Positions 1 to 64,000 of a DNA stretch of 64,000 nt are shown piece after piece. The translations under genes and the position numbers were made by a program. Source of the stretch: Marinomonas sp. THO17. Its GTDB lineage: Bacteria; Pseudomonadota; Gammaproteobacteria; Pseudomonadales; Marinomonadaceae. The DNA lies in assembly GCF_040436405.1 (NCBI RefSeq), contig NZ_AP031575.1, positions 1,616,501-1,680,500 on the forward strand. Direction: 5' to 3'. Numbering within the stretch: the first letter of the stretch is position 1; each line of letters starts with the position of its first letter. The notes under the pieces were generated by a model. That model was not told where the DNA came from. It saw nothing but the letters and a program-made list of their open reading frames with translations, and did not search any database.

Positions 1-378
1 AGGTCTTTGTTTGCTGGCTAACGCCGAGATCACGCCCAAGTTCGCCATGTACCCTGTACTGAATAGCATAACCCTTTGATACCCAAGCCAATCCGCTAAC
101 GCCTCTTCTAATGCCTGGTGAACCCCTAGATGACCCGACACCAAATGAGAAGCTCCACCACCGACGCCATATTCGCTGGCGCAAGATTGCATGGCTTTAA
201 TAAGGTAGGGATGATTGGCCAAGCCAAGATAATCATTTGAACAATAGGCAGTGTAGGCTTGCCCTTGAATCTGAGTATGAGGAACCTGAGGACTGTCTAG
301 TGTAACAACTTGCCTCATTAAATTGCCTTGACGTCTCTCATCCAGAGCCGCCAAGACCCAGTCAGGCGTATTAGACAC
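1..378 (-). CDS. bioF: 8-amino-7-oxononanoate synthase (partial, C-terminus outside window)
   Basis: N-terminal 126 residues of the PLP enzyme that condenses pimeloyl-ACP (or CoA) with L-alanine in biotin synthesis. The frame runs open to the window edge. It contains CSNDYLGL (about residues 46-53), the glycine-rich [13 protein letters not shown] (71-83) and [10 protein letters not shown] (106-115), all typical of BioF. The likely start is a GTG at 378 that overlaps the bioB stop by 8 nt, which implies translational coupling with bioB directly upstream. No good Shine-Dalgarno is visible, so the start is less certain than the identity. An ATG at residue 21 would cut into the fold. Confidence 0.93.
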
Positions 379-1459
379 TGGCTTCATAGAATAGCTTAGC
401 GTCTTCTTGTTTAGCTGCTTGCGCAGTAATGGCTTCTACCATCTCTTCGTCTGAGTGCTCTTCACGCTTTTCAGGATTGATGCCCAATTTTGCGAATAAC
501 GCCATGTCTTTATCCGCTTCTGGGTTACCTGTAGTAAGCAGTTTTTCACCATAGAAGATAGAGTTAGCACCGGCCATGAAACATAGAGATTGCGTTTGCT
601 CACTCATGCCCTGACGTCCTGCCGACAAACGCACATGGGACTTCGGCATAATAATACGTGCCACAGCAATGGTTCGAATGAATTCAAAGGTATCTAAATC
701 GTCTACATTTTCAAGGGGTGTGCCTTCTACTTTCACCAACATATTAATGGGCACACTTTCAGGATGAGGCTGCATTTGAGATAACTGTCGCAATAAGCCA
801 ACACGATCTTTTTGCTCTTCCCCCATCCCCATAATGCCACCACAGCATAACTTAATGCCAGAATCCCGCACACGAGATAATGTGTCTAATCTATCTTGAT
901 AACTACGAGTGGTGATGATGCTGTCATAAAATTCAGCCGAAGTATCTAGATTGTGGTTGTAATAATCCAAACCCACTTCTGACAAACGTTTCGCCTGATC
1001 ATCGTTCAGAGTTCCCAAAGTCACACAAGACTCCAAACCAAGAGACTTAACACCTTTGATCATCTCCAACACATAAGGAAAATCTTTCTCGGAAGGGTGT
1101 TTCCAAGCCGCTCCCATACAAAAACGGCTAGCGCCTTTTTCCTTCGCTAAAGCAGCTTCTTCCAGCACTTTTTGCACTTCCATGAGTTTTTCTTTCTCTA
1201 ACTCAGTATTGTAATGACCGCTCTGAGGACAATATTTACAATCTTCTGGACAAGCGCCCGTCTTAATTGACAAAAGGGTACTGACTTGCACTTCATTAGG
1301 AGTAAAATTCTCTCTATGGACAGTCTGAGCACGGAACATCAAATCCATAAAAGGCAAATCAAATAAAGCTTTCACCTCGGCATGAGTCCAATCATGACGA
1401 GGCTCACTAGATAAAGTGGAAGTGGTGTTAGTTAGTGACCCTGTGTTATTAACAGACAT
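371..1459 (-). CDS. bioB: biotin synthase
   Basis: Radical SAM enzyme inserting sulfur into dethiobiotin, the last step of biotin synthesis. CPEDCKYC (Cys70, Cys74, Cys77) is the CxxxCxxC motif binding the 4Fe-4S cluster. Later cysteines in [15 protein letters not shown] and KLCCGG plus the Arg in RLSAGR match the ligands of the auxiliary 2Fe-2S cluster. An upstream ATG at 1474 is in frame, but the ATG at 1459 has GAGGG at ideal spacing, giving 362 residues. It is divergent from comF with a very short gap and overlaps bioF. I looked for a BirA-type operator and found none convincing. Confidence 0.97.
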
Positions 1460-1495
1460 AATTCCCTCAGACATAAAATATTTGGAGCAATACTA

Positions 1496-2248
1496 ATGGA
1501 CTGGAAATTGCTGTCAACTACTAAAATCGACAAGGTTTACCTTAGTGTATTTTTTAACCTGTGCTATTTATGCCAGAAAAAGCAGGCTTTCCCAATCTGT
1601 TTACATTGCCGCAGTGGGTTTGAAAAGAACATTACCTGCTGTCAAAAATGCCGTAAGCCATTTGCTTCACAACACCCTGAAGAACAAAGACTTGTGTGCG
1701 GTGAATGTCAAATAAAACCACCCAGCTACGACACATGCTTTGCCCCCTATCTCTTTACTGGCAGCATGCGCACATTAATTCATCAAACCAAATTCCACCA
1801 ACAAGTGCACTTTATTCGCCCATTGGTGCATCTACTTAGTGAACACCTTCTGAAAGCTTATCAGAATCAAGCTTGGCCAAAACAATTACTTTTCGTTCCA
1901 AGCCACCCCAAACGCATTCGCGAAAGAGGCTTCTGCCAGACACAATTGATCACCAAACAGCTTGAACAAGAATTACGACAACAAACTCAAAACGCACCTC
2001 GACTGCCGACCTATAACCCAATCCACAAAATACAACACACAGAAGCACAGCACTTACTTAAACGCAAAGATCGCCTTAGTGCACCAGGCAATAGCTACCA
2101 AATCCTTCAACCTATCGCCGAGCATATAGCCTTGGTTGACGACGTCATGACAACAGGTAGCACGATAGAAGCAGTATGCCAATCACTTAGGCAAGCTGGT
2201 GCAAAACACATCGATGTTTGGATTATTGCCAGAACAGCGGACAGATAA
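1496..2248 (+). CDS. comF: ComF family phosphoribosyltransferase-like protein
   Basis: 250-residue ComF-type protein. The N-terminus has paired cysteines (C23/C26, C35/C38, C49/C52, C68/C71) forming the usual zinc-ribbon region. The C-terminus carries a type I PRPP-binding motif LVDDVMTTGST at about 213-223. ComF proteins assist uptake of transforming DNA in competent bacteria; the biochemical reaction is not settled. GGAG lies 8 nt before the ATG. Its position next to bioB, divergently oriented, is common in gammaproteobacteria. BioA follows 68 bp downstream on the same strand and may share the transcript. Confidence 0.9.
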   Translation: MDWKLLSTTKIDKVYLSVFFNLCYLCQKKQAFPICLHCRSGFEKNITCCQKCRKPFASQHPEEQRLVCGECQIKPPSYDTCFAPYLFTGSMRTLIHQTKFHQQVHFIRPLVHLLSEHLLKAYQNQAWPKQLLFVPSHPKRIRERGFCQTQLITKQLEQELRQQTQNAPRLPTYNPIHKIQHTEAQHLLKRKDRLSAPGNSYQILQPIAEHIALVDDVMTTGSTIEAVCQSLRQAGAKHIDVWIIARTADR

Positions 2249-2316
2249 AAGTGAACTCTGGTCATTTTGTGCTGCTTTGTTTAGTATTCCGGCAGATTCA
2301 GCAAAGGCACTTTTTC

Positions 2317-3606
2317 ATGCAAACCAAGCGCACCACACAAGACTATCTTGACCTCGACAAACAGTTACTCTGGCACCCCTACACTTCGATGAGCCACCCA
2401 AGCCCCCAATTTTTGGTTGAAAAAGCCGAAGGATGTGAAATTACCTTGAGCACAGGTGAGTGTTTAGTCGACGGCATGTCTTCTTGGTGGAGCGTCATTC
2501 ATGGCTATAACAACCCCACGATAAATCAAGCCATTGAGGAGCAATTAAAACAGTTTTCACATGTGATGTTTGGTGGACTGACCCATAAACCGGCCATCAA
2601 GTTAGGGGAGAAACTCATTGAAATAACACCCGAGCCATTACAGCGAGTCTTTTTCTCAGATTCAGGCTCGGTTTCCGTTGAAGTAGCCCTAAAAATGGCC
2701 ATTCAATATTGGCACACGCAAGGCAAGGCAAGTAAACAATTCTTTGTCACTCCGCGCAGCGGCTACCATGGCGACACCTTTGCTGCTATGTCTGTTTGCG
2801 ATCCTGAAAATGGTATGCACAACCTTTTCACAGACGCTTTAACACAACAATTTTTTGTCTCACCTCCACCAACAGGACTCCATACACCAATAGATGAAAA
2901 TTACATTGCCGAAATACGTGACATGTTTTCACAGCACCATCAAAAAATTGCCGGTTTCATCATTGAGCCTGTCGTGCAAAATGCTGGCGGCATGCGCTTC
3001 TATAATCCTGACTATCTAAATACCATTCGCGCTTTATGCGATGAGTTCGATATCTTATTAATTTTCGATGAAATCGCCACTGGCTTTGGTCGAACAGGCA
3101 AACTCTTTGCCACAGAACATAGTCAAATTTGCCCCGATATTATGTGCATTGGCAAAGCCTTAACAGGCGGATATATGACACTGGCAGCCACCTTAACCAA
3201 TGATAAGGTAGCGCTTGGCATCAGTGAGAAAGACGGTGTGTTCATGCATGGCCCAACTTTTATGGCCAACCCACTAGCCTGTAGTGCAGCAAACGCCAGC
3301 TTAAAACTTTTACTGGAAGGAGCTATCACAGAGCAAGTTAAGCAATTGGAACTCTGGTTAAAAACCTCATTAGAACCCTGCGAAACCCTAGACCAAGTTA
3401 AGGAGGTTCGCTGTTTGGGTGGCATTGGAGTGGTCGAGCTGAAAGAAGCCGTCAGTCTTCACAACATACAGCCTAAGTTTGTTGCTCAAGGCGTATGGAT
3501 ACGGCCCTTTGGCAAACTTATTTATCTAATGCCTCCTTATGTCATAAGCAAACATCAGGTTGAGCAGCTTGGAAAAGCCATTTATCAGGTTATCCAAGAT
3601 AAATAA
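2317..3606 (+). CDS. bioA: adenosylmethionine-8-amino-7-oxononanoate aminotransferase
   Basis: PLP-dependent class III aminotransferase that converts KAPA to DAPA using S-adenosylmethionine as amino donor. WHPYTSM near the N-terminus, SSWWSVIHGYNNP, the FDEIATGFGRTG PLP-phosphate region and the Schiff-base lysine in GKALTGG (about K280) are all BioA hallmarks. The open frame extends upstream into comF, but the ATG at 2317 with AAAGG upstream gives 429 residues, the same length as the E. coli enzyme. The other bio genes lie on the opposite strand upstream. A strong hairpin terminator follows directly. Confidence 0.96.
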   Translation: MQTKRTTQDYLDLDKQLLWHPYTSMSHPSPQFLVEKAEGCEITLSTGECLVDGMSSWWSVIHGYNNPTINQAIEEQLKQFSHVMFGGLTHKPAIKLGEKLIEITPEPLQRVFFSDSGSVSVEVALKMAIQYWHTQGKASKQFFVTPRSGYHGDTFAAMSVCDPENGMHNLFTDALTQQFFVSPPPTGLHTPIDENYIAEIRDMFSQHHQKIAGFIIEPVVQNAGGMRFYNPDYLNTIRALCDEFDILLIFDEIATGFGRTGKLFATEHSQICPDIMCIGKALTGGYMTLAATLTNDKVALGISEKDGVFMHGPTFMANPLACSAANASLKLLLEGAITEQVKQLELWLKTSLEPCETLDQVKEVRCLGGIGVVELKEAVSLHNIQPKFVAQGVWIRPFGKLIYLMPPYVISKHQVEQLGKAIYQVIQDK

Positions 3607-3646
3607 AAAAGCCCCCTAGCTCTTATTACACAGCTAAGGGGCTTTC
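3607..3646 (+). terminator. bidirectional rho-independent terminator after bioA
   Basis: AAAGCCCCCTAGCT pairs with AGCTAAGGGGCTTT around a short loop. It lies between the convergent ends of bioA and the chemoreceptor gene, with A/T runs on both flanks, so it can serve both strands. Confidence 0.85.
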
Positions 3647-3666
3647 AATAAGAGCTATATAAATGC

Positions 3667-5229
3667 TTATTGCTTCATACGTTCAGCAAGATTTCCTTGC
3701 TCATAAGCTTCTTCTTCAATATGCGTGATATTTAACACAATATTTTCAGCTCGTTCTATGCTGTTTACGCTCAACTCATCCACAGTCGTCATTCTTTCAT
3801 TTAAGTTACGCGCAACATTCGCTTGACCTTCAGAAGACACATTAATTTGCGCGGTCATCTCTACTATACGTTGTACTGAGATTTCTATTTCACTCATCTT
3901 TTCAGCCACTTGATTGACACTATTCACCCCTTCCTGAGCCACCAAGGTGCCCTTATCTATGGTTTGGGTGACTTCAGCAGTGTGCTTCTTCAAGGCTTCA
4001 GTCATACCATGAATGCTTTGCGTGGCAGTTTGCGTTCTAATGGCAAGCGCTCTTACCTCATCGGCAACCACTGCAAAGCCGCGCCCCGCTTCACCAGCGC
4101 GCGCAGACTCAATCGCAGCATTAAGCGCAAGTAAGTTTGTTTGTTCTGCAATATCACTAATGGAGTGAACCAATTCGTTAATTTTGTCGCTTTCTTCTGC
4201 CAGAATGGACACCACCTGTTTGGCATCAGCAATTTCACGATACACCTGATCAATCGTCGTTCCGGTTTGCTGCGCCAAATGACGGCTTTGTTGCGTCAAA
4301 CCACCCACCGCCTCAGTCGCATCGACTGCTACCTGAATGTGAGACGCCACTTGAGTCACACTAGTCAACAATTGCGAGCTGGCAGCCACCACATCCTGAA
4401 AAGTCGTACGCTGCTTAGTAAAGTTTGCTAAGTTGTTAGTAACGCTGGCCTTAGCAGCGGAGGCACGTTTACTAAGATGATTAGCACCTTCTTTTAGACG
4501 ATAGCGAAATGTATGCGCTGCAGCTTCTTGATGGATTTTTTCAAAACGAATGGCAGCTTTAGCTCCCACAGAATGGCAATACAAATATTGACCAATAGGG
4601 TTTCTCGCTTCTTCAGAGAGTACAGACACCAAACGCCGCACAGATTGAGCTTGAGAGTAAACATAACCTGCCCCCAGCAAAGCCACGACTATTGCCAATA
4701 CTTGATAAATAATATTATCAGTGAACAAAGCAAGCACCGCCAAAAGAGCAAATGCCAAGATGGCAGGCCAAATAGCGTTGGCAAAATGCGATGCACTCTT
4801 TACTCGCCAAGGCAGCAAACTTTTACCCGCATTAATTCTGTCATACATGTTTTGCGCATGGTGCTTTTCAACTTGCGAGGCTTTGCGGCGCACTGATTCA
4901 TAACCAATGACTTTATCACCATCCAAGAGCGGACTGACATGAGCACTCACCCAGTAATGATCGCCATTTTCACAGCGATTCTTTACTATCCCCATCCAAC
5001 TATGCCCTCGTTTAAGGTTTGCCCACATATCCGCAAACACGGCTGAAGGCACATCGGGATGACGGATAATATTGTGCGGCGCACCTATTAAGCTGCCCTC
5101 ATCATAACCAGCCACTTTACAAAAAGCCTCATTGACAAAAGTGATTCGCCCTTTTACATCCGTACTAGACACCAAAATATCGCTTTCAAGAAAGTCATTC
5201 TCCTTTCCAGTTATAGACATTTTACGCAT
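3667..5229 (-). CDS. PAS-domain methyl-accepting chemotaxis protein (Aer-like)
   Basis: Energy or redox taxis receptor candidate. An N-terminal PAS domain (about residues 10-105) contains [16 protein letters not shown] and a conserved Trp in the [10 protein letters not shown] region, as in the FAD-binding Aer family. Two closely spaced membrane segments follow at about 150-195, with no large periplasmic domain. The C-terminal signalling hairpin carries the [19 protein letters not shown] tip (about 360-380) that contacts CheA and CheW. The ATG at 5229 is chosen because GAGGG sits 6 nt upstream; an ATG two codons earlier overlaps the ribosome site. Ligand and FAD binding are inferred from family. 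Confidence 0.92.
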
Positions 5230-5283
5230 CTTCATCCCTCGATTTTTGTTATTTTTTCTGCCAATAGATATCAGTGGCTATCT

Positions 5284-6660
5284 CTACTCATCATCAAAGT
5301 CGCGATAAGCGTCCGGCGCTAAGTCCTCAAAGCGGGTAAACTTACCTACGAAAGCGAGGCGACAGGTTCCTATCGGGCCATTACGCTGCTTACCTATGAT
5401 AATTTCAGCAATACCTTTGTGAGGCGTGTCTTCATGATATACCTCATCACGATATACGAATGAAATCACATCAGCATCCTGCTCGATCGCACCAGATTCC
5501 CGCAAATCCGAGTTCACTGGACGTTTATTAGGACGATTCTCAAGGCTACGATTAAGCTGGGACAAAGCCACCATAGGACATTCCATCTCTTTAGCGATGG
5601 CCTTTAGAGATCGAGAAATCTCCGAAATTTCATTGGTCCGACCTTCGGTAAAGCCTGGTATCTGCATCAACTGCAAATAGTCGACCATGATCAAGGCAAC
5701 GCCGCCGTGCTCTCGAGCGATTCGACGCACACGAGAACGCATCTCTGTTGGACTAATACCACCTGTATCATCGATGAATAACTTTCGGTCTTTGAGCATT
5801 TTAACCGCGGACATCAGCTTGTCCCAATCTTCTTGAATCAACTGACCTGAACGCATACGGGTTTGGTCAATTCGACCGAGTGACGACAACATACGCATCA
5901 TTAATTGTTCGGCCGGCATCTCCAAACTGAATACGATAACAGGTAAATCACTGATCATCGCGGCATTTTCTACCAAGTTCATGGCAAAAGTGGTTTTACC
6001 CATAGAAGGACGACCCGCTACGATGACCAAATCCGCTGGCTGTAAGCCAGCCGTCATGGCATCTAGGTCGGTGAAACCTGTACTCAATCCGGTAATGGCG
6101 CCATCTTGGTGATATAATTCATCAATCTTATCCACCGTCGCACTAAGAATATCAGAGGCAATTCGGGGGCCGCCCTTTTTCTCACCACCTTCAGCTATTT
6201 GGAATATTTTTCGTTCTGCCTCATCAAGCACTTCTGCCGCTGTCATACCCTCTGGATGAAAAGCACGGGAAGAAATTTCATTGGTGGTGCTAATAAGGCG
6301 ACGCAGTACCGAGCGCTCTCGAACAATGTCTGCATAAGATGCAATATTAGACGCACTTGGCGTGGCTTCAGCAATCTCAATCAGATACGCCATACCACCA
6401 ATGGACTCTAAATCACCACGCTTATCTAAACGCTCGCCTATGGTCACCACATCCACAGGTTCAGATTCATCCGCCAATCTCGCGATAACCGAAAAGATAA
6501 GCTTGTGTTCGGGTCGATAAAAATCATCCGCTATGACCAGCTCAGACACTTTTTCCCAAGCTTGTGGGTCCAGCATCAAACCACCAACCACAGAACGCTC
6601 AGCTTCGATTGAATAGGGAGGCAGCTTTATTGCCGCTACTTCTGAATCGTCTAATTGCAC
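5284..6660 (-). CDS. dnaB: replicative DNA helicase
   Basis: Hexameric 5'-3' helicase that unwinds DNA at the replication fork and recruits primase. It starts with IKLPPYSIEAERSVVGGLMLD, the N-terminal collar helices, then a linker and a RecA-like domain with Walker A GRPSMGKTT (about 216-224) and Walker B LIMVDYLQLM. A longer open frame reaches 6792 but would run through the rplI terminator. The GTG at 6660, preceded by AGGTG at good spacing, gives 458 residues, close to the family norm. The rplI-dnaB order is common in proteobacteria. Confidence 0.95.
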   Translation of the reverse strand: MQLDDSEVAAIKLPPYSIEAERSVVGGLMLDPQAWEKVSELVIADDFYRPEHKLIFSVIARLADESEPVDVVTIGERLDKRGDLESIGGMAYLIEIAEATPSASNIASYADIVRERSVLRRLISTTNEISSRAFHPEGMTAAEVLDEAERKIFQIAEGGEKKGGPRIASDILSATVDKIDELYHQDGAITGLSTGFTDLDAMTAGLQPADLVIVAGRPSMGKTTFAMNLVENAAMISDLPVIVFSLEMPAEQLMMRMLSSLGRIDQTRMRSGQLIQEDWDKLMSAVKMLKDRKLFIDDTGGISPTEMRSRVRRIAREHGGVALIMVDYLQLMQIPGFTEGRTNEISEISRSLKAIAKEMECPMVALSQLNRSLENRPNKRPVNSDLRESGAIEQDADVISFVYRDEVYHEDTPHKGIAEIIIGKQRNGPIGTCRLAFVGKFTRFEDLAPDAYRDFDDE

Positions 6661-6716
6661 GCAACAACACCTGTAAGAAAAGGTAAAAAAACAAAAGATT
6701 AGCTTATCATGGCAAT

Positions 6717-6758
6717 AAAAAAAGGGCATCTCGCAAACTGCAAGATGCCCTTTTTTTT
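6717..6758 (-). terminator. rho-independent terminator after rplI
   Basis: GGGCATCT (6724-6731) pairs with AGATGCCC (6743-6750) around an 11-nt loop. Runs of A and T flank both sides, giving a U-tract for minus-strand transcripts. It separates the ribosomal operon from dnaB, so dnaB needs its own promoter or depends on readthrough. Confidence 0.9.
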
Positions 6759-6781
6759 GACAAATAATTTCGCTTAGTAAA

Positions 6782-7225
6782 TTATTCAGCAACCACTGCT
6801 AGTGTCACAGTAACAACAACTTCAGAGTGAAGTTGCAAATCGATCTCGAAAGAACCTGTATGGCGGATTGAGCCTTCAGGTAGACGAACTTCTGCTTTAG
6901 CCACTTCAACTTCTGCAGAAATCGCTTCCGCGATGTCACGTGTACCAATGGAACCAAACAGCTTACCTTCGTCACCAGCATTTGCTGTAATGGTGAAAGT
7001 TTTGCCTTCTAGTGATTGCGCACGTGTTTCAGCAGCCGCTTTACGCTCTGCCGCCTGAGCTTCAAGTTCAGCACGACGCTCTTCAAAGCTAGCCAAGTTA
7101 GCTTTTGTAGCCATTACAGCTTTTTTGTTTGGAATCAAAAAGTTACGAGCGTAGCCTGGTTTAACAACTGCAACGTCACCAATACCGCCTAGCTTGTTTA
7201 CTTTGTCGAGTAGAATAACTTCCAT
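6782..7225 (-). CDS. rplI: 50S ribosomal protein L9
   Basis: 147-residue L9, which binds 23S rRNA near the L1 stalk. The N-terminal [28 protein letters not shown] domain is followed by the long charged helix and the C-terminal domain, as in E. coli. The ATG at 7225 has GAGGTG 6 nt upstream, better than the ATG three codons earlier. It is the last gene of the rpsF operon. Confidence 0.97.
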
Positions 7226-7244
7226 CTCGATCACCTCTATTTAA

Positions 7245-8108
7245 TCATTCGCTATCATTTGAGTTGGACGCTTTATCTTGGATTTTAGAACGTATATCGA
7301 CAAAACTGTCTATCACACTAAGTGCCACTAACAGATTGGCAAAATACACATTCAGGATAAAAAATCCCACCAAATAAAATGCGATCAGTCCAACAATCCC
7401 AATTTCTTTTTTTGCTAAAATACCGTGTACTAATGCAAGGCCAGGTAAAACCAATGCTGGTACAGCCGCCAGAGACAACACGCTAAATGCACCCCCAACA
7501 CTTTCACCAATTAAAATCATAGCGCCCAGCACTAGACTGAATGCCAAAGGCATTCTTAATTGATGAAACTCTGTACGCAAACCACCAGGGTTGTAAAGTG
7601 CTGCCTGCCATTTTCTAGCCAGTAATAACGCTAATACCGCAATCACTGCTTGAAAAATGGATACTGCCATTACCGCTTGAGTAAATATGGCTGATCGAGC
7701 AGGAACCTCTACCCCTTCTCGCTGCAAAACCGTTTCAACTAAGTCAACTGCAAAGTTCATCACGTTTGCCATGAGCAGTGGCTGAATCAGGGTACTGATA
7801 CAGGCAATAAAACTGCCGATCAACAACACCCAACTCCATGACGTTGTGCGCCTTAATATATAAGCTAACAAAGTCACGTCCAGCATTACCATTAATGCCG
7901 TTGCATCCCCTTGCAGCATCCAGATCACTAAACCCGGTAAACAGCCCCAAGCGAAAACAGATATTCCTTCTTTAACACCTTTACGAAGTACCACTAGACC
8001 TAAAATGGCCGCAGCCAACCAGAACATGACAGGGATCAAACCAAACACCATAACACCAATAATGGCATTAAGACGTTTCTGCATTACCCATTTGGCTAAA
8101 CCGCTCAT
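7245..8108 (-). CDS. DUF2232-type integral membrane protein
   Basis: 287-residue protein with about eight hydrophobic segments and a short charged C-terminal tail (SKIQDKASNSNDSE). It sits between rpsR and rplI with gaps of 18 and 19 bp. Related gammaproteobacteria such as Pseudomonas have a DUF2232 membrane protein at the same place. Function is unknown. The tight packing shows it is co-expressed with ribosomal protein genes. The family name rests on position and topology rather than a domain search. Confidence 0.75.
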   Translation of the reverse strand: MSGLAKWVMQKRLNAIIGVMVFGLIPVMFWLAAAILGLVVLRKGVKEGISVFAWGCLPGLVIWMLQGDATALMVMLDVTLLAYILRRTTSWSWVLLIGSFIACISTLIQPLLMANVMNFAVDLVETVLQREGVEVPARSAIFTQAVMAVSIFQAVIAVLALLLARKWQAALYNPGGLRTEFHQLRMPLAFSLVLGAMILIGESVGGAFSVLSLAAVPALVLPGLALVHGILAKKEIGIVGLIAFYLVGFFILNVYFANLLVALSVIDSFVDIRSKIQDKASNSNDSE

Positions 8109-8126
8109 TAGTGTACTTCTAGCCTA

Positions 8127-8357
8127 TTAATTAAAGTGGCTGTCAGTGTAAGGAAGTAAAGCAATATAGCGAGCGCGTTTGATTGCAGTCGCTAGCTGAC
8201 GCTGGTAACGAGCCTTAGTGCCAGTGATTCGGCTAGGTACAATTTTACCAGTTTCAGTAATGTAACCTTTAAGTGTGTCTAGATCTTTGTAATCGATCTC
8301 TTTAACGCCTTCTGCTGTAAAACGGCAGAACTTACGACGACGGAAAAAACGAGCCAT
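8127..8357 (-). CDS. rpsR: 30S ribosomal protein S18
   Basis: 76-residue S18, nearly identical in pattern to the E. coli protein ([13 protein letters not shown] at the start, [19 protein letters not shown] in the middle, LLPYTDSH at the end). It binds the platform of the small subunit as a heterodimer with S6. The rpsF gene is 23 bp upstream. Confidence 0.98.
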
Positions 8358-8380
8358 GAGTGTCTCCTAATTCAAATAGA

Positions 8381-8785
8381 TTAATCTTCAGATTCTTCAA
8401 CAGTTTCTGCAGCAACTTCAGCATTACGTTCTTCACGCTGTGGTGCAGAACGACGCTCTTCGCGACCTTCAGAAGCCTTGATAGGAGAAACAGCAGTAAC
8501 CGCTTCTTTACGACGGATCACCATGTTACGGATGATGGCATCGTTGTAGCGGAAAGTGTCGTTTAGTTCAGACAAAACACTTTCAGAACACTCAACGTTC
8601 ATTAGAACATAGTGTGCTTTATGAATTTTGTTGATTGGGTAAGCAAGCTGACGACGACCCCAATCTTCGAAACGGTGCACTTGACCACCATCTTCAGTGA
8701 TTAGGTTAGTGTAACGCTCAACCATTGCTGGTACTTGCTCGCTTTGATCTGGGTGAACCAGAAAGACGATTTCATAATGACGCAT
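8381..8785 (-). CDS. rpsF: 30S ribosomal protein S6
   Basis: 134-residue S6 ([21 protein letters not shown] start, [14 protein letters not shown] and YVLMNVEC). S6 pairs with S18 in the central domain of 16S rRNA. The tail is acidic (ETVEESED), as in S6 proteins that can be glutamylated by RimK; rimK is not in this window. AAGGAG lies directly upstream. First gene of the rpsF-rpsR-DUF2232-rplI operon. Confidence 0.98.
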
Positions 8786-8807
8786 TTAAGCTCCTTATGG
8801 GTTCTTA

Positions 8808-8841
8808 GTCTCCACGCTTCCCCTGTTAAAAGCTGTGAGAC
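8808..8841 (-). promoter_or_regulatory. stem-loop in rpsF leader, candidate S6:S18 autoregulatory site
   Basis: In the 5' UTR the minus strand can fold GTCTCACAGCTT against AAGCGTGGAGAC (11 pairs, two single-base bulges) around a 10-nt loop, ending 11 nt before the Shine-Dalgarno. S6:S18 complexes are known to bind rpsF leaders in many bacteria. I infer this role from position and structure and have not matched the published consensus base by base. Confidence 0.55.
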
Positions 8842-8868
8842 AAGGAGTATTGATTTACAGGGACGCGA

Positions 8869-8898
8869 ATTATATAGCAGAACTGATTAAGAAGTAAA
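8869..8898 (-). promoter_or_regulatory. sigma-70 type promoter of the rpsF operon
   Basis: Minus-strand TTTACT (8893-8898), an 18-bp spacer and a perfect TATAAT (8869-8874). A start near 8862 would give a leader of about 77 nt containing the stem-loop. Confidence 0.7.
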
Positions 8899-9024
8899 CG
8901 TATTTAAAGACTATTTACGACACCCTAGGCAAAGCGAATTCGACCGTTTTACAGGTCTAGTAAAAGAACATAAAATCATGCCATCTTTTACTGTTTTTTA
9001 TTACGGATTATAGGGAACGAATAC

Positions 9025-9777
9025 ATGAATTGTCGCTCATTTCAGCCTTCTTTAAGCGTCGTTGCCACTTGTCTATTATTGACATTTTCGGCCTCAAATC
9101 ATGCCGCTGGAAGCATTGGTATTATGGGCGCTTTGTCCGAATCTATCTACACAGATACTGACTCAGATGCGCAAGCCTTACCCAACATATCCTATGAAGG
9201 AGAGCGTTTTTATTTCAAACTCCCTGAAATTGGCTACCATGTGATCCCCGAGAGCAAAATGCAGGCCTTATCAGTAGGACTATCTTATCAATCTGCTGGT
9301 TTTGATCCTGATGATTCAGATAACAGCGACATACGTCTTCTTGATGAGAGAGACGATAGTGTGATGGCATTTGCGGAATACCGCTTTGGCTTATTAAACA
9401 CGCAAATAGCCCAAGACATAAGCGGAGAGCATGATGGTTACTCTGTTCAACTGTCCATTGGTCTTCCTCTTCCATCTGGTAACTGGGTATTCATTCCCTC
9501 TATTAGTCATCAGTACACCAGCAGTCAAATGAGTCAACATCTGTATGGAGTTTCTCAGGCAGAATCGAATCGTACATCAGGACGTCTAAGCGCCTATCAA
9601 ACCGGTTCAACTTCGCAGAATAGTATTGGCCTAAGAAGCATTTACAAAGCATCTCAACAAACCAATCTGATGCTCGCTATTAATCATACTGTCTACAGTG
9701 ACAGCGTTTTTAACAGCCCAATTGTGGATAAACGAAGAAAAACCTCTTTCCTTGCAGGGATTATTTACAACTTCTAA
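9025..9777 (+). CDS. MipA/OmpV family outer-membrane protein
   Basis: 250 residues with a signal peptide (hydrophobic LSVVATCLLLTFSASNHAAG, cleavage near A28), then alternating short beta strands with turns rich in D, S and Q, and a terminal aromatic residue (IIYNF) typical of outer-membrane barrels. The pattern YEGERFYFKLPEIGYHVIPE and the closing strand fit the MltA-interacting protein (MipA/OmpV) family. Substrate is unknown. AGGGA lies 8 nt before the ATG. The EamA transporter 11 bp downstream may be co-transcribed. Confidence 0.78.
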   Translation: MNCRSFQPSLSVVATCLLLTFSASNHAAGSIGIMGALSESIYTDTDSDAQALPNISYEGERFYFKLPEIGYHVIPESKMQALSVGLSYQSAGFDPDDSDNSDIRLLDERDDSVMAFAEYRFGLLNTQIAQDISGEHDGYSVQLSIGLPLPSGNWVFIPSISHQYTSSQMSQHLYGVSQAESNRTSGRLSAYQTGSTSQNSIGLRSIYKASQQTNLMLAINHTVYSDSVFNSPIVDKRRKTSFLAGIIYNF

Positions 9778-9788
9778 GGCCAAACTTT

Positions 9789-10685
9789 ATGCGCCCATTA
9801 AGCAATAACACCAAAGCATTGCTCTTTGGTCTGCTCACTGTGATTTTATGGTCAACCGTCGCCACAGCCTTTAGTTTGTCTCTTAAAAGCTTGACCCCCA
9901 CACAACTTTTACTCATAGCTTGCGGGATGTCCTTGGTTTTTTTACTTTGTTTGCTGACCCTGCAAGGTAACCTTGGCGAATTAAGAAAAGCGGCCATATC
10001 TTCTTGGCGCACTTCTTTGTTTTTTGGCACCATCAACCCTTTTATTTACTACCTTATTCTTCTAAAAGCCTACCAAATTTTACCTGCACAAGAAGCCCAG
10101 GCTATCAATTACACTTGGGCCATCACCCTTAGCTTTATGGCTGTGCCAATTCTAAAACAAAGCCTTCGCTTACCAGATTACATCGCCGCAGCCAGCTGCT
10201 ATTTTGGAGTGTTGTATATTTCCACCCGAGGCGAGGTGAGCTCTTTGGAGTTTTCGAATTTGGTAGGTGTGGGTTTTGCTCTATTCAGCACATTTATTTG
10301 GGCGCTTTATTGGTTACTTAACACCAAAGACACACGCCCAAGCCAAATTGGTCTCACTCTTAATTTTGCTTTTGCCTTGCCCATCATCTTTGTTTACGCA
10401 GCCGTCACTGGTGAATTAAGCAATTTAAAAACCGAAGGTATTTGGGGCGCCATCTACATAGGCTTATTTGAAATGGGGCTAAGCTTTGTTTTATGGAATC
10501 ACGCCCTAAAACTCACTAGCAACACCAGCCAAGTCGCCAATCTCATCTTTTTGGCTCCCTTACTTTCTATTATTTGGCTTTCTCAACTTGCCAACGAACT
10601 AATTTTACCCTCGACCCTGATCGGCTTAGCCTGTATTTTATTCGGCCTTTTCATACAAAACTGGGCCAAGCGCAACAAAGCCTAA
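9789..10685 (+). CDS. EamA family (DMT superfamily) transporter
   Basis: 298-residue protein with about ten hydrophobic helices in two EamA repeats. The first repeat begins GLLTVILWSTVATAFSLSL and the second GVGFALFSTFIWALYWLL. EamA carriers move metabolites or toxic analogues across the inner membrane; the substrate cannot be read from sequence. It sits 11 bp after the MipA-like gene and 22 bp before a second EamA gene. Confidence 0.88.
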   Translation: MRPLSNNTKALLFGLLTVILWSTVATAFSLSLKSLTPTQLLLIACGMSLVFLLCLLTLQGNLGELRKAAISSWRTSLFFGTINPFIYYLILLKAYQILPAQEAQAINYTWAITLSFMAVPILKQSLRLPDYIAAASCYFGVLYISTRGEVSSLEFSNLVGVGFALFSTFIWALYWLLNTKDTRPSQIGLTLNFAFALPIIFVYAAVTGELSNLKTEGIWGAIYIGLFEMGLSFVLWNHALKLTSNTSQVANLIFLAPLLSIIWLSQLANELILPSTLIGLACILFGLFIQNWAKRNKA

Positions 10686-10707
10686 AACAAAAATAAAGGA
10701 ACCTTTT

Positions 10708-11610
10708 ATGCCTGCATTTGTGTATTTGCTACTGCCTATTTTATTCTGGTCTGGCAACTATATTTTAGGACGCATGACTGTTTCCAATGGTGTCGACCCC
10801 TATAGCATTTCTTTCCTTCGTTGGTCCTTAGCCTGCTTGATAATACTGCCATTTGCCTATCAAAAGCTTTACCAAGAGAGACATATTATCCGCCAACACT
10901 GGCCCTTGTTAGCACTCTTTGGCTGGTTAGGCATCTGTAACTACAATCTTTTTTTGTACATAGGCCTTACTTCCACCACAGTCACCAATGCCGTATTACT
11001 CAACTCCATCATGCCAGTGATGATTCTCATCGCAGCACGCATTATTCTAGGCAGCACCACCAACAGGATACAAAACACGGGAATATTGGTGTCCACCCTT
11101 GGTGCTGTGATCATAGTTAGCCGCGGTAGTCTCGACACCTTATTACATTTAACTGTCTCTACTGGAGATCTATGGATTCTCACCGCTGCAGTCAGTTGGG
11201 CAATTTATTCCGTGATGATTATTCGTCGACCTAAAGACATGTCCTTGATTGGTTTTTTTGCCTGTACTGCCATCATAGGCACATTGGTTCAAGCACCACT
11301 ATTCTTCTTATTTGCTGAGAGCAGCCTCAGCGATTTACATGCTAAAGACTGGGGAAGCATAGCTTATATGGGCGTATTCGCTTCCATTGGAGCCTTTTTA
11401 TGCTGGAACATTGGCATTCAGAAATTAGGCGCAGCAACCGCTGGCCACTTCATTCACTTATTACCCGTCTTTAGTATCATCCTATCCGTTTTGCTATTAG
11501 GCGAACGTTTATTCCAGTTCCATTTTATTGGCATTGCTCTGATTTTTTCCGGCATCCTGATTGCTACTGTACTCAATAATCAAGTGTCTAAACCTAAATC
11601 AAGTGAATAG
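10708..11610 (+). CDS. EamA family (DMT superfamily) transporter
   Basis: 300-residue, ten-helix DMT protein. The N-terminal LLLPILFWSGNYILGRM and the EamA closing motif HLLPVFSIILSVLLLGE are diagnostic. AAAGGAA precedes the ATG. It is downstream of another EamA gene in the same orientation and ends one base from the stop of a third, convergent one. The three proteins differ clearly, so this is a cluster of family members rather than a recent duplication. Confidence 0.88.
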   Translation: MPAFVYLLLPILFWSGNYILGRMTVSNGVDPYSISFLRWSLACLIILPFAYQKLYQERHIIRQHWPLLALFGWLGICNYNLFLYIGLTSTTVTNAVLLNSIMPVMILIAARIILGSTTNRIQNTGILVSTLGAVIIVSRGSLDTLLHLTVSTGDLWILTAAVSWAIYSVMIIRRPKDMSLIGFFACTAIIGTLVQAPLFFLFAESSLSDLHAKDWGSIAYMGVFASIGAFLCWNIGIQKLGAATAGHFIHLLPVFSIILSVLLLGERLFQFHFIGIALIFSGILIATVLNNQVSKPKSSE

Positions 11611-11611
11611 A

Positions 11612-12478
11612 TTAACCTCGATTACGTGCGATGCGAGTGCTGATCAGAATACTCATAAAAATCAGCACTACGCCCATTACAGCAAACTGATCGGGCACAT
11701 GTCCCCAAATAACCCAGCCCCAAAAGCCACTGAAAACAACGCCGATGTAACTAACCGGTGACACCATACTGGCAGGTGCATAGGTATAGGCTTTGTTATA
11801 CAAAAACATACCAACATATAAGGTAACAGCCACCACAGCCACCCAAGGCCAAACGGACATAGGTAACAATAGGCTATCTCCTTGAGAAAAAACTAAGGGT
11901 AAAGACAAAACACAGGACACCAAAAAATACACCAGTAAGGTTTCTTCGCCTGATACCTCATGCGACAACATTCGTGTAGTCACCATAGACAAAGCCAAAC
12001 CAACAGCAGACACAAATCCCACCAGATGCCAAGGATTAATATGGTCCGGCGTGGGCTGAATCACCAAAGCAACCCCAATAAAGCCAATAATCAAAGGCAG
12101 CCAACGAGCTCTTGGAATGCGAATGCGATGAATCACCAACACCACAAAAGGCACACATAGAGGTGCACAGGTACGCAATAAAGAAGCTTCTACCAACGGA
12201 ATATGATTGAGAGCCCAATAATAAAATAGAAAGCCAATGAAACCGCCGAAACTACGCAATAAATGAATACGCCATACCGTCCAAGGTCGCTTTTGCCATT
12301 TACCACGCATTTGAGGCAGTAAAACCAAAACGCAAAACAAACTTTGCCAAAAGACTAAACTTGAAACTGCGATGTAGGTTTGCGCCTGCTTAGCTGCTAC
12401 TGCAGTGACCGACATAATAAAAGCATACGCAATGGTCGCTAAAATACCCTTTTTAATCAGTTCCCTATCGTCCAACAT
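11612..12478 (-). CDS. EamA family transporter downstream of thiBPQ
   Basis: 288-residue DMT transporter with two EamA repeats (LLRSFGGFIGFLFYYWALNHIPL and ASMVSPVSYIGVVFSGFWGWVIWG). The ATG at 12478 is preferred because GAGG sits 6 nt before it; an ATG four codons earlier lacks a ribosome site. It starts 44 bp after thiQ on the same strand with no visible terminator, so it may be the fourth gene of the TPP-riboswitch operon. A thiamine-related substrate is only an inference from that context. Confidence 0.85.
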   Translation of the reverse strand: MLDDRELIKKGILATIAYAFIMSVTAVAAKQAQTYIAVSSLVFWQSLFCVLVLLPQMRGKWQKRPWTVWRIHLLRSFGGFIGFLFYYWALNHIPLVEASLLRTCAPLCVPFVVLVIHRIRIPRARWLPLIIGFIGVALVIQPTPDHINPWHLVGFVSAVGLALSMVTTRMLSHEVSGEETLLVYFLVSCVLSLPLVFSQGDSLLLPMSVWPWVAVVAVTLYVGMFLYNKAYTYAPASMVSPVSYIGVVFSGFWGWVIWGHVPDQFAVMGVVLIFMSILISTRIARNRG

Positions 12479-12522
12479 CGGAAGCCTCATGCAAATAATA
12501 GATGGTCGCCATATGTACTGAA

Positions 12523-13236
12523 TTATTCGTCTTTTGTCGAGGTATTTGCACGCCCAAGGTAACGCTCAAAAGCGACATGATCTTGTCTCCCCTGCAACAC
12601 TTCCATTGTGTCATGCGCCGCCACTTTACCTGATTCAATTATCATGACTTTTCCTCCCACTAAGCTTGCCTCACTGGGCAAATGGGAAACCAACAAGGTC
12701 GTCAAAGTCAAACTCTCTGTTACTTCTTTCACCAGAAACAGCATTTCCTCACGTAATACTGGATCCAGCGCACTAAAAGGTTCATCTAATAGTAAAATAG
12801 GCTTGTTTCGCACCATGACTCTGGCAATGGCAACTCGTTGCGCCTGACCACCAGAAAGCGCTTGCGGATATGACTTGGCTTTTTCTATCAATTGAGTTTG
12901 CTCTAAAGCCCAATATACTTTCTCTTGCTGTTCCGGGGTCAATCGCAAGCTGGAAACAAGGCCAATAGCAACATTTTGCCAAACCGTTAGCTGAGGAAAC
13001 AAATTATCACTTTGAAATAAGGTTGAAATCGGTCGATCATAAGCAGGCAAATTTGATAGAGACATTTGATTGAATAACAGCTGACCTTTACCTTGTAAAA
13101 AACCACCAATTAAATGCAATAAGGTACTTTTACCTTCTCCACTCCCACCAAGTAAAGTAGTCATACCAGTCTCTATTTGTGCTTGATAATGGGCGTGAAA
13201 ATCTTCCCAATGATACTCGAGATTAAGATCAAGCAT
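12523..13236 (-). CDS. thiQ: thiamine ABC transporter ATP-binding protein
   Basis: 237-residue ABC ATPase that powers import of thiamine and its phosphates. Walker A GGSGEGKST (about 30-38), signature LSGGQAQRVAIAR and Walker B PILLLDEPFSALDP are intact. The ATG at 13236 overlaps the thiP stop (ATGCTTGA) and has GGAGGT 6 nt upstream; a longer in-frame start would lie deeper inside thiP. Gene order thiB-thiP-thiQ under a TPP riboswitch fixes the assignment. Confidence 0.95.
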   Translation of the reverse strand: MLDLNLEYHWEDFHAHYQAQIETGMTTLLGGSGEGKSTLLHLIGGFLQGKGQLLFNQMSLSNLPAYDRPISTLFQSDNLFPQLTVWQNVAIGLVSSLRLTPEQQEKVYWALEQTQLIEKAKSYPQALSGGQAQRVAIARVMVRNKPILLLDEPFSALDPVLREEMLFLVKEVTESLTLTTLLVSHLPSEASLVGGKVMIIESGKVAAHDTMEVLQGRQDHVAFERYLGRANTSTKDE

Positions 13237-14815
13237 GCTGACGACCTCCAATGATTCGACCACTTAAGACGAATAACAACAAACAGAGTAAAATTAACAC
13301 CACCGCCACACAAGCGCCTTCCTCAAGCCGATAATTGCCAATTAATTGGAACAAATACAAAGGCAATGACACCATCCCTTGACTACCAAACAAGGCAATC
13401 ACCCCCATATCCCCAAGAGATAACACCAACGCAAAGGCAAAACCTTGGGCTATACAAAATTTTTGCACTGGCCATTCCAGTTTCCAGCGCTGCCATCTTG
13501 CCACTCCTAAACTGCTGTATAAGTTACGATAACGTCGCTCCTGCTGATAAAAGCTTGGCATAATAGAACGCAGCACAAACGGCATGGCCATCACAGCATT
13601 TACCCAAACCACAATCCAATAACTGGATGAAAAACTCATCCCCATTTCACGCATCCAGAGAAACAAGCCTGTCGCGATAACCAAGCCTGGCACCATCAAA
13701 ATAAAATTCCCTAGTTGCTCCAGTCGAATAGAATACACATCCAAAACAGCTCGCCCCATACAGTACCTTGCTACAACAGCAAAACACACACCCATCAATA
13801 CACTGAAAAACGCCGCAGGGAAGGCTATTTTTAACGACACCCACATTGCAGACCATAGCCCTGGAGACTGAATAGTCTGCCAAAAAGTCATAGTGAAGAG
13901 AGGGTCAAATATGGCAACAAACGGCGGCACCACCAAGAAAAGCACACTCAGTAAAGCCAAGCCATCAGAGCCAGTGGACAGCCAAGACTGTCTTATGGGG
14001 TACAAAGTTTCACCTAGCAAGCTAGCGTCTTGTCTGTGTATAGGCGCAAACTTATAGACCAAGAATGCCATAGCACTGCAAATCCCCACCTGTATCAAAG
14101 ATAAAAAGCTGGCTTTGCTTAAGTCAAAATCAAAGCGTAACGCCTGATAAATAGCGACCTCTAAGGTAGAGGATTTTGGCCCGCCACCAAGACTCAACAC
14201 AACAGCAAAGCTAGAGAAACAGAGCATGAAGATCAACACAAAGACACCCGGCATGGCCTTGCGTAAATAACTCCACTCAATAAAGCGAAAGGCTGCCCAA
14301 CGAGAAAAACCCAGCTGATATGCCTGTCGCCATTGCCCTGCAGGAATTAAAGCATACGCCTGTAACAATAAACGCACCGCTAGGGGCAAATTGAAAAAAA
14401 CATGAGCCAATAAAATCCCGCTCAAACCGTACAGGGGAAAGTCTATCGACAATAGGTTACTCACCCAACCACTACGCCCATACACCACCACGATACCCAA
14501 AATAGCGACAATACTTGGTACAACAATAGATACAGAGAAAATCTGCAGTAAAAGATTCCGCCCAAAAAACTGACGATGAAACAAACAAGATGTAACTGGA
14601 ACTGCGATGGCAAGACTAATCAAGCTACTCAGTAAAGCCTGCCATAAAGAAAAACGAATTAAACGCCATAAATAAGGCTGAGACAGAAAGCTCTTCCACT
14701 CTCCTACATCAGTGAACTTCAACAAATAAAAAAGACCAATGCCCCCTAAAAAAACAAACAAGCCTACTCCCAGCAGAGCTGGCAGTAGGCTTAGGATTGG
14801 CATATTTCGTTTCAA
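13229..14815 (-). CDS. thiP: thiamine ABC transporter permease
   Basis: Fused double permease with about twelve membrane helices and two EAA-type loops, as in ThiP. The first half holds RQAYQLGFSRWAAFRFIEWSYLRKAMPG and the second RYRNLYSSLGVARWQRWKLEWP. The start is uncertain. A TTG at 14815 has AGGA at good spacing, while the ATG at 14803 has none. An ATG at 14851 would overlap thiB by 25 bp. The stop overlaps thiQ. Confidence 0.93.
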   Translation of the reverse strand: MKRNMPILSLLPALLGVGLFVFLGGIGLFYLLKFTDVGEWKSFLSQPYLWRLIRFSLWQALLSSLISLAIAVPVTSCLFHRQFFGRNLLLQIFSVSIVVPSIVAILGIVVVYGRSGWVSNLLSIDFPLYGLSGILLAHVFFNLPLAVRLLLQAYALIPAGQWRQAYQLGFSRWAAFRFIEWSYLRKAMPGVFVLIFMLCFSSFAVVLSLGGGPKSSTLEVAIYQALRFDFDLSKASFLSLIQVGICSAMAFLVYKFAPIHRQDASLLGETLYPIRQSWLSTGSDGLALLSVLFLVVPPFVAIFDPLFTMTFWQTIQSPGLWSAMWVSLKIAFPAAFFSVLMGVCFAVVARYCMGRAVLDVYSIRLEQLGNFILMVPGLVIATGLFLWMREMGMSFSSSYWIVVWVNAVMAMPFVLRSIMPSFYQQERRYRNLYSSLGVARWQRWKLEWPVQKFCIAQGFAFALVLSLGDMGVIALFGSQGMVSLPLYLFQLIGNYRLEEGACVAVVLILLCLLLFVLSGRIIGGRQHA

Positions 14816-14826
14816 AAAAGTCCTAC

Positions 14827-15837
14827 TTACTCGGTCGTTGCATTCAACCACTCATTGATCCATGCTTTGCGGTTTAGCGCAACCTGTTCTGCGGGTAGCA
14901 CCAGATTGTTAGCCGGCTTTAAAGCGGTATCAAAAGCAGCAGGCAAAGGCTGATCAAGCTTAATAACAGGAAGCATCCAGTTACCCGTTGCTATGGTCGA
15001 CTGAAAGCCTGGTGTCAAAATGAAATTCATAAATTGCTGAGCAAGGGTTTTATTTGGTGCAGACTTTAGCATTGCCGCTACCTCCACTTGTGGATAGCGC
15101 CCCTCTTTCGCTTCAATCGCTTTATATTTGCTCTCACCTTCTGCCACTATGTGGTAAGCAGGCGAAGTGGAGTAGCTCAGCACCACGTCCGCTTCCCCTT
15201 TAAGGAAGAGGCCATATGCATCCGACCAACCTTTGGTCACGGTAACAGTGTGAGAAGCTAGGGTTTTCCAAGCTGTAGCGGCATCCTCACCATATACAGA
15301 CTTCATCCAGAGCATTAAGCCTAAACCTGGTGTACTGGTGCGAGGATCTTGGTAAATGACACGTAAATCTTGGTTTTCAACAATCTCTGACAAACTTGTT
15401 GGCGGATTGGAGAGTGTTTCAGAGTTGTAGATAAAAGCAAAGTGCCCATGGTCAAATGGCACGAAAACTTCATCTGTCCAAGCCTTATCCAGCTGCACAG
15501 AAGTAGTATCCACACCATGTTTTGCTAACAAACCAGTCTCTGCTGCGGCTGTCATCAAATTCAGATCCAAACCTAACAAAACATCCGCTTGAGACGACTT
15601 CCCTTCTAATTGCACGCGAGACAAAATGCCACCAGAAGAATCCAAGGCAACAAAATTCAACTCACAATCACACTCCTTCTCAAAATTTTCTTTTATTTTT
15701 GGCCCCGGGCCCCAATCGGATGCGAAAGAATCATAGGTGTATACATTTAAAGTCTGACTGAAGACAGCAGCAGAAAAAGCAAAAGATAGGCTTGCCAAAG
15801 CAATACTTGAACATTGACGAAGAGAGAGTTTTTTCAA
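14827..15837 (-). CDS. thiB: thiamine ABC transporter substrate-binding protein
   Basis: 336-residue periplasmic binding protein with a signal peptide (LRQCSSIALASLSFAFSAAVFSQ). LNVYTYDSFASDWGPGPKIK and the YSTSPAYH motif fit ThiB, which binds thiamine, TMP and TPP. Translation starts at TTG (15837), with GGAG 7 nt upstream and no nearby ATG. The TPP riboswitch in the leader directly controls this first gene of the operon. Confidence 0.96.
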   Translation of the reverse strand: MKKLSLRQCSSIALASLSFAFSAAVFSQTLNVYTYDSFASDWGPGPKIKENFEKECDCELNFVALDSSGGILSRVQLEGKSSQADVLLGLDLNLMTAAAETGLLAKHGVDTTSVQLDKAWTDEVFVPFDHGHFAFIYNSETLSNPPTSLSEIVENQDLRVIYQDPRTSTPGLGLMLWMKSVYGEDAATAWKTLASHTVTVTKGWSDAYGLFLKGEADVVLSYSTSPAYHIVAEGESKYKAIEAKEGRYPQVEVAAMLKSAPNKTLAQQFMNFILTPGFQSTIATGNWMLPVIKLDQPLPAAFDTALKPANNLVLPAEQVALNRKAWINEWLNATTE

Positions 15838-15904
15838 GGTGTCGCTCCTAAAGTAAGTGAGCGGCGTATCAAAGGAATATAAGCAAACAGAACATTACTT
15901 ACTA

Positions 15905-16004
15905 CCTCAATTCCTACGCCAGCATAATCTGGATCAGGTTCAATGGGTTAGCGAACAATCACTTCTCAGCTTGAAATGAAAATTAAATCAAGCACCCCAT
16001 GAGA
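15905..16004 (-). promoter_or_regulatory. TPP riboswitch (THI element)
   Basis: Read on the minus strand, the leader contains GGGGTGC, GCTGAGA, ACCC, TTGAACCTGATCCAG, then ATGCTGGCGTAGG, the conserved TPP aptamer core in order. P1 closes with TCTCA/TGAGG. Just 3' of the aptamer, AGTAAGT (15897-15903) is complementary to ACTTACT (15852-15858), which abuts the thiB Shine-Dalgarno TAGGAG. No U-tract terminator is visible, so I infer control of translation initiation. Confidence 0.97.
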
Positions 16005-16016
16005 TATAGAGCGGAC

Positions 16017-16045
16017 ATTGTAAAGAGTCACTTAATGAAAGTCTA
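16017..16045 (-). promoter_or_regulatory. candidate thiBPQ promoter at the waaA 3' end
   Basis: Minus-strand TAGACT (16040-16045), a 17-bp spacer and TACAAT (16017-16022). It would start transcription near 16010, a few bases before the aptamer. The -35 box lies inside the last codons of waaA. Confidence 0.6.
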
Positions 16046-16055
16046 TTTCATTAAG
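16031..16055 (-). terminator. perfect inverted repeat spanning the waaA stop codon
   Basis: CTTAATGAAA and TTTCATTAAG pair perfectly (10 bp) around TAGAC. The waaA TAA is inside the 3' arm. It could act as a weak terminator for waaA, but the following U content is modest. Confidence 0.4.
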
Positions 16056-17258
16056 TACTCGTGTTACTGCACCTTGACTGCTTTGCGCGAACCTTAATGC
16101 GGCTTGGCCAAGACGAATTCGTTGGGACGATTGTTTTGATAGAGAAATCAGTAAATTGCTCAGCTGCTCCTCATTCTGACAACGCAATGCCCCTTTCGCC
16201 AAGATCAACTGATCTGTAATGTCTTGAAAATTAAAGGTATAAGGACCAACTAAAATGGCTTTGGAAAGCAAGGCTGGCTCAATCGGATTGTGACCACCAC
16301 GTTTTATCAAGCTTCCACCAACAAAGGCCAAATCTGACGCTTGATAGTAATGCATAAGTTCTCCCATGCTATCACCTATCACCACTTCGAAATCCTTCCA
16401 TTTATTTACGGGTGTTTTACTGCGTAGTGCCACTTTTGAGAAAGACTCTTTTGCCAACTCGCTGACTTCTTCGAAACGTTCAGGATGACGAGGAACTAAA
16501 ACCAATAGTGCTTGTGGTTGAGACCTCAACAGAACTTGATGCGCTTTTAATATCTGCGCTTCTTCACCTTGGTGAGTACTAGCAGCAAGCCAAACAAAAG
16601 GTCGATCAATTTGTTCTCGCCAGTTCTGATCCAATACCTCTTCAGAAACAGCCAAATCGAATTTTATGCTGCCCGTCGCATACACTTTGCTTGCCCCTAA
16701 ACGCTTAATACGATCCGCATCGGCCTGCGCATGCGCCAAAAATTGATCTGGCAAAGCAAACAATCGAGATGAAAAACGAGGAAACCTTTGATACCGAAGA
16801 TAAGAACGCTCGCTCATTCGCGCATTAACAATACTGACATGAAGCCCTTTTTGTTTCGCCAGCATTAAAAGGTTTGGCCAAAGCTCCATTTCAACAATCA
16901 ATAATCTTGGGCACTCTATTCGACTCAGTGCTTTCTGCACTGCCCAATGCCAATCCATTGGTAAATATTTATGCTGAGCAAAGGGAAAGACTTTTACAAC
17001 CTGCTCTGCCCCAGTGGGTGTCATGGTCGTCACCAATAAACGATGATCAGGGTATTTTTCGCGCCACTGTGCCACCAAGGGTCTGGCCGCCAAGACTTCT
17101 CCCACAGAAGCACAATGCAGCCAAAGATCGGCCTCTACTTTCCCCCAGTGCCCACAAGCCTCCTTTGCACGATAATTCGCATAGGTACGTTTGAAACGAC
17201 GAATTTTTAACCATATTAGCGGCGTTAGTAGGTTAATAACAAAAGAGTACAACCACAT
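16032..17258 (-). CDS. waaA: 3-deoxy-D-manno-octulosonic acid (Kdo) transferase
   Basis: 408-residue inner-membrane-associated glycosyltransferase that adds Kdo from CMP-Kdo to lipid IVA. An N-terminal membrane anchor (MWLYSFVINLLTPLIWL) is followed by LHCASVGEVLAARPL, holding the conserved catalytic Glu, then VEMELWPNLL and the C-terminal GGHNPIEPALLSKAILVGP. The ATG overlaps the msbA stop by one base (TAATG). It is co-directional with msbA and hldE, so this is an LPS core/export operon. Confidence 0.96.
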   Translation of the reverse strand: MWLYSFVINLLTPLIWLKIRRFKRTYANYRAKEACGHWGKVEADLWLHCASVGEVLAARPLVAQWREKYPDHRLLVTTMTPTGAEQVVKVFPFAQHKYLPMDWHWAVQKALSRIECPRLLIVEMELWPNLLMLAKQKGLHVSIVNARMSERSYLRYQRFPRFSSRLFALPDQFLAHAQADADRIKRLGASKVYATGSIKFDLAVSEEVLDQNWREQIDRPFVWLAASTHQGEEAQILKAHQVLLRSQPQALLVLVPRHPERFEEVSELAKESFSKVALRSKTPVNKWKDFEVVIGDSMGELMHYYQASDLAFVGGSLIKRGGHNPIEPALLSKAILVGPYTFNFQDITDQLILAKGALRCQNEEQLSNLLISLSKQSSQRIRLGQAALRFAQSSQGAVTRVLNEIDFH

Positions 17259-19042
17259 TATTCAGCCGCCTCACTAAATTGCTGATTATGCAATTGCGCA
17301 TAGGCCCCTTGCTGCGCAAGCAATTCCTGATGCGAACCTTGCTCAATAATCTCGCCATGATCCACCACCGCAATAATATCGGCATTTTCAATGGTGGATA
17401 GACGATGGGCTATTGCAATGGTAGTACGATTTTCCATCAAGCCGTCTAAGGCAGATTGAATAGCACGTTCTGATTCAGTATCCAGTGCTGATGTCGCTTC
17501 ATCTAATATGAGAATAGGTGCATTTTTAAGAATGGCTCTAGCGATGGCGATACGTTGACGCTGACCACCGGACAGCAGGACCCCATTCTCTCCCACCATG
17601 GTATCAAGGCCCTTATCCAATTCCTCGATGAAGCCCCAAGCATTAGCCGCTTTGGCAGCTGTAATAACGTCTTCTTCCTTAGCATCACGCAAATGACCAT
17701 AGGCAATGTTCTCTCGTATAGTACCGTTAAAGAGCACAACCTGTTGATTCACCAAAGCAATATTAGACCTCAGAGACTCTAATTGATAATCGGCAATAGG
17801 CACACCATCGATATTTAATTCCCCTTCATCTAAGTTATAAAAACGCGGAATCAAATTTGCTAATGTCGATTTACCACTGCCGGAGCGCCCGACCAACGCC
17901 AAGGTTTTTCCTGCAGGTAATGATAGGGTGATGTTTTTCAGCGCTTGCTTTTCCGTACCTGGGTATTGAAATGACATACCCTTCCATTCAATATTTCCTT
18001 TCAACTGACTGGCTAATATTTTCCCTTCATCAGGCTCAACACGCATATCCAAAAATTCAAAGATACTTTGTGACGCTGCAATCCCTTTTTGCAATACACT
18101 GTTGACATCCGTTAGCTGACGAATAGGTTTGCCAAGCATGCCGGCAGCGGTTAAGAAGGCAATAAAGTCTCCCGGTGTCATGTGTTGACTCAGGGTTGGA
18201 CTAAGCGCAAACCAGATTAAAGTCGCCATGGCAAAAGCCAATATAAACTGCACAATAGGAATATTTAGGGAGCGGGTTTTTTCCATTTTCAATTGAGAAC
18301 GGCGATTCTCTTGTGCGGCTTTACGGAAACGTTCAACTTCGTATTCGCTGCCACCAAAGATTTTAACCACCTCATGACCTTTAATGGCTTCCGAGGCCAC
18401 ATCCGTCACACCTCCCATTGCATTTTGAATGCGCTTACTGAGGCGACGAAAACGCTTGGATGCATAAGACACGATTAACCCAATAAGAGGTACAACTAAC
18501 ATAAAGAGCAAGGTTAGCTTCCAATTCATATAAATCATGTAAACCAACAAGCCCACCACAGTAAAACCTTCCCTCAAGACGACTCGGATCGCTTGAGTAA
18601 CGGCACCAATAACTTGCTCGGTATCATATGTTAATTTGGCTAATAGTCGTCCGGTTGGTATCGAATGATAATAACTAGAAGACATTTTAACCATTTTGTT
18701 AAACATGCTGGTTCTTAGGTCAAATACAACCTTGTTGGCCACTTGTGCCATAAAATAGCCGCCCAGAAATGTACCTATGCCTCGAGCAATAAAAATAGCC
18801 AATATAGCAAGCGGTATAACAATTCTGTTTTCAAGCACCTTACCTTCTGAAACGGTATCAACAATATGTTTTAACAAGGCAGCAAGGGCTGGCTCCATCC
18901 CTGCATACAGCATAAAGCCAATCACACTCAATAACACATAGATCCACGAGGCCCTAACGTAGCCCAACAACCTCAAGTAAGTACGAAAACCTGTGGTTAC
19001 TGCCATCTGTCCTTTTATTTCTTCATCTTGCTTTTTTTGCAT
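17258..19042 (-). CDS. msbA: lipid A export ATP-binding/permease protein
   Basis: 594-residue half-transporter flippase for lipid A-core. Six membrane helices fill the first 320 residues, followed by an ABC domain with Walker A GRSGSGKST, signature LLSGGQRQRIAIARA and Walker B ILILDEATSALD. The ATG at 19042 touches the hldE stop. An alternative ATG at 19006 follows AAAGGACAG and is also plausible. Neighbouring hldE and waaA support MsbA over a generic exporter. Confidence 0.94.
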   Translation of the reverse strand: MQKKQDEEIKGQMAVTTGFRTYLRLLGYVRASWIYVLLSVIGFMLYAGMEPALAALLKHIVDTVSEGKVLENRIVIPLAILAIFIARGIGTFLGGYFMAQVANKVVFDLRTSMFNKMVKMSSSYYHSIPTGRLLAKLTYDTEQVIGAVTQAIRVVLREGFTVVGLLVYMIYMNWKLTLLFMLVVPLIGLIVSYASKRFRRLSKRIQNAMGGVTDVASEAIKGHEVVKIFGGSEYEVERFRKAAQENRRSQLKMEKTRSLNIPIVQFILAFAMATLIWFALSPTLSQHMTPGDFIAFLTAAGMLGKPIRQLTDVNSVLQKGIAASQSIFEFLDMRVEPDEGKILASQLKGNIEWKGMSFQYPGTEKQALKNITLSLPAGKTLALVGRSGSGKSTLANLIPRFYNLDEGELNIDGVPIADYQLESLRSNIALVNQQVVLFNGTIRENIAYGHLRDAKEEDVITAAKAANAWGFIEELDKGLDTMVGENGVLLSGGQRQRIAIARAILKNAPILILDEATSALDTESERAIQSALDGLMENRTTIAIAHRLSTIENADIIAVVDHGEIIEQGSHQELLAQQGAYAQLHNQQFSEAAE

Positions 19043-20476
19043 TCACAAATTCGCTTTCTCAATTATGGAGGTTGTTGAATAGCCATTTAAAAATGTCAGT
19101 ACTTTTACTTCACCACCATTCGCCAAAACATGATCAGCACCAACAATTGTCTCAATGGAATAGTCTCCTCCTTTGACTAATACATCAGGTGACAAAAGCT
19201 CAATGAGTTTTTTCGGAGTATCTTCATCAAACCAAGTTACCCAATCAATCGCTCCAACACTCTCGAGTACAGCCATACGATGCTCAAGATTATTAATTGG
19301 ACGCTTGTCACCCTTTAAACGCTTAACCGAAGCATCAGTATTAACCGCAACAATGAGACGATCACCAAGCGCTTTGGCTTGTTTCATATAGGCAACATGA
19401 CCAGGATGTAAAATGTCGAAGCAACCGTTTGTAAAAACTACTTTTTCACCATTTACTTGAGCCAATTTGATTTGTTGCAAAAGTGCATCAGGAGAAAGCA
19501 CACCAAAGTTTTTAGAATGGGTACGCTGATACATAATGGTTTCAAGCTGATCCGCCGTGATAAAGGCAGTACCAAGCTTACCCACCACATATCCTGCTGC
19601 TTGGTTAGCGTATTCCACCGCATCCACAAAACGTTTACTGGTCACATAGATGGCCGTTAATACGGCAATAACAGTATCTCCCGCCCCCGTCACATCAAAT
19701 ACTTCGCGAGCAGCCGTTGCAAGATAAAATGGTGTTTTATCACCATCTAACAAAACCAGCCCATCTTCACCTCGTGTCACCAGTAAAGCATGCCATCCAA
19801 ACCGTGCTTTTAATTCTTTAGCCTTGCTTTCTAATTCCTCTGTGGAATGACAGGTTCCAACTATGGTTTCAAATTCAAGTAGGTTTGGTTTAACCAATGT
19901 GGCACCTTGATAAATTGAGAAATCATTCCCTTTAGGATCAACAAGGCTTGGTACATTGGCTTGATTAGCCAATTTGATTAACTGCGGGATATCGGCCAGA
20001 CAACCTTTTGCGTAATCAGAAAAAATGACAGCATCAACATCAGATAGAGTCTGTTTAACAACCTCAGCAAGTGCTTCATTTTGCGACAAACTGTCTACTC
20101 GCTCTTCAAAGTCGAGTCGTATTAGCTGTTGATGTCGACTCATTACCCTCAATTTGGTAATCGTAGGTAACTCTTTTGATTCAACGAAACGACAGCGAAC
20201 ACCTTCTTTTTCAAGACAGTCTTGCAAAACCTGCGCATTCTCATCCTGACCAACCACACCAACCAAGGTAACTGATACTCCAAGCTTAGCCAGCCCCAAT
20301 GCGACGTTTGCTGCCCCGCCTGGTCTATCCTCGATATTTGATACCTTGACCACCTGCACCGGTGCTTCAGGTGAAATTCTTGAAGTGCCTCCATGCCAGT
20401 ATCTATCCAACATAACATCCCCAACAACGAGAATGTGTTTATCCTTGAAATTTAGGTAAGAAGAGTTCATAGCCAT
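19043..20476 (-). CDS. hldE: bifunctional heptose 7-phosphate kinase / heptose 1-phosphate adenylyltransferase
   Basis: 477 residues with two domains, making ADP-D-glycero-D-manno-heptose for the LPS inner core. The PfkB-type kinase half has ILVVGDVMLDRYW near the start and the DVTGAGDTV catalytic signature. The cytidylyltransferase-like half starts VVFTNGCFDILHPGHVAY, with the HPGH nucleotide-binding motif. Two closely spaced ATGs at 20476 and 20470 are possible starts. It heads the hldE-msbA-waaA operon, divergent from the epimerase/hldD operon. Confidence 0.97.
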   Translation of the reverse strand: MAMNSSYLNFKDKHILVVGDVMLDRYWHGGTSRISPEAPVQVVKVSNIEDRPGGAANVALGLAKLGVSVTLVGVVGQDENAQVLQDCLEKEGVRCRFVESKELPTITKLRVMSRHQQLIRLDFEERVDSLSQNEALAEVVKQTLSDVDAVIFSDYAKGCLADIPQLIKLANQANVPSLVDPKGNDFSIYQGATLVKPNLLEFETIVGTCHSTEELESKAKELKARFGWHALLVTRGEDGLVLLDGDKTPFYLATAAREVFDVTGAGDTVIAVLTAIYVTSKRFVDAVEYANQAAGYVVGKLGTAFITADQLETIMYQRTHSKNFGVLSPDALLQQIKLAQVNGEKVVFTNGCFDILHPGHVAYMKQAKALGDRLIVAVNTDASVKRLKGDKRPINNLEHRMAVLESVGAIDWVTWFDEDTPKKLIELLSPDVLVKGGDYSIETIVGADHVLANGGEVKVLTFLNGYSTTSIIEKANL

Positions 20477-20566
20477 TTAATCATCGATTTTTCAAAGCCG
20501 ACATCTTATCATAGTCACCCTGCAAGTTGGACACGCGAACTTCATTAAAAATAAGGCTTTGTTAGC

Positions 20567-21724
20567 ATGCTTGATTCAGCAATTTTAGATTGCCAATCTT
20601 TTGTTTTTTCTAAACTTCTTCCAAACTGGGCCAAGTATGGTCTAGATGACTCTTTGGGCTACAGTTACGAGAGTTTGCATCAAGATTGGACAATCAAGCC
20701 TATGGGTCGAATTCGATTACTTACTCAATGTCGTCAACTCTATACCTTCAGCCACGCTTGCCTTAGCAATCCAACAGAAAACAGCAAGCTTTTTGAAGCC
20801 AAACTTCAACCCCTATTTGACTTCATTTTGGAACGTTACTATCAAGACAATCGTTGGATCTTTTCTTTAAACGATGATTTAAGCACGCAAAATACCGATT
20901 CGGATGCTTACGCTCTCGCCTTTGTTTTATTGTCGTTCAGCTTTTACTATCGGGTTACCAAAGACAAAAGAGCCCTAGAGTATATAGCTAAAACTCACTA
21001 TTTTTTGCATGATAAAATGGCTGCTTCCAACGGTGGTTTTTTTGAAAGTTATCCCATTAACAAAGAACAAATTCGTAGACAAAATCCACACATGCACCTG
21101 CTGGAAGGTTACATCGCCGCCTACGAAGCAACCCAGCAAAATGAATACAAAGATGCTATTGCCATGCTTTTGTCTCTTGTGGAAGCGCATTTTTTCGATA
21201 AAAAAAACAAGACACTAAGAGAATTTTATACTCCCGATTGGCAATGGCATCCTGAAACTGGCCACCAAGTTGAGCCGGGGCATCACTTTGAGTGGGTATG
21301 GCTGTTATATAAAGCAAACACAATACTACCTAACACGGAATATACCGATATTGCTCAACAACTCTGGTTAACAGCCACAAGACATGGCATTGACCCAAAT
21401 GGCGGCATCTACAATCAAATAGATGGCAACACTTTATTAGCAACTGATAAAGAAAAACGTATTTGGCCTATTACAGAGTACCTAAAGGCCATCACAGTTA
21501 TACCAATTGGCTTGGAAGAGAAGAGATTTCGATTAACCCAAGCTTGTGAGTTTATGCTGGATAATTACCTTTTAAGCACAGGGGGTTGGAACGAATATCT
21601 AGACCAAGATAATGCCCCAAAAAGCTACCCTCTTTCAGGCACAACCAGCTATCACATTTTTCTGGGCATTACAGAAATGCTAACATGGTTTAAATTAAAC
21701 AACTCACATCACGAATTGGACTAA
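20567..21724 (+). CDS. AGE family sugar epimerase/isomerase
   Basis: 385-residue N-acylglucosamine 2-epimerase family protein with an (alpha/alpha)6 barrel. Recognisable motifs are [10 protein letters not shown], the [15 protein letters not shown] histidine region and [12 protein letters not shown], which carry the family's catalytic histidines. Members interconvert ManNAc/GlcNAc, mannose/fructose or similar sugars; the substrate here is unknown. It is the first gene of the hldD-waaF cluster, ending only 2 bp before hldD, so a role in core sugar supply is plausible but inferred. Confidence 0.85.
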
Positions 21725-21726
21725 AT

Positions 21727-22674
21727 ATGTATATTGTTACTGGCGGCGCGGGCTTTATTGGCAGCAACATCATCAAAGCCTTAAATAATCGAGGAATTAC
21801 TAATATAGTATTGGTTGACGACTTAACTGATGGTAAAAAATGCCTAAATTTGTCCGATCTTGATATTGCCGATTACATGGACATGTATGATTTTTTAGAG
21901 GCGATCAAGCAAGACTCTTTAGCAATGGATGTGACTGCCGTTTTCCATGAAGGAGCCTGCTCAGCGACCACAGAATGGAATGGCAAATATGTCATGGATG
22001 TTAACTATCAATACTCCAAAGCTGTTCTCGCATTTTGTTCAAAACATAATATTCCATTCTCTTATGCGTCTTCAGCTTCGGTATATGGCTCAGGTCCTGT
22101 CTTTGAAGAGGCAAGACAATATGAAAAGCCATTGAACATGTATGCTTACTCTAAGTTTCAATTTGATCAATACGTTCGATCCATTCTTCCTACAGCTAAA
22201 CATCAGATAGTGGGCTTTCGTTACTTCAACGTATATGGCCCAAGAGAGCAACATAAAGGCAGCATGGCAAGTGTCGCTTTTCATTTACGTAATCAAGTAT
22301 TAGCGGATGAGAATCCAAAATTATTTGGTGCTTATGATGGCTATGAAGCTGGTGGTCAGAGTAGGGATTTCATATACGTTGAAGATCTTGTTAATACCAA
22401 GCTGTGGTTTTTAGATAACCCTGATAAGTCTGGAATATTCAACCTTGGCACAGGCAAAGCAGAGCCATTTAGGACCATTGCAGAAACAGTTATCGAGCAT
22501 TATGGTAAGGGCGAAATTGAATACATTCCATTCCCTGAGCATCTAAAAGGCGCCTATCAGAGCTTTACTCAAGCAGATATTACCAAACTAAGAGAGACTG
22601 GCTATAAAGGTTCATTTAGAGGTTTGGCAGAAGGAGTCAAAGACTACTTAGGTTGGTTAGATAATCATGGTTAA
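21727..22674 (+). CDS. hldD: ADP-L-glycero-D-manno-heptose 6-epimerase
   Basis: 315-residue SDR enzyme that epimerises ADP-D,D-heptose to ADP-L,D-heptose. [10 protein letters not shown] is the NAD(P)-binding glycine motif, and [23 protein letters not shown] and YAYSK (YxxxK catalytic pair) match HldD closely. [21 protein letters not shown] is also diagnostic. It overlaps waaF by 8 bp and follows the AGE epimerase. Together with HldE it completes heptose precursor synthesis. Confidence 0.97.
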
Positions 22675-23668
22675 ATATTTAATTGTTGGTCCATCATGGG
22701 TGGGCGACATGGTTATGGCGCAAAGCTTATTTATGACCATTAAACAACAAGAACCAGACGCCATCATTGATGTGATCGGCCCAAATTGGTCTGTGCCTAT
22801 TCTTGCAAGGATGCCAGAAGTCCGTAACGCTATTGTATTGCCTACAAGTCATGGTGAATGGGGAATCAAGACACGCTTAACCATTGGCAAAAGGCTACGT
22901 GATGAGAGCTACAGCAAAGCTATAGTCATCCCAAGATCATGGAAATCGGCTTTAGTACCTTTTTTTGCGAATATACCCCATAGAATTGGTTTCAAAGGTG
23001 AACAAAGATACGTATTGCTCAACGAGCGTAGAAAGCTGGATAAAAACATTTTGAACCAGACGGTGAAACGTTTCGTGTCTCTGGGGGTAAATAATCAAGA
23101 GGCTTACCCACCGAATATTCTCCCTCAACCAAAGTTAGCCATTGATAAAGCTAATCAAATAGAGTTATATAAAAAACATTCACTCTCTCAACGCCCTGCC
23201 ATTGCACTTATGCCAGGCGCTGAATTTGGCCCTTCCAAACAATGGCCTATCCCTCACTTTCATGAACTGGCAAAAAAATTAATTGAAAAAGGACATCAAG
23301 TTTGGATTCTAGGTGGTCCCAAAGACCAACAGGATGGCAATGAAATCATAAAAGACCTTGGAGAGTACGCTGTTAATTTATGTGGAAAAACGCAATTGGT
23401 TGATGCGATAGATTTGCTTGAAGCGGCTGAAGTTGCCATCAGTAATGACTCTGGACTTATGCATGTCGCTGCAGCAGTGGGCACAAGGGTACATGGCATA
23501 TATGGCTCGACCAGTGAGCTTTTTACCCCCCCTCTCACGGACAATAAAGTCATCCATAATCTTCATTTAGAATGCTCTCCTTGCTTTAAAAGAGAGTGCC
23601 CTCTTGGACATACAAATTGTCAATATAAAATAAAACCAAGTAGTATCTATGAGAGCTTATTAAATTAA
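22667..23668 (+). CDS. waaF: ADP-heptose--LPS heptosyltransferase II
   Basis: 333-residue GT9 enzyme adding the second heptose to the inner core. [16 protein letters not shown] at the N-terminus, [13 protein letters not shown] for ADP-heptose binding and [15 protein letters not shown] near the C-terminus are WaaF motifs. Cysteines in [17 protein letters not shown] near the end are also typical. It overlaps hldD at its start and the next GT9 gene at its stop (TAATG). Confidence 0.95.
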
Positions 23669-24609
23669 TGAACACTGTACTATTAAGAAATCGACCTCAC
23701 TATGGCGCCCAAATTACAGCCTTGCCTGCTTTGTTTTATTTCTACAAAAATTATACAAACAAGTCTCCTTTAACTCTCATATCAAAGTATGAACTGAGTT
23801 GGATATACTCTGAAGTAGAATGGATAAATGAGTCAAAAAAATCCTCTAGCAAAATTGAAGAGCTTTTATTTTCTTTCAAAAGTAAAAATTTACTAAACTT
23901 GAGACCAAGCTACTTACTTCCAATTACAGCAAGTCGAATTTTTGGAAAAGGGAAAGTTTTTAGTTTAACCAATGGAAACATAATTTCAAAAATAATACCC
24001 AACCAACATCACAAGCTAAATAATAATACCTATAGAGCAACATCATACTTAAAAATATTCATTGATAGTGAAGAAAAAATATTAGATGAAATTTCTTCAC
24101 TCTTTCATAACCTCAAGCAAAAATCAAATATAGATTTTCAAAAAAATGGTATAAATATATTAATAATGCCAGGTGGCGGTGCAGGCGAATTCAAAAAATG
24201 GGGCATTGATAATTTCATCAAATGCTATCAAATTATTTCTGAAAAAATCAATGGCGAAAGCCATCTTCATATTCTCTTAGGCCCTGATGAAGAAAAAGAA
24301 AATCAATACTTAAAAAACTTAAAAAAAGAATTTAATTTCTCCGTACACATCAATTTAAAGATCAAAGATATATCTAAGCTAATTGACTCATGTGAATTAA
24401 CTATAGCGAATGACTGTGGGCCCTCTCATATTGCCCAGTGCCTTCAAAAGCCGTATATTGGAATTTTTCGAAAAGAAAACCCCGAATGGTTCCTTCCTCA
24501 TAAAAACTCCATAAAGATAACCCCTACTAATGGAGACAATATTAAAGATATTGAAATAAATACAATTGTCGATAAAGCTATTTATTTATTAAGGAATAAA
24601 GAACAATGA
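23668..24609 (+). CDS. GT9 family glycosyltransferase (heptosyltransferase-like)
   Basis: 313-residue protein with a GT9 fold. IMPGGGAGEFKKWG parallels the Waa[14 protein letters not shown] site, and LTIANDCGPSHIAQCLQKPYIGIF is the GT9 nucleotide-sugar region. The N-terminus (LLRNRPHYGAQITALPAL) is divergent, so I cannot say whether it adds heptose I, III or another sugar. It is strikingly AT-rich and rich in Lys, Asn and Ile compared with waaF. It is translationally coupled to both neighbours. WaaC itself is not otherwise seen in the window. Confidence 0.82.
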   Translation: MNTVLLRNRPHYGAQITALPALFYFYKNYTNKSPLTLISKYELSWIYSEVEWINESKKSSSKIEELLFSFKSKNLLNLRPSYLLPITASRIFGKGKVFSLTNGNIISKIIPNQHHKLNNNTYRATSYLKIFIDSEEKILDEISSLFHNLKQKSNIDFQKNGINILIMPGGGAGEFKKWGIDNFIKCYQIISEKINGESHLHILLGPDEEKENQYLKNLKKEFNFSVHINLKIKDISKLIDSCELTIANDCGPSHIAQCLQKPYIGIFRKENPEWFLPHKNSIKITPTNGDNIKDIEINTIVDKAIYLLRNKEQ

Positions 24610-25388
24610 TTTCTGGAAACATAATCACTTTAAATGAAGAGAAAAATATCTTTGATTGCATAACCTCTATGAAAAAAGTATGCGATGAAATCATTGTGGT
24701 TGATTCTGGTAGTAGCGACAACACGATTAAAATAGCTGAAGAGTTGGGTGCACAAGTTATTAAGCAACCCTATCTCGGCGATGGCATACAAAAAAATGTA
24801 GCGCTAAAATATGCAAAACATGACTGGGTATTAAGCTTAGATGCCGATGAACGGCTAACCCAAAAAATGATAGATTCAATTAAAAAAATCAATTTAAATC
24901 AATCACCTTATGATGCCTATTCTTTCCGAAGGCAAAATATGATTGGTAGTAGATGGATCAAGCATTGTGGATGGTATCCAGATCGCTGTATAAGGTTGTA
25001 TAACTCAAAAAAAACTCGCTTTGCTAACGTAAAACAGCATGCAAAAGTTGAAACTAAGAACATTAAGGATATTAATGCTGATATTATTCACTACTCTTTT
25101 AGAAATATTGGTGAACTTTTTGCCAAGCCGGGAAGAAACTTTAGTGGCAGAGCGGCAAAAATCATGTATGCAAAAGGAAAACGGGCTAATGTATTCTCTC
25201 CTTTTACTCATGGTCTAAATGCTTTTATTCGAAAATACATTTTTCAACGTGGTTTTTTAGGTGGTGTTGATGGCTTTACAGTGTCATTGAGTTCCGCCGT
25301 TAACAGCTATCTCAAATATGCAAAGTTGCTTGAGTACCAAAGAGATACTAGTGTTACCGAACAAGATGACTTTAACAATATATGGTGA
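24606..25388 (+). CDS. GT2 family glycosyltransferase (WaaE/LgtF-like)
   Basis: 260 residues. ISGNIITLNEEKNIFDCI and EIIVVDSGSSDNTIKIAEELGAQV form the GT2 nucleotide-binding region, and LSLDADERL holds the DxD-like metal site. CGWYPDRCIRLYN and the later basic segment resemble WaaE/LgtF proteins that add glucose to heptose I of the core. ATGA overlap with the preceding gene. AT-rich, like its neighbours. Confidence 0.85.
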   Translation: MISGNIITLNEEKNIFDCITSMKKVCDEIIVVDSGSSDNTIKIAEELGAQVIKQPYLGDGIQKNVALKYAKHDWVLSLDADERLTQKMIDSIKKINLNQSPYDAYSFRRQNMIGSRWIKHCGWYPDRCIRLYNSKKTRFANVKQHAKVETKNIKDINADIIHYSFRNIGELFAKPGRNFSGRAAKIMYAKGKRANVFSPFTHGLNAFIRKYIFQRGFLGGVDGFTVSLSSAVNSYLKYAKLLEYQRDTSVTEQDDFNNIW

Positions 25389-25396
25389 AATAATTC

Positions 25397-26437
25397 GTGG
25401 ATAAACTATCAATTCTTCATGTTAATCTTGCTAAGGGATTTCGTGGCGGAGAAAGACAAACAGAGCTATTAATTAGATCATTATCTGAATATGCTGAAAT
25501 TACTCAAACACTAGCCTGTAGAAAAAGTTCTCCTTTAAGAGAAAAATTATCTGATATCAAAAATCTAACCTTTAAAAATGTAGAAAACCAATTCTCAGGT
25601 TTATTTTCACGAAATAATTTTGACTTTGTGCATGCTCATGAAGCGAAAGCGGTACATTGGGCTTTTTTTAACAAGCTCATCCACAAGACTCCTTACATAA
25701 TTACTAGGCGCGTTGACATACCAGTAAAAAATAAATGGCTAAATATACAAACCTATACGAACGCATCTGCTATTGTAGGCATATCAAACCTAATTTCACA
25801 TCAGTTAAGCAACAGAAATTGGGGAGACGTTCATACTATCCCAAGTGCAAGTGCTCAATTAGAATGTAGTCCTGATATAGGCGAGGCGTTTCGGCAACTA
25901 TTTCCCCATAAATTTATCGTTGGGCATGTAGGCGCTTTGGTCGATAAACATAAAGGCCAGAAGGTACTTATTGAAGTCGCAAAACTAGTAGAGCAATCCC
26001 ATCCTGAATTACATTTTGTTTTTTTTGGCGATGGCACTGATAAAGAAGAACTACATCAACTAAGTAAAGAAAATCAAAATATATCTTGGATGGGGTTTAA
26101 AGAAAATATTGGTGATTATCTACCTTTTCTAGACTTATTTGCTTTTCCCTCACGCAATGAAGGATTAGGTTCTACATTATTAGACGTTATGCAAGCTGAA
26201 GTTCCCATAATAGCCTCAAACATCGGAGGTATTCCTGATATTATCAAACACCAATATACTGGTATTTTAGTTGAGGTAAATGATGCTCATGCATTAAAAG
26301 ATGCGATTCTAGACTTGAAAAATGATAATGCAGCAAGAGCAAAACTACTATCAAATGCCAAAAGATTTGTCGTTGACTATCATCCCAATAAAATGGCAGA
26401 AAAATATCTTAAAATATATAAAGCAAACCTTCACTAA
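25397..26437 (+). CDS. GT4 family glycosyltransferase
   Basis: 346-residue GT-B enzyme. GFRGGERQTELLIRSL is the N-terminal acceptor side, and FPSRNEGLGSTLLDVMQAEVPIIASNIGGIPDII is the GT4 donor-binding E-x7-E region. The start is GTG at 25397 without a clear ribosome site, 8 bp after the previous stop. It is the last gene of the LPS core cluster. The sugar added is unknown. Low GC like the two genes before it. Confidence 0.86.
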   Translation: MDKLSILHVNLAKGFRGGERQTELLIRSLSEYAEITQTLACRKSSPLREKLSDIKNLTFKNVENQFSGLFSRNNFDFVHAHEAKAVHWAFFNKLIHKTPYIITRRVDIPVKNKWLNIQTYTNASAIVGISNLISHQLSNRNWGDVHTIPSASAQLECSPDIGEAFRQLFPHKFIVGHVGALVDKHKGQKVLIEVAKLVEQSHPELHFVFFGDGTDKEELHQLSKENQNISWMGFKENIGDYLPFLDLFAFPSRNEGLGSTLLDVMQAEVPIIASNIGGIPDIIKHQYTGILVEVNDAHALKDAILDLKNDNAARAKLLSNAKRFVVDYHPNKMAEKYLKIYKANLH

Positions 26438-26816
26438 ATAAGACTAAATATATATATTTTTAACTATAATTTCGAAAATAATATTTTCAATGATTTACCA
26501 AGAAACATACAAACAGTACCGGCATGTGCCAACATACTCCTGCACAGCACAAAACCTTACTCTATGCAGACTGACTTCGCGCCTTCCAGAGAAAGACCCT
26601 CTCTGTGTTAGGAGTCATTGAAAAGTATTAACATTACTACTCACTCCTACATTGATAGGCCGTTTCTCTGATAAGACTGATGTTCAGAATACCGATTCAC
26701 AGCTATTACTCTTTGAAATTAAGCTATAAGTAGAGATACTACCTTTATCCATTAAAAAATATATAAACAATCCCGTAAACTTAAGTATAAGAATTTATTC
26801 GATTTTCTAATTGCTA
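26438..26816. other. 379-bp intergenic region between convergent genes
   Basis: Lies between the GT4 gene (plus) and the LapC-like gene (minus). I see no coding frame, no convincing terminator with a T-run and no RNA gene. A weak stem (CAGAGA/TCTCTG near 26600) is present. The middle is less AT-rich than the flanking genes, which could mark a decayed insertion, but I recognise nothing in it. Confidence 0.5.
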
Positions 26817-28643
26817 TTACTTCTTAAAGCGGCTCAAATGCTCCAACATTTCTTTCATATATTGCACACCCGGCCCTCCAGATTCTTTTGCCCTGTTTGA
26901 TAAATCCAGCAGTTGATATTGACCACTTCTGCCAACTTCAAGAATGCTGTCCTCATTGATCATAGCATAAGCACTATAACTGGATGACATTACCCAATCT
27001 CTAACCAAATTATCGGATAATAAATCCAATCCAGTGGAGTATTTTGAGCTATCTCCTGCGGCTCCTAAAAAGTGCTGCATCAAAGTAGGCACCACATCTT
27101 CATGACTTGTCATTCCTTGTTTAAATGGTCTTCCAGAATCAATCATAGGCCCTACAATGGCAAAAGGAACATGAGTTTGAGCAGGTGTAAAATTGCCATT
27201 ATGCCCCCAAAAATTAAGCTTGTTATCATTAAACTCTTGTCCATGATCACCCGTCATAATAACGATTGTATTATCTCTTTGCCCTGCATCCTCGATGGCT
27301 TGCAACACCTTTTTTGCAAGACTATCGACAAAGTGCACACTGGTTTTATAACGGTTTTTAAATGGCTCTGGATCCATTTCATTATTAAGACTCAAATAAT
27401 TTACACTGTTCAACATAGGTTCAAAACGCGTTTTATAATTTTTAGGAAAATCATATCCATGTGGTGCATCATAAAACAAAAACGAAAACTGTGGTTTTGA
27501 TTTATCAATATGTGAATACCAGTCCAACCAATCTTGTGTTAAATCTATATCACGAGCCGAAGGAGTATCTCCATCAGAACGAACCCTGAGATTCGGTATT
27601 TTTGAAAATACTGTTCGATTAAACTCAGGATCAAGCAGCGAGGCAGATGCAAAAGCACCTATCTGATAACCCAGTTGCTGAAACCTATCCATCATGATGG
27701 GTGATCGTTGATTAGCAAGCATGCTATGCCAATATGTGCCCGGTATACCATAAAAAAGACCAAAAATTCCCGTTCGAGTCGCGTTACCGGTTGCATAATG
27801 CTTAGGATAAATACGCCCACTTTGCGCATAAGACCATAAATTTGGTGTTATCTCTTCATTAAAAGTATCAAATCGCCAGGAATCTATTACCAAAAAAACA
27901 ACGTTAATAGGATCCTTTATTTCATTATAAGATATTGTTGAAAGTGGGTAGTGAACATCTGAGCCAGTCTTAATAGATAAAGCTCTTTGCTCAGCTAAGG
28001 CTTCTTCATCTATCCAACCATACTTCTGCATTAATCTATTTGCTGTAGCAGGTTGAAATAATGGAAGATAATTTTTAACGATCAATACAGGTTGATAAGC
28101 ATTCGCTGCTGCCCAGATATGAATAAAATTACTTAAAAAGAAAAAAATAATAAATCCATAAACATAAAATTTCTTTTTCCCACGAGCAGTAATTGACTGC
28201 TGCCATAGAAAACTAGCAATTAAATATTCAACTATGAAAACAAAAATAAAAGAGATGATTGTGATAGTCCATGTCAGGATTGAAAAATCCACAACATCAC
28301 CAGACATTACCAGCTTTAGTACAACTTCATTTATATGAAACCTATATTGCGCAAATACAAAAGTATCAATCACTAATACAGATAATACTAAGCTAGAAAG
28401 AAGGCTAATAAAAATTAGAAATATAGGTTTAGGAAAAATAACGAAAATAAGTCCTAGTAAACCCACCACTCCACCAAGCAATGCCATCTGGCCGATCAAA
28501 CTGGAGACAAGGAAAAGTGGGGCTAAGATACCTTGAGGGAAATTCGGTAAATATACAAAATACCGGCAAGCAATTAAAATTGAAAAGACAATATTAATAA
28601 TTAAAAACAAACCATATAACGATAACTTTTTATTAAAACCCAT
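26817..28643 (-). CDS. LapC/YejM-like inner-membrane protein with sulfatase-fold periplasmic domain
   Basis: 608 residues: five membrane helices in the first 200 (DUF3413-type region), then a periplasmic alkaline-phosphatase/sulfatase fold with NVVFLVIDSWRFDTF, the GNATRTGIFGLFYG segment and MTGDHGQEFND. This arrangement matches YejM (PbgA/LapC), which senses LPS and controls LpxC turnover through LapB and FtsH in E. coli, where its phosphatase role is debated. Length is close to the 586-residue E. coli protein. Its place beside LPS genes fits, but it is convergent with them, so it is not in the same operon. Confidence 0.85.
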   Translation of the reverse strand: MGFNKKLSLYGLFLIINIVFSILIACRYFVYLPNFPQGILAPLFLVSSLIGQMALLGGVVGLLGLIFVIFPKPIFLIFISLLSSLVLSVLVIDTFVFAQYRFHINEVVLKLVMSGDVVDFSILTWTITIISFIFVFIVEYLIASFLWQQSITARGKKKFYVYGFIIFFFLSNFIHIWAAANAYQPVLIVKNYLPLFQPATANRLMQKYGWIDEEALAEQRALSIKTGSDVHYPLSTISYNEIKDPINVVFLVIDSWRFDTFNEEITPNLWSYAQSGRIYPKHYATGNATRTGIFGLFYGIPGTYWHSMLANQRSPIMMDRFQQLGYQIGAFASASLLDPEFNRTVFSKIPNLRVRSDGDTPSARDIDLTQDWLDWYSHIDKSKPQFSFLFYDAPHGYDFPKNYKTRFEPMLNSVNYLSLNNEMDPEPFKNRYKTSVHFVDSLAKKVLQAIEDAGQRDNTIVIMTGDHGQEFNDNKLNFWGHNGNFTPAQTHVPFAIVGPMIDSGRPFKQGMTSHEDVVPTLMQHFLGAAGDSSKYSTGLDLLSDNLVRDWVMSSSYSAYAMINEDSILEVGRSGQYQLLDLSNRAKESGGPGVQYMKEMLEHLSRFKK

Positions 28644-28720
28644 TTTTTAAACCTTATTAAAACCAAAATACTTATATGGCTTAGGAAGGATAAACCATCT
28701 TGATATGTGAATAATATCGA

Positions 28721-29890
28721 TCAAGCATCCCCACCAAACAAATCACGGGTATAAACCTTGTCAGCGACGTCTTCCACATCATCCGTCATGCGGTTTGCAA
28801 CTATGACATCTGCAATCGATTTAAACTCTTCAAGGTCGTTTATGACTCTTGAATTGAAGAATTGAGATTCGCTCATTGCTGGTTCATACACAACCACCTC
28901 CACACCCTTTGCTTTGATGCGTTTCATGACTCCTTGAATCGCAGACGCACGAAAGTTGTCAGAACCAGATTTCATGACTAACCGATAAATACCAACCACT
29001 TTTGGGGAACGTTTTAGAATAGATTCAGCAATAAAATCTTTGCGTGTCACATTGGCATCCACTATAGCACGAATTAGGTTGTTAGGGACTTTGTCATAAT
29101 TTGCCAATAATTGCTTGGTGTCTTTTGGAAGACAATAACCACCGTAACCAAAGGAAGGGTTATTATAATGTTGACCAATCCGAGGATCTAAGCCGACACC
29201 TTCAATGATTTGACGACTGTCTAGTTGGTGAGATTCTGCATAACTGTCCAACTCATTGAAAAAAGCCACTCGCATCGCAAGATAAGTGTTAGCAAAGAGT
29301 TTAATCGCTTCTGCTTCTGTCGAACCTGTAAGCAAAACATCAACGTCTTTTTTCAACGCCCCTTGTACCAGCAGGTTAGCAAATACGCGAGCGCGATCAG
29401 ATTCTTCGCCAACGATAATACGAGACGGGTACAGGTTATCGTGCAAAGCCTTTCCTTCACGCAAAAACTCTGGAGAAAAGATCAAGTTTTTTGTGTCATA
29501 AGTCTGTCTGGCCGCTTCCGTAAATCCAACCGGAATGGTTGATTTAATTATCATCACAGCATCTGGATTAATATGACAAACGTCCGCTATAACAGATTCA
29601 ACATGACGAGTATTAAAGTAATTTGTATCGGGATCGTAATCGGTTGGTGTGGCGATAATGACGAAGTCCGCACCCACATAGGCTTCATCTTTGTTTAACG
29701 TCGCCTTAAAGTTAAGCTGATCTTGTTGCAGACTACGTTCTATGTCCTCATCTTCGATCGGCGACTGTTTAGCATTCAGCATGTCTACTTTTTCAGAAAT
29801 GATGTCCAATGCAACCACTTGGTTATGCTTAGCGAGCAACAAAGCATTTGAAATTCCTACGTAGCCAGTACCAGCCACTGCTATTTTCAT
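28721..29890 (-). CDS. ugd: UDP-glucose 6-dehydrogenase
   Basis: 389-residue enzyme oxidising UDP-glucose to UDP-glucuronate. GTGYVG (7-12) binds [13 protein letters not shown] and [21 protein letters not shown] are family blocks, and Cys253 in [11 protein letters not shown] is the catalytic thiol. The short single-lobe form (under 400 residues) matches E. coli Ugd. UDP-glucuronate could feed LPS or capsule sugars; no further enzyme of that branch is seen here. Confidence 0.96.
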
Positions 29891-30007
29891 AACTCGATAC
29901 CTTACAACAAAGATCCAATCTAAAACTGCGCTCTATTTTACAGTCTATAGCAAAATAGAAAATGCTAATTGTGTCTTTTTCTCGTTTTTATGACCAAATG
30001 CTAAGAA

Positions 30008-30847
30008 CTAATTTCCTTGCATCAAACGTGACATTCTTTTTGACCACTGACTCCAAGATCCGACATAAAGCAATCTTGCGTCAATTCCTGCATAGTTTAA
30101 AGCCAATATGTTGTGGCAAGCGGTGACACCCGAGCCACAATAGTACACATAATCGTCGACAGGATGCATAATCCAGTCTTGCCACTCAACATGAAGCTGT
30201 TCCGCTGGTTTAAATCGACCTTTTTCATCCAAATTATCCATAAAAGGACGGTTAATTGCACCGGGAATATGGCCAGCAACTGGATCCATGGTTTCGTTTT
30301 CTCCTAAGAACCTATCTTGTGCGCGCGAATCCACCAGCTGGAATTGATTGGTCTCAAAATTTTCTACTACTTGCTGTTCACTCACCGACCAGGGAAACTC
30401 AACCTTCAGGCTTACAGTATTTGGGGTGACATCAGGCACCAGAGTATCAATGTCTCTTCCCTCGCGTTTCCAAGCCGGATAGCCACCATTTAAGACACGA
30501 GTTTTAATACCTTGTTGAGTCAACATCCACCAGGCTCTCGCCGCCATCGCCCCTCCCATGTCATCGTATACAATAACGTCACTGTCTAAACCCACTCCCC
30601 ATTGCTGTATACACTGAGCAAAATCATCAACACTTGGTAATGGATGCCGACCTGATGTCTGAGTTTCTTCGCCAGCTAACTCATGATGAAGGTCGATAAA
30701 AATGGCTCCTGGAATATGACCTGCAAGATACTCTTGATGACCTTTTGCTAAATCCGTTAGATAAAAGCGACTATCCAAAATAACGAGATTCTCGTTTCCC
30801 AATATAGAAGCGAGTTCGCTTGTTGAAATTAAAGTGTTCGGTTGCAC
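30008..30847 (-). CDS. sseA: 3-mercaptopyruvate sulfurtransferase
   Basis: 279-residue tandem rhodanese protein. The C-terminal active site CGSGVTACH (Cys237) has the GSGVT loop typical of mercaptopyruvate sulfurtransferases rather than the RKGVT of thiosulfate enzymes. The first rhodanese domain has DDMGGAMAARAWWML and the second VDSRAQDRFLGENE. Start is GTG at 30847 with GAGGA 6 nt upstream. It appears to be a single-gene unit, divergent from the TlyA-like gene. Confidence 0.92.
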   Translation of the reverse strand: MQPNTLISTSELASILGNENLVILDSRFYLTDLAKGHQEYLAGHIPGAIFIDLHHELAGEETQTSGRHPLPSVDDFAQCIQQWGVGLDSDVIVYDDMGGAMAARAWWMLTQQGIKTRVLNGGYPAWKREGRDIDTLVPDVTPNTVSLKVEFPWSVSEQQVVENFETNQFQLVDSRAQDRFLGENETMDPVAGHIPGAINRPFMDNLDEKGRFKPAEQLHVEWQDWIMHPVDDYVYYCGSGVTACHNILALNYAGIDARLLYVGSWSQWSKRMSRLMQGN

Positions 30848-30967
30848 GCAAAATCCTCGAATTTACTTATCTTTATGGATAAAGGTTTGTTCAATCAATG
30901 ATTAAACTTACTTAGCATAGCCCAATTTTGCTAATATAAGGGCACTACTCTTTACTCTAGAATCATC

Positions 30968-31729
30968 ATGTTACGTATCGATCTACTTCTTACTGAGCAA
31001 GGCTTAGCCAAATCTCGTTCACAAGCGCAGACTTTCATCCGCAATGGGCAAGTTCGTTATTACCTCAATGGGCAATGGCAAACTGTGTCAAAAGCAAGCC
31101 TTAAACTCCCAGAAGAGACTCAAATTAATGTCAATAAAAATCACTTAGACAAATACGTTTCGAGAGGGGCCTTAAAACTTGAAGGCGCATTAGAGCATAC
31201 TCAACTGGATATATCTGGCTTTCATATATTAGATATCGGTCAATCAACTGGGGGCTTTAGTGATTGTGCAATACAACACGGCGCAGCCAAAGTCGTTGGT
31301 GTTGAAGTAGGTCATGGACAACTTGATGAGAGCTTACGACATCATCCACAGATTGTTTGTTTAGAAGGCATCAATGCTCGCTATCTTAGTGAGAAAGATT
31401 TACACGGACATATGCCTGAATTAGGTTTTGATTTAGCGGTAATGGATGTCTCTTTCATCTCTCAGAAAAAGATCTTGCCACAACTTCCTATTCTACTAAA
31501 ATCCAATGGCCACCTAATCTCCTTAGTAAAACCTCAGTTTGAAGTTGGCAAAGAATTTATTGGTAAAGGCGGCATAGTCAAAGACCAAAGCAAGGTTAAA
31601 AAGCTAACCACTGACATACAAGCTTTTGTTGAAGAACTTGGATTTGAAGTGAAATGCTATTTAGCGAGCCCCATAAAAGGCAGTGATGGCAATCAAGAAT
31701 ATTTACTCTGGGCAAGTAAACAGAACTAA
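30968..31729 (+). CDS. TlyA family rRNA methyltransferase
   Basis: 253 residues: an N-terminal S4 RNA-binding domain (MLRIDLLLTEQGLAKSRSQAQTFIRNGQV) then an FtsJ-type methyltransferase with ILDIGQSTGGFSDCAIQHGA for SAM binding and AVMDVSFISQKKILP. This is the TlyA (HemA-type) family, which 2'-O-methylates cytidines in 16S and 23S rRNA in mycobacteria and related proteins. The exact target in this organism is unknown. It lies 120 bp from the divergent sseA. Confidence 0.9.
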   Translation: MLRIDLLLTEQGLAKSRSQAQTFIRNGQVRYYLNGQWQTVSKASLKLPEETQINVNKNHLDKYVSRGALKLEGALEHTQLDISGFHILDIGQSTGGFSDCAIQHGAAKVVGVEVGHGQLDESLRHHPQIVCLEGINARYLSEKDLHGHMPELGFDLAVMDVSFISQKKILPQLPILLKSNGHLISLVKPQFEVGKEFIGKGGIVKDQSKVKKLTTDIQAFVEELGFEVKCYLASPIKGSDGNQEYLLWASKQN

Positions 31730-31756
31730 TATGCATTTAAAAAAACAGCGGTATGG

Positions 31757-33172
31757 CTAAATTAACTCATCAAACCCAGTTGAAGCACCAGACGGCATAA
31801 CCTCTCTAGTCGAAGTCGTTCCAGAAGATGACTTACTCTCTTCATATCTCTGCTCAAGCTCAACAATATATTTTCGCGCCGTGTAAAATCCGACACAGCC
31901 AAATATCACCGACCCAATTGCTTGGCCAAACAAAATTCCCTCTGCTCCCATAAACCAAGAAAACACAATAATAAGAGGCCAAGTCCCCAAAGTTGCCCGC
32001 CCAAAATTCAACATAGTACTGTTTAACGGACGCCCTAGATTATTAAAGGTCGCAATAGCAATAAACAATAGACTTTGAAAAAAGAAACTGAAGGACACAA
32101 AAGTGGCGAAGAAGCGAATCAAATCCGCTGTACCAGAGGAAGCATTAAACACCACCACCAACCAGTCCTGTGAAACATAAAGCACCCAGCAAAGCAGTAC
32201 ACAGTAGCCTAATGCATAAATAACCGCACTCGAAACCGTTTGATACATACGATCGAAGCGTCCTGCCCCGTAATTTTGCCCAAGAATAGGCCCAACTGCA
32301 CCAGACAAAGCAAACAAACCACCAAATACAACAGGAATAATACGACCAATAATAGCCACTGCAGCAACCGCATCATCACCAAACGACGAAGTATGTTCCA
32401 TCACAATAGCATTGGCTAATGGCGAAGATAAATTGGTCAACATGGCCGGCACAGCAATCATGGCAATGCTGCGGGTATCTTTAAAAAAGTCCATAAGATC
32501 AAACTCACCGAGCATCTTATGTACTTGTACCACACCATAATAAGCAACAACTACCATCGAACATCGAGCAAATAAAGATGCAATTGCAGCACCATCCACC
32601 CCAAGACCAAGAGCAAAAATAAAAATAGGGTCAAGCACCGCATTTACCAAACCACCCACCATGGTGGCATACATTGCACGCTTAGCGTCTCCTAACGCAC
32701 GCATAATGCCTGAGCCAATCATACCAATCATGACCGCAGGCATGCCCAAAATTAGGATTTGCAAATAGCTGGTTGCCAAATCAAGAGCACGTCCATTAGC
32801 ACCAATAAACAGCAGAAGATGAGGGATTTTAGGCCATAAAAACCATACCACAGCAGATGAAAATAAAATGCCAAATGCCAGCACATTAACCGCACGGCGC
32901 TTTGCCAGCTCAATATTATGTTCACCTATTGCACGAGAAACCAATGCCGTCGCCGCTATGGATACCGCGATACTTAAGGAAACGGTAAAAAACATTATTG
33001 TGCTAGCAAAACCCACTGCCGCAACAGCTTCTTTCTCACCTAACATTGATAAGAAAAGCATGTCGACTAAATCCACCAAAAACATACACATCAAACCCAA
33101 TGCACTGGTCACCGACATGGTAACAACATGCTTAAAGGTAGAACCTTGTGTGAGTTTGGCCGAATTAGGCAT
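31757..33172 (-). CDS. MATE family efflux transporter
   Basis: 471-residue protein with twelve membrane helices in two MatE repeats. LGLMCMFLVDLVDMLFLSMLGEKEAVAAVGF starts the first and LSSPLANAIVMEHTSSFGDDAVAAVAI the second; ALSGAVGPILGQNYGAGRFDRM is a family block. Likely Na+- or H+-driven export of cationic compounds. The ATG at 33172 follows a GGGGGCG stretch; one codon upstream is a TTG. Its 3' end faces the TlyA-like gene. Confidence 0.92.
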   Translation of the reverse strand: MPNSAKLTQGSTFKHVVTMSVTSALGLMCMFLVDLVDMLFLSMLGEKEAVAAVGFASTIMFFTVSLSIAVSIAATALVSRAIGEHNIELAKRRAVNVLAFGILFSSAVVWFLWPKIPHLLLFIGANGRALDLATSYLQILILGMPAVMIGMIGSGIMRALGDAKRAMYATMVGGLVNAVLDPIFIFALGLGVDGAAIASLFARCSMVVVAYYGVVQVHKMLGEFDLMDFFKDTRSIAMIAVPAMLTNLSSPLANAIVMEHTSSFGDDAVAAVAIIGRIIPVVFGGLFALSGAVGPILGQNYGAGRFDRMYQTVSSAVIYALGYCVLLCWVLYVSQDWLVVVFNASSGTADLIRFFATFVSFSFFFQSLLFIAIATFNNLGRPLNSTMLNFGRATLGTWPLIIVFSWFMGAEGILFGQAIGSVIFGCVGFYTARKYIVELEQRYEESKSSSGTTSTREVMPSGASTGFDELI

Positions 33173-33194
33173 CAACGCCCCCTAACAAATGATA

Positions 33195-33226
33195 TAAAAA
33201 AACCGGGCAAACACTGTTCACCCGGT
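33195..33226 (-). terminator. rho-independent terminator after the lon-like gene
   Basis: On the minus strand ACCGGGTGAAC pairs with GTTTGCCCGGT (two G-U pairs), followed by a run of seven T. It lies between the lon-like stop and the MATE start. Confidence 0.88.
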
Positions 33227-33317
33227 ATCGATTATTTTCTCACGACTTAAGCATGAATAGAATGCCTTGCTTGCGAACAAATAATTGAAAAATCAGTACG
33301 AATTGATCTTTAAAATT

Positions 33318-35750
33318 TCAGTGTAAATTATTAGCTGTCGAATCAAACACCACTTTTTCAACATCGGCGAAGCGTTCCGCAAAATGCACTGTTATACCTT
33401 CTTTAACCGAGTCTGGTAATTCTTCAAAATCACGTCGATTCGGTTCAGGTAGAATCACTTCATTGATCTTACTGCGCTTAGCAGCAATGATTTTTTCACG
33501 AATCCCGCCGACGGCTAAGACCTGCCCTGTCAGGGTTAATTCCCCCGTCATCGCTAATCCTCGACGTACCGGTTCGCTTTTTGCCAATGACATTAACGCT
33601 GTCGCCATAGTAATACCTGCACTTGGACCATCTTTGGGTGTAGCGCCTTCAGGAACATGCAAGTGCACCAAACACTTATCAAAAAATTCAGGTGAGCTCT
33701 GATAACTCTTGGTATGAGAAAATACATAAGAGTAAGCAATATCAGCTGACTCCTTCATTACTTCTCCCAGTTTACCTGTTAACTTAAGACCACAAGTCAA
33801 CTCATGCACTCTAGTCGCTTCAATCGGTAAGGTGGCACCGCCCATTGAAGTCCAAGCTAACCCTGTTACGACGCCTATGCCTTGCAAGGTTTTTTCAGGG
33901 CGGAAATAAGGCATACCCAACAAATTCTCAACATCTTTAACACCCACATTGATGTGATCTTTTTCGCCCGTCATAAGTTCCACAACCGACTTGCGAAGAA
34001 TTTTTTGTAGCAACTTATCCAAACCTCGCACACCCGCTTCACGCGCATAATGCTCAATCACATGACGCAATGCCGCATCCGTGATATTCAGTTGCTTTTT
34101 CAATAACTTATTTTTCTTCAGCAATTTAGGCCATAAGTGCTGTTTCGCAATGGCCAATTTTTCATCCCCTATGTAACCCGAAAGACGAATCACATCCATC
34201 CGATCCAGCAATGGCGATGGAATCGTATCCAGCTGATTCGCCGTACAAATAAACAAAGCTTTGGACAAATCAATTCGCATATCCAAATAGTGATCAAGAA
34301 ATTCACTGTTCTGTTCAGGATCCAACGCCTCAAGCAAAGAGGATGCTGGATCACCTTGGAATGACGAACCGATTTTATCTATCTCATCCAACATGATCAC
34401 AGGGTTTTCGACTTGAACATCTTTTAACGCTTGCACAAACTTACCCGGCAAAGCACCTATGTAGGTGCGACGATGGCCTTTAATCTCAGCCTCATCTCTC
34501 ATACCACCTAAACTAAATCGATAGAATTTACGGTTAAGTGACTCGGCGATGGATTTACCAATTGAAGTTTTACCCACTCCAGGAGGACCAACCAATAACA
34601 ATATTGATCCACCCATTTCACCACGATGCGCACCTAAAGCTAAAAACTCGACAATACGATCTTTAATATCACTCAATCCGGCATGATGCGACTCCAATAC
34701 CTCACGAGCCGACTTTATGTCTAAGTTATCCTCAGAATGTACGCCCCAAGGTAGAGACGTCGCCCAATCCAAGTAATTACGTGTTACACCATATTCTGGT
34801 GATCCCGTTTCTAGGATACTAAGCTTATGTAACTCTTCTTGGATCTTGTCCGAGACAGATTGAGTTAAGGTTTTTCCTTGCAAGCGCTCTTCAAAGGTTT
34901 CCACATCGGAAGTACGATCATCTTTGGAAATACCCAATTCTTTTTGGATAACCTTTAGTTGTTCCCGTAAGAAAAAGTCCCTTTGATGTTTGCCAATCTT
35001 GTCATTCACTTCAGCACTAATTTCATTTTGTAAACGAGCAATTTCCAGCTCTTTTCGCAATAAAGTTAACGATAAATGCATCCTGGCTTGTACTGGAATA
35101 GTTGCTAGCACATCGTATAATTCTTCCGCTTCTGCCGAGGTAATGGAAGCGGCAAAATCAGCCAGCAAGCCAGATTCATTGAAAGAAAAGCGACCTAAAT
35201 ACTGACGCAAATCTTCACTAAACAAAGGATTCAAACGAATCAGTTCTTTAATCGCATCCAAAATAGCAATTGAATAGGCTTTTGCTTCATCGTCACTGGC
35301 TTTTGCATCATTGATGTAACGTACTCTCGCCAAATAAGGTGCTGTATCACTCAGCCATTCGACTACTTCAAAGCGTTTTATACCTTGAGCCAAAAAGGTC
35401 AATTTATCACTTTGTTTCTCAGCTTTATGAATACGAGCAGCACAGCCAATCGACCGAAATACTTCTACTGAAGGGGCACCTTTACCCACTTTATCAGCAT
35501 ACACCAAGCCTACAGCGGCCTGAGGATACTCAGCGATACGTTCAACCGTGTCTTCCCATTGTTCAGCATCCACCATCACAGGTTGTACTTGTGCCGGAAA
35601 AAAAGGCCGACTTGATATTGGCAAAATATAGAGAGATTCGGGCAACACATCGTCTGGTAAAGCAAGGGCTTTGGGGTCACTGATAACTACACTTTCATCA
35701 TCTGTTAGGTCATTATCTTCTTGATTTTCTATAAAGTCGTCATTACTCAT
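33318..35750 (-). CDS. ATP-dependent Lon-type protease (second-type, AsrA-like)
   Basis: 810 residues: N-terminal LAN domain starting LYILPISSRPFFPAQVQPVMV, AAA+ module with Walker A GPPGVGKTS and MLDEIDKIG, and a C-terminal protease with Ser710 in PKDGPSAG and Lys753 in GGIREKIIAAK, the Lon dyad with normal 43-residue spacing. The long acidic N-terminal lead and the RPFFPAQ form differ from classic Lon and recall the Pseudomonas AsrA paralogue. The clpP-clpX-lon-hupB context is absent, which also points to a second Lon. I leave the symbol blank for that reason. Confidence 0.92.
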   Translation of the reverse strand: MSNDDFIENQEDNDLTDDESVVISDPKALALPDDVLPESLYILPISSRPFFPAQVQPVMVDAEQWEDTVERIAEYPQAAVGLVYADKVGKGAPSVEVFRSIGCAARIHKAEKQSDKLTFLAQGIKRFEVVEWLSDTAPYLARVRYINDAKASDDEAKAYSIAILDAIKELIRLNPLFSEDLRQYLGRFSFNESGLLADFAASITSAEAEELYDVLATIPVQARMHLSLTLLRKELEIARLQNEISAEVNDKIGKHQRDFFLREQLKVIQKELGISKDDRTSDVETFEERLQGKTLTQSVSDKIQEELHKLSILETGSPEYGVTRNYLDWATSLPWGVHSEDNLDIKSAREVLESHHAGLSDIKDRIVEFLALGAHRGEMGGSILLLVGPPGVGKTSIGKSIAESLNRKFYRFSLGGMRDEAEIKGHRRTYIGALPGKFVQALKDVQVENPVIMLDEIDKIGSSFQGDPASSLLEALDPEQNSEFLDHYLDMRIDLSKALFICTANQLDTIPSPLLDRMDVIRLSGYIGDEKLAIAKQHLWPKLLKKNKLLKKQLNITDAALRHVIEHYAREAGVRGLDKLLQKILRKSVVELMTGEKDHINVGVKDVENLLGMPYFRPEKTLQGIGVVTGLAWTSMGGATLPIEATRVHELTCGLKLTGKLGEVMKESADIAYSYVFSHTKSYQSSPEFFDKCLVHLHVPEGATPKDGPSAGITMATALMSLAKSEPVRRGLAMTGELTLTGQVLAVGGIREKIIAAKRSKINEVILPEPNRRDFEELPDSVKEGITVHFAERFADVEKVVFDSTANNLH

Positions 35751-35901
35751 TATTCAATCCAATTCTTTCATTGGGACATTCTCTACCCACATTCACGGCT
35801 TATTTAACCAGTCTAATGCTTGTCTATGTTGTGACTATCTTAAAGAAATCAATCCCCTGCTTGACCTAAAGCTTCACTAACCAAAAGGACAAGATTAATG
35901 A

Positions 35902-35930
35902 TTTAGCTAAAAACCACTTAGTGCTATCAT
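35902..35930 (+). promoter_or_regulatory. candidate upp promoter with extended -10
   Basis: TTTAGC (35902-35907), a 17-bp spacer and TATCAT (35925-35930) preceded by TGC, an extended -10 element. About 64 bp before the upp start. Confidence 0.4.
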
Positions 35931-35993
35931 GAGAATAAATTTTGCAAGGTAATGATTGAATACCAAAGCACGCCAACGAAAAGGAAAATACGC

Positions 35994-36650
35994 ATGACTC
36001 GCGAAGAACTTCTTGAAAAGTACAACGACATTTTTGTTATCCAGCACCCTTTCGTAAAACACAAACTCACCAGTCTTCGTGATAAAAACACCAGCACTCG
36101 TGAATTCAGAATGCTGGTAGAAGAGTTAGGCACATTAATTGGATACGAAGCAACTCGCGATTTGGATACAGTGGATATTGAAGTAGAAACACCGCTTGAA
36201 AAAGCCATGAGTCCCGTTCTTAAAGGTAAAAAGCTGTGTATTGTTACCATTATGCGTGCGGGTAATGGTCTTGCCGAAGGCGTTTTAAAACTGTCGCCTT
36301 CAGCGCGAGTTGGTCATGTGGGTTTATATCGAGATCCTGAAACCAAACAACCTGTCGAATACTACTTAAAAATGCCGCACTCTATAAGTGAAAGAACCAT
36401 TATTGTGGTAGACCCTATGCTGGCAACGGGCAACTCTGCCATCATGGCCATTGAAAAAATGAAAGAAATGGGCGCTTCAGATGTGCGTTTCATATGTTTA
36501 TTTGCTGCACCAGAGGGCATTCAAGCTTTCAAAGCAGCACATCCAGACGTGCCTATGTACATTGGCACAATTGATCGTGAGCTAGACGACCACGCTTATA
36601 TTCGCCCAGGTGTTGGTGATGCTGGCGACCGCATTTACGGTACCCGCTAA
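35994..36650 (+). CDS. upp: uracil phosphoribosyltransferase
   Basis: 218-residue salvage enzyme making UMP from uracil and PRPP. The N-terminal block [24 protein letters not shown], the PRPP motif [11 protein letters not shown] and the uracil-binding [13 protein letters not shown] end are all present. The ATG at 35994 has AAGGA 8 nt upstream; the in-frame ATG at 35952 has its AAGG too close. Appears monocistronic, with a hairpin directly after the stop. Confidence 0.95.
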
Positions 36651-36656
36651 TCAAAG

Positions 36657-36689
36657 CAGCCGCCGCAGAGAAGGACTCTTTGGCGGCTG
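36657..36689. terminator. hairpin between upp and the LysE-type gene
   Basis: CAGCCGCC pairs with GGCGGCTG around a 17-nt loop, between convergent stops. Neither strand has a strong T-run, so termination may be weak. Confidence 0.55.
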
Positions 36690-36707
36690 TGTAAAACTTT
36701 CTCTTAG

Positions 36708-37331
36708 TTAACTGCGCAATGCTAGATAACCGCCTGCACTCACCATAATGCCACCTGCCACTCGGTTCAACCCTTTCATTGCCTTACTGGATTTCATCAT
36801 ACGACGAGCCTGAGAAGCACTCACAGAAATTAAAGTAAGCCCCAACATGAGTGCAATAAAGGTTAATACTGACGCTAATGCAATGTCCCATGACGTCAAT
36901 ATAGTCAAGTCCATAAAAGTGGGTAAAAAGGCAATGTAAAATAAAATAACTTTTGGATTGGATACCGCAATCATAAAACCTTGAACAAAACTGGCCATTT
37001 CTTGTTTCGACGACTTCGGCAATGTAACTTCTTTTGTCTTAGTAACAACGGGAGCGCTCCACATTTTCCACCCTAAATAGATGAGATAAGCAGCCCCAAG
37101 ATAACGAATAGTGATAAACAAGCCTTCCATAGTTTGCGCAATCACCGCAAGACCAAAACAAGCCATCAGTAGATACATAATGTCGACTACAGTCATTCCT
37201 AAACACAAAGAAACACTGGCTCTAGCTCCCTGAGTCATACTTCGCGCTATGATGGCGAAAACACCTGGCCCAGGAGTAATACTGAAAATGAAAATAGCAA
37301 CAAAAAAGGCAATAGCACTTTCAATTGTCAT
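36708..37331 (-). CDS. LysE/RhtB family amino-acid exporter
   Basis: 207 residues, about six helices. FSITPGPGVFAIIARSMTQGARASVSLCLGM is the conserved N-terminal block and GFMIAVSNPKVILFYIAFLPTFMD the middle one of the RhtB/LysE family. Substrate is unknown. The ATG overlaps the stop of the TetR gene upstream (ATGA), so both are one operon and the regulator probably controls the exporter. Confidence 0.92.
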   Translation of the reverse strand: MTIESAIAFFVAIFIFSITPGPGVFAIIARSMTQGARASVSLCLGMTVVDIMYLLMACFGLAVIAQTMEGLFITIRYLGAAYLIYLGWKMWSAPVVTKTKEVTLPKSSKQEMASFVQGFMIAVSNPKVILFYIAFLPTFMDLTILTSWDIALASVLTFIALMLGLTLISVSASQARRMMKSSKAMKGLNRVAGGIMVSAGGYLALRS

Positions 37332-37975
37332 ACGCTTTCTTTAACTCCACAGCCAGCTAATACCATTTTCGTTATAAAGGCTTTTGCCTCTTCGTAGTCG
37401 CTCTCTTGCAAATCGTCTTTTTGCAACATAATACGAACTTGAGCATCAAAATCTGCATAGGTTTGCGTCATAGCCCAAATGCTAATAAACAAATGCTCTA
37501 CTGGAACAGGTTCCATCAAACCATCATTAACCCAGCTTTCAATGGTGGTTTTTTCACGACTTAACTCAGTCACAAATGCACGGCGCAAATACTCTAGCAC
37601 AAAGGGCTCTTCTCCAATCAGGGCCATAGCAAATACTTTAGAAGCATTTTTATCAATACGAGAGTGGTCTATTTTTTCACTGATATAGCGTGTCAAATTT
37701 TGTTTTGGACCCTGTGCAACATTAAACTCACTTACTGAGTTGAGCCACAAGGTCAAGATACGTTCTAAAACAGCCTCTAATAAATCCTTTTTGGAGCGAT
37801 AGTAATAATGAACATTAGCCTTAGGCAAACCGGCTTCATCGGCAATCATTTGCGTGGTGGTTTTAGCCAACCCTTGACGGGCAAAAACACGTTCCGAAGT
37901 TTCTAGAATAAGAGTTTGATTTTGCGCTCGAATGTGCGCTTTCAGCTGATCTTTAGGTCGTTTTGCGTCGCTCAA
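37328..37975 (-). CDS. TetR family regulator (RutR-like C-terminal domain)
   Basis: 215 residues. The helix-turn-helix is AKTTTQMIADEAGLPKANVHYYYRSKKDLLEAVL (about 37-70), a strong TetR signature. The C-terminal half (VFAMALIGEEPFVLEYL, ISIWAMTQTYADFDAQVRIML) resembles RutR-type ligand domains. Translation appears to start at TTG (37975) with GAGG 6 nt upstream; there is no suitable ATG. It is followed by the overlapping LysE gene. The ligand is unknown; RutR binds uracil, and upp next door is an interesting but unproven coincidence. Confidence 0.9.
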   Translation of the reverse strand: MSDAKRPKDQLKAHIRAQNQTLILETSERVFARQGLAKTTTQMIADEAGLPKANVHYYYRSKKDLLEAVLERILTLWLNSVSEFNVAQGPKQNLTRYISEKIDHSRIDKNASKVFAMALIGEEPFVLEYLRRAFVTELSREKTTIESWVNDGLMEPVPVEHLFISIWAMTQTYADFDAQVRIMLQKDDLQESDYEEAKAFITKMVLAGCGVKESV

Positions 37976-38126
37976 ATCTAGCCTCGCTGATATACTCGTA
38001 AATTTAAAAGGGGGATCTGTTCATCTTCAACAAGCATAAACAGAATAACATTTTTTCCCATGCTCACGAAGCACGCTCTAACAATTCCCTTAATAGCCTA
38101 CTTTAATTAGACTTTTCCTCCGGCAT

Positions 38127-38150
38127 AAAAAAAGGGAGCCGAAGCTCCCC
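38127..38150 (-). terminator. UUCG-capped terminator of the candidate sRNA
   Basis: Minus strand: GGGAGC, TTCG tetraloop, GCTCCC, then seven T (38127-38133). A very stable intrinsic terminator form. Confidence 0.9.
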
Positions 38151-38275
38151 ATTTCCCCTCGTAACAGAGACTCAAATAACTATAGGCATTCATTATCTAA
38201 GCTAACTGTTACACCACGTTGGCGCTGTAATTAAGGTATGTGAAGACTCACACACCTTAATGTTCTTGAAATCTA
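38127..38275 (-). ncRNA. candidate small regulatory RNA of about 150 nt
   Basis: A promoter with TTGCAC and TATAAT 16 bp apart (38282-38309) is followed by three predicted stems and a terminator. Stem 1 spans 38231-38260 (13 bp, one G-U pair, 4-nt loop). Stem 2 joins 38206-38212 to 38161-38167 (7 bp). Stem 3 is the terminator GGGAGC-TTCG-GCTCCC with seven U. The unit sits between the terminator of the diguanylate cyclase gene and the TetR gene. A 28-codon frame inside lacks a ribosome site and runs through the terminator, so I treat it as noncoding. No known sRNA family is recognised. Confidence 0.7.
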
Positions 38276-38281
38276 AATACG

Positions 38282-38309
38282 ATTATAGACAGCTAAATTC
38301 ACAGTGCAA
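38282..38309 (-). promoter_or_regulatory. sigma-70 promoter of the candidate sRNA
   Basis: Minus-strand TTGCAC (38304-38309), a 16-bp spacer and a perfect TATAAT (38282-38287). Start expected near 38274. One of the best promoter matches in the window. Confidence 0.75.
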
Positions 38310-38320
38310 TAGGTTAAGCT

Positions 38321-38350
38321 AAAAAAATTGACCGTTCGTTCAATTTTTTT
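38321..38350 (-). terminator. terminator of the diguanylate cyclase gene
   Basis: AAAAAATTGA and TCAATTTTTT arms around an 8-nt loop, starting at the stop codon of the GGDEF gene. A/T runs on both sides. Confidence 0.75.
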
Positions 38351-39515
38351 AGCTTTTTGACACGCTTTTGGCTGGCAAGGACTTAGAAACCCGATTTCGC
38401 CCCTTCTTTTTCGATTGATACAGGGCTTCGTCTGCACGCTTGATAACAGATTCAGAGTCTTCACCACTAGCGGCAAACGCCACTCCTATACTTGCGGTCA
38501 CATTGACACCCTTGTCTTTCTTCGCTTTAGGATCAAATACTTCCACAATCGCCTTTTCAATACTGGAGCGCACTCTTTCCAATACTTTTTCGACCTCTTT
38601 CAATTCACCATGCCGAAACACCAGAGTAAATTCTTCGCCACCATAGCGAAAAGCACGGCCTGGGGAGGAAAAGGCTTTCAACTGTTCAGCCACAATCTTA
38701 AGCACTTTATCACCCATATCATGGCCATAGGTATCGTTAAACTTTTTGAAATGATCCACATCTACCATGGCAATGGCATAGTATTTTGATAAACCAACTA
38801 ACTCTTCATTCAAAGCCCGACGACCTGGTAAACGTGTCATATCGTCCAAATAGGCCATTCGATAACTTTCCATTAATAAAAACCAGATCCACAACAAACA
38901 TTGTGCGGACAACATGGTGTCGTATTGCCCGTCGGAAATACTAAAGCGAGAGATAATAATGAGACTGATAACACTGACTAGCCCACAGGCATGAAACGCG
39001 TCATTGCTGCGCCACCAAGCCGCCGCCATTAACAAAATACTCACCACTAAGCCTGCCCATAACAAAAAATCTGACCAAGTAAAGGGAAATTGCCAAACAG
39101 CGTTATCAAGAAAAGAAAAAGACACCCAATGTCTTTCGATGGCATAACACCAGGTCACCAACATGGCGACAAACAATAGGCGGTTCACTGCGAACTTATT
39201 GAAAAAGCCACGCTCTTTAACAAAAGCGAGTAAAGCAACACTGAAGCAAGAGACAACCAGATACGCTGTAATGGACTCTGTTTGCTCAGAGCCACCATAT
39301 AATTTGGGAATTAGTAACAAAAGCACCAGTATAAAAACTCGACCTTTGTTAAAGTGCCATGCTAATAAAATGGCGATCGCAGCTAAAATCAAAGGCATCA
39401 AAGGCAAGATGCCAATCCACGCTGGCGGCAATATACCAATATATAAGCTAGCATACACACTCAAGAGCAGAATACAGCATGGTACGAATAAAGAACCAAA
39501 ACGCTCAGACAACAT
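38349..39515 (-). CDS. membrane-anchored diguanylate cyclase
   Basis: 388 residues: about seven hydrophobic segments in the first 215, then a GGDEF domain beginning DDMTRLPGRRALNEEL with the active-site RYGGEEFTLVF. Active GGEEF implies synthesis of c-di-GMP from two GTP. No EAL domain is present. The RxxD inhibitory site is not obvious: the residues five before GGEEF read SPGRAF. The sensory input of the membrane part is unknown. It is divergent from the hydroquinone reductase gene. Confidence 0.93.
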   Translation of the reverse strand: MLSERFGSLFVPCCILLLSVYASLYIGILPPAWIGILPLMPLILAAIAILLAWHFNKGRVFILVLLLLIPKLYGGSEQTESITAYLVVSCFSVALLAFVKERGFFNKFAVNRLLFVAMLVTWCYAIERHWVSFSFLDNAVWQFPFTWSDFLLWAGLVVSILLMAAAWWRSNDAFHACGLVSVISLIIISRFSISDGQYDTMLSAQCLLWIWFLLMESYRMAYLDDMTRLPGRRALNEELVGLSKYYAIAMVDVDHFKKFNDTYGHDMGDKVLKIVAEQLKAFSSPGRAFRYGGEEFTLVFRHGELKEVEKVLERVRSSIEKAIVEVFDPKAKKDKGVNVTASIGVAFAASGEDSESVIKRADEALYQSKKKGRNRVSKSLPAKSVSKS

Positions 39516-39623
39516 AATAGCAAACCCATCGAACCATTCGATTAAATACGACCAATATATTGCCCCGAAATGATCGAGGTTTCATTAATAATAAGTATAA
39601 AAATACAGATTGAGGAAGTCATT

Positions 39624-40604
39624 ATGGGATTATTAGTAAATGGACAATGGGTCGATCAATGGTACGATACCAAAAAGTCTCAAGGTAAGTTTGTGCGTTC
39701 TGAAGCCATTTTCCGAAATTGGATTCACTCACCAAAAGACTTCAATGCCAATCAGAACAAGCATTTTCCAGCAAAAAAAGATCGATATCACTTATACGTT
39801 TCTTTAGCTTGCCCTTGGGCACACCGCACTCTCATCTTTCGCAAACTAAAACAGTTAGAAAACATTATTAGTGTCAGTTGTGTTCACCCAGACATGATGG
39901 AAAACGGCTGGCAATTTTTGCATGATGACTGTTTTCAAGACGCCCAAATACATATTGGTGACCCACTTTATCAAAGTAAATTTGCTCATCAACTTTACAC
40001 GAGAGCAAAAGCAGATTATTCCGGCCGTGTCACAGTGCCTATTCTATGGGACAAAAAAACTCAAACCATAGTATCTAATGAATCCGCAGACATCATTCGG
40101 ATGTTTAATACCGCCTTTAACGATTTAACGGGAAATACACTAGACTTTTACCCAAGCGAACTGGCGGACGACATCAATAACATTAACGAACGCATATACC
40201 ACACGGTAAATAATGGCGTGTATAAATGTGGTTTCGCGACGACTCAAGAGGCCTATGAAGAGGCCTTAACTCCCTTATTTGACACTCTGGAGTATCTTGA
40301 AGACAAATTACAAAATCGTCACTACCTAATAGGCGAACGACAAACAGAGGCGGATTGGCGTCTATTTACTACCTTGATTCGTTTTGACCCTGTGTACTTC
40401 GGCCACTTCAAATGCAATCTCAAGCGTATTCTCGACTACCCTAATATTAACCGCTATCTACGCTCTTTGTATGAACATGAAGGCATCTCAGATACAGTGA
40501 ATTTTGATCACATCAAACGCCACTACTATTTTAGTCACAAAAATATTAACCCTACTCAGGTAGTCCCTATGGGACCTAATACTCTATTTTTGGACAACAA
40601 ATAA
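39624..40604 (+). CDS. glutathionyl-hydroquinone reductase (Xi-class GST, YqjG-like)
   Basis: 326 residues. Cys63 in LACPWAHRT is the catalytic thiol at the same position as in E. coli YqjG. The C-terminal GST helical domain carries GERQTEADWRLFTTLIRFDPVYFGHFKCN, a Xi-class signature. These enzymes reduce glutathionyl-hydroquinones to hydroquinones. The ATG at 39624 has GAGGAAG upstream; an ATG 18 codons earlier has no family similarity. Confidence 0.93.
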   Translation: MGLLVNGQWVDQWYDTKKSQGKFVRSEAIFRNWIHSPKDFNANQNKHFPAKKDRYHLYVSLACPWAHRTLIFRKLKQLENIISVSCVHPDMMENGWQFLHDDCFQDAQIHIGDPLYQSKFAHQLYTRAKADYSGRVTVPILWDKKTQTIVSNESADIIRMFNTAFNDLTGNTLDFYPSELADDINNINERIYHTVNNGVYKCGFATTQEAYEEALTPLFDTLEYLEDKLQNRHYLIGERQTEADWRLFTTLIRFDPVYFGHFKCNLKRILDYPNINRYLRSLYEHEGISDTVNFDHIKRHYYFSHKNINPTQVVPMGPNTLFLDNK

Positions 40605-40621
40605 CTCTCTACCATAATGAC

Positions 40622-40645
40622 AAAGCCCTGTTATGTCAGGGTTTT
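40622..40645 (+). terminator. probable terminator after the hydroquinone reductase gene
   Basis: AAAGCCCTG pairs with CAGGGTTTT (one G-U) around TTATGT, 18 bp after the stop. The T-run is short. Confidence 0.6.
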
Positions 40646-40782
40646 GCCAGCATACTTCCTAAAGACTGTTAAATTGACGATTTTTTAAGGATAATGTGCT
40701 CACTTTTGATTTAACAAAATGCTTTACTCATAGCTTTCAATGAAAGCGATCCATTATAAAAAGTTTAGAGTTGTGGTTGTTT

Positions 40783-41631
40783 ATGGAAAAGAAAATTCTC
40801 TGGGGTATTACGGCAATACTAATTTTAGTGTTATGGATTAAAACCAACCCTTTTCAGGACGAGGACGAAAAAACTAAGAAAGAAACCAGTTCAGCGCAAG
40901 CCGAATACGATGCGACGGAGGATGAAAAAAGTTATTTTGAAAGCCACCCTATTCAGACTCAAACACCTGATTTTCAAGAAATTAGCGACGTTAAAGCACG
41001 AAAAAAAGCGTTTTTTGAATACCTTTCTCCTTTTGCAAAAGAAAAGAATGCGCTTATTCTCGAAGATCGAAAGCGTCTTGATGCCTTAATGGATAAGCCA
41101 GAAAAACTGTCGACGCAAGACATAGAATGGATATCCAAGCTGCGAAAAGACAATAAACTAAAAGTATTAGAAACCTATTCAAGAAAAGATCTACAGGCGC
41201 TGATGTTGCGTCTCGACATTATTCCCACTTCGCTAGTATTGGCACAAGCTGCCAATGAATCAGCGTGGGGCACTTCACGTTTTGCTACCGAAGGAAATAA
41301 TTATTTTGGCCAATGGTGCTTCCGCAAAGGATGTGGCCTAGTGCCTGAATCGCGAAGCTCAGGCGCAGATCACGAAGTACGTAAATTCCATGATGCGCGT
41401 GAATCTGTGTTTGCTTACATTGATAATTTAAACACTAACGCTGCCTACAAAACCCTACGTCAGACCCGTGCTGATTTACGACAACGCGGGAAAGTAGTGA
41501 CTGGGTTAGCCTTAGCTCAAGGCCTTCAACATTATTCACAACGAGGCCAAGCCTATGTACAAGAAATTATTAGTTTAATTAATTACAACAAGTTGTGGCG
41601 CTTTAACCGTGTACAAGCTAATAATGAGTAA
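40783..41631 (+). CDS. Bax-type glucosaminidase-domain protein
   Basis: 282 residues: a single N-terminal membrane anchor (ILWGITAILILVLWI), a charged linker, then a glucosaminidase domain with the catalytic Glu159 in AQAANESAWGTS and GNNYFGQWCFRKGCG. This is the E. coli Bax-like family of putative periplasmic peptidoglycan hydrolases. TTG codons lie upstream in frame; I chose the ATG at 40783, although its ribosome site is weak. It appears monocistronic. Confidence 0.88.
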   Translation: MEKKILWGITAILILVLWIKTNPFQDEDEKTKKETSSAQAEYDATEDEKSYFESHPIQTQTPDFQEISDVKARKKAFFEYLSPFAKEKNALILEDRKRLDALMDKPEKLSTQDIEWISKLRKDNKLKVLETYSRKDLQALMLRLDIIPTSLVLAQAANESAWGTSRFATEGNNYFGQWCFRKGCGLVPESRSSGADHEVRKFHDARESVFAYIDNLNTNAAYKTLRQTRADLRQRGKVVTGLALAQGLQHYSQRGQAYVQEIISLINYNKLWRFNRVQANNE

Positions 41632-41786
41632 CTATTTTTTATTGCACTTTTTTTCGAACGATAAAGATAAAAAATGTAATAGAATGTAAAATTGGATTAC
41701 TTGATTAGCATGGCTGGGGTAGCTTAGCGCCACCCCCTTCATGACAATATTTAAAATTTATTCACTTATAAAACGAGGAAATTCAA

Positions 41787-43703
41787 TTGGCCCGTTTACC
41801 TGTTATTGTTGGCTTTGGCGGAATTAATTCGGCTGGACGTACGTCATTTCATCAAGCATATCGTCGTATCGTTTTCGATCTTCTACCAAGCTTAACCCAG
41901 CAGGATGTGTTACTGGATCTTGCTACGCTAACCAATATGGCGGAGCACAAAAATGGACTTTGGCATACCGAATCAGGCGAAGCGATGGATGCAGATGCGC
42001 TTGTTGACAGCATAAGCGAAGAGCTACTGGCCCGAACCTTAATTCGTCGAATACACCCAAGTCTATTTGATGTTGATCATGTTACCATCCATAAATCCAT
42101 ATCTTTACAGGCAGTATCTGACGAAGAGGCTTTTAGTTTTCGAACTAAAACTCGATCTTTACCAAGAAACAAACCTGCTAACTGGAAAGTAACGCCCATT
42201 TCCGACACCATCAGCGAAGTCACTGTTGAAGGCAATCTGGAGACCTTTGTCAAAGATACTAAACCTTTGGCCGTCAAATCAGCAGGACAACTGCCTACTG
42301 GTTTTGATGCAGGCAAACTCTATCAAAGCCGTAACCATCCACGTGGTCTACAAATGACGGTATATGGTGCATCGGATGCCATTAAAAGCAGTGGTATCGA
42401 TTGGGAAGTCATTCGGAATAAAGTTAAGCCTGATCAAATGGCCGTTTACGCAGCGAATTCTATCGGACAAATGGACGACCTTGGTTTTGGCGGTATGTTA
42501 AAGTCAGCTTTGATGGGCAAACGTACTACCTCCAAACACTTACCCTTAGGCTATGCTCAAATGCCTGCTGACTTTGTCAATGCTTATCTATTAGGTAGTG
42601 TTGGTAACGTTGGAACTTCTATTGGCGCTTGTGCAACCTACTTCTTCAACTTAGAACGAGCTGTAGATGGAATAAAAACCGGCAAATTCCGCGTTGCTAT
42701 GGTAGGCGGCAGTGATGCTCCAATTACGCCAGAAATCATTGAAGGCTTTCGCACCATGGGCGCATTAGCCGAAGACGTTTCCTTGCTAGCCCTTGACAAA
42801 TTGAGCCAACAGGACGAGCCTGATCATACTCGCAGTTGCCGCCCGTTTGCTGATAACTGCGGTTTTACCATTGGTGAATCCAGTCAATGGACATTGTTAA
42901 TGGATGATGAACTAGCAATAGAACTAGGCGCGCAGATTTTTGGTTCCGTTCCAGTTGTATATTCTTACGCAGATGGACACAAAAAATCCATTTCAGCACC
43001 GGGGGTTGGCAACTATTTAACCATGAGCAAAGCCATGGCTTATTTAGAAAACCTGATTGGCAACGATGGATTAACCAAACACACCTTTATTCAGGCTCAT
43101 GGTACCAGCACGCCACAGAATCGCGTAACAGAATCCCATGTCTTAAGTAAAGCTGCAACCAGCTTTGGTGCAACCGACATGCCGGTTATTGCTATGAAAG
43201 CCTTCCTAGGACACTCGCAAGGAACTGCAGGTGGTGATCAATTACACCTTTCATTAGGGGTTTGGCAAGATGGCATATTACCTGGTATTACCACATCCAA
43301 AGCCATTGCTAAAGATGTTTACCAAGAAGGTTTAAAATTCCAATTACAGCATGAAAACTATGGCAAAGAGCACTTCAAAGCTGCCCTTCTGAACTCCAAA
43401 GGTTTTGGCGGTAATAACGCGACTGCAGTGTTATTGTCACCTCAGCAAACGCTAACAATGCTGAAAAAACGTTATTCACCTACACAAATGTCGACTTATA
43501 AAAAGAAAAATGAAGTCGTTTCAAAAGTAGCGGAAGAATACAATCAAGCAGCAATTCGAGGCGAAGTTTTACCAACCTATAAATTTGGTTTCAATGTCTT
43601 AGGGGGAGAGGAGTTGGACATTACAAACCAACATATTAAGCTACCAGGCTATGATCTTCCTGTCGATCTTCACATTGACAATGATTTTACAGACCTGACC
43701 TAA
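41787..43703 (+). CDS. fabY: beta-ketoacyl-ACP synthase, FabY type
   Basis: 638 residues, longer than FabB/FabF because of about 150 extra N-terminal residues. The thiolase fold carries Cys282 in SIGACATYF, His438 in IQAHGTSTPQN and His476 in FLGHSQGT, the complete C-H-H triad. The length and N-terminus match the Pseudomonas FabY, which condenses acetyl-CoA with malonyl-ACP to start fatty acid synthesis in place of FabH. Start is TTG at 41787 with GAGGAA 6 nt upstream. Whether fabH also exists elsewhere cannot be seen. Confidence 0.9.
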   Translation: MARLPVIVGFGGINSAGRTSFHQAYRRIVFDLLPSLTQQDVLLDLATLTNMAEHKNGLWHTESGEAMDADALVDSISEELLARTLIRRIHPSLFDVDHVTIHKSISLQAVSDEEAFSFRTKTRSLPRNKPANWKVTPISDTISEVTVEGNLETFVKDTKPLAVKSAGQLPTGFDAGKLYQSRNHPRGLQMTVYGASDAIKSSGIDWEVIRNKVKPDQMAVYAANSIGQMDDLGFGGMLKSALMGKRTTSKHLPLGYAQMPADFVNAYLLGSVGNVGTSIGACATYFFNLERAVDGIKTGKFRVAMVGGSDAPITPEIIEGFRTMGALAEDVSLLALDKLSQQDEPDHTRSCRPFADNCGFTIGESSQWTLLMDDELAIELGAQIFGSVPVVYSYADGHKKSISAPGVGNYLTMSKAMAYLENLIGNDGLTKHTFIQAHGTSTPQNRVTESHVLSKAATSFGATDMPVIAMKAFLGHSQGTAGGDQLHLSLGVWQDGILPGITTSKAIAKDVYQEGLKFQLQHENYGKEHFKAALLNSKGFGGNNATAVLLSPQQTLTMLKKRYSPTQMSTYKKKNEVVSKVAEEYNQAAIRGEVLPTYKFGFNVLGGEELDITNQHIKLPGYDLPVDLHIDNDFTDLT

Positions 43704-43717
43704 TCTAACCCCAAACC

Positions 43718-43751
43718 ACCGTTTGAACCTCCTCTAAGACGTTCAAACGGT
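43718..43751. terminator. 11-bp perfect stem-loop between fabY and the LysR gene
   Basis: ACCGTTTGAAC and GTTCAAACGGT, loop of 12 nt, between convergent stops. No T-run, so either a rho-assisted end or an mRNA-stabilising hairpin. Confidence 0.6.
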
Positions 43752-43759
43752 GCTCTCAC

Positions 43760-44641
43760 CTATAAATGCTCTTGCAAGAATTCAAGTAACAGGCGCGTTT
43801 TCTGCGACATTAATTTACGCTGTGGATATATAGCGTGAAAATTAAACTCATCACCTTTCCATTGTGGCAAAACACTCACCAGTGCGCCGGACTCAATATG
43901 CTTAGACACTAGAAAATCTGGCTGATAAATAACTCCAGCCCCTTCTAAAGCTAATCCTACTAAGGCACCACCATTATTTGCTCGACAATTGCCTGACACC
44001 ACCACAGAACAGCGCTCCCCATCAGCATTACTAAAATACCAATGATCGGATGTCGTAGTATTGGTATAAATCAGGCAATTATGGTGCGGCAAGTCCTCTA
44101 AAGACGAAATCTTTCTATTACGTTCAAAATACTTTGGAGAAGCACACATATAAGAGCCTATTGTGCACAGCTTACGAGCCACGAATTGATCGCCTCCCAA
44201 CCTACCACCCCGAATGGCAAGATCAACACCAGACTCCGTCATATCAACGCGTTTATCGTTAAAATCCACATCCAAATCAATCTGTGGATACAAACGACTG
44301 AAGCTATCAAACAATGGCACTAAGTGAGTCAACCCAAAATCCATTGGCACACTCACCTTCAACAAACCTTTTGGTTTTTGAGTTAACTCCCCTATTTCAC
44401 TTTCTGCTTCTTCCAAAGCATCTAAGATAGCAATAGAATGTTGATAATATTTATGACCGGCATGAGTCACACTGATATTACGAGTATTCCTTTGCAATAA
44501 CTTGGTACCCAAATCGTCTTCAATAGAATTAATATACCGGGTCACCATTGGTCTTGAGATACCAAGAGAATCACTCGCTAGCTTAAAGCTCTCAACCTCA
44601 TACACTCGGCAAAACACCTTCATTGCTTGAAACTTATCCAT
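43760..44641 (-). CDS. LysR family transcriptional regulator
   Basis: 293 residues. The N-terminal winged helix (MDKFQAMKVFCRVYEVESFKLASDSLGISRPMVTRYINSIEDDLGTKLLQRNTR) and the substrate-binding domain are typical, of the CrgA/DmlR-like branch. The ATG at 44641 is preferred over a GTG four codons upstream. It is divergent from yceI across about 140 bp, so it may regulate yceI and the following membrane protein gene. The inducer is unknown. Confidence 0.93.
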   Translation of the reverse strand: MDKFQAMKVFCRVYEVESFKLASDSLGISRPMVTRYINSIEDDLGTKLLQRNTRNISVTHAGHKYYQHSIAILDALEEAESEIGELTQKPKGLLKVSVPMDFGLTHLVPLFDSFSRLYPQIDLDVDFNDKRVDMTESGVDLAIRGGRLGGDQFVARKLCTIGSYMCASPKYFERNRKISSLEDLPHHNCLIYTNTTTSDHWYFSNADGERCSVVVSGNCRANNGGALVGLALEGAGVIYQPDFLVSKHIESGALVSVLPQWKGDEFNFHAIYPQRKLMSQKTRLLLEFLQEHL

Positions 44642-44780
44642 TCCATTTTCCACATTATCAAAAAGTTCCCAAAAGATTATTTCATTATAGTTAATATTGA
44701 ATTATTTTTTTAGAGGATTATTTATCAAATAAAAGCATCTAAACTAATGGAATAACTTATTTTTAAACAAGGAGAACATA

Positions 44781-45320
44781 ATGAAATTATTAACCATTAG
44801 CGCTTTAGCATTGGCCTCTAGCCTTTCTTTTGCAGCAGATTACAAAGTGGATGCAGCTCACTCTGCTGTCATTTTTAAAATTGGCCACTTGGGCGTGAGC
44901 ACTACAATAGGTCGCTTTGACGAATTTAGCGGCGATTTCTCATACAGTGACGATGGTAAATCCGGCTCAGCTACACTGACCATTCAAGCAGACAGTGTAG
45001 ACACTAACCACGAAGCTCGTGACAAGCACTTGCGTAGTCCAGACTTTCTAGATGTGAAGCAATTCCCAACCTTAACTTTCACCAGCACTCAATTTAACGG
45101 TGAGACACTGACTGGTGATCTGACACTGCATGGCGTAACTAAACCTGTAACCTTCGAAATTGAAAAAATTGGTGAAGGCAAAGATCCTTGGGGCGGCTAC
45201 CGTTCAGGTTTTGAAGCAAAAACAACAATCAACCGCAGTGATTTTGGTATTTCCTATTTTATCCCTGGCGTTACTGATGCGACCGAAATTGAAGTTTATG
45301 TGGAAGGCATCCGCCAGTAA
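44781..45320 (+). CDS. YceI family periplasmic lipid-binding protein
   Basis: 179 residues with a signal peptide cleaved after SLSFA and a lipocalin-like YceI barrel (YKVDAAHSAVIFKIGHLGVSTTIGRF; HLRSPDFLDVKQFPTLTFTS; LTLHGVTKPVTFE). Homologues bind isoprenoid chains such as polyprenyl or ubiquinone-like lipids. AAGGAG precedes the ATG. It is followed 19 bp later by a membrane protein gene and is divergent from a LysR regulator. The cytochrome b561 often found beside yceI is absent. Confidence 0.93.
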   Translation: MKLLTISALALASSLSFAADYKVDAAHSAVIFKIGHLGVSTTIGRFDEFSGDFSYSDDGKSGSATLTIQADSVDTNHEARDKHLRSPDFLDVKQFPTLTFTSTQFNGETLTGDLTLHGVTKPVTFEIEKIGEGKDPWGGYRSGFEAKTTINRSDFGISYFIPGVTDATEIEVYVEGIRQ

Positions 45321-45339
45321 TATTAGTTAAGGAAAAGAC

Positions 45340-46203
45340 ATGTACGATCAAGCCAGCAATTCTAATTTAATCATGCTATTACATACGGCAGTTTACCCCT
45401 TTTTTGCCGCTTTAATAATCAGCTTTATTGCTGGCAAATTATCGCGTTCAATGTCTTTTCTTGGCTATCTTGGTGGCTTTTTGGTTGGGCTGGGGCTCAT
45501 TCACTCGGGCCTCAGCTTTCCTCCCAAACAAGCTATGGATTATTACACTATAAGTGCTATTTTAGGCATTTTAACTTACTTAAGTTTAAGTAGAATTCAG
45601 TTCTCCTCGGTACTTAAATATAGCATCAGCCTGATACTGGCCGCTTTATCATTCTATGCATTACTGAACCCTGTACTTAAACATTCGGGCATGCCAATCA
45701 GTTTATCCTGGAGCTTAGCAAGTGCTGTATTGGTGGTTGTTTATCTTATGCTAAGTCATCTAGCAAGCAGCAAACAGGATGAAGCTAAATCTGGCATAGA
45801 AAAGTTACAGCCTCATTTGCCAATGATTGGTCTGATGATAGTGGCAGGGAGCGCGGCTCCAGTTATTTCTATTGGAGGCAGCTTATTGATAGGACAATTA
45901 TTAGGTGCGTTTGCTGCAGCAAGTTTCGCTTACCTCTTGATTACGCTATTGCTCTCTAAACACCAAGAATTCAGTAACGCAGCAGGCATTATAATATTGG
46001 CCGGCCTGATTACTCAAAGTCATGTATTAGCAGACATTCCATTAAGTGTTATGTTTTTGATCGGCGCTTCGTGCTTTGTCACACCAATAGTAAACGGCTT
46101 AACACACAAGACCATACCAAGCATACTTTGCCAAGCAATTATTAGCATGGCAATCAGCGGCTTCTGCCTCTGGTTAGTATGGCCAGAGAGCAGTCTCTAC
46201 TAA
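45340..46203 (+). CDS. unrecognised polytopic membrane protein
   Basis: 287 residues with eight to nine hydrophobic helices; polar connectors are short, apart from a hydrophilic stretch (SSKQDEAKSGIEKLQPH) at about 146-162. I recognise no family. AAGGAAAAGAC precedes the ATG and the gene is 19 bp downstream of yceI, so the two are probably co-transcribed. A role linked to the YceI lipid ligand is only a guess from position. Confidence 0.7.
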   Translation: MYDQASNSNLIMLLHTAVYPFFAALIISFIAGKLSRSMSFLGYLGGFLVGLGLIHSGLSFPPKQAMDYYTISAILGILTYLSLSRIQFSSVLKYSISLILAALSFYALLNPVLKHSGMPISLSWSLASAVLVVVYLMLSHLASSKQDEAKSGIEKLQPHLPMIGLMIVAGSAAPVISIGGSLLIGQLLGAFAAASFAYLLITLLLSKHQEFSNAAGIIILAGLITQSHVLADIPLSVMFLIGASCFVTPIVNGLTHKTIPSILCQAIISMAISGFCLWLVWPESSLY

Positions 46204-46220
46204 AACTTCCCACTTAAAGA

Positions 46221-46637
46221 TTAATCTTTAAAAATAGATCTAGATGGTCGCCATAATGGCAGAATACATGCCATTATGGCGCAATTCACTGCACTATAAG
46301 ACAACAAATACACAGAATCGTTATAGTCCAATTCTAAATGCAGAGCAACAATCATAAAGTTTGGCAGCACGATGAATAACCAAATAAAAATGACCAGTAA
46401 GAATTGTCCAAGCCGAGTTAAATGACCAACTCTTACCAATAACCATGCTGTGAACCACAAAAACACAAAGCTTGAGCAGAAGAAAATTGTTAATACATCC
46501 CAAGATGGCAACTGTGCCTCTTGATGGAATACAGACCTACCTAAAAATTGAGTAGGTGTTGATGCATACCAAAGAATGCCAACCACAACTTGGAAGACAA
46601 ATACGACCATTACCGCTTTCAGATTCATTTTATGCAC
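46221..46637 (-). CDS. small membrane protein, DUF1761-like
   Basis: 138 residues with four hydrophobic helices. VVGILWYASTPTQFLGRSVF near the N-terminus resembles the GxxWYsP..FG motif of DUF1761 proteins. The start is probably GTG at 46637, with AGGAG 5 nt upstream; an ATG three codons later is too far from it. Function unknown. It is convergent with the yceI operon. Confidence 0.65.
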   Translation of the reverse strand: MHKMNLKAVMVVFVFQVVVGILWYASTPTQFLGRSVFHQEAQLPSWDVLTIFFCSSFVFLWFTAWLLVRVGHLTRLGQFLLVIFIWLFIVLPNFMIVALHLELDYNDSVYLLSYSAVNCAIMACILPLWRPSRSIFKD

Positions 46638-46740
46638 GTCAACTCCTGCTCTATCTGCATATCAAAGGCCAACTATTGACCTTGAAAAGACATGAGCAAC
46701 GTCCAATCCATAATTGAATCATCTGTTGTTCATATCTTAT

Positions 46741-47616
46741 TCAACTAACTTGATATAGTTCCTTTACCAGACTTCTTAGTTTTGATCTCCAGGGACGCTG
46801 TTTAATACCAAAATGGTTAAATACTTTACGACAAGACAAAGACTGCCGTTTCATAGCCATTTGTGGTACGCCTTCTACTGTTTCCAATGGCGTCTCTACG
46901 TCCACTTGAGCTCTTGAATCAAATTGTGCGGCAGTTGTCACAATCGCCTCAACCAATCCAACCCAACTAATTTCTTCAGCACAGCAATAATGATAAATAC
47001 CTTTATTGTCCGCACCATAATGATCTTGATTGATCATAGACAACACCACTCTCACTAGATCTGAGACAGGTGTTGGACTACCAATCAAGTCATCTTTATA
47101 AGCAAGATTAACGCCACCCTGAATAGACTCCAACGTGCGACAAACAAAATCATCCCCTTGCCCACTGAACAACCAACCAGTACGCAGAACTATATTTTGA
47201 GGATGATGTAAAACCGTAACCTCAGCCTGAATCAAAGCCTTTGCATAAGCACTTTGACCATCAGGCAAATCCGTTTCAGTATAAGCCAGCCCTTTATTAC
47301 CAGAGAATACTCGGGCGCTGCTTAACATAATCAATGGCGCCTTTGCCTCTTCACTGAGAAAGGACAAAGTCGCTAAAAACTTCTCATAATCGGTTTGCAA
47401 GGCGTATCGCAAACTTAATGCATCAATAACCACATCATACGACATAGTCGCCAGCTCTTTACGGCGACCTGAATCAAGCAATAAAGCTTCCTCTGGACAC
47501 AGCCAGCTAAACTCGGGCCTATCCTTGGTAAGCTGAATAAAAGAAGCTCCTACCTCTGTTTCTGAACCCAGCAGCAAAATACGGATCGGTGCATTAATAT
47601 CTTGTGTATTGTTCAA
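46741..47616 (-). CDS. RmlD-like sugar-nucleotide-binding protein with degenerate active site
   Basis: 291 residues with the fold of dTDP-4-dehydrorhamnose reductase (RmlD): IRILLLGSETEVGAS, LIMLSSARVFSG, VLRTGWLFSGQGDDFV. The dinucleotide motif GxxGxxG reads GSETEVG (17-23), with the middle Gly replaced. The catalytic YxxxK reads Y124-AKA-L128, with the Lys lost. So reductase activity is doubtful and a binding or structural role is possible. Start is TTG at 47616, overlapping the TatD stop (TTGA), with AGGG 6 nt upstream. No other rhamnose genes are nearby. Confidence 0.82.
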   Translation of the reverse strand: MNNTQDINAPIRILLLGSETEVGASFIQLTKDRPEFSWLCPEEALLLDSGRRKELATMSYDVVIDALSLRYALQTDYEKFLATLSFLSEEAKAPLIMLSSARVFSGNKGLAYTETDLPDGQSAYAKALIQAEVTVLHHPQNIVLRTGWLFSGQGDDFVCRTLESIQGGVNLAYKDDLIGSPTPVSDLVRVVLSMINQDHYGADNKGIYHYCCAEEISWVGLVEAIVTTAAQFDSRAQVDVETPLETVEGVPQMAMKRQSLSCRKVFNHFGIKQRPWRSKLRSLVKELYQVS

Positions 47617-48392
47617 AGTAAGCCCTCATGCCACTTAGGAAAAACTCTCAGTAGATTACCATAGCTGTCGACAGCAATCTGCTCTACTTCTTCCATCCTA
47701 ATTTGAGCAACATGTTGCGCTACTTGAATTACAGACAGGGGTGTATTAATTTTCCCCTGCTTACCACACAATGGCATATCTGGTGAATCCGTTTCTAGTA
47801 CATAAGCTTGTCGGTCAAGGGCTGCCAATACACGCTGGGCTTTTTTGGCTCGCGGATACGTAATAGTGCCACCTATACCCAACACAAAACCCAATTCCAA
47901 AAAGCGTTGCGCCTGTTCATAACTTCCGTTAAATGCATGTATGACACCGCCACATTTCAAACCAACTCGACGCAATAATTGATATACCAAGTCATAACTT
48001 TTACGTGCATGAATCACTACTGGCAAATTCAAACTTTTTGCTATCTGTAATTGACGCGCAAAAAAATCTTTTTGAACGCCCATATCACAAGAGCCTGGCC
48101 AATTATCTAAACCTATTTCACCAATGGCCAATACATCATCAGCTTCACAGGCCTCAGCCAATGCATCCAATTCATCTAGCCTTGCTTGCGATAAAAAGTA
48201 AGGATGCAAACCGTAAGCTATCCGCCACTGTGAATAACGTTTCGACAAACGACTCAGCGTTCGCCAAGAAGCCGCCGTCGTGGCCGGTACCAAAAAGCCT
48301 TTTATCCCCGCCGCCTCACAGCTCAACATTAACTCATCACGAGTCTGATCAAACACACTAAAATCAAGATGACAATGGCTATCAATAAACAT
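47613..48392 (-). CDS. TatD family metal-dependent hydrolase
   Basis: 259 residues, TIM-barrel amidohydrolase. FIDSHCHLDF holds the first metal histidines, IGEIGLDNW the bridging Glu, VIHARKSYD and GVIHAFNGS further His ligands, and LETDSPDMP the final Asp. Homologues are 3'-5' DNases or related hydrolases. The ATG at 48392 is used; two codons upstream is a TTG. The RmlD-like gene overlaps its stop. Confidence 0.9.
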   Translation of the reverse strand: MFIDSHCHLDFSVFDQTRDELMLSCEAAGIKGFLVPATTAASWRTLSRLSKRYSQWRIAYGLHPYFLSQARLDELDALAEACEADDVLAIGEIGLDNWPGSCDMGVQKDFFARQLQIAKSLNLPVVIHARKSYDLVYQLLRRVGLKCGGVIHAFNGSYEQAQRFLELGFVLGIGGTITYPRAKKAQRVLAALDRQAYVLETDSPDMPLCGKQGKINTPLSVIQVAQHVAQIRMEEVEQIAVDSYGNLLRVFPKWHEGLL

Positions 48393-48470
48393 ATACAAAA
48401 GATTACATTATTTATAATGCTAATGGCTAGCTTAAATTTTAGCCAGAAAACAAAAAGTTTTACGCCCAAT

Positions 48471-48501
48471 AAAAAAAGCCGCGACTCAGTCGCGGCTTTT
48501 T
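48471..48501 (-). terminator. rho-independent terminator after pckA
   Basis: GCCGCGACT pairs with AGTCGCGGC in a tight hairpin flanked by A7 and T5, 25 bp after the pckA stop. Probably works on both strands. Confidence 0.9.
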
Positions 48502-48525
48502 CAAAAAACTATATGAAATAAGCAA

Positions 48526-50082
48526 TTACAGCGCTGGACCAGCCTTTACGATGGCTTCAGATACCGTATCAAACTTCTTAAAGTTTTCCACAAACTGTGC
48601 AATCAAGTTTTTCGCTTGAGCCTCATACGCTGCTTGATCAGACCAGGTCTTACGAGGATTTAAAAGTACAGTATCCACACCAGGAACCTGAGTCGGCACA
48701 TCCAAATTCACATCGGCTAAATGCTCCGTTTCTACATCCGCTAGAGCGCCAGACTGAATCGCAGCAATCACAGCACGCGTGGTTGGAATGCTAAAACGTT
48801 TTCCGCCTTGTCCATGTGCGCCACCAGTCCAACCAGTATTGACCAAGTAAACCTTACTGCCAAACTCTTCAATACGCTTAATCAAGAGATCAGCATAAAC
48901 GTCAGCAGAGCGAGGGAAAAAAGGCGCGCCAAAACAAGTTGAGAAGGTGGATTTAATACCTGTACCAGCCCCCATTTCAGTGGAACCGACCAAAGCTGTG
49001 TAACCGCTCAAAAAATGGTAGGCAGCTGCTTCCTTACTTAAAATAGAAACAGGTGGCAAAACGCCTGTTAAATCGCAAGTTAAGAAAATGATAGCATTTG
49101 GCTCACCAGCACGATTCTCTGGTGCTCGCTTCTCAATGTGCTCTCGCGGATAACCCGCGCGACCATTTTGTGTCAAAGAAGTGTCCGTGTAATCTGCTAC
49201 ACGTGTCTCAGGGTCCAGTACCACATTTTCAACAATCGTACCGAACTTAATTGCATCCCAAATGATAGGCTCGTTCTTTTTCGATAGATCAATAGTCTTA
49301 GCATAACAGCCGCCTTCAATGTTGAAGACAGTATCTTTTCCCCAACCATGCTCATCATCACCAATAAGAAAACGCTCAGGGTCTGCAGACAGAGTTGTTT
49401 TGCCAGTACCAGATAAACCAAAGAATAAGGTCACGTCTTCATTTGTCCCAACGTTTGCAGCACAATGCATAGGTAACACATCATAAGCAGGTAACAAGAA
49501 GTTTTGCACCGAAAACATGGCTTTTTTCATTTCACCAGCGTAACGCATACCTGCAATCAATACCTTGCGTTCAGCAAAATTCAAAATCACACAACCATCA
49601 GAATTCGTGCCGTCCCTTTCTGGCTCACAAACAAAACCTGGCGCATTTAGAATTTGCCATTCACCTTTATTGTTTGGATTATAAGCATCTGGACGAATGA
49701 ACAAATTACGACCAAACAAATGATGCCAAGCGGTCTCAGTTCTCATGATAACTGGAAGATAATATTCATCGCCCGCACCAACGTGAATATTTGATAGATA
49801 CGTTTCTTCGCCATCCAAATAAGCGGTTACACGCTCCCATAAAGGAGCAAATTTTGTTTCTGGAAATGGACGATTCACAGGTCCCCAGTGAATACTATCT
49901 TTACTGGATGCTTCTTCTACAATAAAGCGATCCATTGGAGAACGACCTGTACGAGCACCCGTTTCAACAACAAGTGCTCCATTATCGGCTAGAACCCCTT
50001 CGCCATTTTGCAATGCCTTTTCCACTAACTGCGATGTGGTTAGGTTCTTGTGAATTCTAGTAACTTCCGATGCGGAGTTCAT
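48526..50082 (-). CDS. pckA: phosphoenolpyruvate carboxykinase (ATP)
   Basis: 518-residue gluconeogenic enzyme converting oxaloacetate and ATP to PEP, CO2 and [20 protein letters not shown] near the N-terminus, [16 protein letters not shown] (kinase-1a) and GDDEHGWG (kinase-2) are PckA hallmarks, and [20 protein letters not shown] holds the metal-binding Lys. It is divergent from gnd across a 503-bp region, placing a gluconeogenic and a pentose-phosphate gene under possibly shared control. Confidence 0.97.
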
Positions 50083-50585
50083 TACGCTTAATCCTCTGTA
50101 CGATAAGGTTTGAGTGGGTTTTTGTTATATCTTTGGAAAGATTTTTATCTGCAAAAATTATAGTAACAAAAGATTCTAAAAAAACATATTGTTATAACGA
50201 AGTGTTATTTTATTACCATTTTGAAAATCAATGATAAGGCTTAAATCTTTGTTTTTTATATAATTATTCTAATCTCCTCATTTTTAAAGGTTAAATAAAC
50301 ATAGAAATGCTGAAATAGTGAACAATATTTCTGTAGTTTTCTTTCTTTTTGGTAGTCTTTCTACTAAAAAGAAATCCAATCACCAAATAATGCATAGAAA
50401 AATTAAGGGATAATTTTGTAAAATTTTACGACTATCACCCTACAGTCTTTAAGACTACTTGCCATCACTCTCATTTTTTTCTCGTTTTTTAGTTTTTTAT
50501 CCCTCTTATTGCCTCCTGCAATTTCCCACTTCATGGTAAGATTATTTCTTCAATCCCCAATTGTTCAAAAGGTTGAGCGAAATTT
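50083..50585. other. 503-bp AT-rich divergent regulatory region between pckA and gnd
   Basis: No coding frame is supported. It holds a 14-bp inverted repeat with a 5-nt loop (50342-50374, TTTCTTTTTGGTAG against CTACTAAAAAGAAA, one G-T), a 12-bp palindrome GTAAAATTTTAC (50418-50429) and AGTCTT-T-AAGACT (50444-50456). These are candidate operators or structured leader parts. The palindrome is loosely similar to HexR sites but has even symmetry, so I do not assign it. Confidence 0.55.
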
Positions 50586-52109
50586 ATGTTAGAAACGAAT
50601 CAGAACTGCAATATAGGATTTGTCGGCCTGGGTGTCATGGGAAAAAACTTGGCCTTAAACTTAGCTGATCACGGCTATCGAGTTGCAGGTTTTGATCTGG
50701 ACACGCATAAAGTACAAGATGTTTTAGCCACAGAAGCAGCTGAGCGTCCAGACGCTTCCGCTCCAGCCAGAATCATCGGCTGTGACAGCATGGAAGACAT
50801 GCTATCTAACCTAGTAAAACCACGCGTTATTGTTGTGTTGGTACCTGCTGGTGAGCCGGTTGACGCCGTCTGCGAAAGTTTAATCAAAGCCGGTCTTGAA
50901 GCAGATGACATAGTAGTCGACTGCGGTAACAGCCAATGGACAGATACCATTCGTCGTGAAGCGGACTACAAAGAAAAGTTTAAGTTTTTCGGTACTGCAG
51001 TTTCCGGTGGCGAAGTCGGGGCACGCTTTGGACCATCTTTAATGCCTGGTGGTGATGCAAATTCTTGGAAATATTTGCAACCTATGTGGGAAGCCGTGGC
51101 GGCCAAAGTTGATAAAAATGGCAACCCCATCGTCAGTAACACACCTGGGAAACCAGTGACTGAGGGCGAACCTTGTACAGCGTATCTTGGTCCTGACGGA
51201 GCAGGCCATTATGTTAAAATGGTTCACAATGGCATTGAATACGCAGACATGCAATTGATTTGTGAAGCTTATCATTTATTACGTTCACTATTAGGTTACG
51301 AACCAGAAGAGATCGGCAAGCTATTTGAAAAATGGAATGAAGGGGTATTGAACAGTTATTTGGTAGAAATTACCGCCGACATTTTACAGCAATACGATCA
51401 CAAAACAGGGGCGCCTTTGGTTGATATGATTCTCGACAGTGCAGGTCAAAAAGGCACTGGTCGTTGGACCTCTATCAGCGCTACACAAATGGGAGTTCCT
51501 GCTGGTATTATCAGTGAATCTGTTTACGCACGTGCACTAAGCACCCTGACGATAGAACGCGAACACGCAGCAGACAAATTAGTTGCCGATGTGGAAAGTG
51601 GTGAGATCGATGCCAGCGAAGTAGAAACGGCGGTTGAAGAAGCGCTGTACTGCGCAAAAATCTGCGCCTACGCACAAGGTTTTCAAATCATGCGAGCTGC
51701 ACAAAAAGAATACAACTGGACGCTTAATTTCAGTGATATCGCCAAAATATGGCGTGGTGGTTGTATCATTCGCGCTTCCTTCTTACAAAAGATTGCCGAT
51801 GCATTTACTGACAATTCAGATTTAGAAAACCTGTTATTAAGTGACTACTTTGCTGATGCCATGGCAAGTAAACAAAAAGGCTTGCGTAAGGCCGTTGTAC
51901 TAGCTGCACAATCTGGCATTCCTACACCATCTTTCTTCTCCGCATTAGCCTACTTTGATGGCTACCGTTCGGAAGTGGTGCCTGCCAATTTATTGCAAGC
52001 ACAACGCGACTATTTTGGTGCTCACAGCTACGAAAGAATTGACAGCGAAGCTGGTCAGAAATACCACACTTACTGGCAAGAAGAAGGTCGTCCGGAACGA
52101 CCGATTTAA
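50586..52109 (+). CDS. gnd: 6-phosphogluconate dehydrogenase (decarboxylating)
   Basis: 507-residue oxidative pentose-phosphate enzyme making ribulose 5-phosphate, CO2 and NAD(P)H. GFVGLGVMGKNLALNLADHGY binds the coenzyme, and VKMVHNGIEYADMQLICEAY holds the catalytic Lys and substrate-binding His/Asn. GQKGTGRWTSISA and IWRGGCIIRA are further family blocks. It is longer than the 468-residue E. coli form, with extra residues around VDKNGNPIVSNTPGKPVTEGEPC. It ends in a shared terminator with trmJ. Confidence 0.96.
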   Translation: MLETNQNCNIGFVGLGVMGKNLALNLADHGYRVAGFDLDTHKVQDVLATEAAERPDASAPARIIGCDSMEDMLSNLVKPRVIVVLVPAGEPVDAVCESLIKAGLEADDIVVDCGNSQWTDTIRREADYKEKFKFFGTAVSGGEVGARFGPSLMPGGDANSWKYLQPMWEAVAAKVDKNGNPIVSNTPGKPVTEGEPCTAYLGPDGAGHYVKMVHNGIEYADMQLICEAYHLLRSLLGYEPEEIGKLFEKWNEGVLNSYLVEITADILQQYDHKTGAPLVDMILDSAGQKGTGRWTSISATQMGVPAGIISESVYARALSTLTIEREHAADKLVADVESGEIDASEVETAVEEALYCAKICAYAQGFQIMRAAQKEYNWTLNFSDIAKIWRGGCIIRASFLQKIADAFTDNSDLENLLLSDYFADAMASKQKGLRKAVVLAAQSGIPTPSFFSALAYFDGYRSEVVPANLLQAQRDYFGAHSYERIDSEAGQKYHTYWQEEGRPERPI

Positions 52110-52132
52110 TAAGGTCTTTCTTAATAGTCAAC

Positions 52133-52174
52133 AAAAAACCACCTTATCTCATTTCGAACTAAGGTGGTTTTTTT
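52133..52174. terminator. bidirectional terminator between gnd and trmJ
   Basis: ACCACCTTA (52138-52146) pairs with TAAGGTGGT (52160-52168), flanked by A6 and T7, between convergent stops. Confidence 0.9.
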
Positions 52175-52229
52175 ATTCATACTAGGATGAAATCCTACTC
52201 GATTAACCTATTTTCAAATGGCCAGCAAC

Positions 52230-52952
52230 TTAAGCCTTCATTTGCTTTTCCATTGCCGTTAGCATGCCGCGCAACATACCATATTCTTGTTGATCTAATC
52301 TGGAACGCTGAAACAAACGGCGAAATCTAGGCATCACCTGCATTGGCATGTCTGGATCCAGAAACTCAACGTCCACCAAAACTTTTTCGAGATGTTCTAA
52401 CAAATAATCTACTTGTTCGACTGTGGCGGCAGGCACATCCCATTTATTTTGTACCGCAGGTTCCTCTTGGCTTGCTAAGGTTTTCATACGCAATTCGTAA
52501 GCAATTACTTGTACGGCCGCGGCCAAATTCAATGAACTAAAAGAAGACACAGACGGAATGTGGACATGGTAATGGCATCGCTGTAACTCTTCATTGGTCA
52601 AACCTCTGTCTTCACGACCAAAGACAAACGCCGTTATCAAACCTTCTTTAGACACCAGTTCCGCGGATTCACGAGGGTCCACTAACGGCCATGGGATAGT
52701 ACGCTCACGAGCACTCGTACCAATAACCAACTGACAATCTGTCAAAGCTTCTTCAAGGGTATCCACCACCACAGCATTTTCAAGGATATCCGTCGCCCCA
52801 GAAGCACGACTGATGGCTTCTTGGCTCGGATAATCCCGCGGCGCTACTAAATAAAGATCAACCAAGCCCATGTTTTTCATGGCTCGCGCAGCACCACCTA
52901 TGTTGCCTGGGTGCGAGGTATTCACCAGAACGATGCGAACTGAATTTTGCAT
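52230..52952 (-). CDS. trmJ: tRNA (cytidine/uridine-32-2'-O-)-methyltransferase
   Basis: 240-residue SPOUT methyltransferase that 2'-O-methylates position 32 of tRNAs. RIVLVNTSHPGNIGGAARAMKNMGL at the N-terminus, FVFGREDRGLTNEELQRCHYHVHIPS and SLNLAAAVQVIAYELR form the knot. A C-terminal extension after about residue 165 matches the longer TrmJ form. It is divergent from suhB, the same arrangement as in E. coli. Confidence 0.95.
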   Translation of the reverse strand: MQNSVRIVLVNTSHPGNIGGAARAMKNMGLVDLYLVAPRDYPSQEAISRASGATDILENAVVVDTLEEALTDCQLVIGTSARERTIPWPLVDPRESAELVSKEGLITAFVFGREDRGLTNEELQRCHYHVHIPSVSSFSSLNLAAAVQVIAYELRMKTLASQEEPAVQNKWDVPAATVEQVDYLLEHLEKVLVDVEFLDPDMPMQVMPRFRRLFQRSRLDQQEYGMLRGMLTAMEKQMKA

Positions 52953-53049
52953 TTTGTCAGTAACTCATATTGGAATCGGTTTAAGTCGGGCTATGTTACC
53001 AGAAAAATATATCTATTCTGTATTTGTTTAGTTTTTCGCCAACTTCCCT

Positions 53050-53076
53050 CTAGCCTAAGCAGAATTTTTAGGCTAG
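53050..53076. repeat. 9-bp perfect inverted repeat between trmJ and suhB
   Basis: CTAGCCTAA and TTAGGCTAG separated by 9 bp, in the divergent promoter region. A TAGAAT -10 like hexamer for suhB overlaps the right arm. Candidate operator. Confidence 0.55.
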
Positions 53077-53122
53077 AATTCGCGATCAAATTTTGGCCGT
53101 TAGACCTTTTTGTTTGACCGCC

Positions 53123-53134
53123 CGCTCTTTAACA
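53123..53134 (+). promoter_or_regulatory. boxA-like antitermination element in the suhB leader
   Basis: CGCTCTTTAACA matches the rrn boxA core (GCTCTTTAACA) at all eleven core positions. It lies 77 nt upstream of the suhB start. In E. coli the suhB 5' UTR contains a boxA through which Nus factors including SuhB repress suhB, so this is probably an autoregulatory site. Confidence 0.75.
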
Positions 53135-53150
53135 CTTTATCTGGCAACTT

Positions 53151-53173
53151 GCTTACTCTCACAAAGAGTAAGC
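53151..53173 (+). promoter_or_regulatory. perfect 9-bp stem-loop downstream of boxA
   Basis: GCTTACTCT, loop CACAA, AGAGTAAGC. It lies 16 nt after boxA and 37 nt before the suhB ATG. The boxA-then-hairpin order resembles lambda nut sites rather than rrn leaders; the role is inferred. Confidence 0.6.
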
Positions 53174-53210
53174 TGTGCATACTTAATGACAAATAAATTG
53201 ACGGTAAATT

Positions 53211-53999
53211 ATGCAACCTAGAATCAATGTCGCACTAAAAGCAGCTCGTGCCGCTGCAGAATACATAGTTCACTCACAAGAGAAATTATTATTTGATAAA
53301 GAACAAGGTAAATCTGCTGCTGAAGTTTACGCTGCGGTTTGTTCTGGTGCAGAACGCAGCATTGTTTACCATTTGGAAAAAGCCTACCCAGCCGACACCA
53401 TTACGACTCGCTTACAAGGTAATGTACAAACGGGTGAAGAAGGTGAATGGGTAATTGATGCTATCCAAGGTCAACACCTATTTTCTCGCGGTCTAGCAGG
53501 CCACGTTATTACCATCAGCTATTTGGTTGCCGGAAAAGTAGAGCACGCTCTTGTGCTTAACCCTCACACCCGCGATGAATTTTACGCCAGCAAAGGTCGT
53601 GGTGCTTACCTTAACAACTCACGTATTCGTAGCAGTGCTGCACGTTCGTTAGAAAACACTACCTTAGCTGCTCAGTTTCCAGCGACAGATCGCACTCAAC
53701 CTTTCTTAGCAGGCCAATTGGCTACCCTATCTGACTTAGCACAACAAGGTGCTCGTGTTGTTATGCAAGATGCGCCCGCTCTTATGATGGCAAACGTGGC
53801 TGCAGGCCGTTTGGATGCTGCATGGGGAATTAAATTACAAGAATGGGAAATGCAAGCTCCATTGTTTATCGCTAAAGAAGCAGGCGCATTGATTGCCGCT
53901 TTTGATGGCTCACCCAAACTCGACTCTGGTGATGTATTGTGTGCTGCGCCACGTTTGTTTAAAAGCTTATTGCCTCTACTAAATAAGCACATTAAATAA
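53211..53999 (+). CDS. suhB: SuhB-like protein, inositol monophosphatase fold with lost metal ligands
   Basis: 262 residues aligning end to end with E. coli SuhB (start INVALKAARAAAEYIV, later VIDAIQGQ and SKGRGAYLNNSRIR). E. coli metal ligands are E67, D84, D87 and D212. Here E67 is Arg67, D87 is Gln86 and D212 is Glu213; only D84 (Asp83) remains. The TNVD segment reads AAVC, losing that Asp too. Phosphatase activity is therefore unlikely. In E. coli SuhB also acts as a Nus factor in rRNA antitermination without needing catalysis, and the leader here has a boxA. The weak ribosome site (ACGGTA) may suit translational control. Confidence 0.9.
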   Translation: MQPRINVALKAARAAAEYIVHSQEKLLFDKEQGKSAAEVYAAVCSGAERSIVYHLEKAYPADTITTRLQGNVQTGEEGEWVIDAIQGQHLFSRGLAGHVITISYLVAGKVEHALVLNPHTRDEFYASKGRGAYLNNSRIRSSAARSLENTTLAAQFPATDRTQPFLAGQLATLSDLAQQGARVVMQDAPALMMANVAAGRLDAAWGIKLQEWEMQAPLFIAKEAGALIAAFDGSPKLDSGDVLCAAPRLFKSLLPLLNKHIK

Positions 54000-54017
54000 G
54001 CTATTAAAAAATATAAG

Positions 54018-54054
54018 AAGGCCCTGAAACGCATTGCGATCAGGGCCTTTTTTT
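54018..54054 (+). terminator. rho-independent terminator after suhB
   Basis: AAGGCCCTGA pairs with TCAGGGCCTT around a 12-nt loop, followed by more T residues. It also lies before the stop of the convergent oxidoreductase gene. Confidence 0.9.
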
Positions 54055-54068
54055 ATAAAAACTATATA

Positions 54069-55109
54069 TTAATGTTTATGATGATTGTGTTCATGATGAT
54101 GGTGATGCACATCCTCATCTAAAGGCATTTCTTCCCCGGGGTAATAAAGCCCTATATCTTGCCTAACTTCATCTAAAGTGGCGATCAATTCTAAACTATC
54201 CTGCCAACTGTGATTTGGACTCTGTAACAAGCCCTCTTCTATGCACCGGTTCACTTCTTCAACTTCAAACTGATACCCCATGCCAGGAAAATCAAACTCT
54301 ACAGCACGTTCGTTGTTATCTGAATCCACAATACGACAAGACTTGGCGCAGAACCATTCTGAATCGATTTCTATGTAACCTTTGGTGCCGGATAAAATCG
54401 CACGGTTTGGATGGCAAGAAATCAAAGAGGCTTCCAATGAGGCTAACTGCCCACTTTCCCACCCCAACAAAATTTGCTCAAACACATCTACTTCAGTATC
54501 CCCAATGACGGCTTGGTTTTGTACGAAATCAGGCTTACCAAAAAACAACTGAGCCAAGAAGACAGGATAAATCCCCACGTCCAATAAAGCGCCGCCACCC
54601 AATTCTAAATTCATCAGCCTGTGTTCAGGATCGTTTGGCGCTAGAAAATTGAAACTCGCTTGAACACTTTGTAGGTTGCCAATTTCCCCTTCTTCAACCC
54701 ATTCTAACACTTGTTCAATCACCGGATTAAAGCGTGTCCACATAGCTTCCATAACAAACACTTGATGAACCTCAGCCAACTCATAAAGCTCACTTGATTG
54801 TGTTTCGTTCAGGGTAAAAGGTTTTTCACACAATACGGATTTGCCTGCAAGAATACAGGCTTTTACTAATTCATAATGATGCACATGAGGTGTGGCAATA
54901 TAAATCACATCCACTTCATGACTGTTAATCAAGGAAAAATAATCAACAAAGGCCAGTTCAATATCGTATTTACTAGAAAACGCATCTGCAGAAGACTTAT
55001 TTCTGGAAGCAACTGCGCGTAATTCACCGGATTTCACGTAGCAAAAGTCACTCGCAAAAGCATTAGCGATTTGCCCTGTCCCGATAATTCCCCAGCGTAA
55101 AGTATTCAT
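54069..55109 (-). CDS. Gfo/Idh/MocA family oxidoreductase with His-rich tail
   Basis: 346 residues. LRWGIIGTGQIANAFASDF is the NAD(P)-binding start, VLCEKPFTLN holds the conserved Lys of the EKP motif, and GGGALLDVGIYP the catalytic-region block. It resembles trans-dihydrodiol/xylose dehydrogenase type members; the substrate is unknown. The last 12 residues are HHHHHEHNHHKH, a probable metal-binding tail. The ATG at 55109 follows GGGGGGAAGCG; a start 17 codons upstream lacks family similarity. Confidence 0.9.
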   Translation of the reverse strand: MNTLRWGIIGTGQIANAFASDFCYVKSGELRAVASRNKSSADAFSSKYDIELAFVDYFSLINSHEVDVIYIATPHVHHYELVKACILAGKSVLCEKPFTLNETQSSELYELAEVHQVFVMEAMWTRFNPVIEQVLEWVEEGEIGNLQSVQASFNFLAPNDPEHRLMNLELGGGALLDVGIYPVFLAQLFFGKPDFVQNQAVIGDTEVDVFEQILLGWESGQLASLEASLISCHPNRAILSGTKGYIEIDSEWFCAKSCRIVDSDNNERAVEFDFPGMGYQFEVEEVNRCIEEGLLQSPNHSWQDSLELIATLDEVRQDIGLYYPGEEMPLDEDVHHHHHEHNHHKH

Positions 55110-55191
55110 CGCTTCCCCCCTTATTAAAATCAGCCTAGTAAGCCAAGTGATCAGCTGCAAAAAGCGCGCCTAAGTGTGACTTCATTAACCA

Positions 55192-55857
55192 TTATAGTCC
55201 ACCGCCATTTTCTAATTTTTGAATTCGATCAATTATCTGTGCAACTTGTGCTTCAAGTTCATTCACTCGTGCCGCTAAAATGAGTGACTCTTCTTCTATT
55301 TGTAAAGCGTTATCTTCATCTCTTGCGACAAGTTGTTGGTCTTGATGCGAGCCGAAACACTCTTGGTAGCGCTGCTCTCTTTTACCCGCTTGCTTAGGTA
55401 GAAGTGTCACAAAAGGACCTCCTTGCATCTTTTGCAGTTCTGTTAAGGCCGTTTCGACTTCGTCAAGATCATGAAAATCATATAAACGACCACTGCGGGA
55501 TCTCAGTTCACCCGGTGTTTGCGCTCCTCGCAAAAACAACATGCAGAGAATAGCCGTTTGACCATTATTAAATTGCAAATCTGAAAATTCACTGTTGCAA
55601 AATCTGTGTTGATACTTGCTCACTCGACTGTGAGAGCCAGTCACCTCTATTACCAAGCCTCGTGCAACCAATACATCTAACGCTTGTGCAATGGTAGACT
55701 CTGATAAAGTCATAACAGGATCACGATTGGATTTCTGATTACAGGCAGACTGCAAAGAATTCAAGCTAAGGGGATAATACTCTGGAGTAGTAATGGCCTT
55801 TTCGATCAAGCTGCCAATTACTCGCATTTCAATGGTATTCAATTCATAGAAATTCAT
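55192..55857 (-). CDS. YceH family protein (DUF480)
   Basis: 221 residues. LNTIEMRVIGSLIEKAITTPEYYPLSLNSLQSACNQKSNRDPVM is the characteristic N-terminal winged-helix block, and RGAQTPGELRSRSGRLYDF the second. A short coiled coil (about 190-217) closes the protein. Function is not established. Ribosome site GGGAGAAAGGG precedes the ATG, 13 bp after the sterol-desaturase-like gene on the same strand. Confidence 0.92.
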   Translation of the reverse strand: MNFYELNTIEMRVIGSLIEKAITTPEYYPLSLNSLQSACNQKSNRDPVMTLSESTIAQALDVLVARGLVIEVTGSHSRVSKYQHRFCNSEFSDLQFNNGQTAILCMLFLRGAQTPGELRSRSGRLYDFHDLDEVETALTELQKMQGGPFVTLLPKQAGKREQRYQECFGSHQDQQLVARDEDNALQIEEESLILAARVNELEAQVAQIIDRIQKLENGGGL

Positions 55858-55870
55858 CCCTTTCTCCCTA

Positions 55871-56656
55871 TCAAGATTTGTGAATCACCAACTTAAAAGG
55901 CATCCATAACAATGCTCTCAAAGACTTTGGCTGGTAAGTTTTGGTTCCTGGTAAACCAATATTTAAAGCATCATCGCCGCCAATTGCTTGCCAACGTTTG
56001 GAGGCAAACAAAGTGTCCCAGATACTGAGAAAAAAACCGAAATTACTATTGGCTTCACTGTTCACACGAGAGTGATGGATACGATGAAAGTCAGGAGTGA
56101 CGATCACTCGCTGCAATACCGCTTCCCACTTAGCAGGCAAACGTGCATTAGTATGATTAAACATAGCAGCAGTGTTTAATAAGATATCAAACAGCAAAAC
56201 AGCAACAACAGGAATGCCAAGCAATAAGATAGCCGTAGCTTTTACCAATAGAGACAAGAGGATTTCAAAGGGATGAAAACGCACCGCCGAACTCACATCG
56301 AGCTCTGGGTCAGTATGATGAACTCGATGCAATCGCCACAACAAAGGGATACGATGAAAAAGCCTGTGTTGCCAATAAATCAAGCAATCCAACATCAATA
56401 TACTCAATACAATCAAACACCAAACAGGCCAATCCAGATGAGATAGCAACCCTATGTCTTGCCCCCAAAAAGCAATCGCACTCAGCAACAAGGGTTGTAC
56501 AAGACGCACACACAAAGCACCAATAAGCAATAAAGCTAAGTTATGATACCAGCGTTGACGCCAGTTCGATAAGCGTCTTCGTGGGCGTAACGTCTGCCAA
56601 GCCAGCAGACTAATTAGCACTGTACAAAACACTGCAAAACGTATTGAGAAATCCAT
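55871..56656 (-). CDS. sterol desaturase / fatty acid hydroxylase family protein
   Basis: 261 residues with about five membrane helices and the di-iron histidine boxes HRLFH, HRVHH and HRIHHS in order. Such integral membrane enzymes hydroxylate or desaturate lipids; the substrate is unknown. The gene is 13 bp upstream of yceH in the same direction, probably one operon. Confidence 0.9.
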   Translation of the reverse strand: MDFSIRFAVFCTVLISLLAWQTLRPRRRLSNWRQRWYHNLALLLIGALCVRLVQPLLLSAIAFWGQDIGLLSHLDWPVWCLIVLSILMLDCLIYWQHRLFHRIPLLWRLHRVHHTDPELDVSSAVRFHPFEILLSLLVKATAILLLGIPVVAVLLFDILLNTAAMFNHTNARLPAKWEAVLQRVIVTPDFHRIHHSRVNSEANSNFGFFLSIWDTLFASKRWQAIGGDDALNIGLPGTKTYQPKSLRALLWMPFKLVIHKS

Positions 56657-56792
56657 CTATTATGACTCTTTTATGGTCACTCAAAGCAAGCATCCGCTTT
56701 AAGCATCTTCTAACGAACTCTGTTATTCCGTGACAAAGTTAAATGTTGATTAAGACTGAATTTAAAAATATAAGTTCCTCTCAGATACTTAT

Positions 56793-57947
56793 CTAGCGCT
56801 TTTGTAGGACTCTTATGGCGTTTTCTATTCTGTATAACGCTTGCTGCAACACACTCATAGAACAACCAAAATTCAGTCGAATAAAATTCGCATCCCCAAA
56901 ATCCTTACCTGGAGACACCCCTACGCCCGCTTCTAAGAAAAAGGCATATGCGTCTTCTACAGGCAAATTGGAAGCATCTATCCAGGCTAAATAAGTTGCC
57001 TCCAAATGACTGACAGTTAACGGGGTATCCGCCAACCTTTCCACTATGTAATCTCGGTTAGTACGCAAGTAAGTTATTAACGAATGATGCCAAACTTGAC
57101 CTTCTTCATAAGCCGCTTGAGCCGCCGTTAAGCCCAACATATTTGGCACCGGAATCAGTCCTGCTCGTCCTTGATTAAAGCGCTGTCGTAAGTGAGTATT
57201 TTCAATCACAGCAAAAGCATAACCCAAACCGGCTAAGTTATAGGTTTTACTGGGTGCCATTAAAGTAATAGTACGTTGTGCGGCATCTTGATTCAGACTA
57301 GCAAAAGGAACATGGGTTATATCATCCAAAATCAAATCACAGTGAATTTCATCACTAACCACCAGCAGATCGTATTTTTGCGCCAACCCATGAATCACTT
57401 CCAACTCTTCTCTACGATAAACCGTTCCTCCAGGGTTATGAGGGTTACAGAGCAGAATCATTTTACTGTCTGATAGCGCACAAGCTTTCTCAAACGCTTG
57501 CCAATCTGGCAGCCAACGCCCTTCTTGTAAGGTCATTTTTATGCTTAGTAAATTACGCCCCGCCATCTCAGGGGCCTTGGTAAGGTGATAATACACAGGG
57601 CCAGGCACTACAATAGTGTCACCTGGAAGAGAGAAAGTCTGAACACTTAAATGCAGAGCACACACCAACCCCGGCAAATGTACTAAATGTGTTCCTGATA
57701 TAGGCCAGTCGTAGGAAGTTTGTAAGTGTGTCTGAATAGCAGCCACTAAAGCTTTGGGAATGTGAGTATAACCAAAAACGCCTTGCTGTATTCTGTTTTG
57801 TAATGCAGTTTTAACACATGCAGGTGCATCAAAGTCCATATCGGCAACCCACATAGGTATCACATCATTGGAATACTTGTCCCACTTATCACTGTTCATT
57901 GCAGAGCGATCAATCACCTGATCAAATAATGCTAACTCCGACATCAT
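56793..57947 (-). CDS. PatB/MalY-type PLP-dependent C-S lyase
   Basis: 384-residue fold-type I aminotransferase family protein. PMWVADMDFDAP at the start is typical of PatB/MalY cystathionine beta-lyases, CNPHNPGG binds PLP, and Lys234 in APSKTYNLAGL forms the Schiff base. Likely cleaves cystathionine or a related thioether. TAGGAG lies 9 nt before the first of two adjacent ATGs. It has a long 369-bp region upstream shared with betI. Confidence 0.9.
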   Translation of the reverse strand: MMSELALFDQVIDRSAMNSDKWDKYSNDVIPMWVADMDFDAPACVKTALQNRIQQGVFGYTHIPKALVAAIQTHLQTSYDWPISGTHLVHLPGLVCALHLSVQTFSLPGDTIVVPGPVYYHLTKAPEMAGRNLLSIKMTLQEGRWLPDWQAFEKACALSDSKMILLCNPHNPGGTVYRREELEVIHGLAQKYDLLVVSDEIHCDLILDDITHVPFASLNQDAAQRTITLMAPSKTYNLAGLGYAFAVIENTHLRQRFNQGRAGLIPVPNMLGLTAAQAAYEEGQVWHHSLITYLRTNRDYIVERLADTPLTVSHLEATYLAWIDASNLPVEDAYAFFLEAGVGVSPGKDFGDANFIRLNFGCSMSVLQQALYRIENAIRVLQKR

Positions 57948-58246
57948 ACTTAACGGCTCCTATAGTCCATTTAAATTTCATCATAAACACATAATATGGA
58001 ACGCATGAGCATAATGCAGACAACTCATACAGCAAACATAACTTGGAAAATAACGTTGCCATTCCATTAAACCAGACTGCTAAAGATTAAAGTTGGGTAA
58101 TATTGCGCAAGCTTTTCCTCAATATTTATCCCATACCGACATAAGTCTTATCAAAAAAGACCAAAAAATTATTTTATTTGGTATTTTTAATTTTAAAATC
58201 AATAACTTAAATTAATTAGAGGACTAATATTTAGAATTGTCAAGGG

Positions 58247-58276
58247 TTGACCTAATTTGCATAATCGGCCTAGTAT
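58247..58276 (+). promoter_or_regulatory. candidate betI promoter
   Basis: TTGACC (58247-58252), an 18-bp spacer and TAGTAT (58271-58276). The palindromic operator lies just downstream. Confidence 0.5.
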
Positions 58277-58284
58277 AGTTTTCG

Positions 58285-58300
58285 TTAAACAGCTGTTTAA
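58285..58300 (+). promoter_or_regulatory. perfect 16-bp palindrome, candidate BetI operator
   Basis: TTAAACAGCTGTTTAA lies between the putative -10 box and the betI start, 16 bp before the ATG. Its position fits autorepression by BetI; TetR proteins bind palindromes of this size. Confidence 0.65.
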
Positions 58301-58316
58301 TAAAAAAGGTTAAATA

Positions 58317-58940
58317 ATGCCCAAAGTAGGAATGCCTGAAATACGTAAACCTCAGCTTATCAAAGCTGCCATAACTGCCATAGATAAATACGGATTTTCT
58401 GGTGCGACAGTCAGCGTTATCGGCAAAAAAGCGGGAGTTTCTCCAGCCATTATCAATCACTACTTTGGCGGCAAAGATGGTCTATTCGAAGAGACCATGA
58501 AAAGCCTGATTCGTGAATTTTTTGAAGTTTTGTCACAAGAAGTCATAAAATCGCAAGATAAGCCCGCTAAATATAAAGTCATGGCGATTGTAACAGCCAG
58601 CTTTAGTCAATCCCAAACTCACCCGCAAGTGGTGAAAGCTTGGATGGGCTTCTGGGCATCAGCAATGCACACACCAACATTGTTCCGTTTACAACGAGTT
58701 TACTCGAGGCGCTTACACACTGCTTTAGTACAGGTTTTAAAAACAGAATTCAGTGTGCAAGAGGCGCGCCATATCGCCACCACAGTAGCCGCTTTAATTG
58801 ACGGTATGTGGTTACAAGGCTCATTGGCCGGAGGCATACACAAAGAGACTTCGGCGCAACTGATTGAAGATTATCTGAACTTAGTTATGCCAGATGCAAA
58901 TCAGTCCACTGCGACGCACCGCATCGTGAGCATGGCATAA
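58317..58940 (+). CDS. betI: BetI-type TetR repressor of choline uptake
   Basis: 207 residues. The N-terminus PKVGMPEIRKPQLIKAAITAIDKYGFSGATVSVIGKKAGVSPAIINHYFGGKDGLFEETM is the BetI helix-turn-helix region, and VVKAWMGFWASAMHTPTLFRLQ the choline-sensing part. BetI represses choline/glycine-betaine genes until choline is present. It precedes choXWV on the same strand. betA and betB are not in the window. Confidence 0.93.
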   Translation: MPKVGMPEIRKPQLIKAAITAIDKYGFSGATVSVIGKKAGVSPAIINHYFGGKDGLFEETMKSLIREFFEVLSQEVIKSQDKPAKYKVMAIVTASFSQSQTHPQVVKAWMGFWASAMHTPTLFRLQRVYSRRLHTALVQVLKTEFSVQEARHIATTVAALIDGMWLQGSLAGGIHKETSAQLIEDYLNLVMPDANQSTATHRIVSMA

Positions 58941-59032
58941 GACATCAAGGGAATAGAAAGTTTAAGTGCCATTCTAGTGTTACTGGTAAAGCGTAAATCA
59001 AGAATTGATTATCACAAAAGAGAGGGTAAGGT

Positions 59033-59968
59033 ATGTTAAAAAAAGCAACAAAAACCGCGATAGCCATCAGTTTGGCTAGTGTATCCGGGTTCACTATGGC
59101 GGCAACTTGTTCAACTGTGCGTTTCTCAGACGTTGGCTGGACTGATATCACAGCAACCACAGCTATCACCAGCGAAGTCATTGAAGGCTTAGGTTACAGC
59201 ACCAAAACTCAACTTCTGTCTGTGCCAGTCACTTATACATCGCTTGCCAATGGCGATATTGATGTTTTCCTAGGTAATTGGATGCCAACCATGCAAGCGG
59301 ATATTGACCCTTACCTAAAAGCCGGCACGGTGGAAGACTTAGGTCCAAACCTAGTGGGTGCAAAATATACTTTAGCGGTTAGCAAAGACGCTTATGATGC
59401 AGGTGTAACTGATTTTGCTGAAATCGCCAAACACCGTAAAGAATTCTCAGGCCGTATCTACGGTATTGAACCTGGTAACGACGGTAACCGTATCATCCAG
59501 GATATGATTGACTCCAATGCCTTTGGTCTTAGCGATTTCCAACTTGTTGAATCCAGTGAAGCCGGTATGTTGTCACAAGTAAGCCGAAATACACGCCGTG
59601 GTAAATGGATTGTTTTCTTGGGTTGGGCACCACATCCAATGAACGCAAATTTTGATATGGAATACCTTGCTGGTGGTGACGACTATTTCGGCCCTAACTT
59701 TGGTGGTGCAAATGTACATACCAACATACGCAAAGGTTTCCTAGAAGAATGCCCTAACGTAGGCAAGCTGCTAACCAACTTGACCTTCTCACTGCCAATG
59801 GAAAACGAGGTTATGGGTGCCATTCTTGATGATGGCAAAAAACCTGACGACGCCGCTCGTGAATGGCTAAAAGCCAACCCAGGTGTATTAGATACTTGGC
59901 TCGAAGGCGTTAAAACCACCGCTGGTGGCAATGGCCTTAGCGCAGTTAAAGCACACCTAGGTCTGTAA
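59033..59968 (+). CDS. choX: choline ABC transporter substrate-binding protein
   Basis: 311-residue OpuAC-type periplasmic protein with a signal peptide ending FTMAA. CSTVRFSDVGWTDITATTAITSEVI, the FLGNWMPTM block and VFLGWAPHPMNANF give the aromatic choline-binding box of ChoX. GAGAGGGTAAGGT precedes the ATG. It follows betI by 92 bp and is separated from choW by a perfect stem-loop. Confidence 0.94.
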   Translation: MLKKATKTAIAISLASVSGFTMAATCSTVRFSDVGWTDITATTAITSEVIEGLGYSTKTQLLSVPVTYTSLANGDIDVFLGNWMPTMQADIDPYLKAGTVEDLGPNLVGAKYTLAVSKDAYDAGVTDFAEIAKHRKEFSGRIYGIEPGNDGNRIIQDMIDSNAFGLSDFQLVESSEAGMLSQVSRNTRRGKWIVFLGWAPHPMNANFDMEYLAGGDDYFGPNFGGANVHTNIRKGFLEECPNVGKLLTNLTFSLPMENEVMGAILDDGKKPDDAAREWLKANPGVLDTWLEGVKTTAGGNGLSAVKAHLGL

Positions 59969-59982
59969 TACCCTCACGCATC

Positions 59983-60020
59983 ATCACACATTACACTGCT
60001 TTTAAGGTGTAATGTGTGAT
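59983..60020 (+). promoter_or_regulatory. perfect 14-bp stem-loop between choX and choW
   Basis: ATCACACATTACAC and GTGTAATGTGTGAT around a 10-nt loop, 14 bp after the choX stop. No T-run follows. Such intercistronic hairpins can protect the upstream mRNA and raise binding-protein levels over the permease. Confidence 0.75.
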
Positions 60021-60052
60021 ATGTACTGTTTAACTTTCGGGAGAACTCTAAT

Positions 60053-60898
60053 ATGAATTGGCTGACGGATAATAAAATCCCTCTTGGCGCTTGGATGGAA
60101 AACTTTGTCGATTGGCTAGTTGATGCAGCTTCCGTATTCTTTGACTTAGTATCTATGACGCTGGAATCTATGATCATCACTATGGTAGACGCCATCGAAT
60201 GGCTTCACCCTTTAGTGGTCATTGGCGCTATTCTAGCAGGAGCTTGGTTCTTACATCGTAGTGTCGGTCTATTGGTCTTTATTGCCGCCGCTTTATTACT
60301 CATCATTAATATGGGCTACTGGGTAGAGACCATTCAAACCTTAGTTCTGGTTGTTTCTGCAACCGCCATCAGTGTCATCATTGGGGTACCGATTGGTATT
60401 GCTGCAGCACATCGTCCTTGGCTGTACACTTTTTTACGCCCCATATTAGATTTGATGCAAACCATTCCAACGTTTGTTTATCTCATTCCTACTCTAATTC
60501 TTTTTGGTCTAGGTTATGTACCCGGTCTAATTTCTACCATTATTTTTGCCATTGCAGCTCCGATTCGATTGACTTATCTGGGTGTCAGTAAAGTCCCTAA
60601 CGAATTATTAGAAGCAGGCTTAGCCTTTGGCTGCACTAAATCTAAATTACTTTATAAGGTAGAACTTCCAGCAGCCATGCCAAGCATTATGGCCGGTGTC
60701 ACTCAATGCATTATGCTATCTCTTTCCATGGTAGTGATTGCCGCACTAGTTGGCGCTGACGGTTTAGGTAAACCTGTTGTACGAGCACTTAATACCGTAA
60801 ACATTTCTCAAGGTTTTGAGGCCGGAGTTGCTATTGTATTGGTGGCCATCATCCTTGACCGTATCTGCAAAACCCCATCCCTTAAGAACGAGGTTTAA
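60053..60898 (+). CDS. choW: choline ABC transporter permease
   Basis: 281 residues, about six to seven helices, ProW/OpuAB family. The N-terminal IPLGAWMENFVDWLVD and the EAA-type loop KVPNELLEAGLAFGCTKSKLLYKVELPAAMPSIMAGVTQ are clear. It is 3 bp upstream of choV and is the membrane channel of the choline importer. Confidence 0.94.
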   Translation: MNWLTDNKIPLGAWMENFVDWLVDAASVFFDLVSMTLESMIITMVDAIEWLHPLVVIGAILAGAWFLHRSVGLLVFIAAALLLIINMGYWVETIQTLVLVVSATAISVIIGVPIGIAAAHRPWLYTFLRPILDLMQTIPTFVYLIPTLILFGLGYVPGLISTIIFAIAAPIRLTYLGVSKVPNELLEAGLAFGCTKSKLLYKVELPAAMPSIMAGVTQCIMLSLSMVVIAALVGADGLGKPVVRALNTVNISQGFEAGVAIVLVAIILDRICKTPSLKNEV

Positions 60899-60901
60899 TT
60901 C

Positions 60902-62089
60902 ATGGCCGTTGTATCAATTCAAAATGTCGACATTGTTTTCGGCGACAATAAAGAAAAAACCTTGCCCTTAATGGACAAAGGTCACAGCCGTGATGAAATC
61001 CTTGGCATGACTGGCGATGTTGTCGGTGTACAAAACGCTAACATTGAAGTCAATGAAGGGGAAATTTGCGTTCTCATGGGACTTTCTGGTTCGGGGAAAT
61101 CGACTTTACTCAGAGCGGTAAACGGTTTAAATAAAATAGCCCGCGGCCGCTGTTTGGTTCGCGATGGTAAGCAAATGGTCGACATGGCAAAGTGTGATGA
61201 GGCTACACTACGTCATATGCGAACTCATCGCGTTTCTATGGTATTCCAAAGTTTTGCCTTAATGCCTTGGTTAACTGTATTGGAAAACGTAGCCTTTGGT
61301 CTTGAGATGCAAGGCATGCCAAAAGAAGAGCGTTTGAAAAAAGCGCGTGAACAATTAAAAATGGTGAGCCTAGACAAATGGGCGGACAAAAAGCCTGATG
61401 AGTTGTCTGGAGGCATGCGTCAGCGTGTTGGCTTAGCTCGAGCCTTTGTCATGGATACAGATGTTTTGTTAATGGACGAACCCTTTTCAGCTCTTGACCC
61501 TTTGATTAGAGCGCAACTTCAAGATGAGTTGATTGAGCTACAAAAGCGCCTCAATAAGACTATTATCTTTGTAAGCCACGATTTGGATGAAGCCCTGAAA
61601 ATCGGCACTAAGATTGCCATTATGGAATCGGCACGCATTATTCAAGAAGACGCTCCTGAGCAAATTGTACTCAATCCAGCGACCGAATATGTTGAGAAAT
61701 TTGTTGCCCACACCAATCCGCTAAACGTATTGCGCGGTCGTTCTTTGATGACCGAAATTGACCAACTTAGCATCAAAGACGATAAGGTCATGATTACCGA
61801 TCAAGCTTGGCTAGAGTTAGATAATGGAAAGCTGATGAAAGTGGCTAATGAGCAAGGTGAAATCACCACAGTGAACTGGACTCCCGAAACCATTCTGGCG
61901 AATACACCAAAAGATGCTGTATTCCTAGTCCCTGTCAATATCGATATGCGAGAAGCGGTGGAAATTCGGTACCATGCAAACCAATTTATGATACTAATGG
62001 ACGACGATAAATGCGTTGGCATATTACAAGACCATAACTTTTATCATGCCCTCTTAGGTAAACATTTTAGTCGCAACGAAAACGCCTAA
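60902..62089 (+). CDS. choV: choline ABC transporter ATP-binding protein
   Basis: 395-residue ProV-type ATPase. An N-terminal extension (NKEKTLPLMDKGHSRDEILG) typical of choline/betaine systems precedes Walker A GLSGSGKST, signature LSGGMRQRVGLARA and Walker B DVLLMDEPFSALDP. The last 130 residues hold a CBS-like regulatory part. Last gene of the betI-choXWV unit, followed by a terminator. Confidence 0.95.
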   Translation: MAVVSIQNVDIVFGDNKEKTLPLMDKGHSRDEILGMTGDVVGVQNANIEVNEGEICVLMGLSGSGKSTLLRAVNGLNKIARGRCLVRDGKQMVDMAKCDEATLRHMRTHRVSMVFQSFALMPWLTVLENVAFGLEMQGMPKEERLKKAREQLKMVSLDKWADKKPDELSGGMRQRVGLARAFVMDTDVLLMDEPFSALDPLIRAQLQDELIELQKRLNKTIIFVSHDLDEALKIGTKIAIMESARIIQEDAPEQIVLNPATEYVEKFVAHTNPLNVLRGRSLMTEIDQLSIKDDKVMITDQAWLELDNGKLMKVANEQGEITTVNWTPETILANTPKDAVFLVPVNIDMREAVEIRYHANQFMILMDDDKCVGILQDHNFYHALLGKHFSRNENA

Positions 62090-62101
62090 TTTCCACCCCA
62101 A

Positions 62102-62126
62102 GGCGAGTCTCAAGGCTCGCTTTTTT
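62102..62126 (+). terminator. rho-independent terminator after choV
   Basis: GCGAG pairs with CTCGC around an 8-nt loop, followed by TTTTTT, 13 bp after the choV stop. Confidence 0.85.
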
Positions 62127-62274
62127 ATTCCATCTAGTAAATCCCTTCATTGTCATAAAAAGACCTGCATTTAACATTGATTAAGGATTGCATTCCAAAT
62201 ATGTATCGGTATAGTCTGCCGAAATATTACTCAATGCATTTTTCCTGTTTTGTAAGCGCATTAAGGGACATGAC

Positions 62275-63558
62275 ATGCTAAAGCAAACCTTATTACCCAT
62301 ATGGAGTCTATTATTTGGCATTGCCATCTTAACAGTCGCTAGCGCTTTGCAAAGTTCATTAATTGGTATTCGCGCCTCAATTGAATCCTTTAATACGTCT
62401 GCTACTGGTTTGATCATGTCGGCCTATTATTTAGGCTTTATTATCGGTTCCATGATTGTGCCTAACTGGATCAGAAATGTTGGTCATATACGAGTGTTTG
62501 CAGCTGTTGCTTCCTTGGCCTCTATCACAATTTTAATGCAATCTGTGGTGGTAAATCCTTGGTTCTGGATGTTGATGCGTATGTTTACAGGCTTATGTTA
62601 TGCCGCGCTCTTCATTGTTACAGAAAGCTGGCTAAATGGCATTTCAACCAACACCAACCGTGGTCGGTTATTTTCGATTTACATTATTGAGATTTGGGCC
62701 AGTCAAACCATTGGACAGGCTTTACTAAATATCGCTAACCCAGGTGGCTACGGGCTCTTTATTCTAACATCCGTTTTAATTTCATTGGCCTTGGTTCCCC
62801 TACTGTTAGTAAGAACACCCTCTCCAACCATTGATATTCCTGAGAAGCTAAATATTTTAGGACTCATGAAGACAGCCCCACTTGGGGTCACCGGTGTCAT
62901 CATTGCTGGAATAACCTCAGGTGCTATGCTTGGTTTAGGCGCTTTATATGCTAAGAGCATTGGCATGAATATAGTACAGATTTCTATGTTTATCGGTGCC
63001 AGCTACATTGGAGGCATGTTATTACAATGGCCCATTGGCTTGCTCTCAGATCGCCAAGATAGACGTGTAACCATTTTATGGGTCGCTATTGTTGGCGCTG
63101 CGGTCGCTTTGATCGTGCCATTTGGCAACAGCATGAATAACCAACCTATCATGATGTTTGGCATGTTTATGGTTGGCGCTTTTGTGTTTCCTATGTATTC
63201 ACTCGCGTCTTCTCACATTAATGACCAATTACGCCCAGAACAAATCTTATCTGCCAGTAGCGGAATTATTTTATTGAACGGCGTCGGAGGAATGTCTGGT
63301 CCGCTAATTGCTGCTATCTTAATGGACTGGGTCAACTTGGATGCCTTATTCTGGTTTGTAGCCTTCATGAACCTATTTGTCATTCTAATGGCTATGTATC
63401 GCATCAATTACCAACCAGCTATGGTGATTGAAGAACAAGGAGATCAGATTCCCGTGGCACTGGCTGTTTCTCCTGTGGCAACCGCAGAAATGTTGGTAGA
63501 AGCCGATACCTCAATCCAAACAGATGAAAATCCGCATGAAGTAGAGATAAAACTCTAA
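62275..63558 (+). CDS. MFS transporter (YcaD-like)
   Basis: 427 residues with twelve helices. The A-loop block GSMIVPNWIRNVGHIRVFAA, RMFTGLCYAALFIVTESWLNG and the second-half QWPIGLLSDRQDRRVTI fit the YcaD-like MFS group. The C-terminal 45 residues are a soluble acidic tail. Substrate unknown. It follows the choline genes but after a terminator, so it is probably an independent unit. Confidence 0.88.
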   Translation: MLKQTLLPIWSLLFGIAILTVASALQSSLIGIRASIESFNTSATGLIMSAYYLGFIIGSMIVPNWIRNVGHIRVFAAVASLASITILMQSVVVNPWFWMLMRMFTGLCYAALFIVTESWLNGISTNTNRGRLFSIYIIEIWASQTIGQALLNIANPGGYGLFILTSVLISLALVPLLLVRTPSPTIDIPEKLNILGLMKTAPLGVTGVIIAGITSGAMLGLGALYAKSIGMNIVQISMFIGASYIGGMLLQWPIGLLSDRQDRRVTILWVAIVGAAVALIVPFGNSMNNQPIMMFGMFMVGAFVFPMYSLASSHINDQLRPEQILSASSGIILLNGVGGMSGPLIAAILMDWVNLDALFWFVAFMNLFVILMAMYRINYQPAMVIEEQGDQIPVALAVSPVATAEMLVEADTSIQTDENPHEVEIKL

Positions 63559-63627
63559 TCTCTGCTTTTCTTGACTCGAAGCAACAATCTACAAATAATC
63601 GATATCGTTTTAAAATTGTTAACCTTC

Positions 63628-64000
63628 CTAGAAAGGCTGAATGGCAATTTGTGAAGCAATAAACCAAATCAATACCGCATTGATACGATTAAACCAACGC
63701 CAAAATGCCGCTTTCTCAAGCCATACTGCACACAACCGACCAATAAAAGCCAATCCCAAAAACCACACAATAGAAGCCATCACGCCCCCAATGACAAACA
63801 GCCATTTATCTTCTTGCCATTGATTTGCCAAACTGCCAATCAATATCATGGTATCAAGGTAAAAATGAGGATTTAACCAAGTCACCGCCAACGCTGTCAT
63901 AATAAGTGGCCAAATGGCTAATTTCTTTGTATAGGCTTCGAGAATCAAATGCTCCTCTAAAAATGAGGCTCGCCACTTGCTATAAGCAAACCAAACCAAG
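63628..64000 (-). CDS. LysE/ArgO-type amino-acid exporter (partial, N-terminus outside window)
   Basis: C-terminal 123 or so residues of an exporter. LAVTWLNPHFYLDTMILIGSLANQW is the hallmark second-half motif of the LysE/ArgO family, followed by two helices and the end SQIAIQPF. The frame is open to the right edge, so the true start is not visible. ArgO-type members export arginine and lysine. Confidence 0.87.
   Translation of the reverse strand, partial: LVWFAYSKWRASFLEEHLILEAYTKKLAIWPLIMTALAVTWLNPHFYLDTMILIGSLANQWQEDKWLFVIGGVMASIVWFLGLAFIGRLCAVWLEKAAFWRWFNRINAVLIWFIASQIAIQPF

Follow-up and report, generated by a model that had tools for sequence, protein, structure and literature searches.

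The suhB locus of Marinomonas

The window, that is, the whole 64,000-nt stretch of Marinomonas sp. THO17 DNA analysed here, carries on its forward strand an open reading frame (positions 53211 to 53999) whose 262-aa translation represents a SuhB orthologue that lacks the catalytic metal site. As the preliminary description had noted, the gene is divergent from its neighbour trmJ, which the list of open reading frames places at 52230 to 52952 on the reverse strand, and this arrangement is the one known from E. coli. The suhB leader contains a boxA, GCTCTTTAACA (53124 to 53134, + strand), an exact match to GYTCTTTAANA located 87 nt before the ATG. Behind it, a stem search detects a hairpin with a 9-bp stem and a 5-nt loop (53151 to 53173, + strand).

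The Pfam Inositol_P family matches nearly the whole length of the protein with 88.2 bits (cut-off 27), and the best NCBIfam model is NF008027 (inositol-1-monophosphatase), with 135.9 bits against a cut-off of 332. Since an intact relative (L088) does not reach this cut-off either, with 316.8 bits, the cut-off does not define the SuhB orthologue group. The SuhB proteins of P. aeruginosa and E. coli are the top sequence matches in the PDB and also rank first when the AlphaFold2 model of the window protein (pLDDT 94.7) is compared by Foldseek, the first thirteen matches including chains of 6IB8 (NusA-AR2 complex) and 6TQN (antitermination complex). The model thus predicts a retained SuhB fold, as had been proposed from the letters alone. 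A second model, built for a protein of family f18 (see below), has a pLDDT of 92.0 and the same best fold matches.

In an alignment of the window protein with the E. coli SuhB encoded in NC_000913.3, residues C44, R67, D83, Q86, Q88 and E213 of the former occupy the places of D44, E67, D84, D87, T89 and D212, and E. coli numbering is used from here on. Accordingly, D44 is replaced by Cys, E67 by Arg, D87 by Gln and D212 by Glu, while D84 is the survivor among the four metal ligands (E67, D84, D87 and D212). T89, R184, A188 and E205 are likewise changed. The preliminary description had named Arg for E67, Gln for D87, Glu for D212 and Cys for the Asp of TNVD, which is D44, and the alignment bears out all four replacements; D84, which it left unmentioned, is retained.

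Orthology and paralogues

The gene is the suhB orthologue, as indicated by its divergent trmJ, the gene tree, the predicted fold and a low dN/dS. Of the 70 Marinomonas loci, 69 have a divergent trmJ and the remaining one has a short flank; the gene is also divergent in all 31 loci from the other families in which SuhB has lost its ligands (hereafter, lost families). In the gene tree, which contains long branches, a single branch separates the 27 SuhB rows, lost and intact together, from the paralogues (bootstrap 92, SH-aLRT 94), and the branches of the lost SuhBs are longer than the others.

The window genome encodes three more Inositol_P proteins, namely two IMPase-like proteins (L001 and L003) and CysQ (L002). 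These paralogues share the family with the pseudo-SuhB of the same genome; unlike it, they have intact EE, DPxDGT and WDxA motifs, and the tree places them apart from the SuhB group. The window genome thus has an intact IMPase-like gene (L001) in addition to the pseudo-SuhB. On the other hand, PF00459 matches just two proteins in each of three Marinomonas genomes that are 96-99% complete (G036, G038 and G042). The one retrieved is CysQ (NCBIfam TIGR01331, above cut-off), and we assume that the second is the pseudo-SuhB detected by the orthologue search. As no IMPase other than CysQ is detected besides the pseudo-SuhB in these three genomes, the latter is not kept merely as the partner of an active paralogue. 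Such a partnership is thereby ruled out as a general reason for its upkeep, and an active IMPase alongside does not appear to be needed by pseudo-SuhB.

Fixation and selection within the genus

Of 48 genomes of the genus, among them the one that contains the window, 47 have the orthologue, the 46 other copies being 66-92% identical to the window protein; the 48th genome, which gives no match, is 77% complete. All 47 orthologues have the combination C-R-D-Q-E at D44, E67, D84, D87 and D212, and all of them have Lys and Leu at positions 251 and 254. The same holds, for both sets of positions, for the 23 named Marinomonas loci, some of which are also among the 47. The pocket residues C44, R67, L68, Q87, Q89, Q156, D186 and P188 are also invariant in the 47 orthologues. 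The fixation of new pocket residues in Marinomonas is more than plain decay predicts, and it counts against the explanation that we consider best, a SuhB reduced to its role in transcription.

The frame is open in each of the 47 genomes that have the gene. The median dN/dS is 0.069, based on 33 of the 47 Marinomonas sequences and on the 120 usable pairs out of 528, the other 408 lying outside the dS limits and the other 14 sequences having been left out. Over the same 33 sequences, 102 of 265 alignment columns are invariant. These values indicate purifying selection on Marinomonas suhB. Sequencing error or a pseudogene is ruled out by the residues common to all 47 genomes with the gene.

Loss of the metal site beyond Marinomonas

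The changes are fixed in the genus and the loss reaches well past it, so that a change restricted to Marinomonas is ruled out. A survey of the order covered 195 genomes searched with the window protein, 38 of which were searched again with an intact SuhB, and yielded SuhB rows for 36 of the 43 sampled family codes (all but f15, f20, f24, f28, f29, f30 and f42); two non-SuhB paralogues (L149 and L152) were dropped from the rows. Loss of ligands in the SuhB adjoining trmJ was found in 10 of these 36 families and in three families elsewhere in the class. Within the order, the lost rows belong to f1, f5, f6, f13, f18, f33, f34, f35, f41 and genus g72 of f36, a mixed family with four further rows in the sample, all of them intact. 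Outside the order, they belong to f61, f183 and f154, two rows of the last matching weakly (29 and 45 bits) and being unsure in their alignment. D44 and all four metal ligands are present in each of the 62 rows classed as intact (E. coli, 60 rows of the order and one of f67), whereas each of the 51 lost rows has at most two of the four ligands. Different lost families have lost different ligands.

Across the class, E. coli SuhB finds a match in 373 of 377 genomes. By eye, 17 of these score worse than 1e-50, and eight of the 17 come from genomes with a degenerate SuhB beside trmJ (G000, G079, G109, G251, G344, G433, G456 and G503); among the other nine genomes, TrmJ is present but no adjacent SuhB was found in three, and TrmJ gave no match in six. 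In a separate observation, four f33 genomes (G217, G109, G079 and G198) have a second TrmJ-like gene (L309-L312), and no SuhB was found beside it.

The number of events was addressed with a tree of RpoB and NusA from 46 genomes, built by a quick search under a simple model and including three rows (G119, G126 and G162) with 27% of the columns. In this tree, 18 lost genomes of eight families form one clade (SH-aLRT 96), and three changes are required within the order. On the best tree, therefore, most losses in the order go back to one event that preceded the eight sampled families f1, f5, f6, f13, f18, f33, f34 and f35, and the losses in f41 and f36-g72 are separate from it. Fewer events are compatible with the data, as a topology with one lost clade is not significantly worse in the AU test (p = 0.199; p = 0.312 without f36-g72), and strictly independent losses within the order are not established. 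A second event in the order is suggested most clearly by f36, in which both states occur. At least one further loss took place in the families outside the order.

Of the 38 rows from the seven main-clade families with full-length proteins, every one has a replacement at D44 (Glu in eight cases), R184 and E205, and 37 have one at T89. These shared replacements are such as one old inactivation would leave. As for f36-g72, the lineage with the dead SuhB (L150, L151, L241 and L242) also has strongly diverged NusA and RpoB, NusA being 41-42% identical to that of E. coli.

What the lost SuhBs keep

The pattern of retention is not random. E205, R184, T89, D38, E67, A188, G156, E68 and D44 lead the columns that are conserved in intact SuhB and gone in the lost ones, while P3, W81, G132, R139, R141, E222 and G224 are among those retained. 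The comparison was quantified over the 74 columns with a conservation of 90% or more among intact rows, leaving out f13, f61, f154 and f183. At nine of these columns, which correspond to catalytic or substrate positions of human IMPase, identity in the lost families amounts to 15%, and at the remaining 65 it is 60% (Mann-Whitney p = 4e-5).

In E. coli SuhB, K251 and L254 are contacts to NusA-AR2 supported by measurement: the KL251/254AA variant binds AR2 with a Kd of 141 uM, compared to 94 nM (PMC6614801). Position 251 is Lys or Arg in 46 of the 51 lost rows and position 254 is Leu, Ile, Val or Met in 45, although it is still Leu in only 44% of them after weighting by family. The five rows that have no basic residue at 251 are the two of f13 and one each of f36, f61 and f154, the latter three with a gap, Pro or Gln. 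The f13 proteins beside trmJ (L298 and L300, from genomes G059 and G124) are 209 aa long and end without the C-terminal region bearing the NusA contacts; judging from this truncation, the Nus role is possibly also disappearing in f13. Paralogues (L001, L112, L113 and L121) were found, by eye, to have Glu or Asp at the place of K251.

The partners of SuhB are likewise present. The AR2 domain of NusA was found in each of 24 lost genomes, and its identity to the E. coli domain is slightly lower than in 21 intact genomes (0.52 vs 0.54). A match to the NusB domain, PF01029, was obtained in 31 of 32 lost genomes, and RsmB can also give such a match in each genome.

The leader boxA and its hairpin

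The leader provides a further, independent indication. It has been established that E. coli suhB is repressed by Nus factors through a boxA in its leader, with the consensus GYTCTTTAANA; in that work, boxA was required to lie within 50 bp of the start, compared to 87 nt in the window, and one genus with a boxA 82 bp before suhB is mentioned, which may be Marinomonas (PMC5725501). An exact GYTCTTTAANA occurs within 150 nt of the start in all 70 Marinomonas suhB loci, a redundant set with 47 distinct upstream regions, and in 15 of 21000 sequences of a Markov control. The boxA columns of these leaders are 99.8% conserved, compared to 65.8% for the rest of the 130 nt.

Outside Marinomonas, an exact leader boxA is found in both scanned f33 loci and in one of three of f35, and a boxA with one mismatch in seven of eight f5 loci, both of f6 and one of four of f41. 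No near boxA was detected in the leaders of f18 (eight loci), f34 (two) and f36-g72 (two), and none of the 56 intact loci of the order, from which a duplicate of f5 (L134) is excluded, has an exact one. Hence, a pseudo-SuhB does not always come with a boxA in its leader. Among the lost families other than that of Marinomonas, these counts cover f5, f6, f18, f34, f36-g72, f41 and part of the f33 and f35 leaders, and since the start of L182, and maybe other starts too, is misplaced, the corresponding upstream regions are unsure. In the window genome, a single 16S start was located, which is preceded by an exact boxA at a distance of 177 nt, and 23S-like starts at five loci are also preceded by one. 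Within the window, a second exact match (39212 to 39222, + strand) is antisense in an open reading frame on the reverse strand (38349 to 39515, a GGDEF protein by eye) and was set aside as probably due to chance.

In 42 of the 47 distinct Marinomonas leaders, the best stem begins 12-16 nt past boxA, and the position of the hairpin is kept across species while its sequence varies, amounting to 36 distinct stems. The mean stem score is 16.3, compared to 10.9 (sd 2.5) in shuffled leaders, 4.4% of which attain the observed median. RNAalifold returned four pairs on the leader alignment because the stems are out of register in it, and a direct stem search was used instead. The hairpin behind boxA recalls the boxA-boxB order of phage nut sites. 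In the phage lambda nut site, boxA is followed by a spacer and then by a hairpin, as in Marinomonas, where the loop has 5 nt in 11 of the 15 leaders displayed; its sequence is not conserved, and the likeness is probably an analogy only.

A probable reduction of SuhB to its transcriptional role

We consider it quite probable, at roughly 85%, that Marinomonas SuhB is a SuhB reduced to its transcription-factor role, a Nus factor for rRNA synthesis that has no two-metal site. The sequences themselves provide the orthology, the loss of ligands and its fixation throughout the genus, purifying selection, the fold as predicted, the retained K251 and L254, and the presence of AR2, NusB and boxA; from them we infer a protein that would be inactive as a phosphatase, bind NusA, function in rRNA synthesis and control its own gene. 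In the proposed mechanism, the IMPase fold without its two-metal active site would dock on the AR2 domain of NusA in boxA-directed complexes and would serve these complexes in rRNA synthesis, while pseudo-SuhB probably limits its own expression via the leader boxA. The preliminary description had suggested that selection acts on the antitermination role of SuhB and not on its phosphatase activity, a proposal that gains support from K251/L254, AR2, NusB, the leader boxA and the dN/dS values.

A more doubtful, though conceivable, scenario is that the pocket has been repurposed, for instance with Arg67 facing D84 and E212 where the metal ions used to be, and that the protein may thus sense or bind a ligand besides its Nus role. 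The replacements fixed in all 47 Marinomonas orthologues speak for it, as does Arg at position 67 in 19 of the 38 rows of the seven lost families and in all four rows of f41. Nevertheless, in the other half of these 38 rows (19) this place is taken by Leu, Thr, Pro, Val, Gln, Met, Ser or the original Glu, f36-g72 has Phe or Ala, and the protein is not known to bind a ligand there. A protein that is still a phosphatase, by means of another metal arrangement or on another substrate, is improbable: in its favour, the fold persists, D84 is still there and a metal might yet be ligated by Glu at 212, but E67 is now Arg and D87 Gln, D44, T89, R184, A188 and E205 are replaced too, and the ligands lost differ between lost families. 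We give even less credit to a decaying gene whose loss is incomplete and whose function has been taken over by an active IMPase paralogue. While the intact IMPase-like L001 of the window genome and the longer branches of the lost SuhBs would fit this view, the open frame in all 47 genomes with the gene, the median dN/dS of 0.069, the 102 invariant columns out of 265 (33 sequences) and the three genomes in which no intact IMPase was detected argue against it.

The reading of Marinomonas SuhB as a Nus factor reduced to its transcriptional role can be extended to a broader and tentative model, to which we attach somewhat less than even odds. In Gammaproteobacteria, SuhB would have changed from an enzyme into a Nus factor with a purely structural function on two occasions or more, and probably on three or more, one of them preceding the split of a large group of families of the order. 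The emptied pocket would have been refitted, often with Arg at a metal-ligand site, and the metal-free fold would present its NusA surface permanently instead of according to its Mg2+ or substrate state.

It has been reported that the growth defect of suhB is not tied to IMPase-defective mutants, and that a link of the two functions is still possible (Singh et al. 2016, PMC4807359); dispensable catalysis is therefore already known in E. coli. No description of a natural enzyme-dead SuhB was found in the open literature library, by titles and the beginnings of abstracts among the matches listed, and the natural, repeated loss of SuhB catalysis appears to be new within that library. The lost lineages that keep the NusA contacts, and in Marinomonas the leader boxA, have the appearance of naturally occurring separation-of-function mutants, and they speak against catalysis as the property for which suhB is maintained. 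Their SuhBs would represent ready-made, catalytically dead proteins for biochemistry, and we suggest that the name "inositol monophosphatase" is misleading for whole families.

Comparison with known SuhB proteins

E. coli SuhB, both a Nus factor and an inositol monophosphatase (PDB 2QFL, 6IB7, 6IB8 and 6TQN), resembles Marinomonas SuhB in its locus beside trmJ, its fold, K251 and L254, a leader boxA and its Nus partners. Its IMPase activity has been demonstrated (PMC4807359). It differs from the Marinomonas protein in retaining D44, E67, D84, D87, D212, R184 and E205, whereas Marinomonas keeps only D84 of the five positions D44, E67, D84, D87 and D212. The distance of boxA is also distinct, as it starts 28 nt before the ATG in E. 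coli and 75-92 nt before it in the Marinomonas loci displayed (measured on a 12-mer). The closest solved structure to the Marinomonas model is P. aeruginosa SuhB (8WIP), with a TM-score of 0.93 and 37% identity. Unlike the Marinomonas protein, P. aeruginosa SuhB (8WIP and 8WDQ) has intact catalytic motifs, and 8WDQ is titled as a complex with inositol 1-phosphate.
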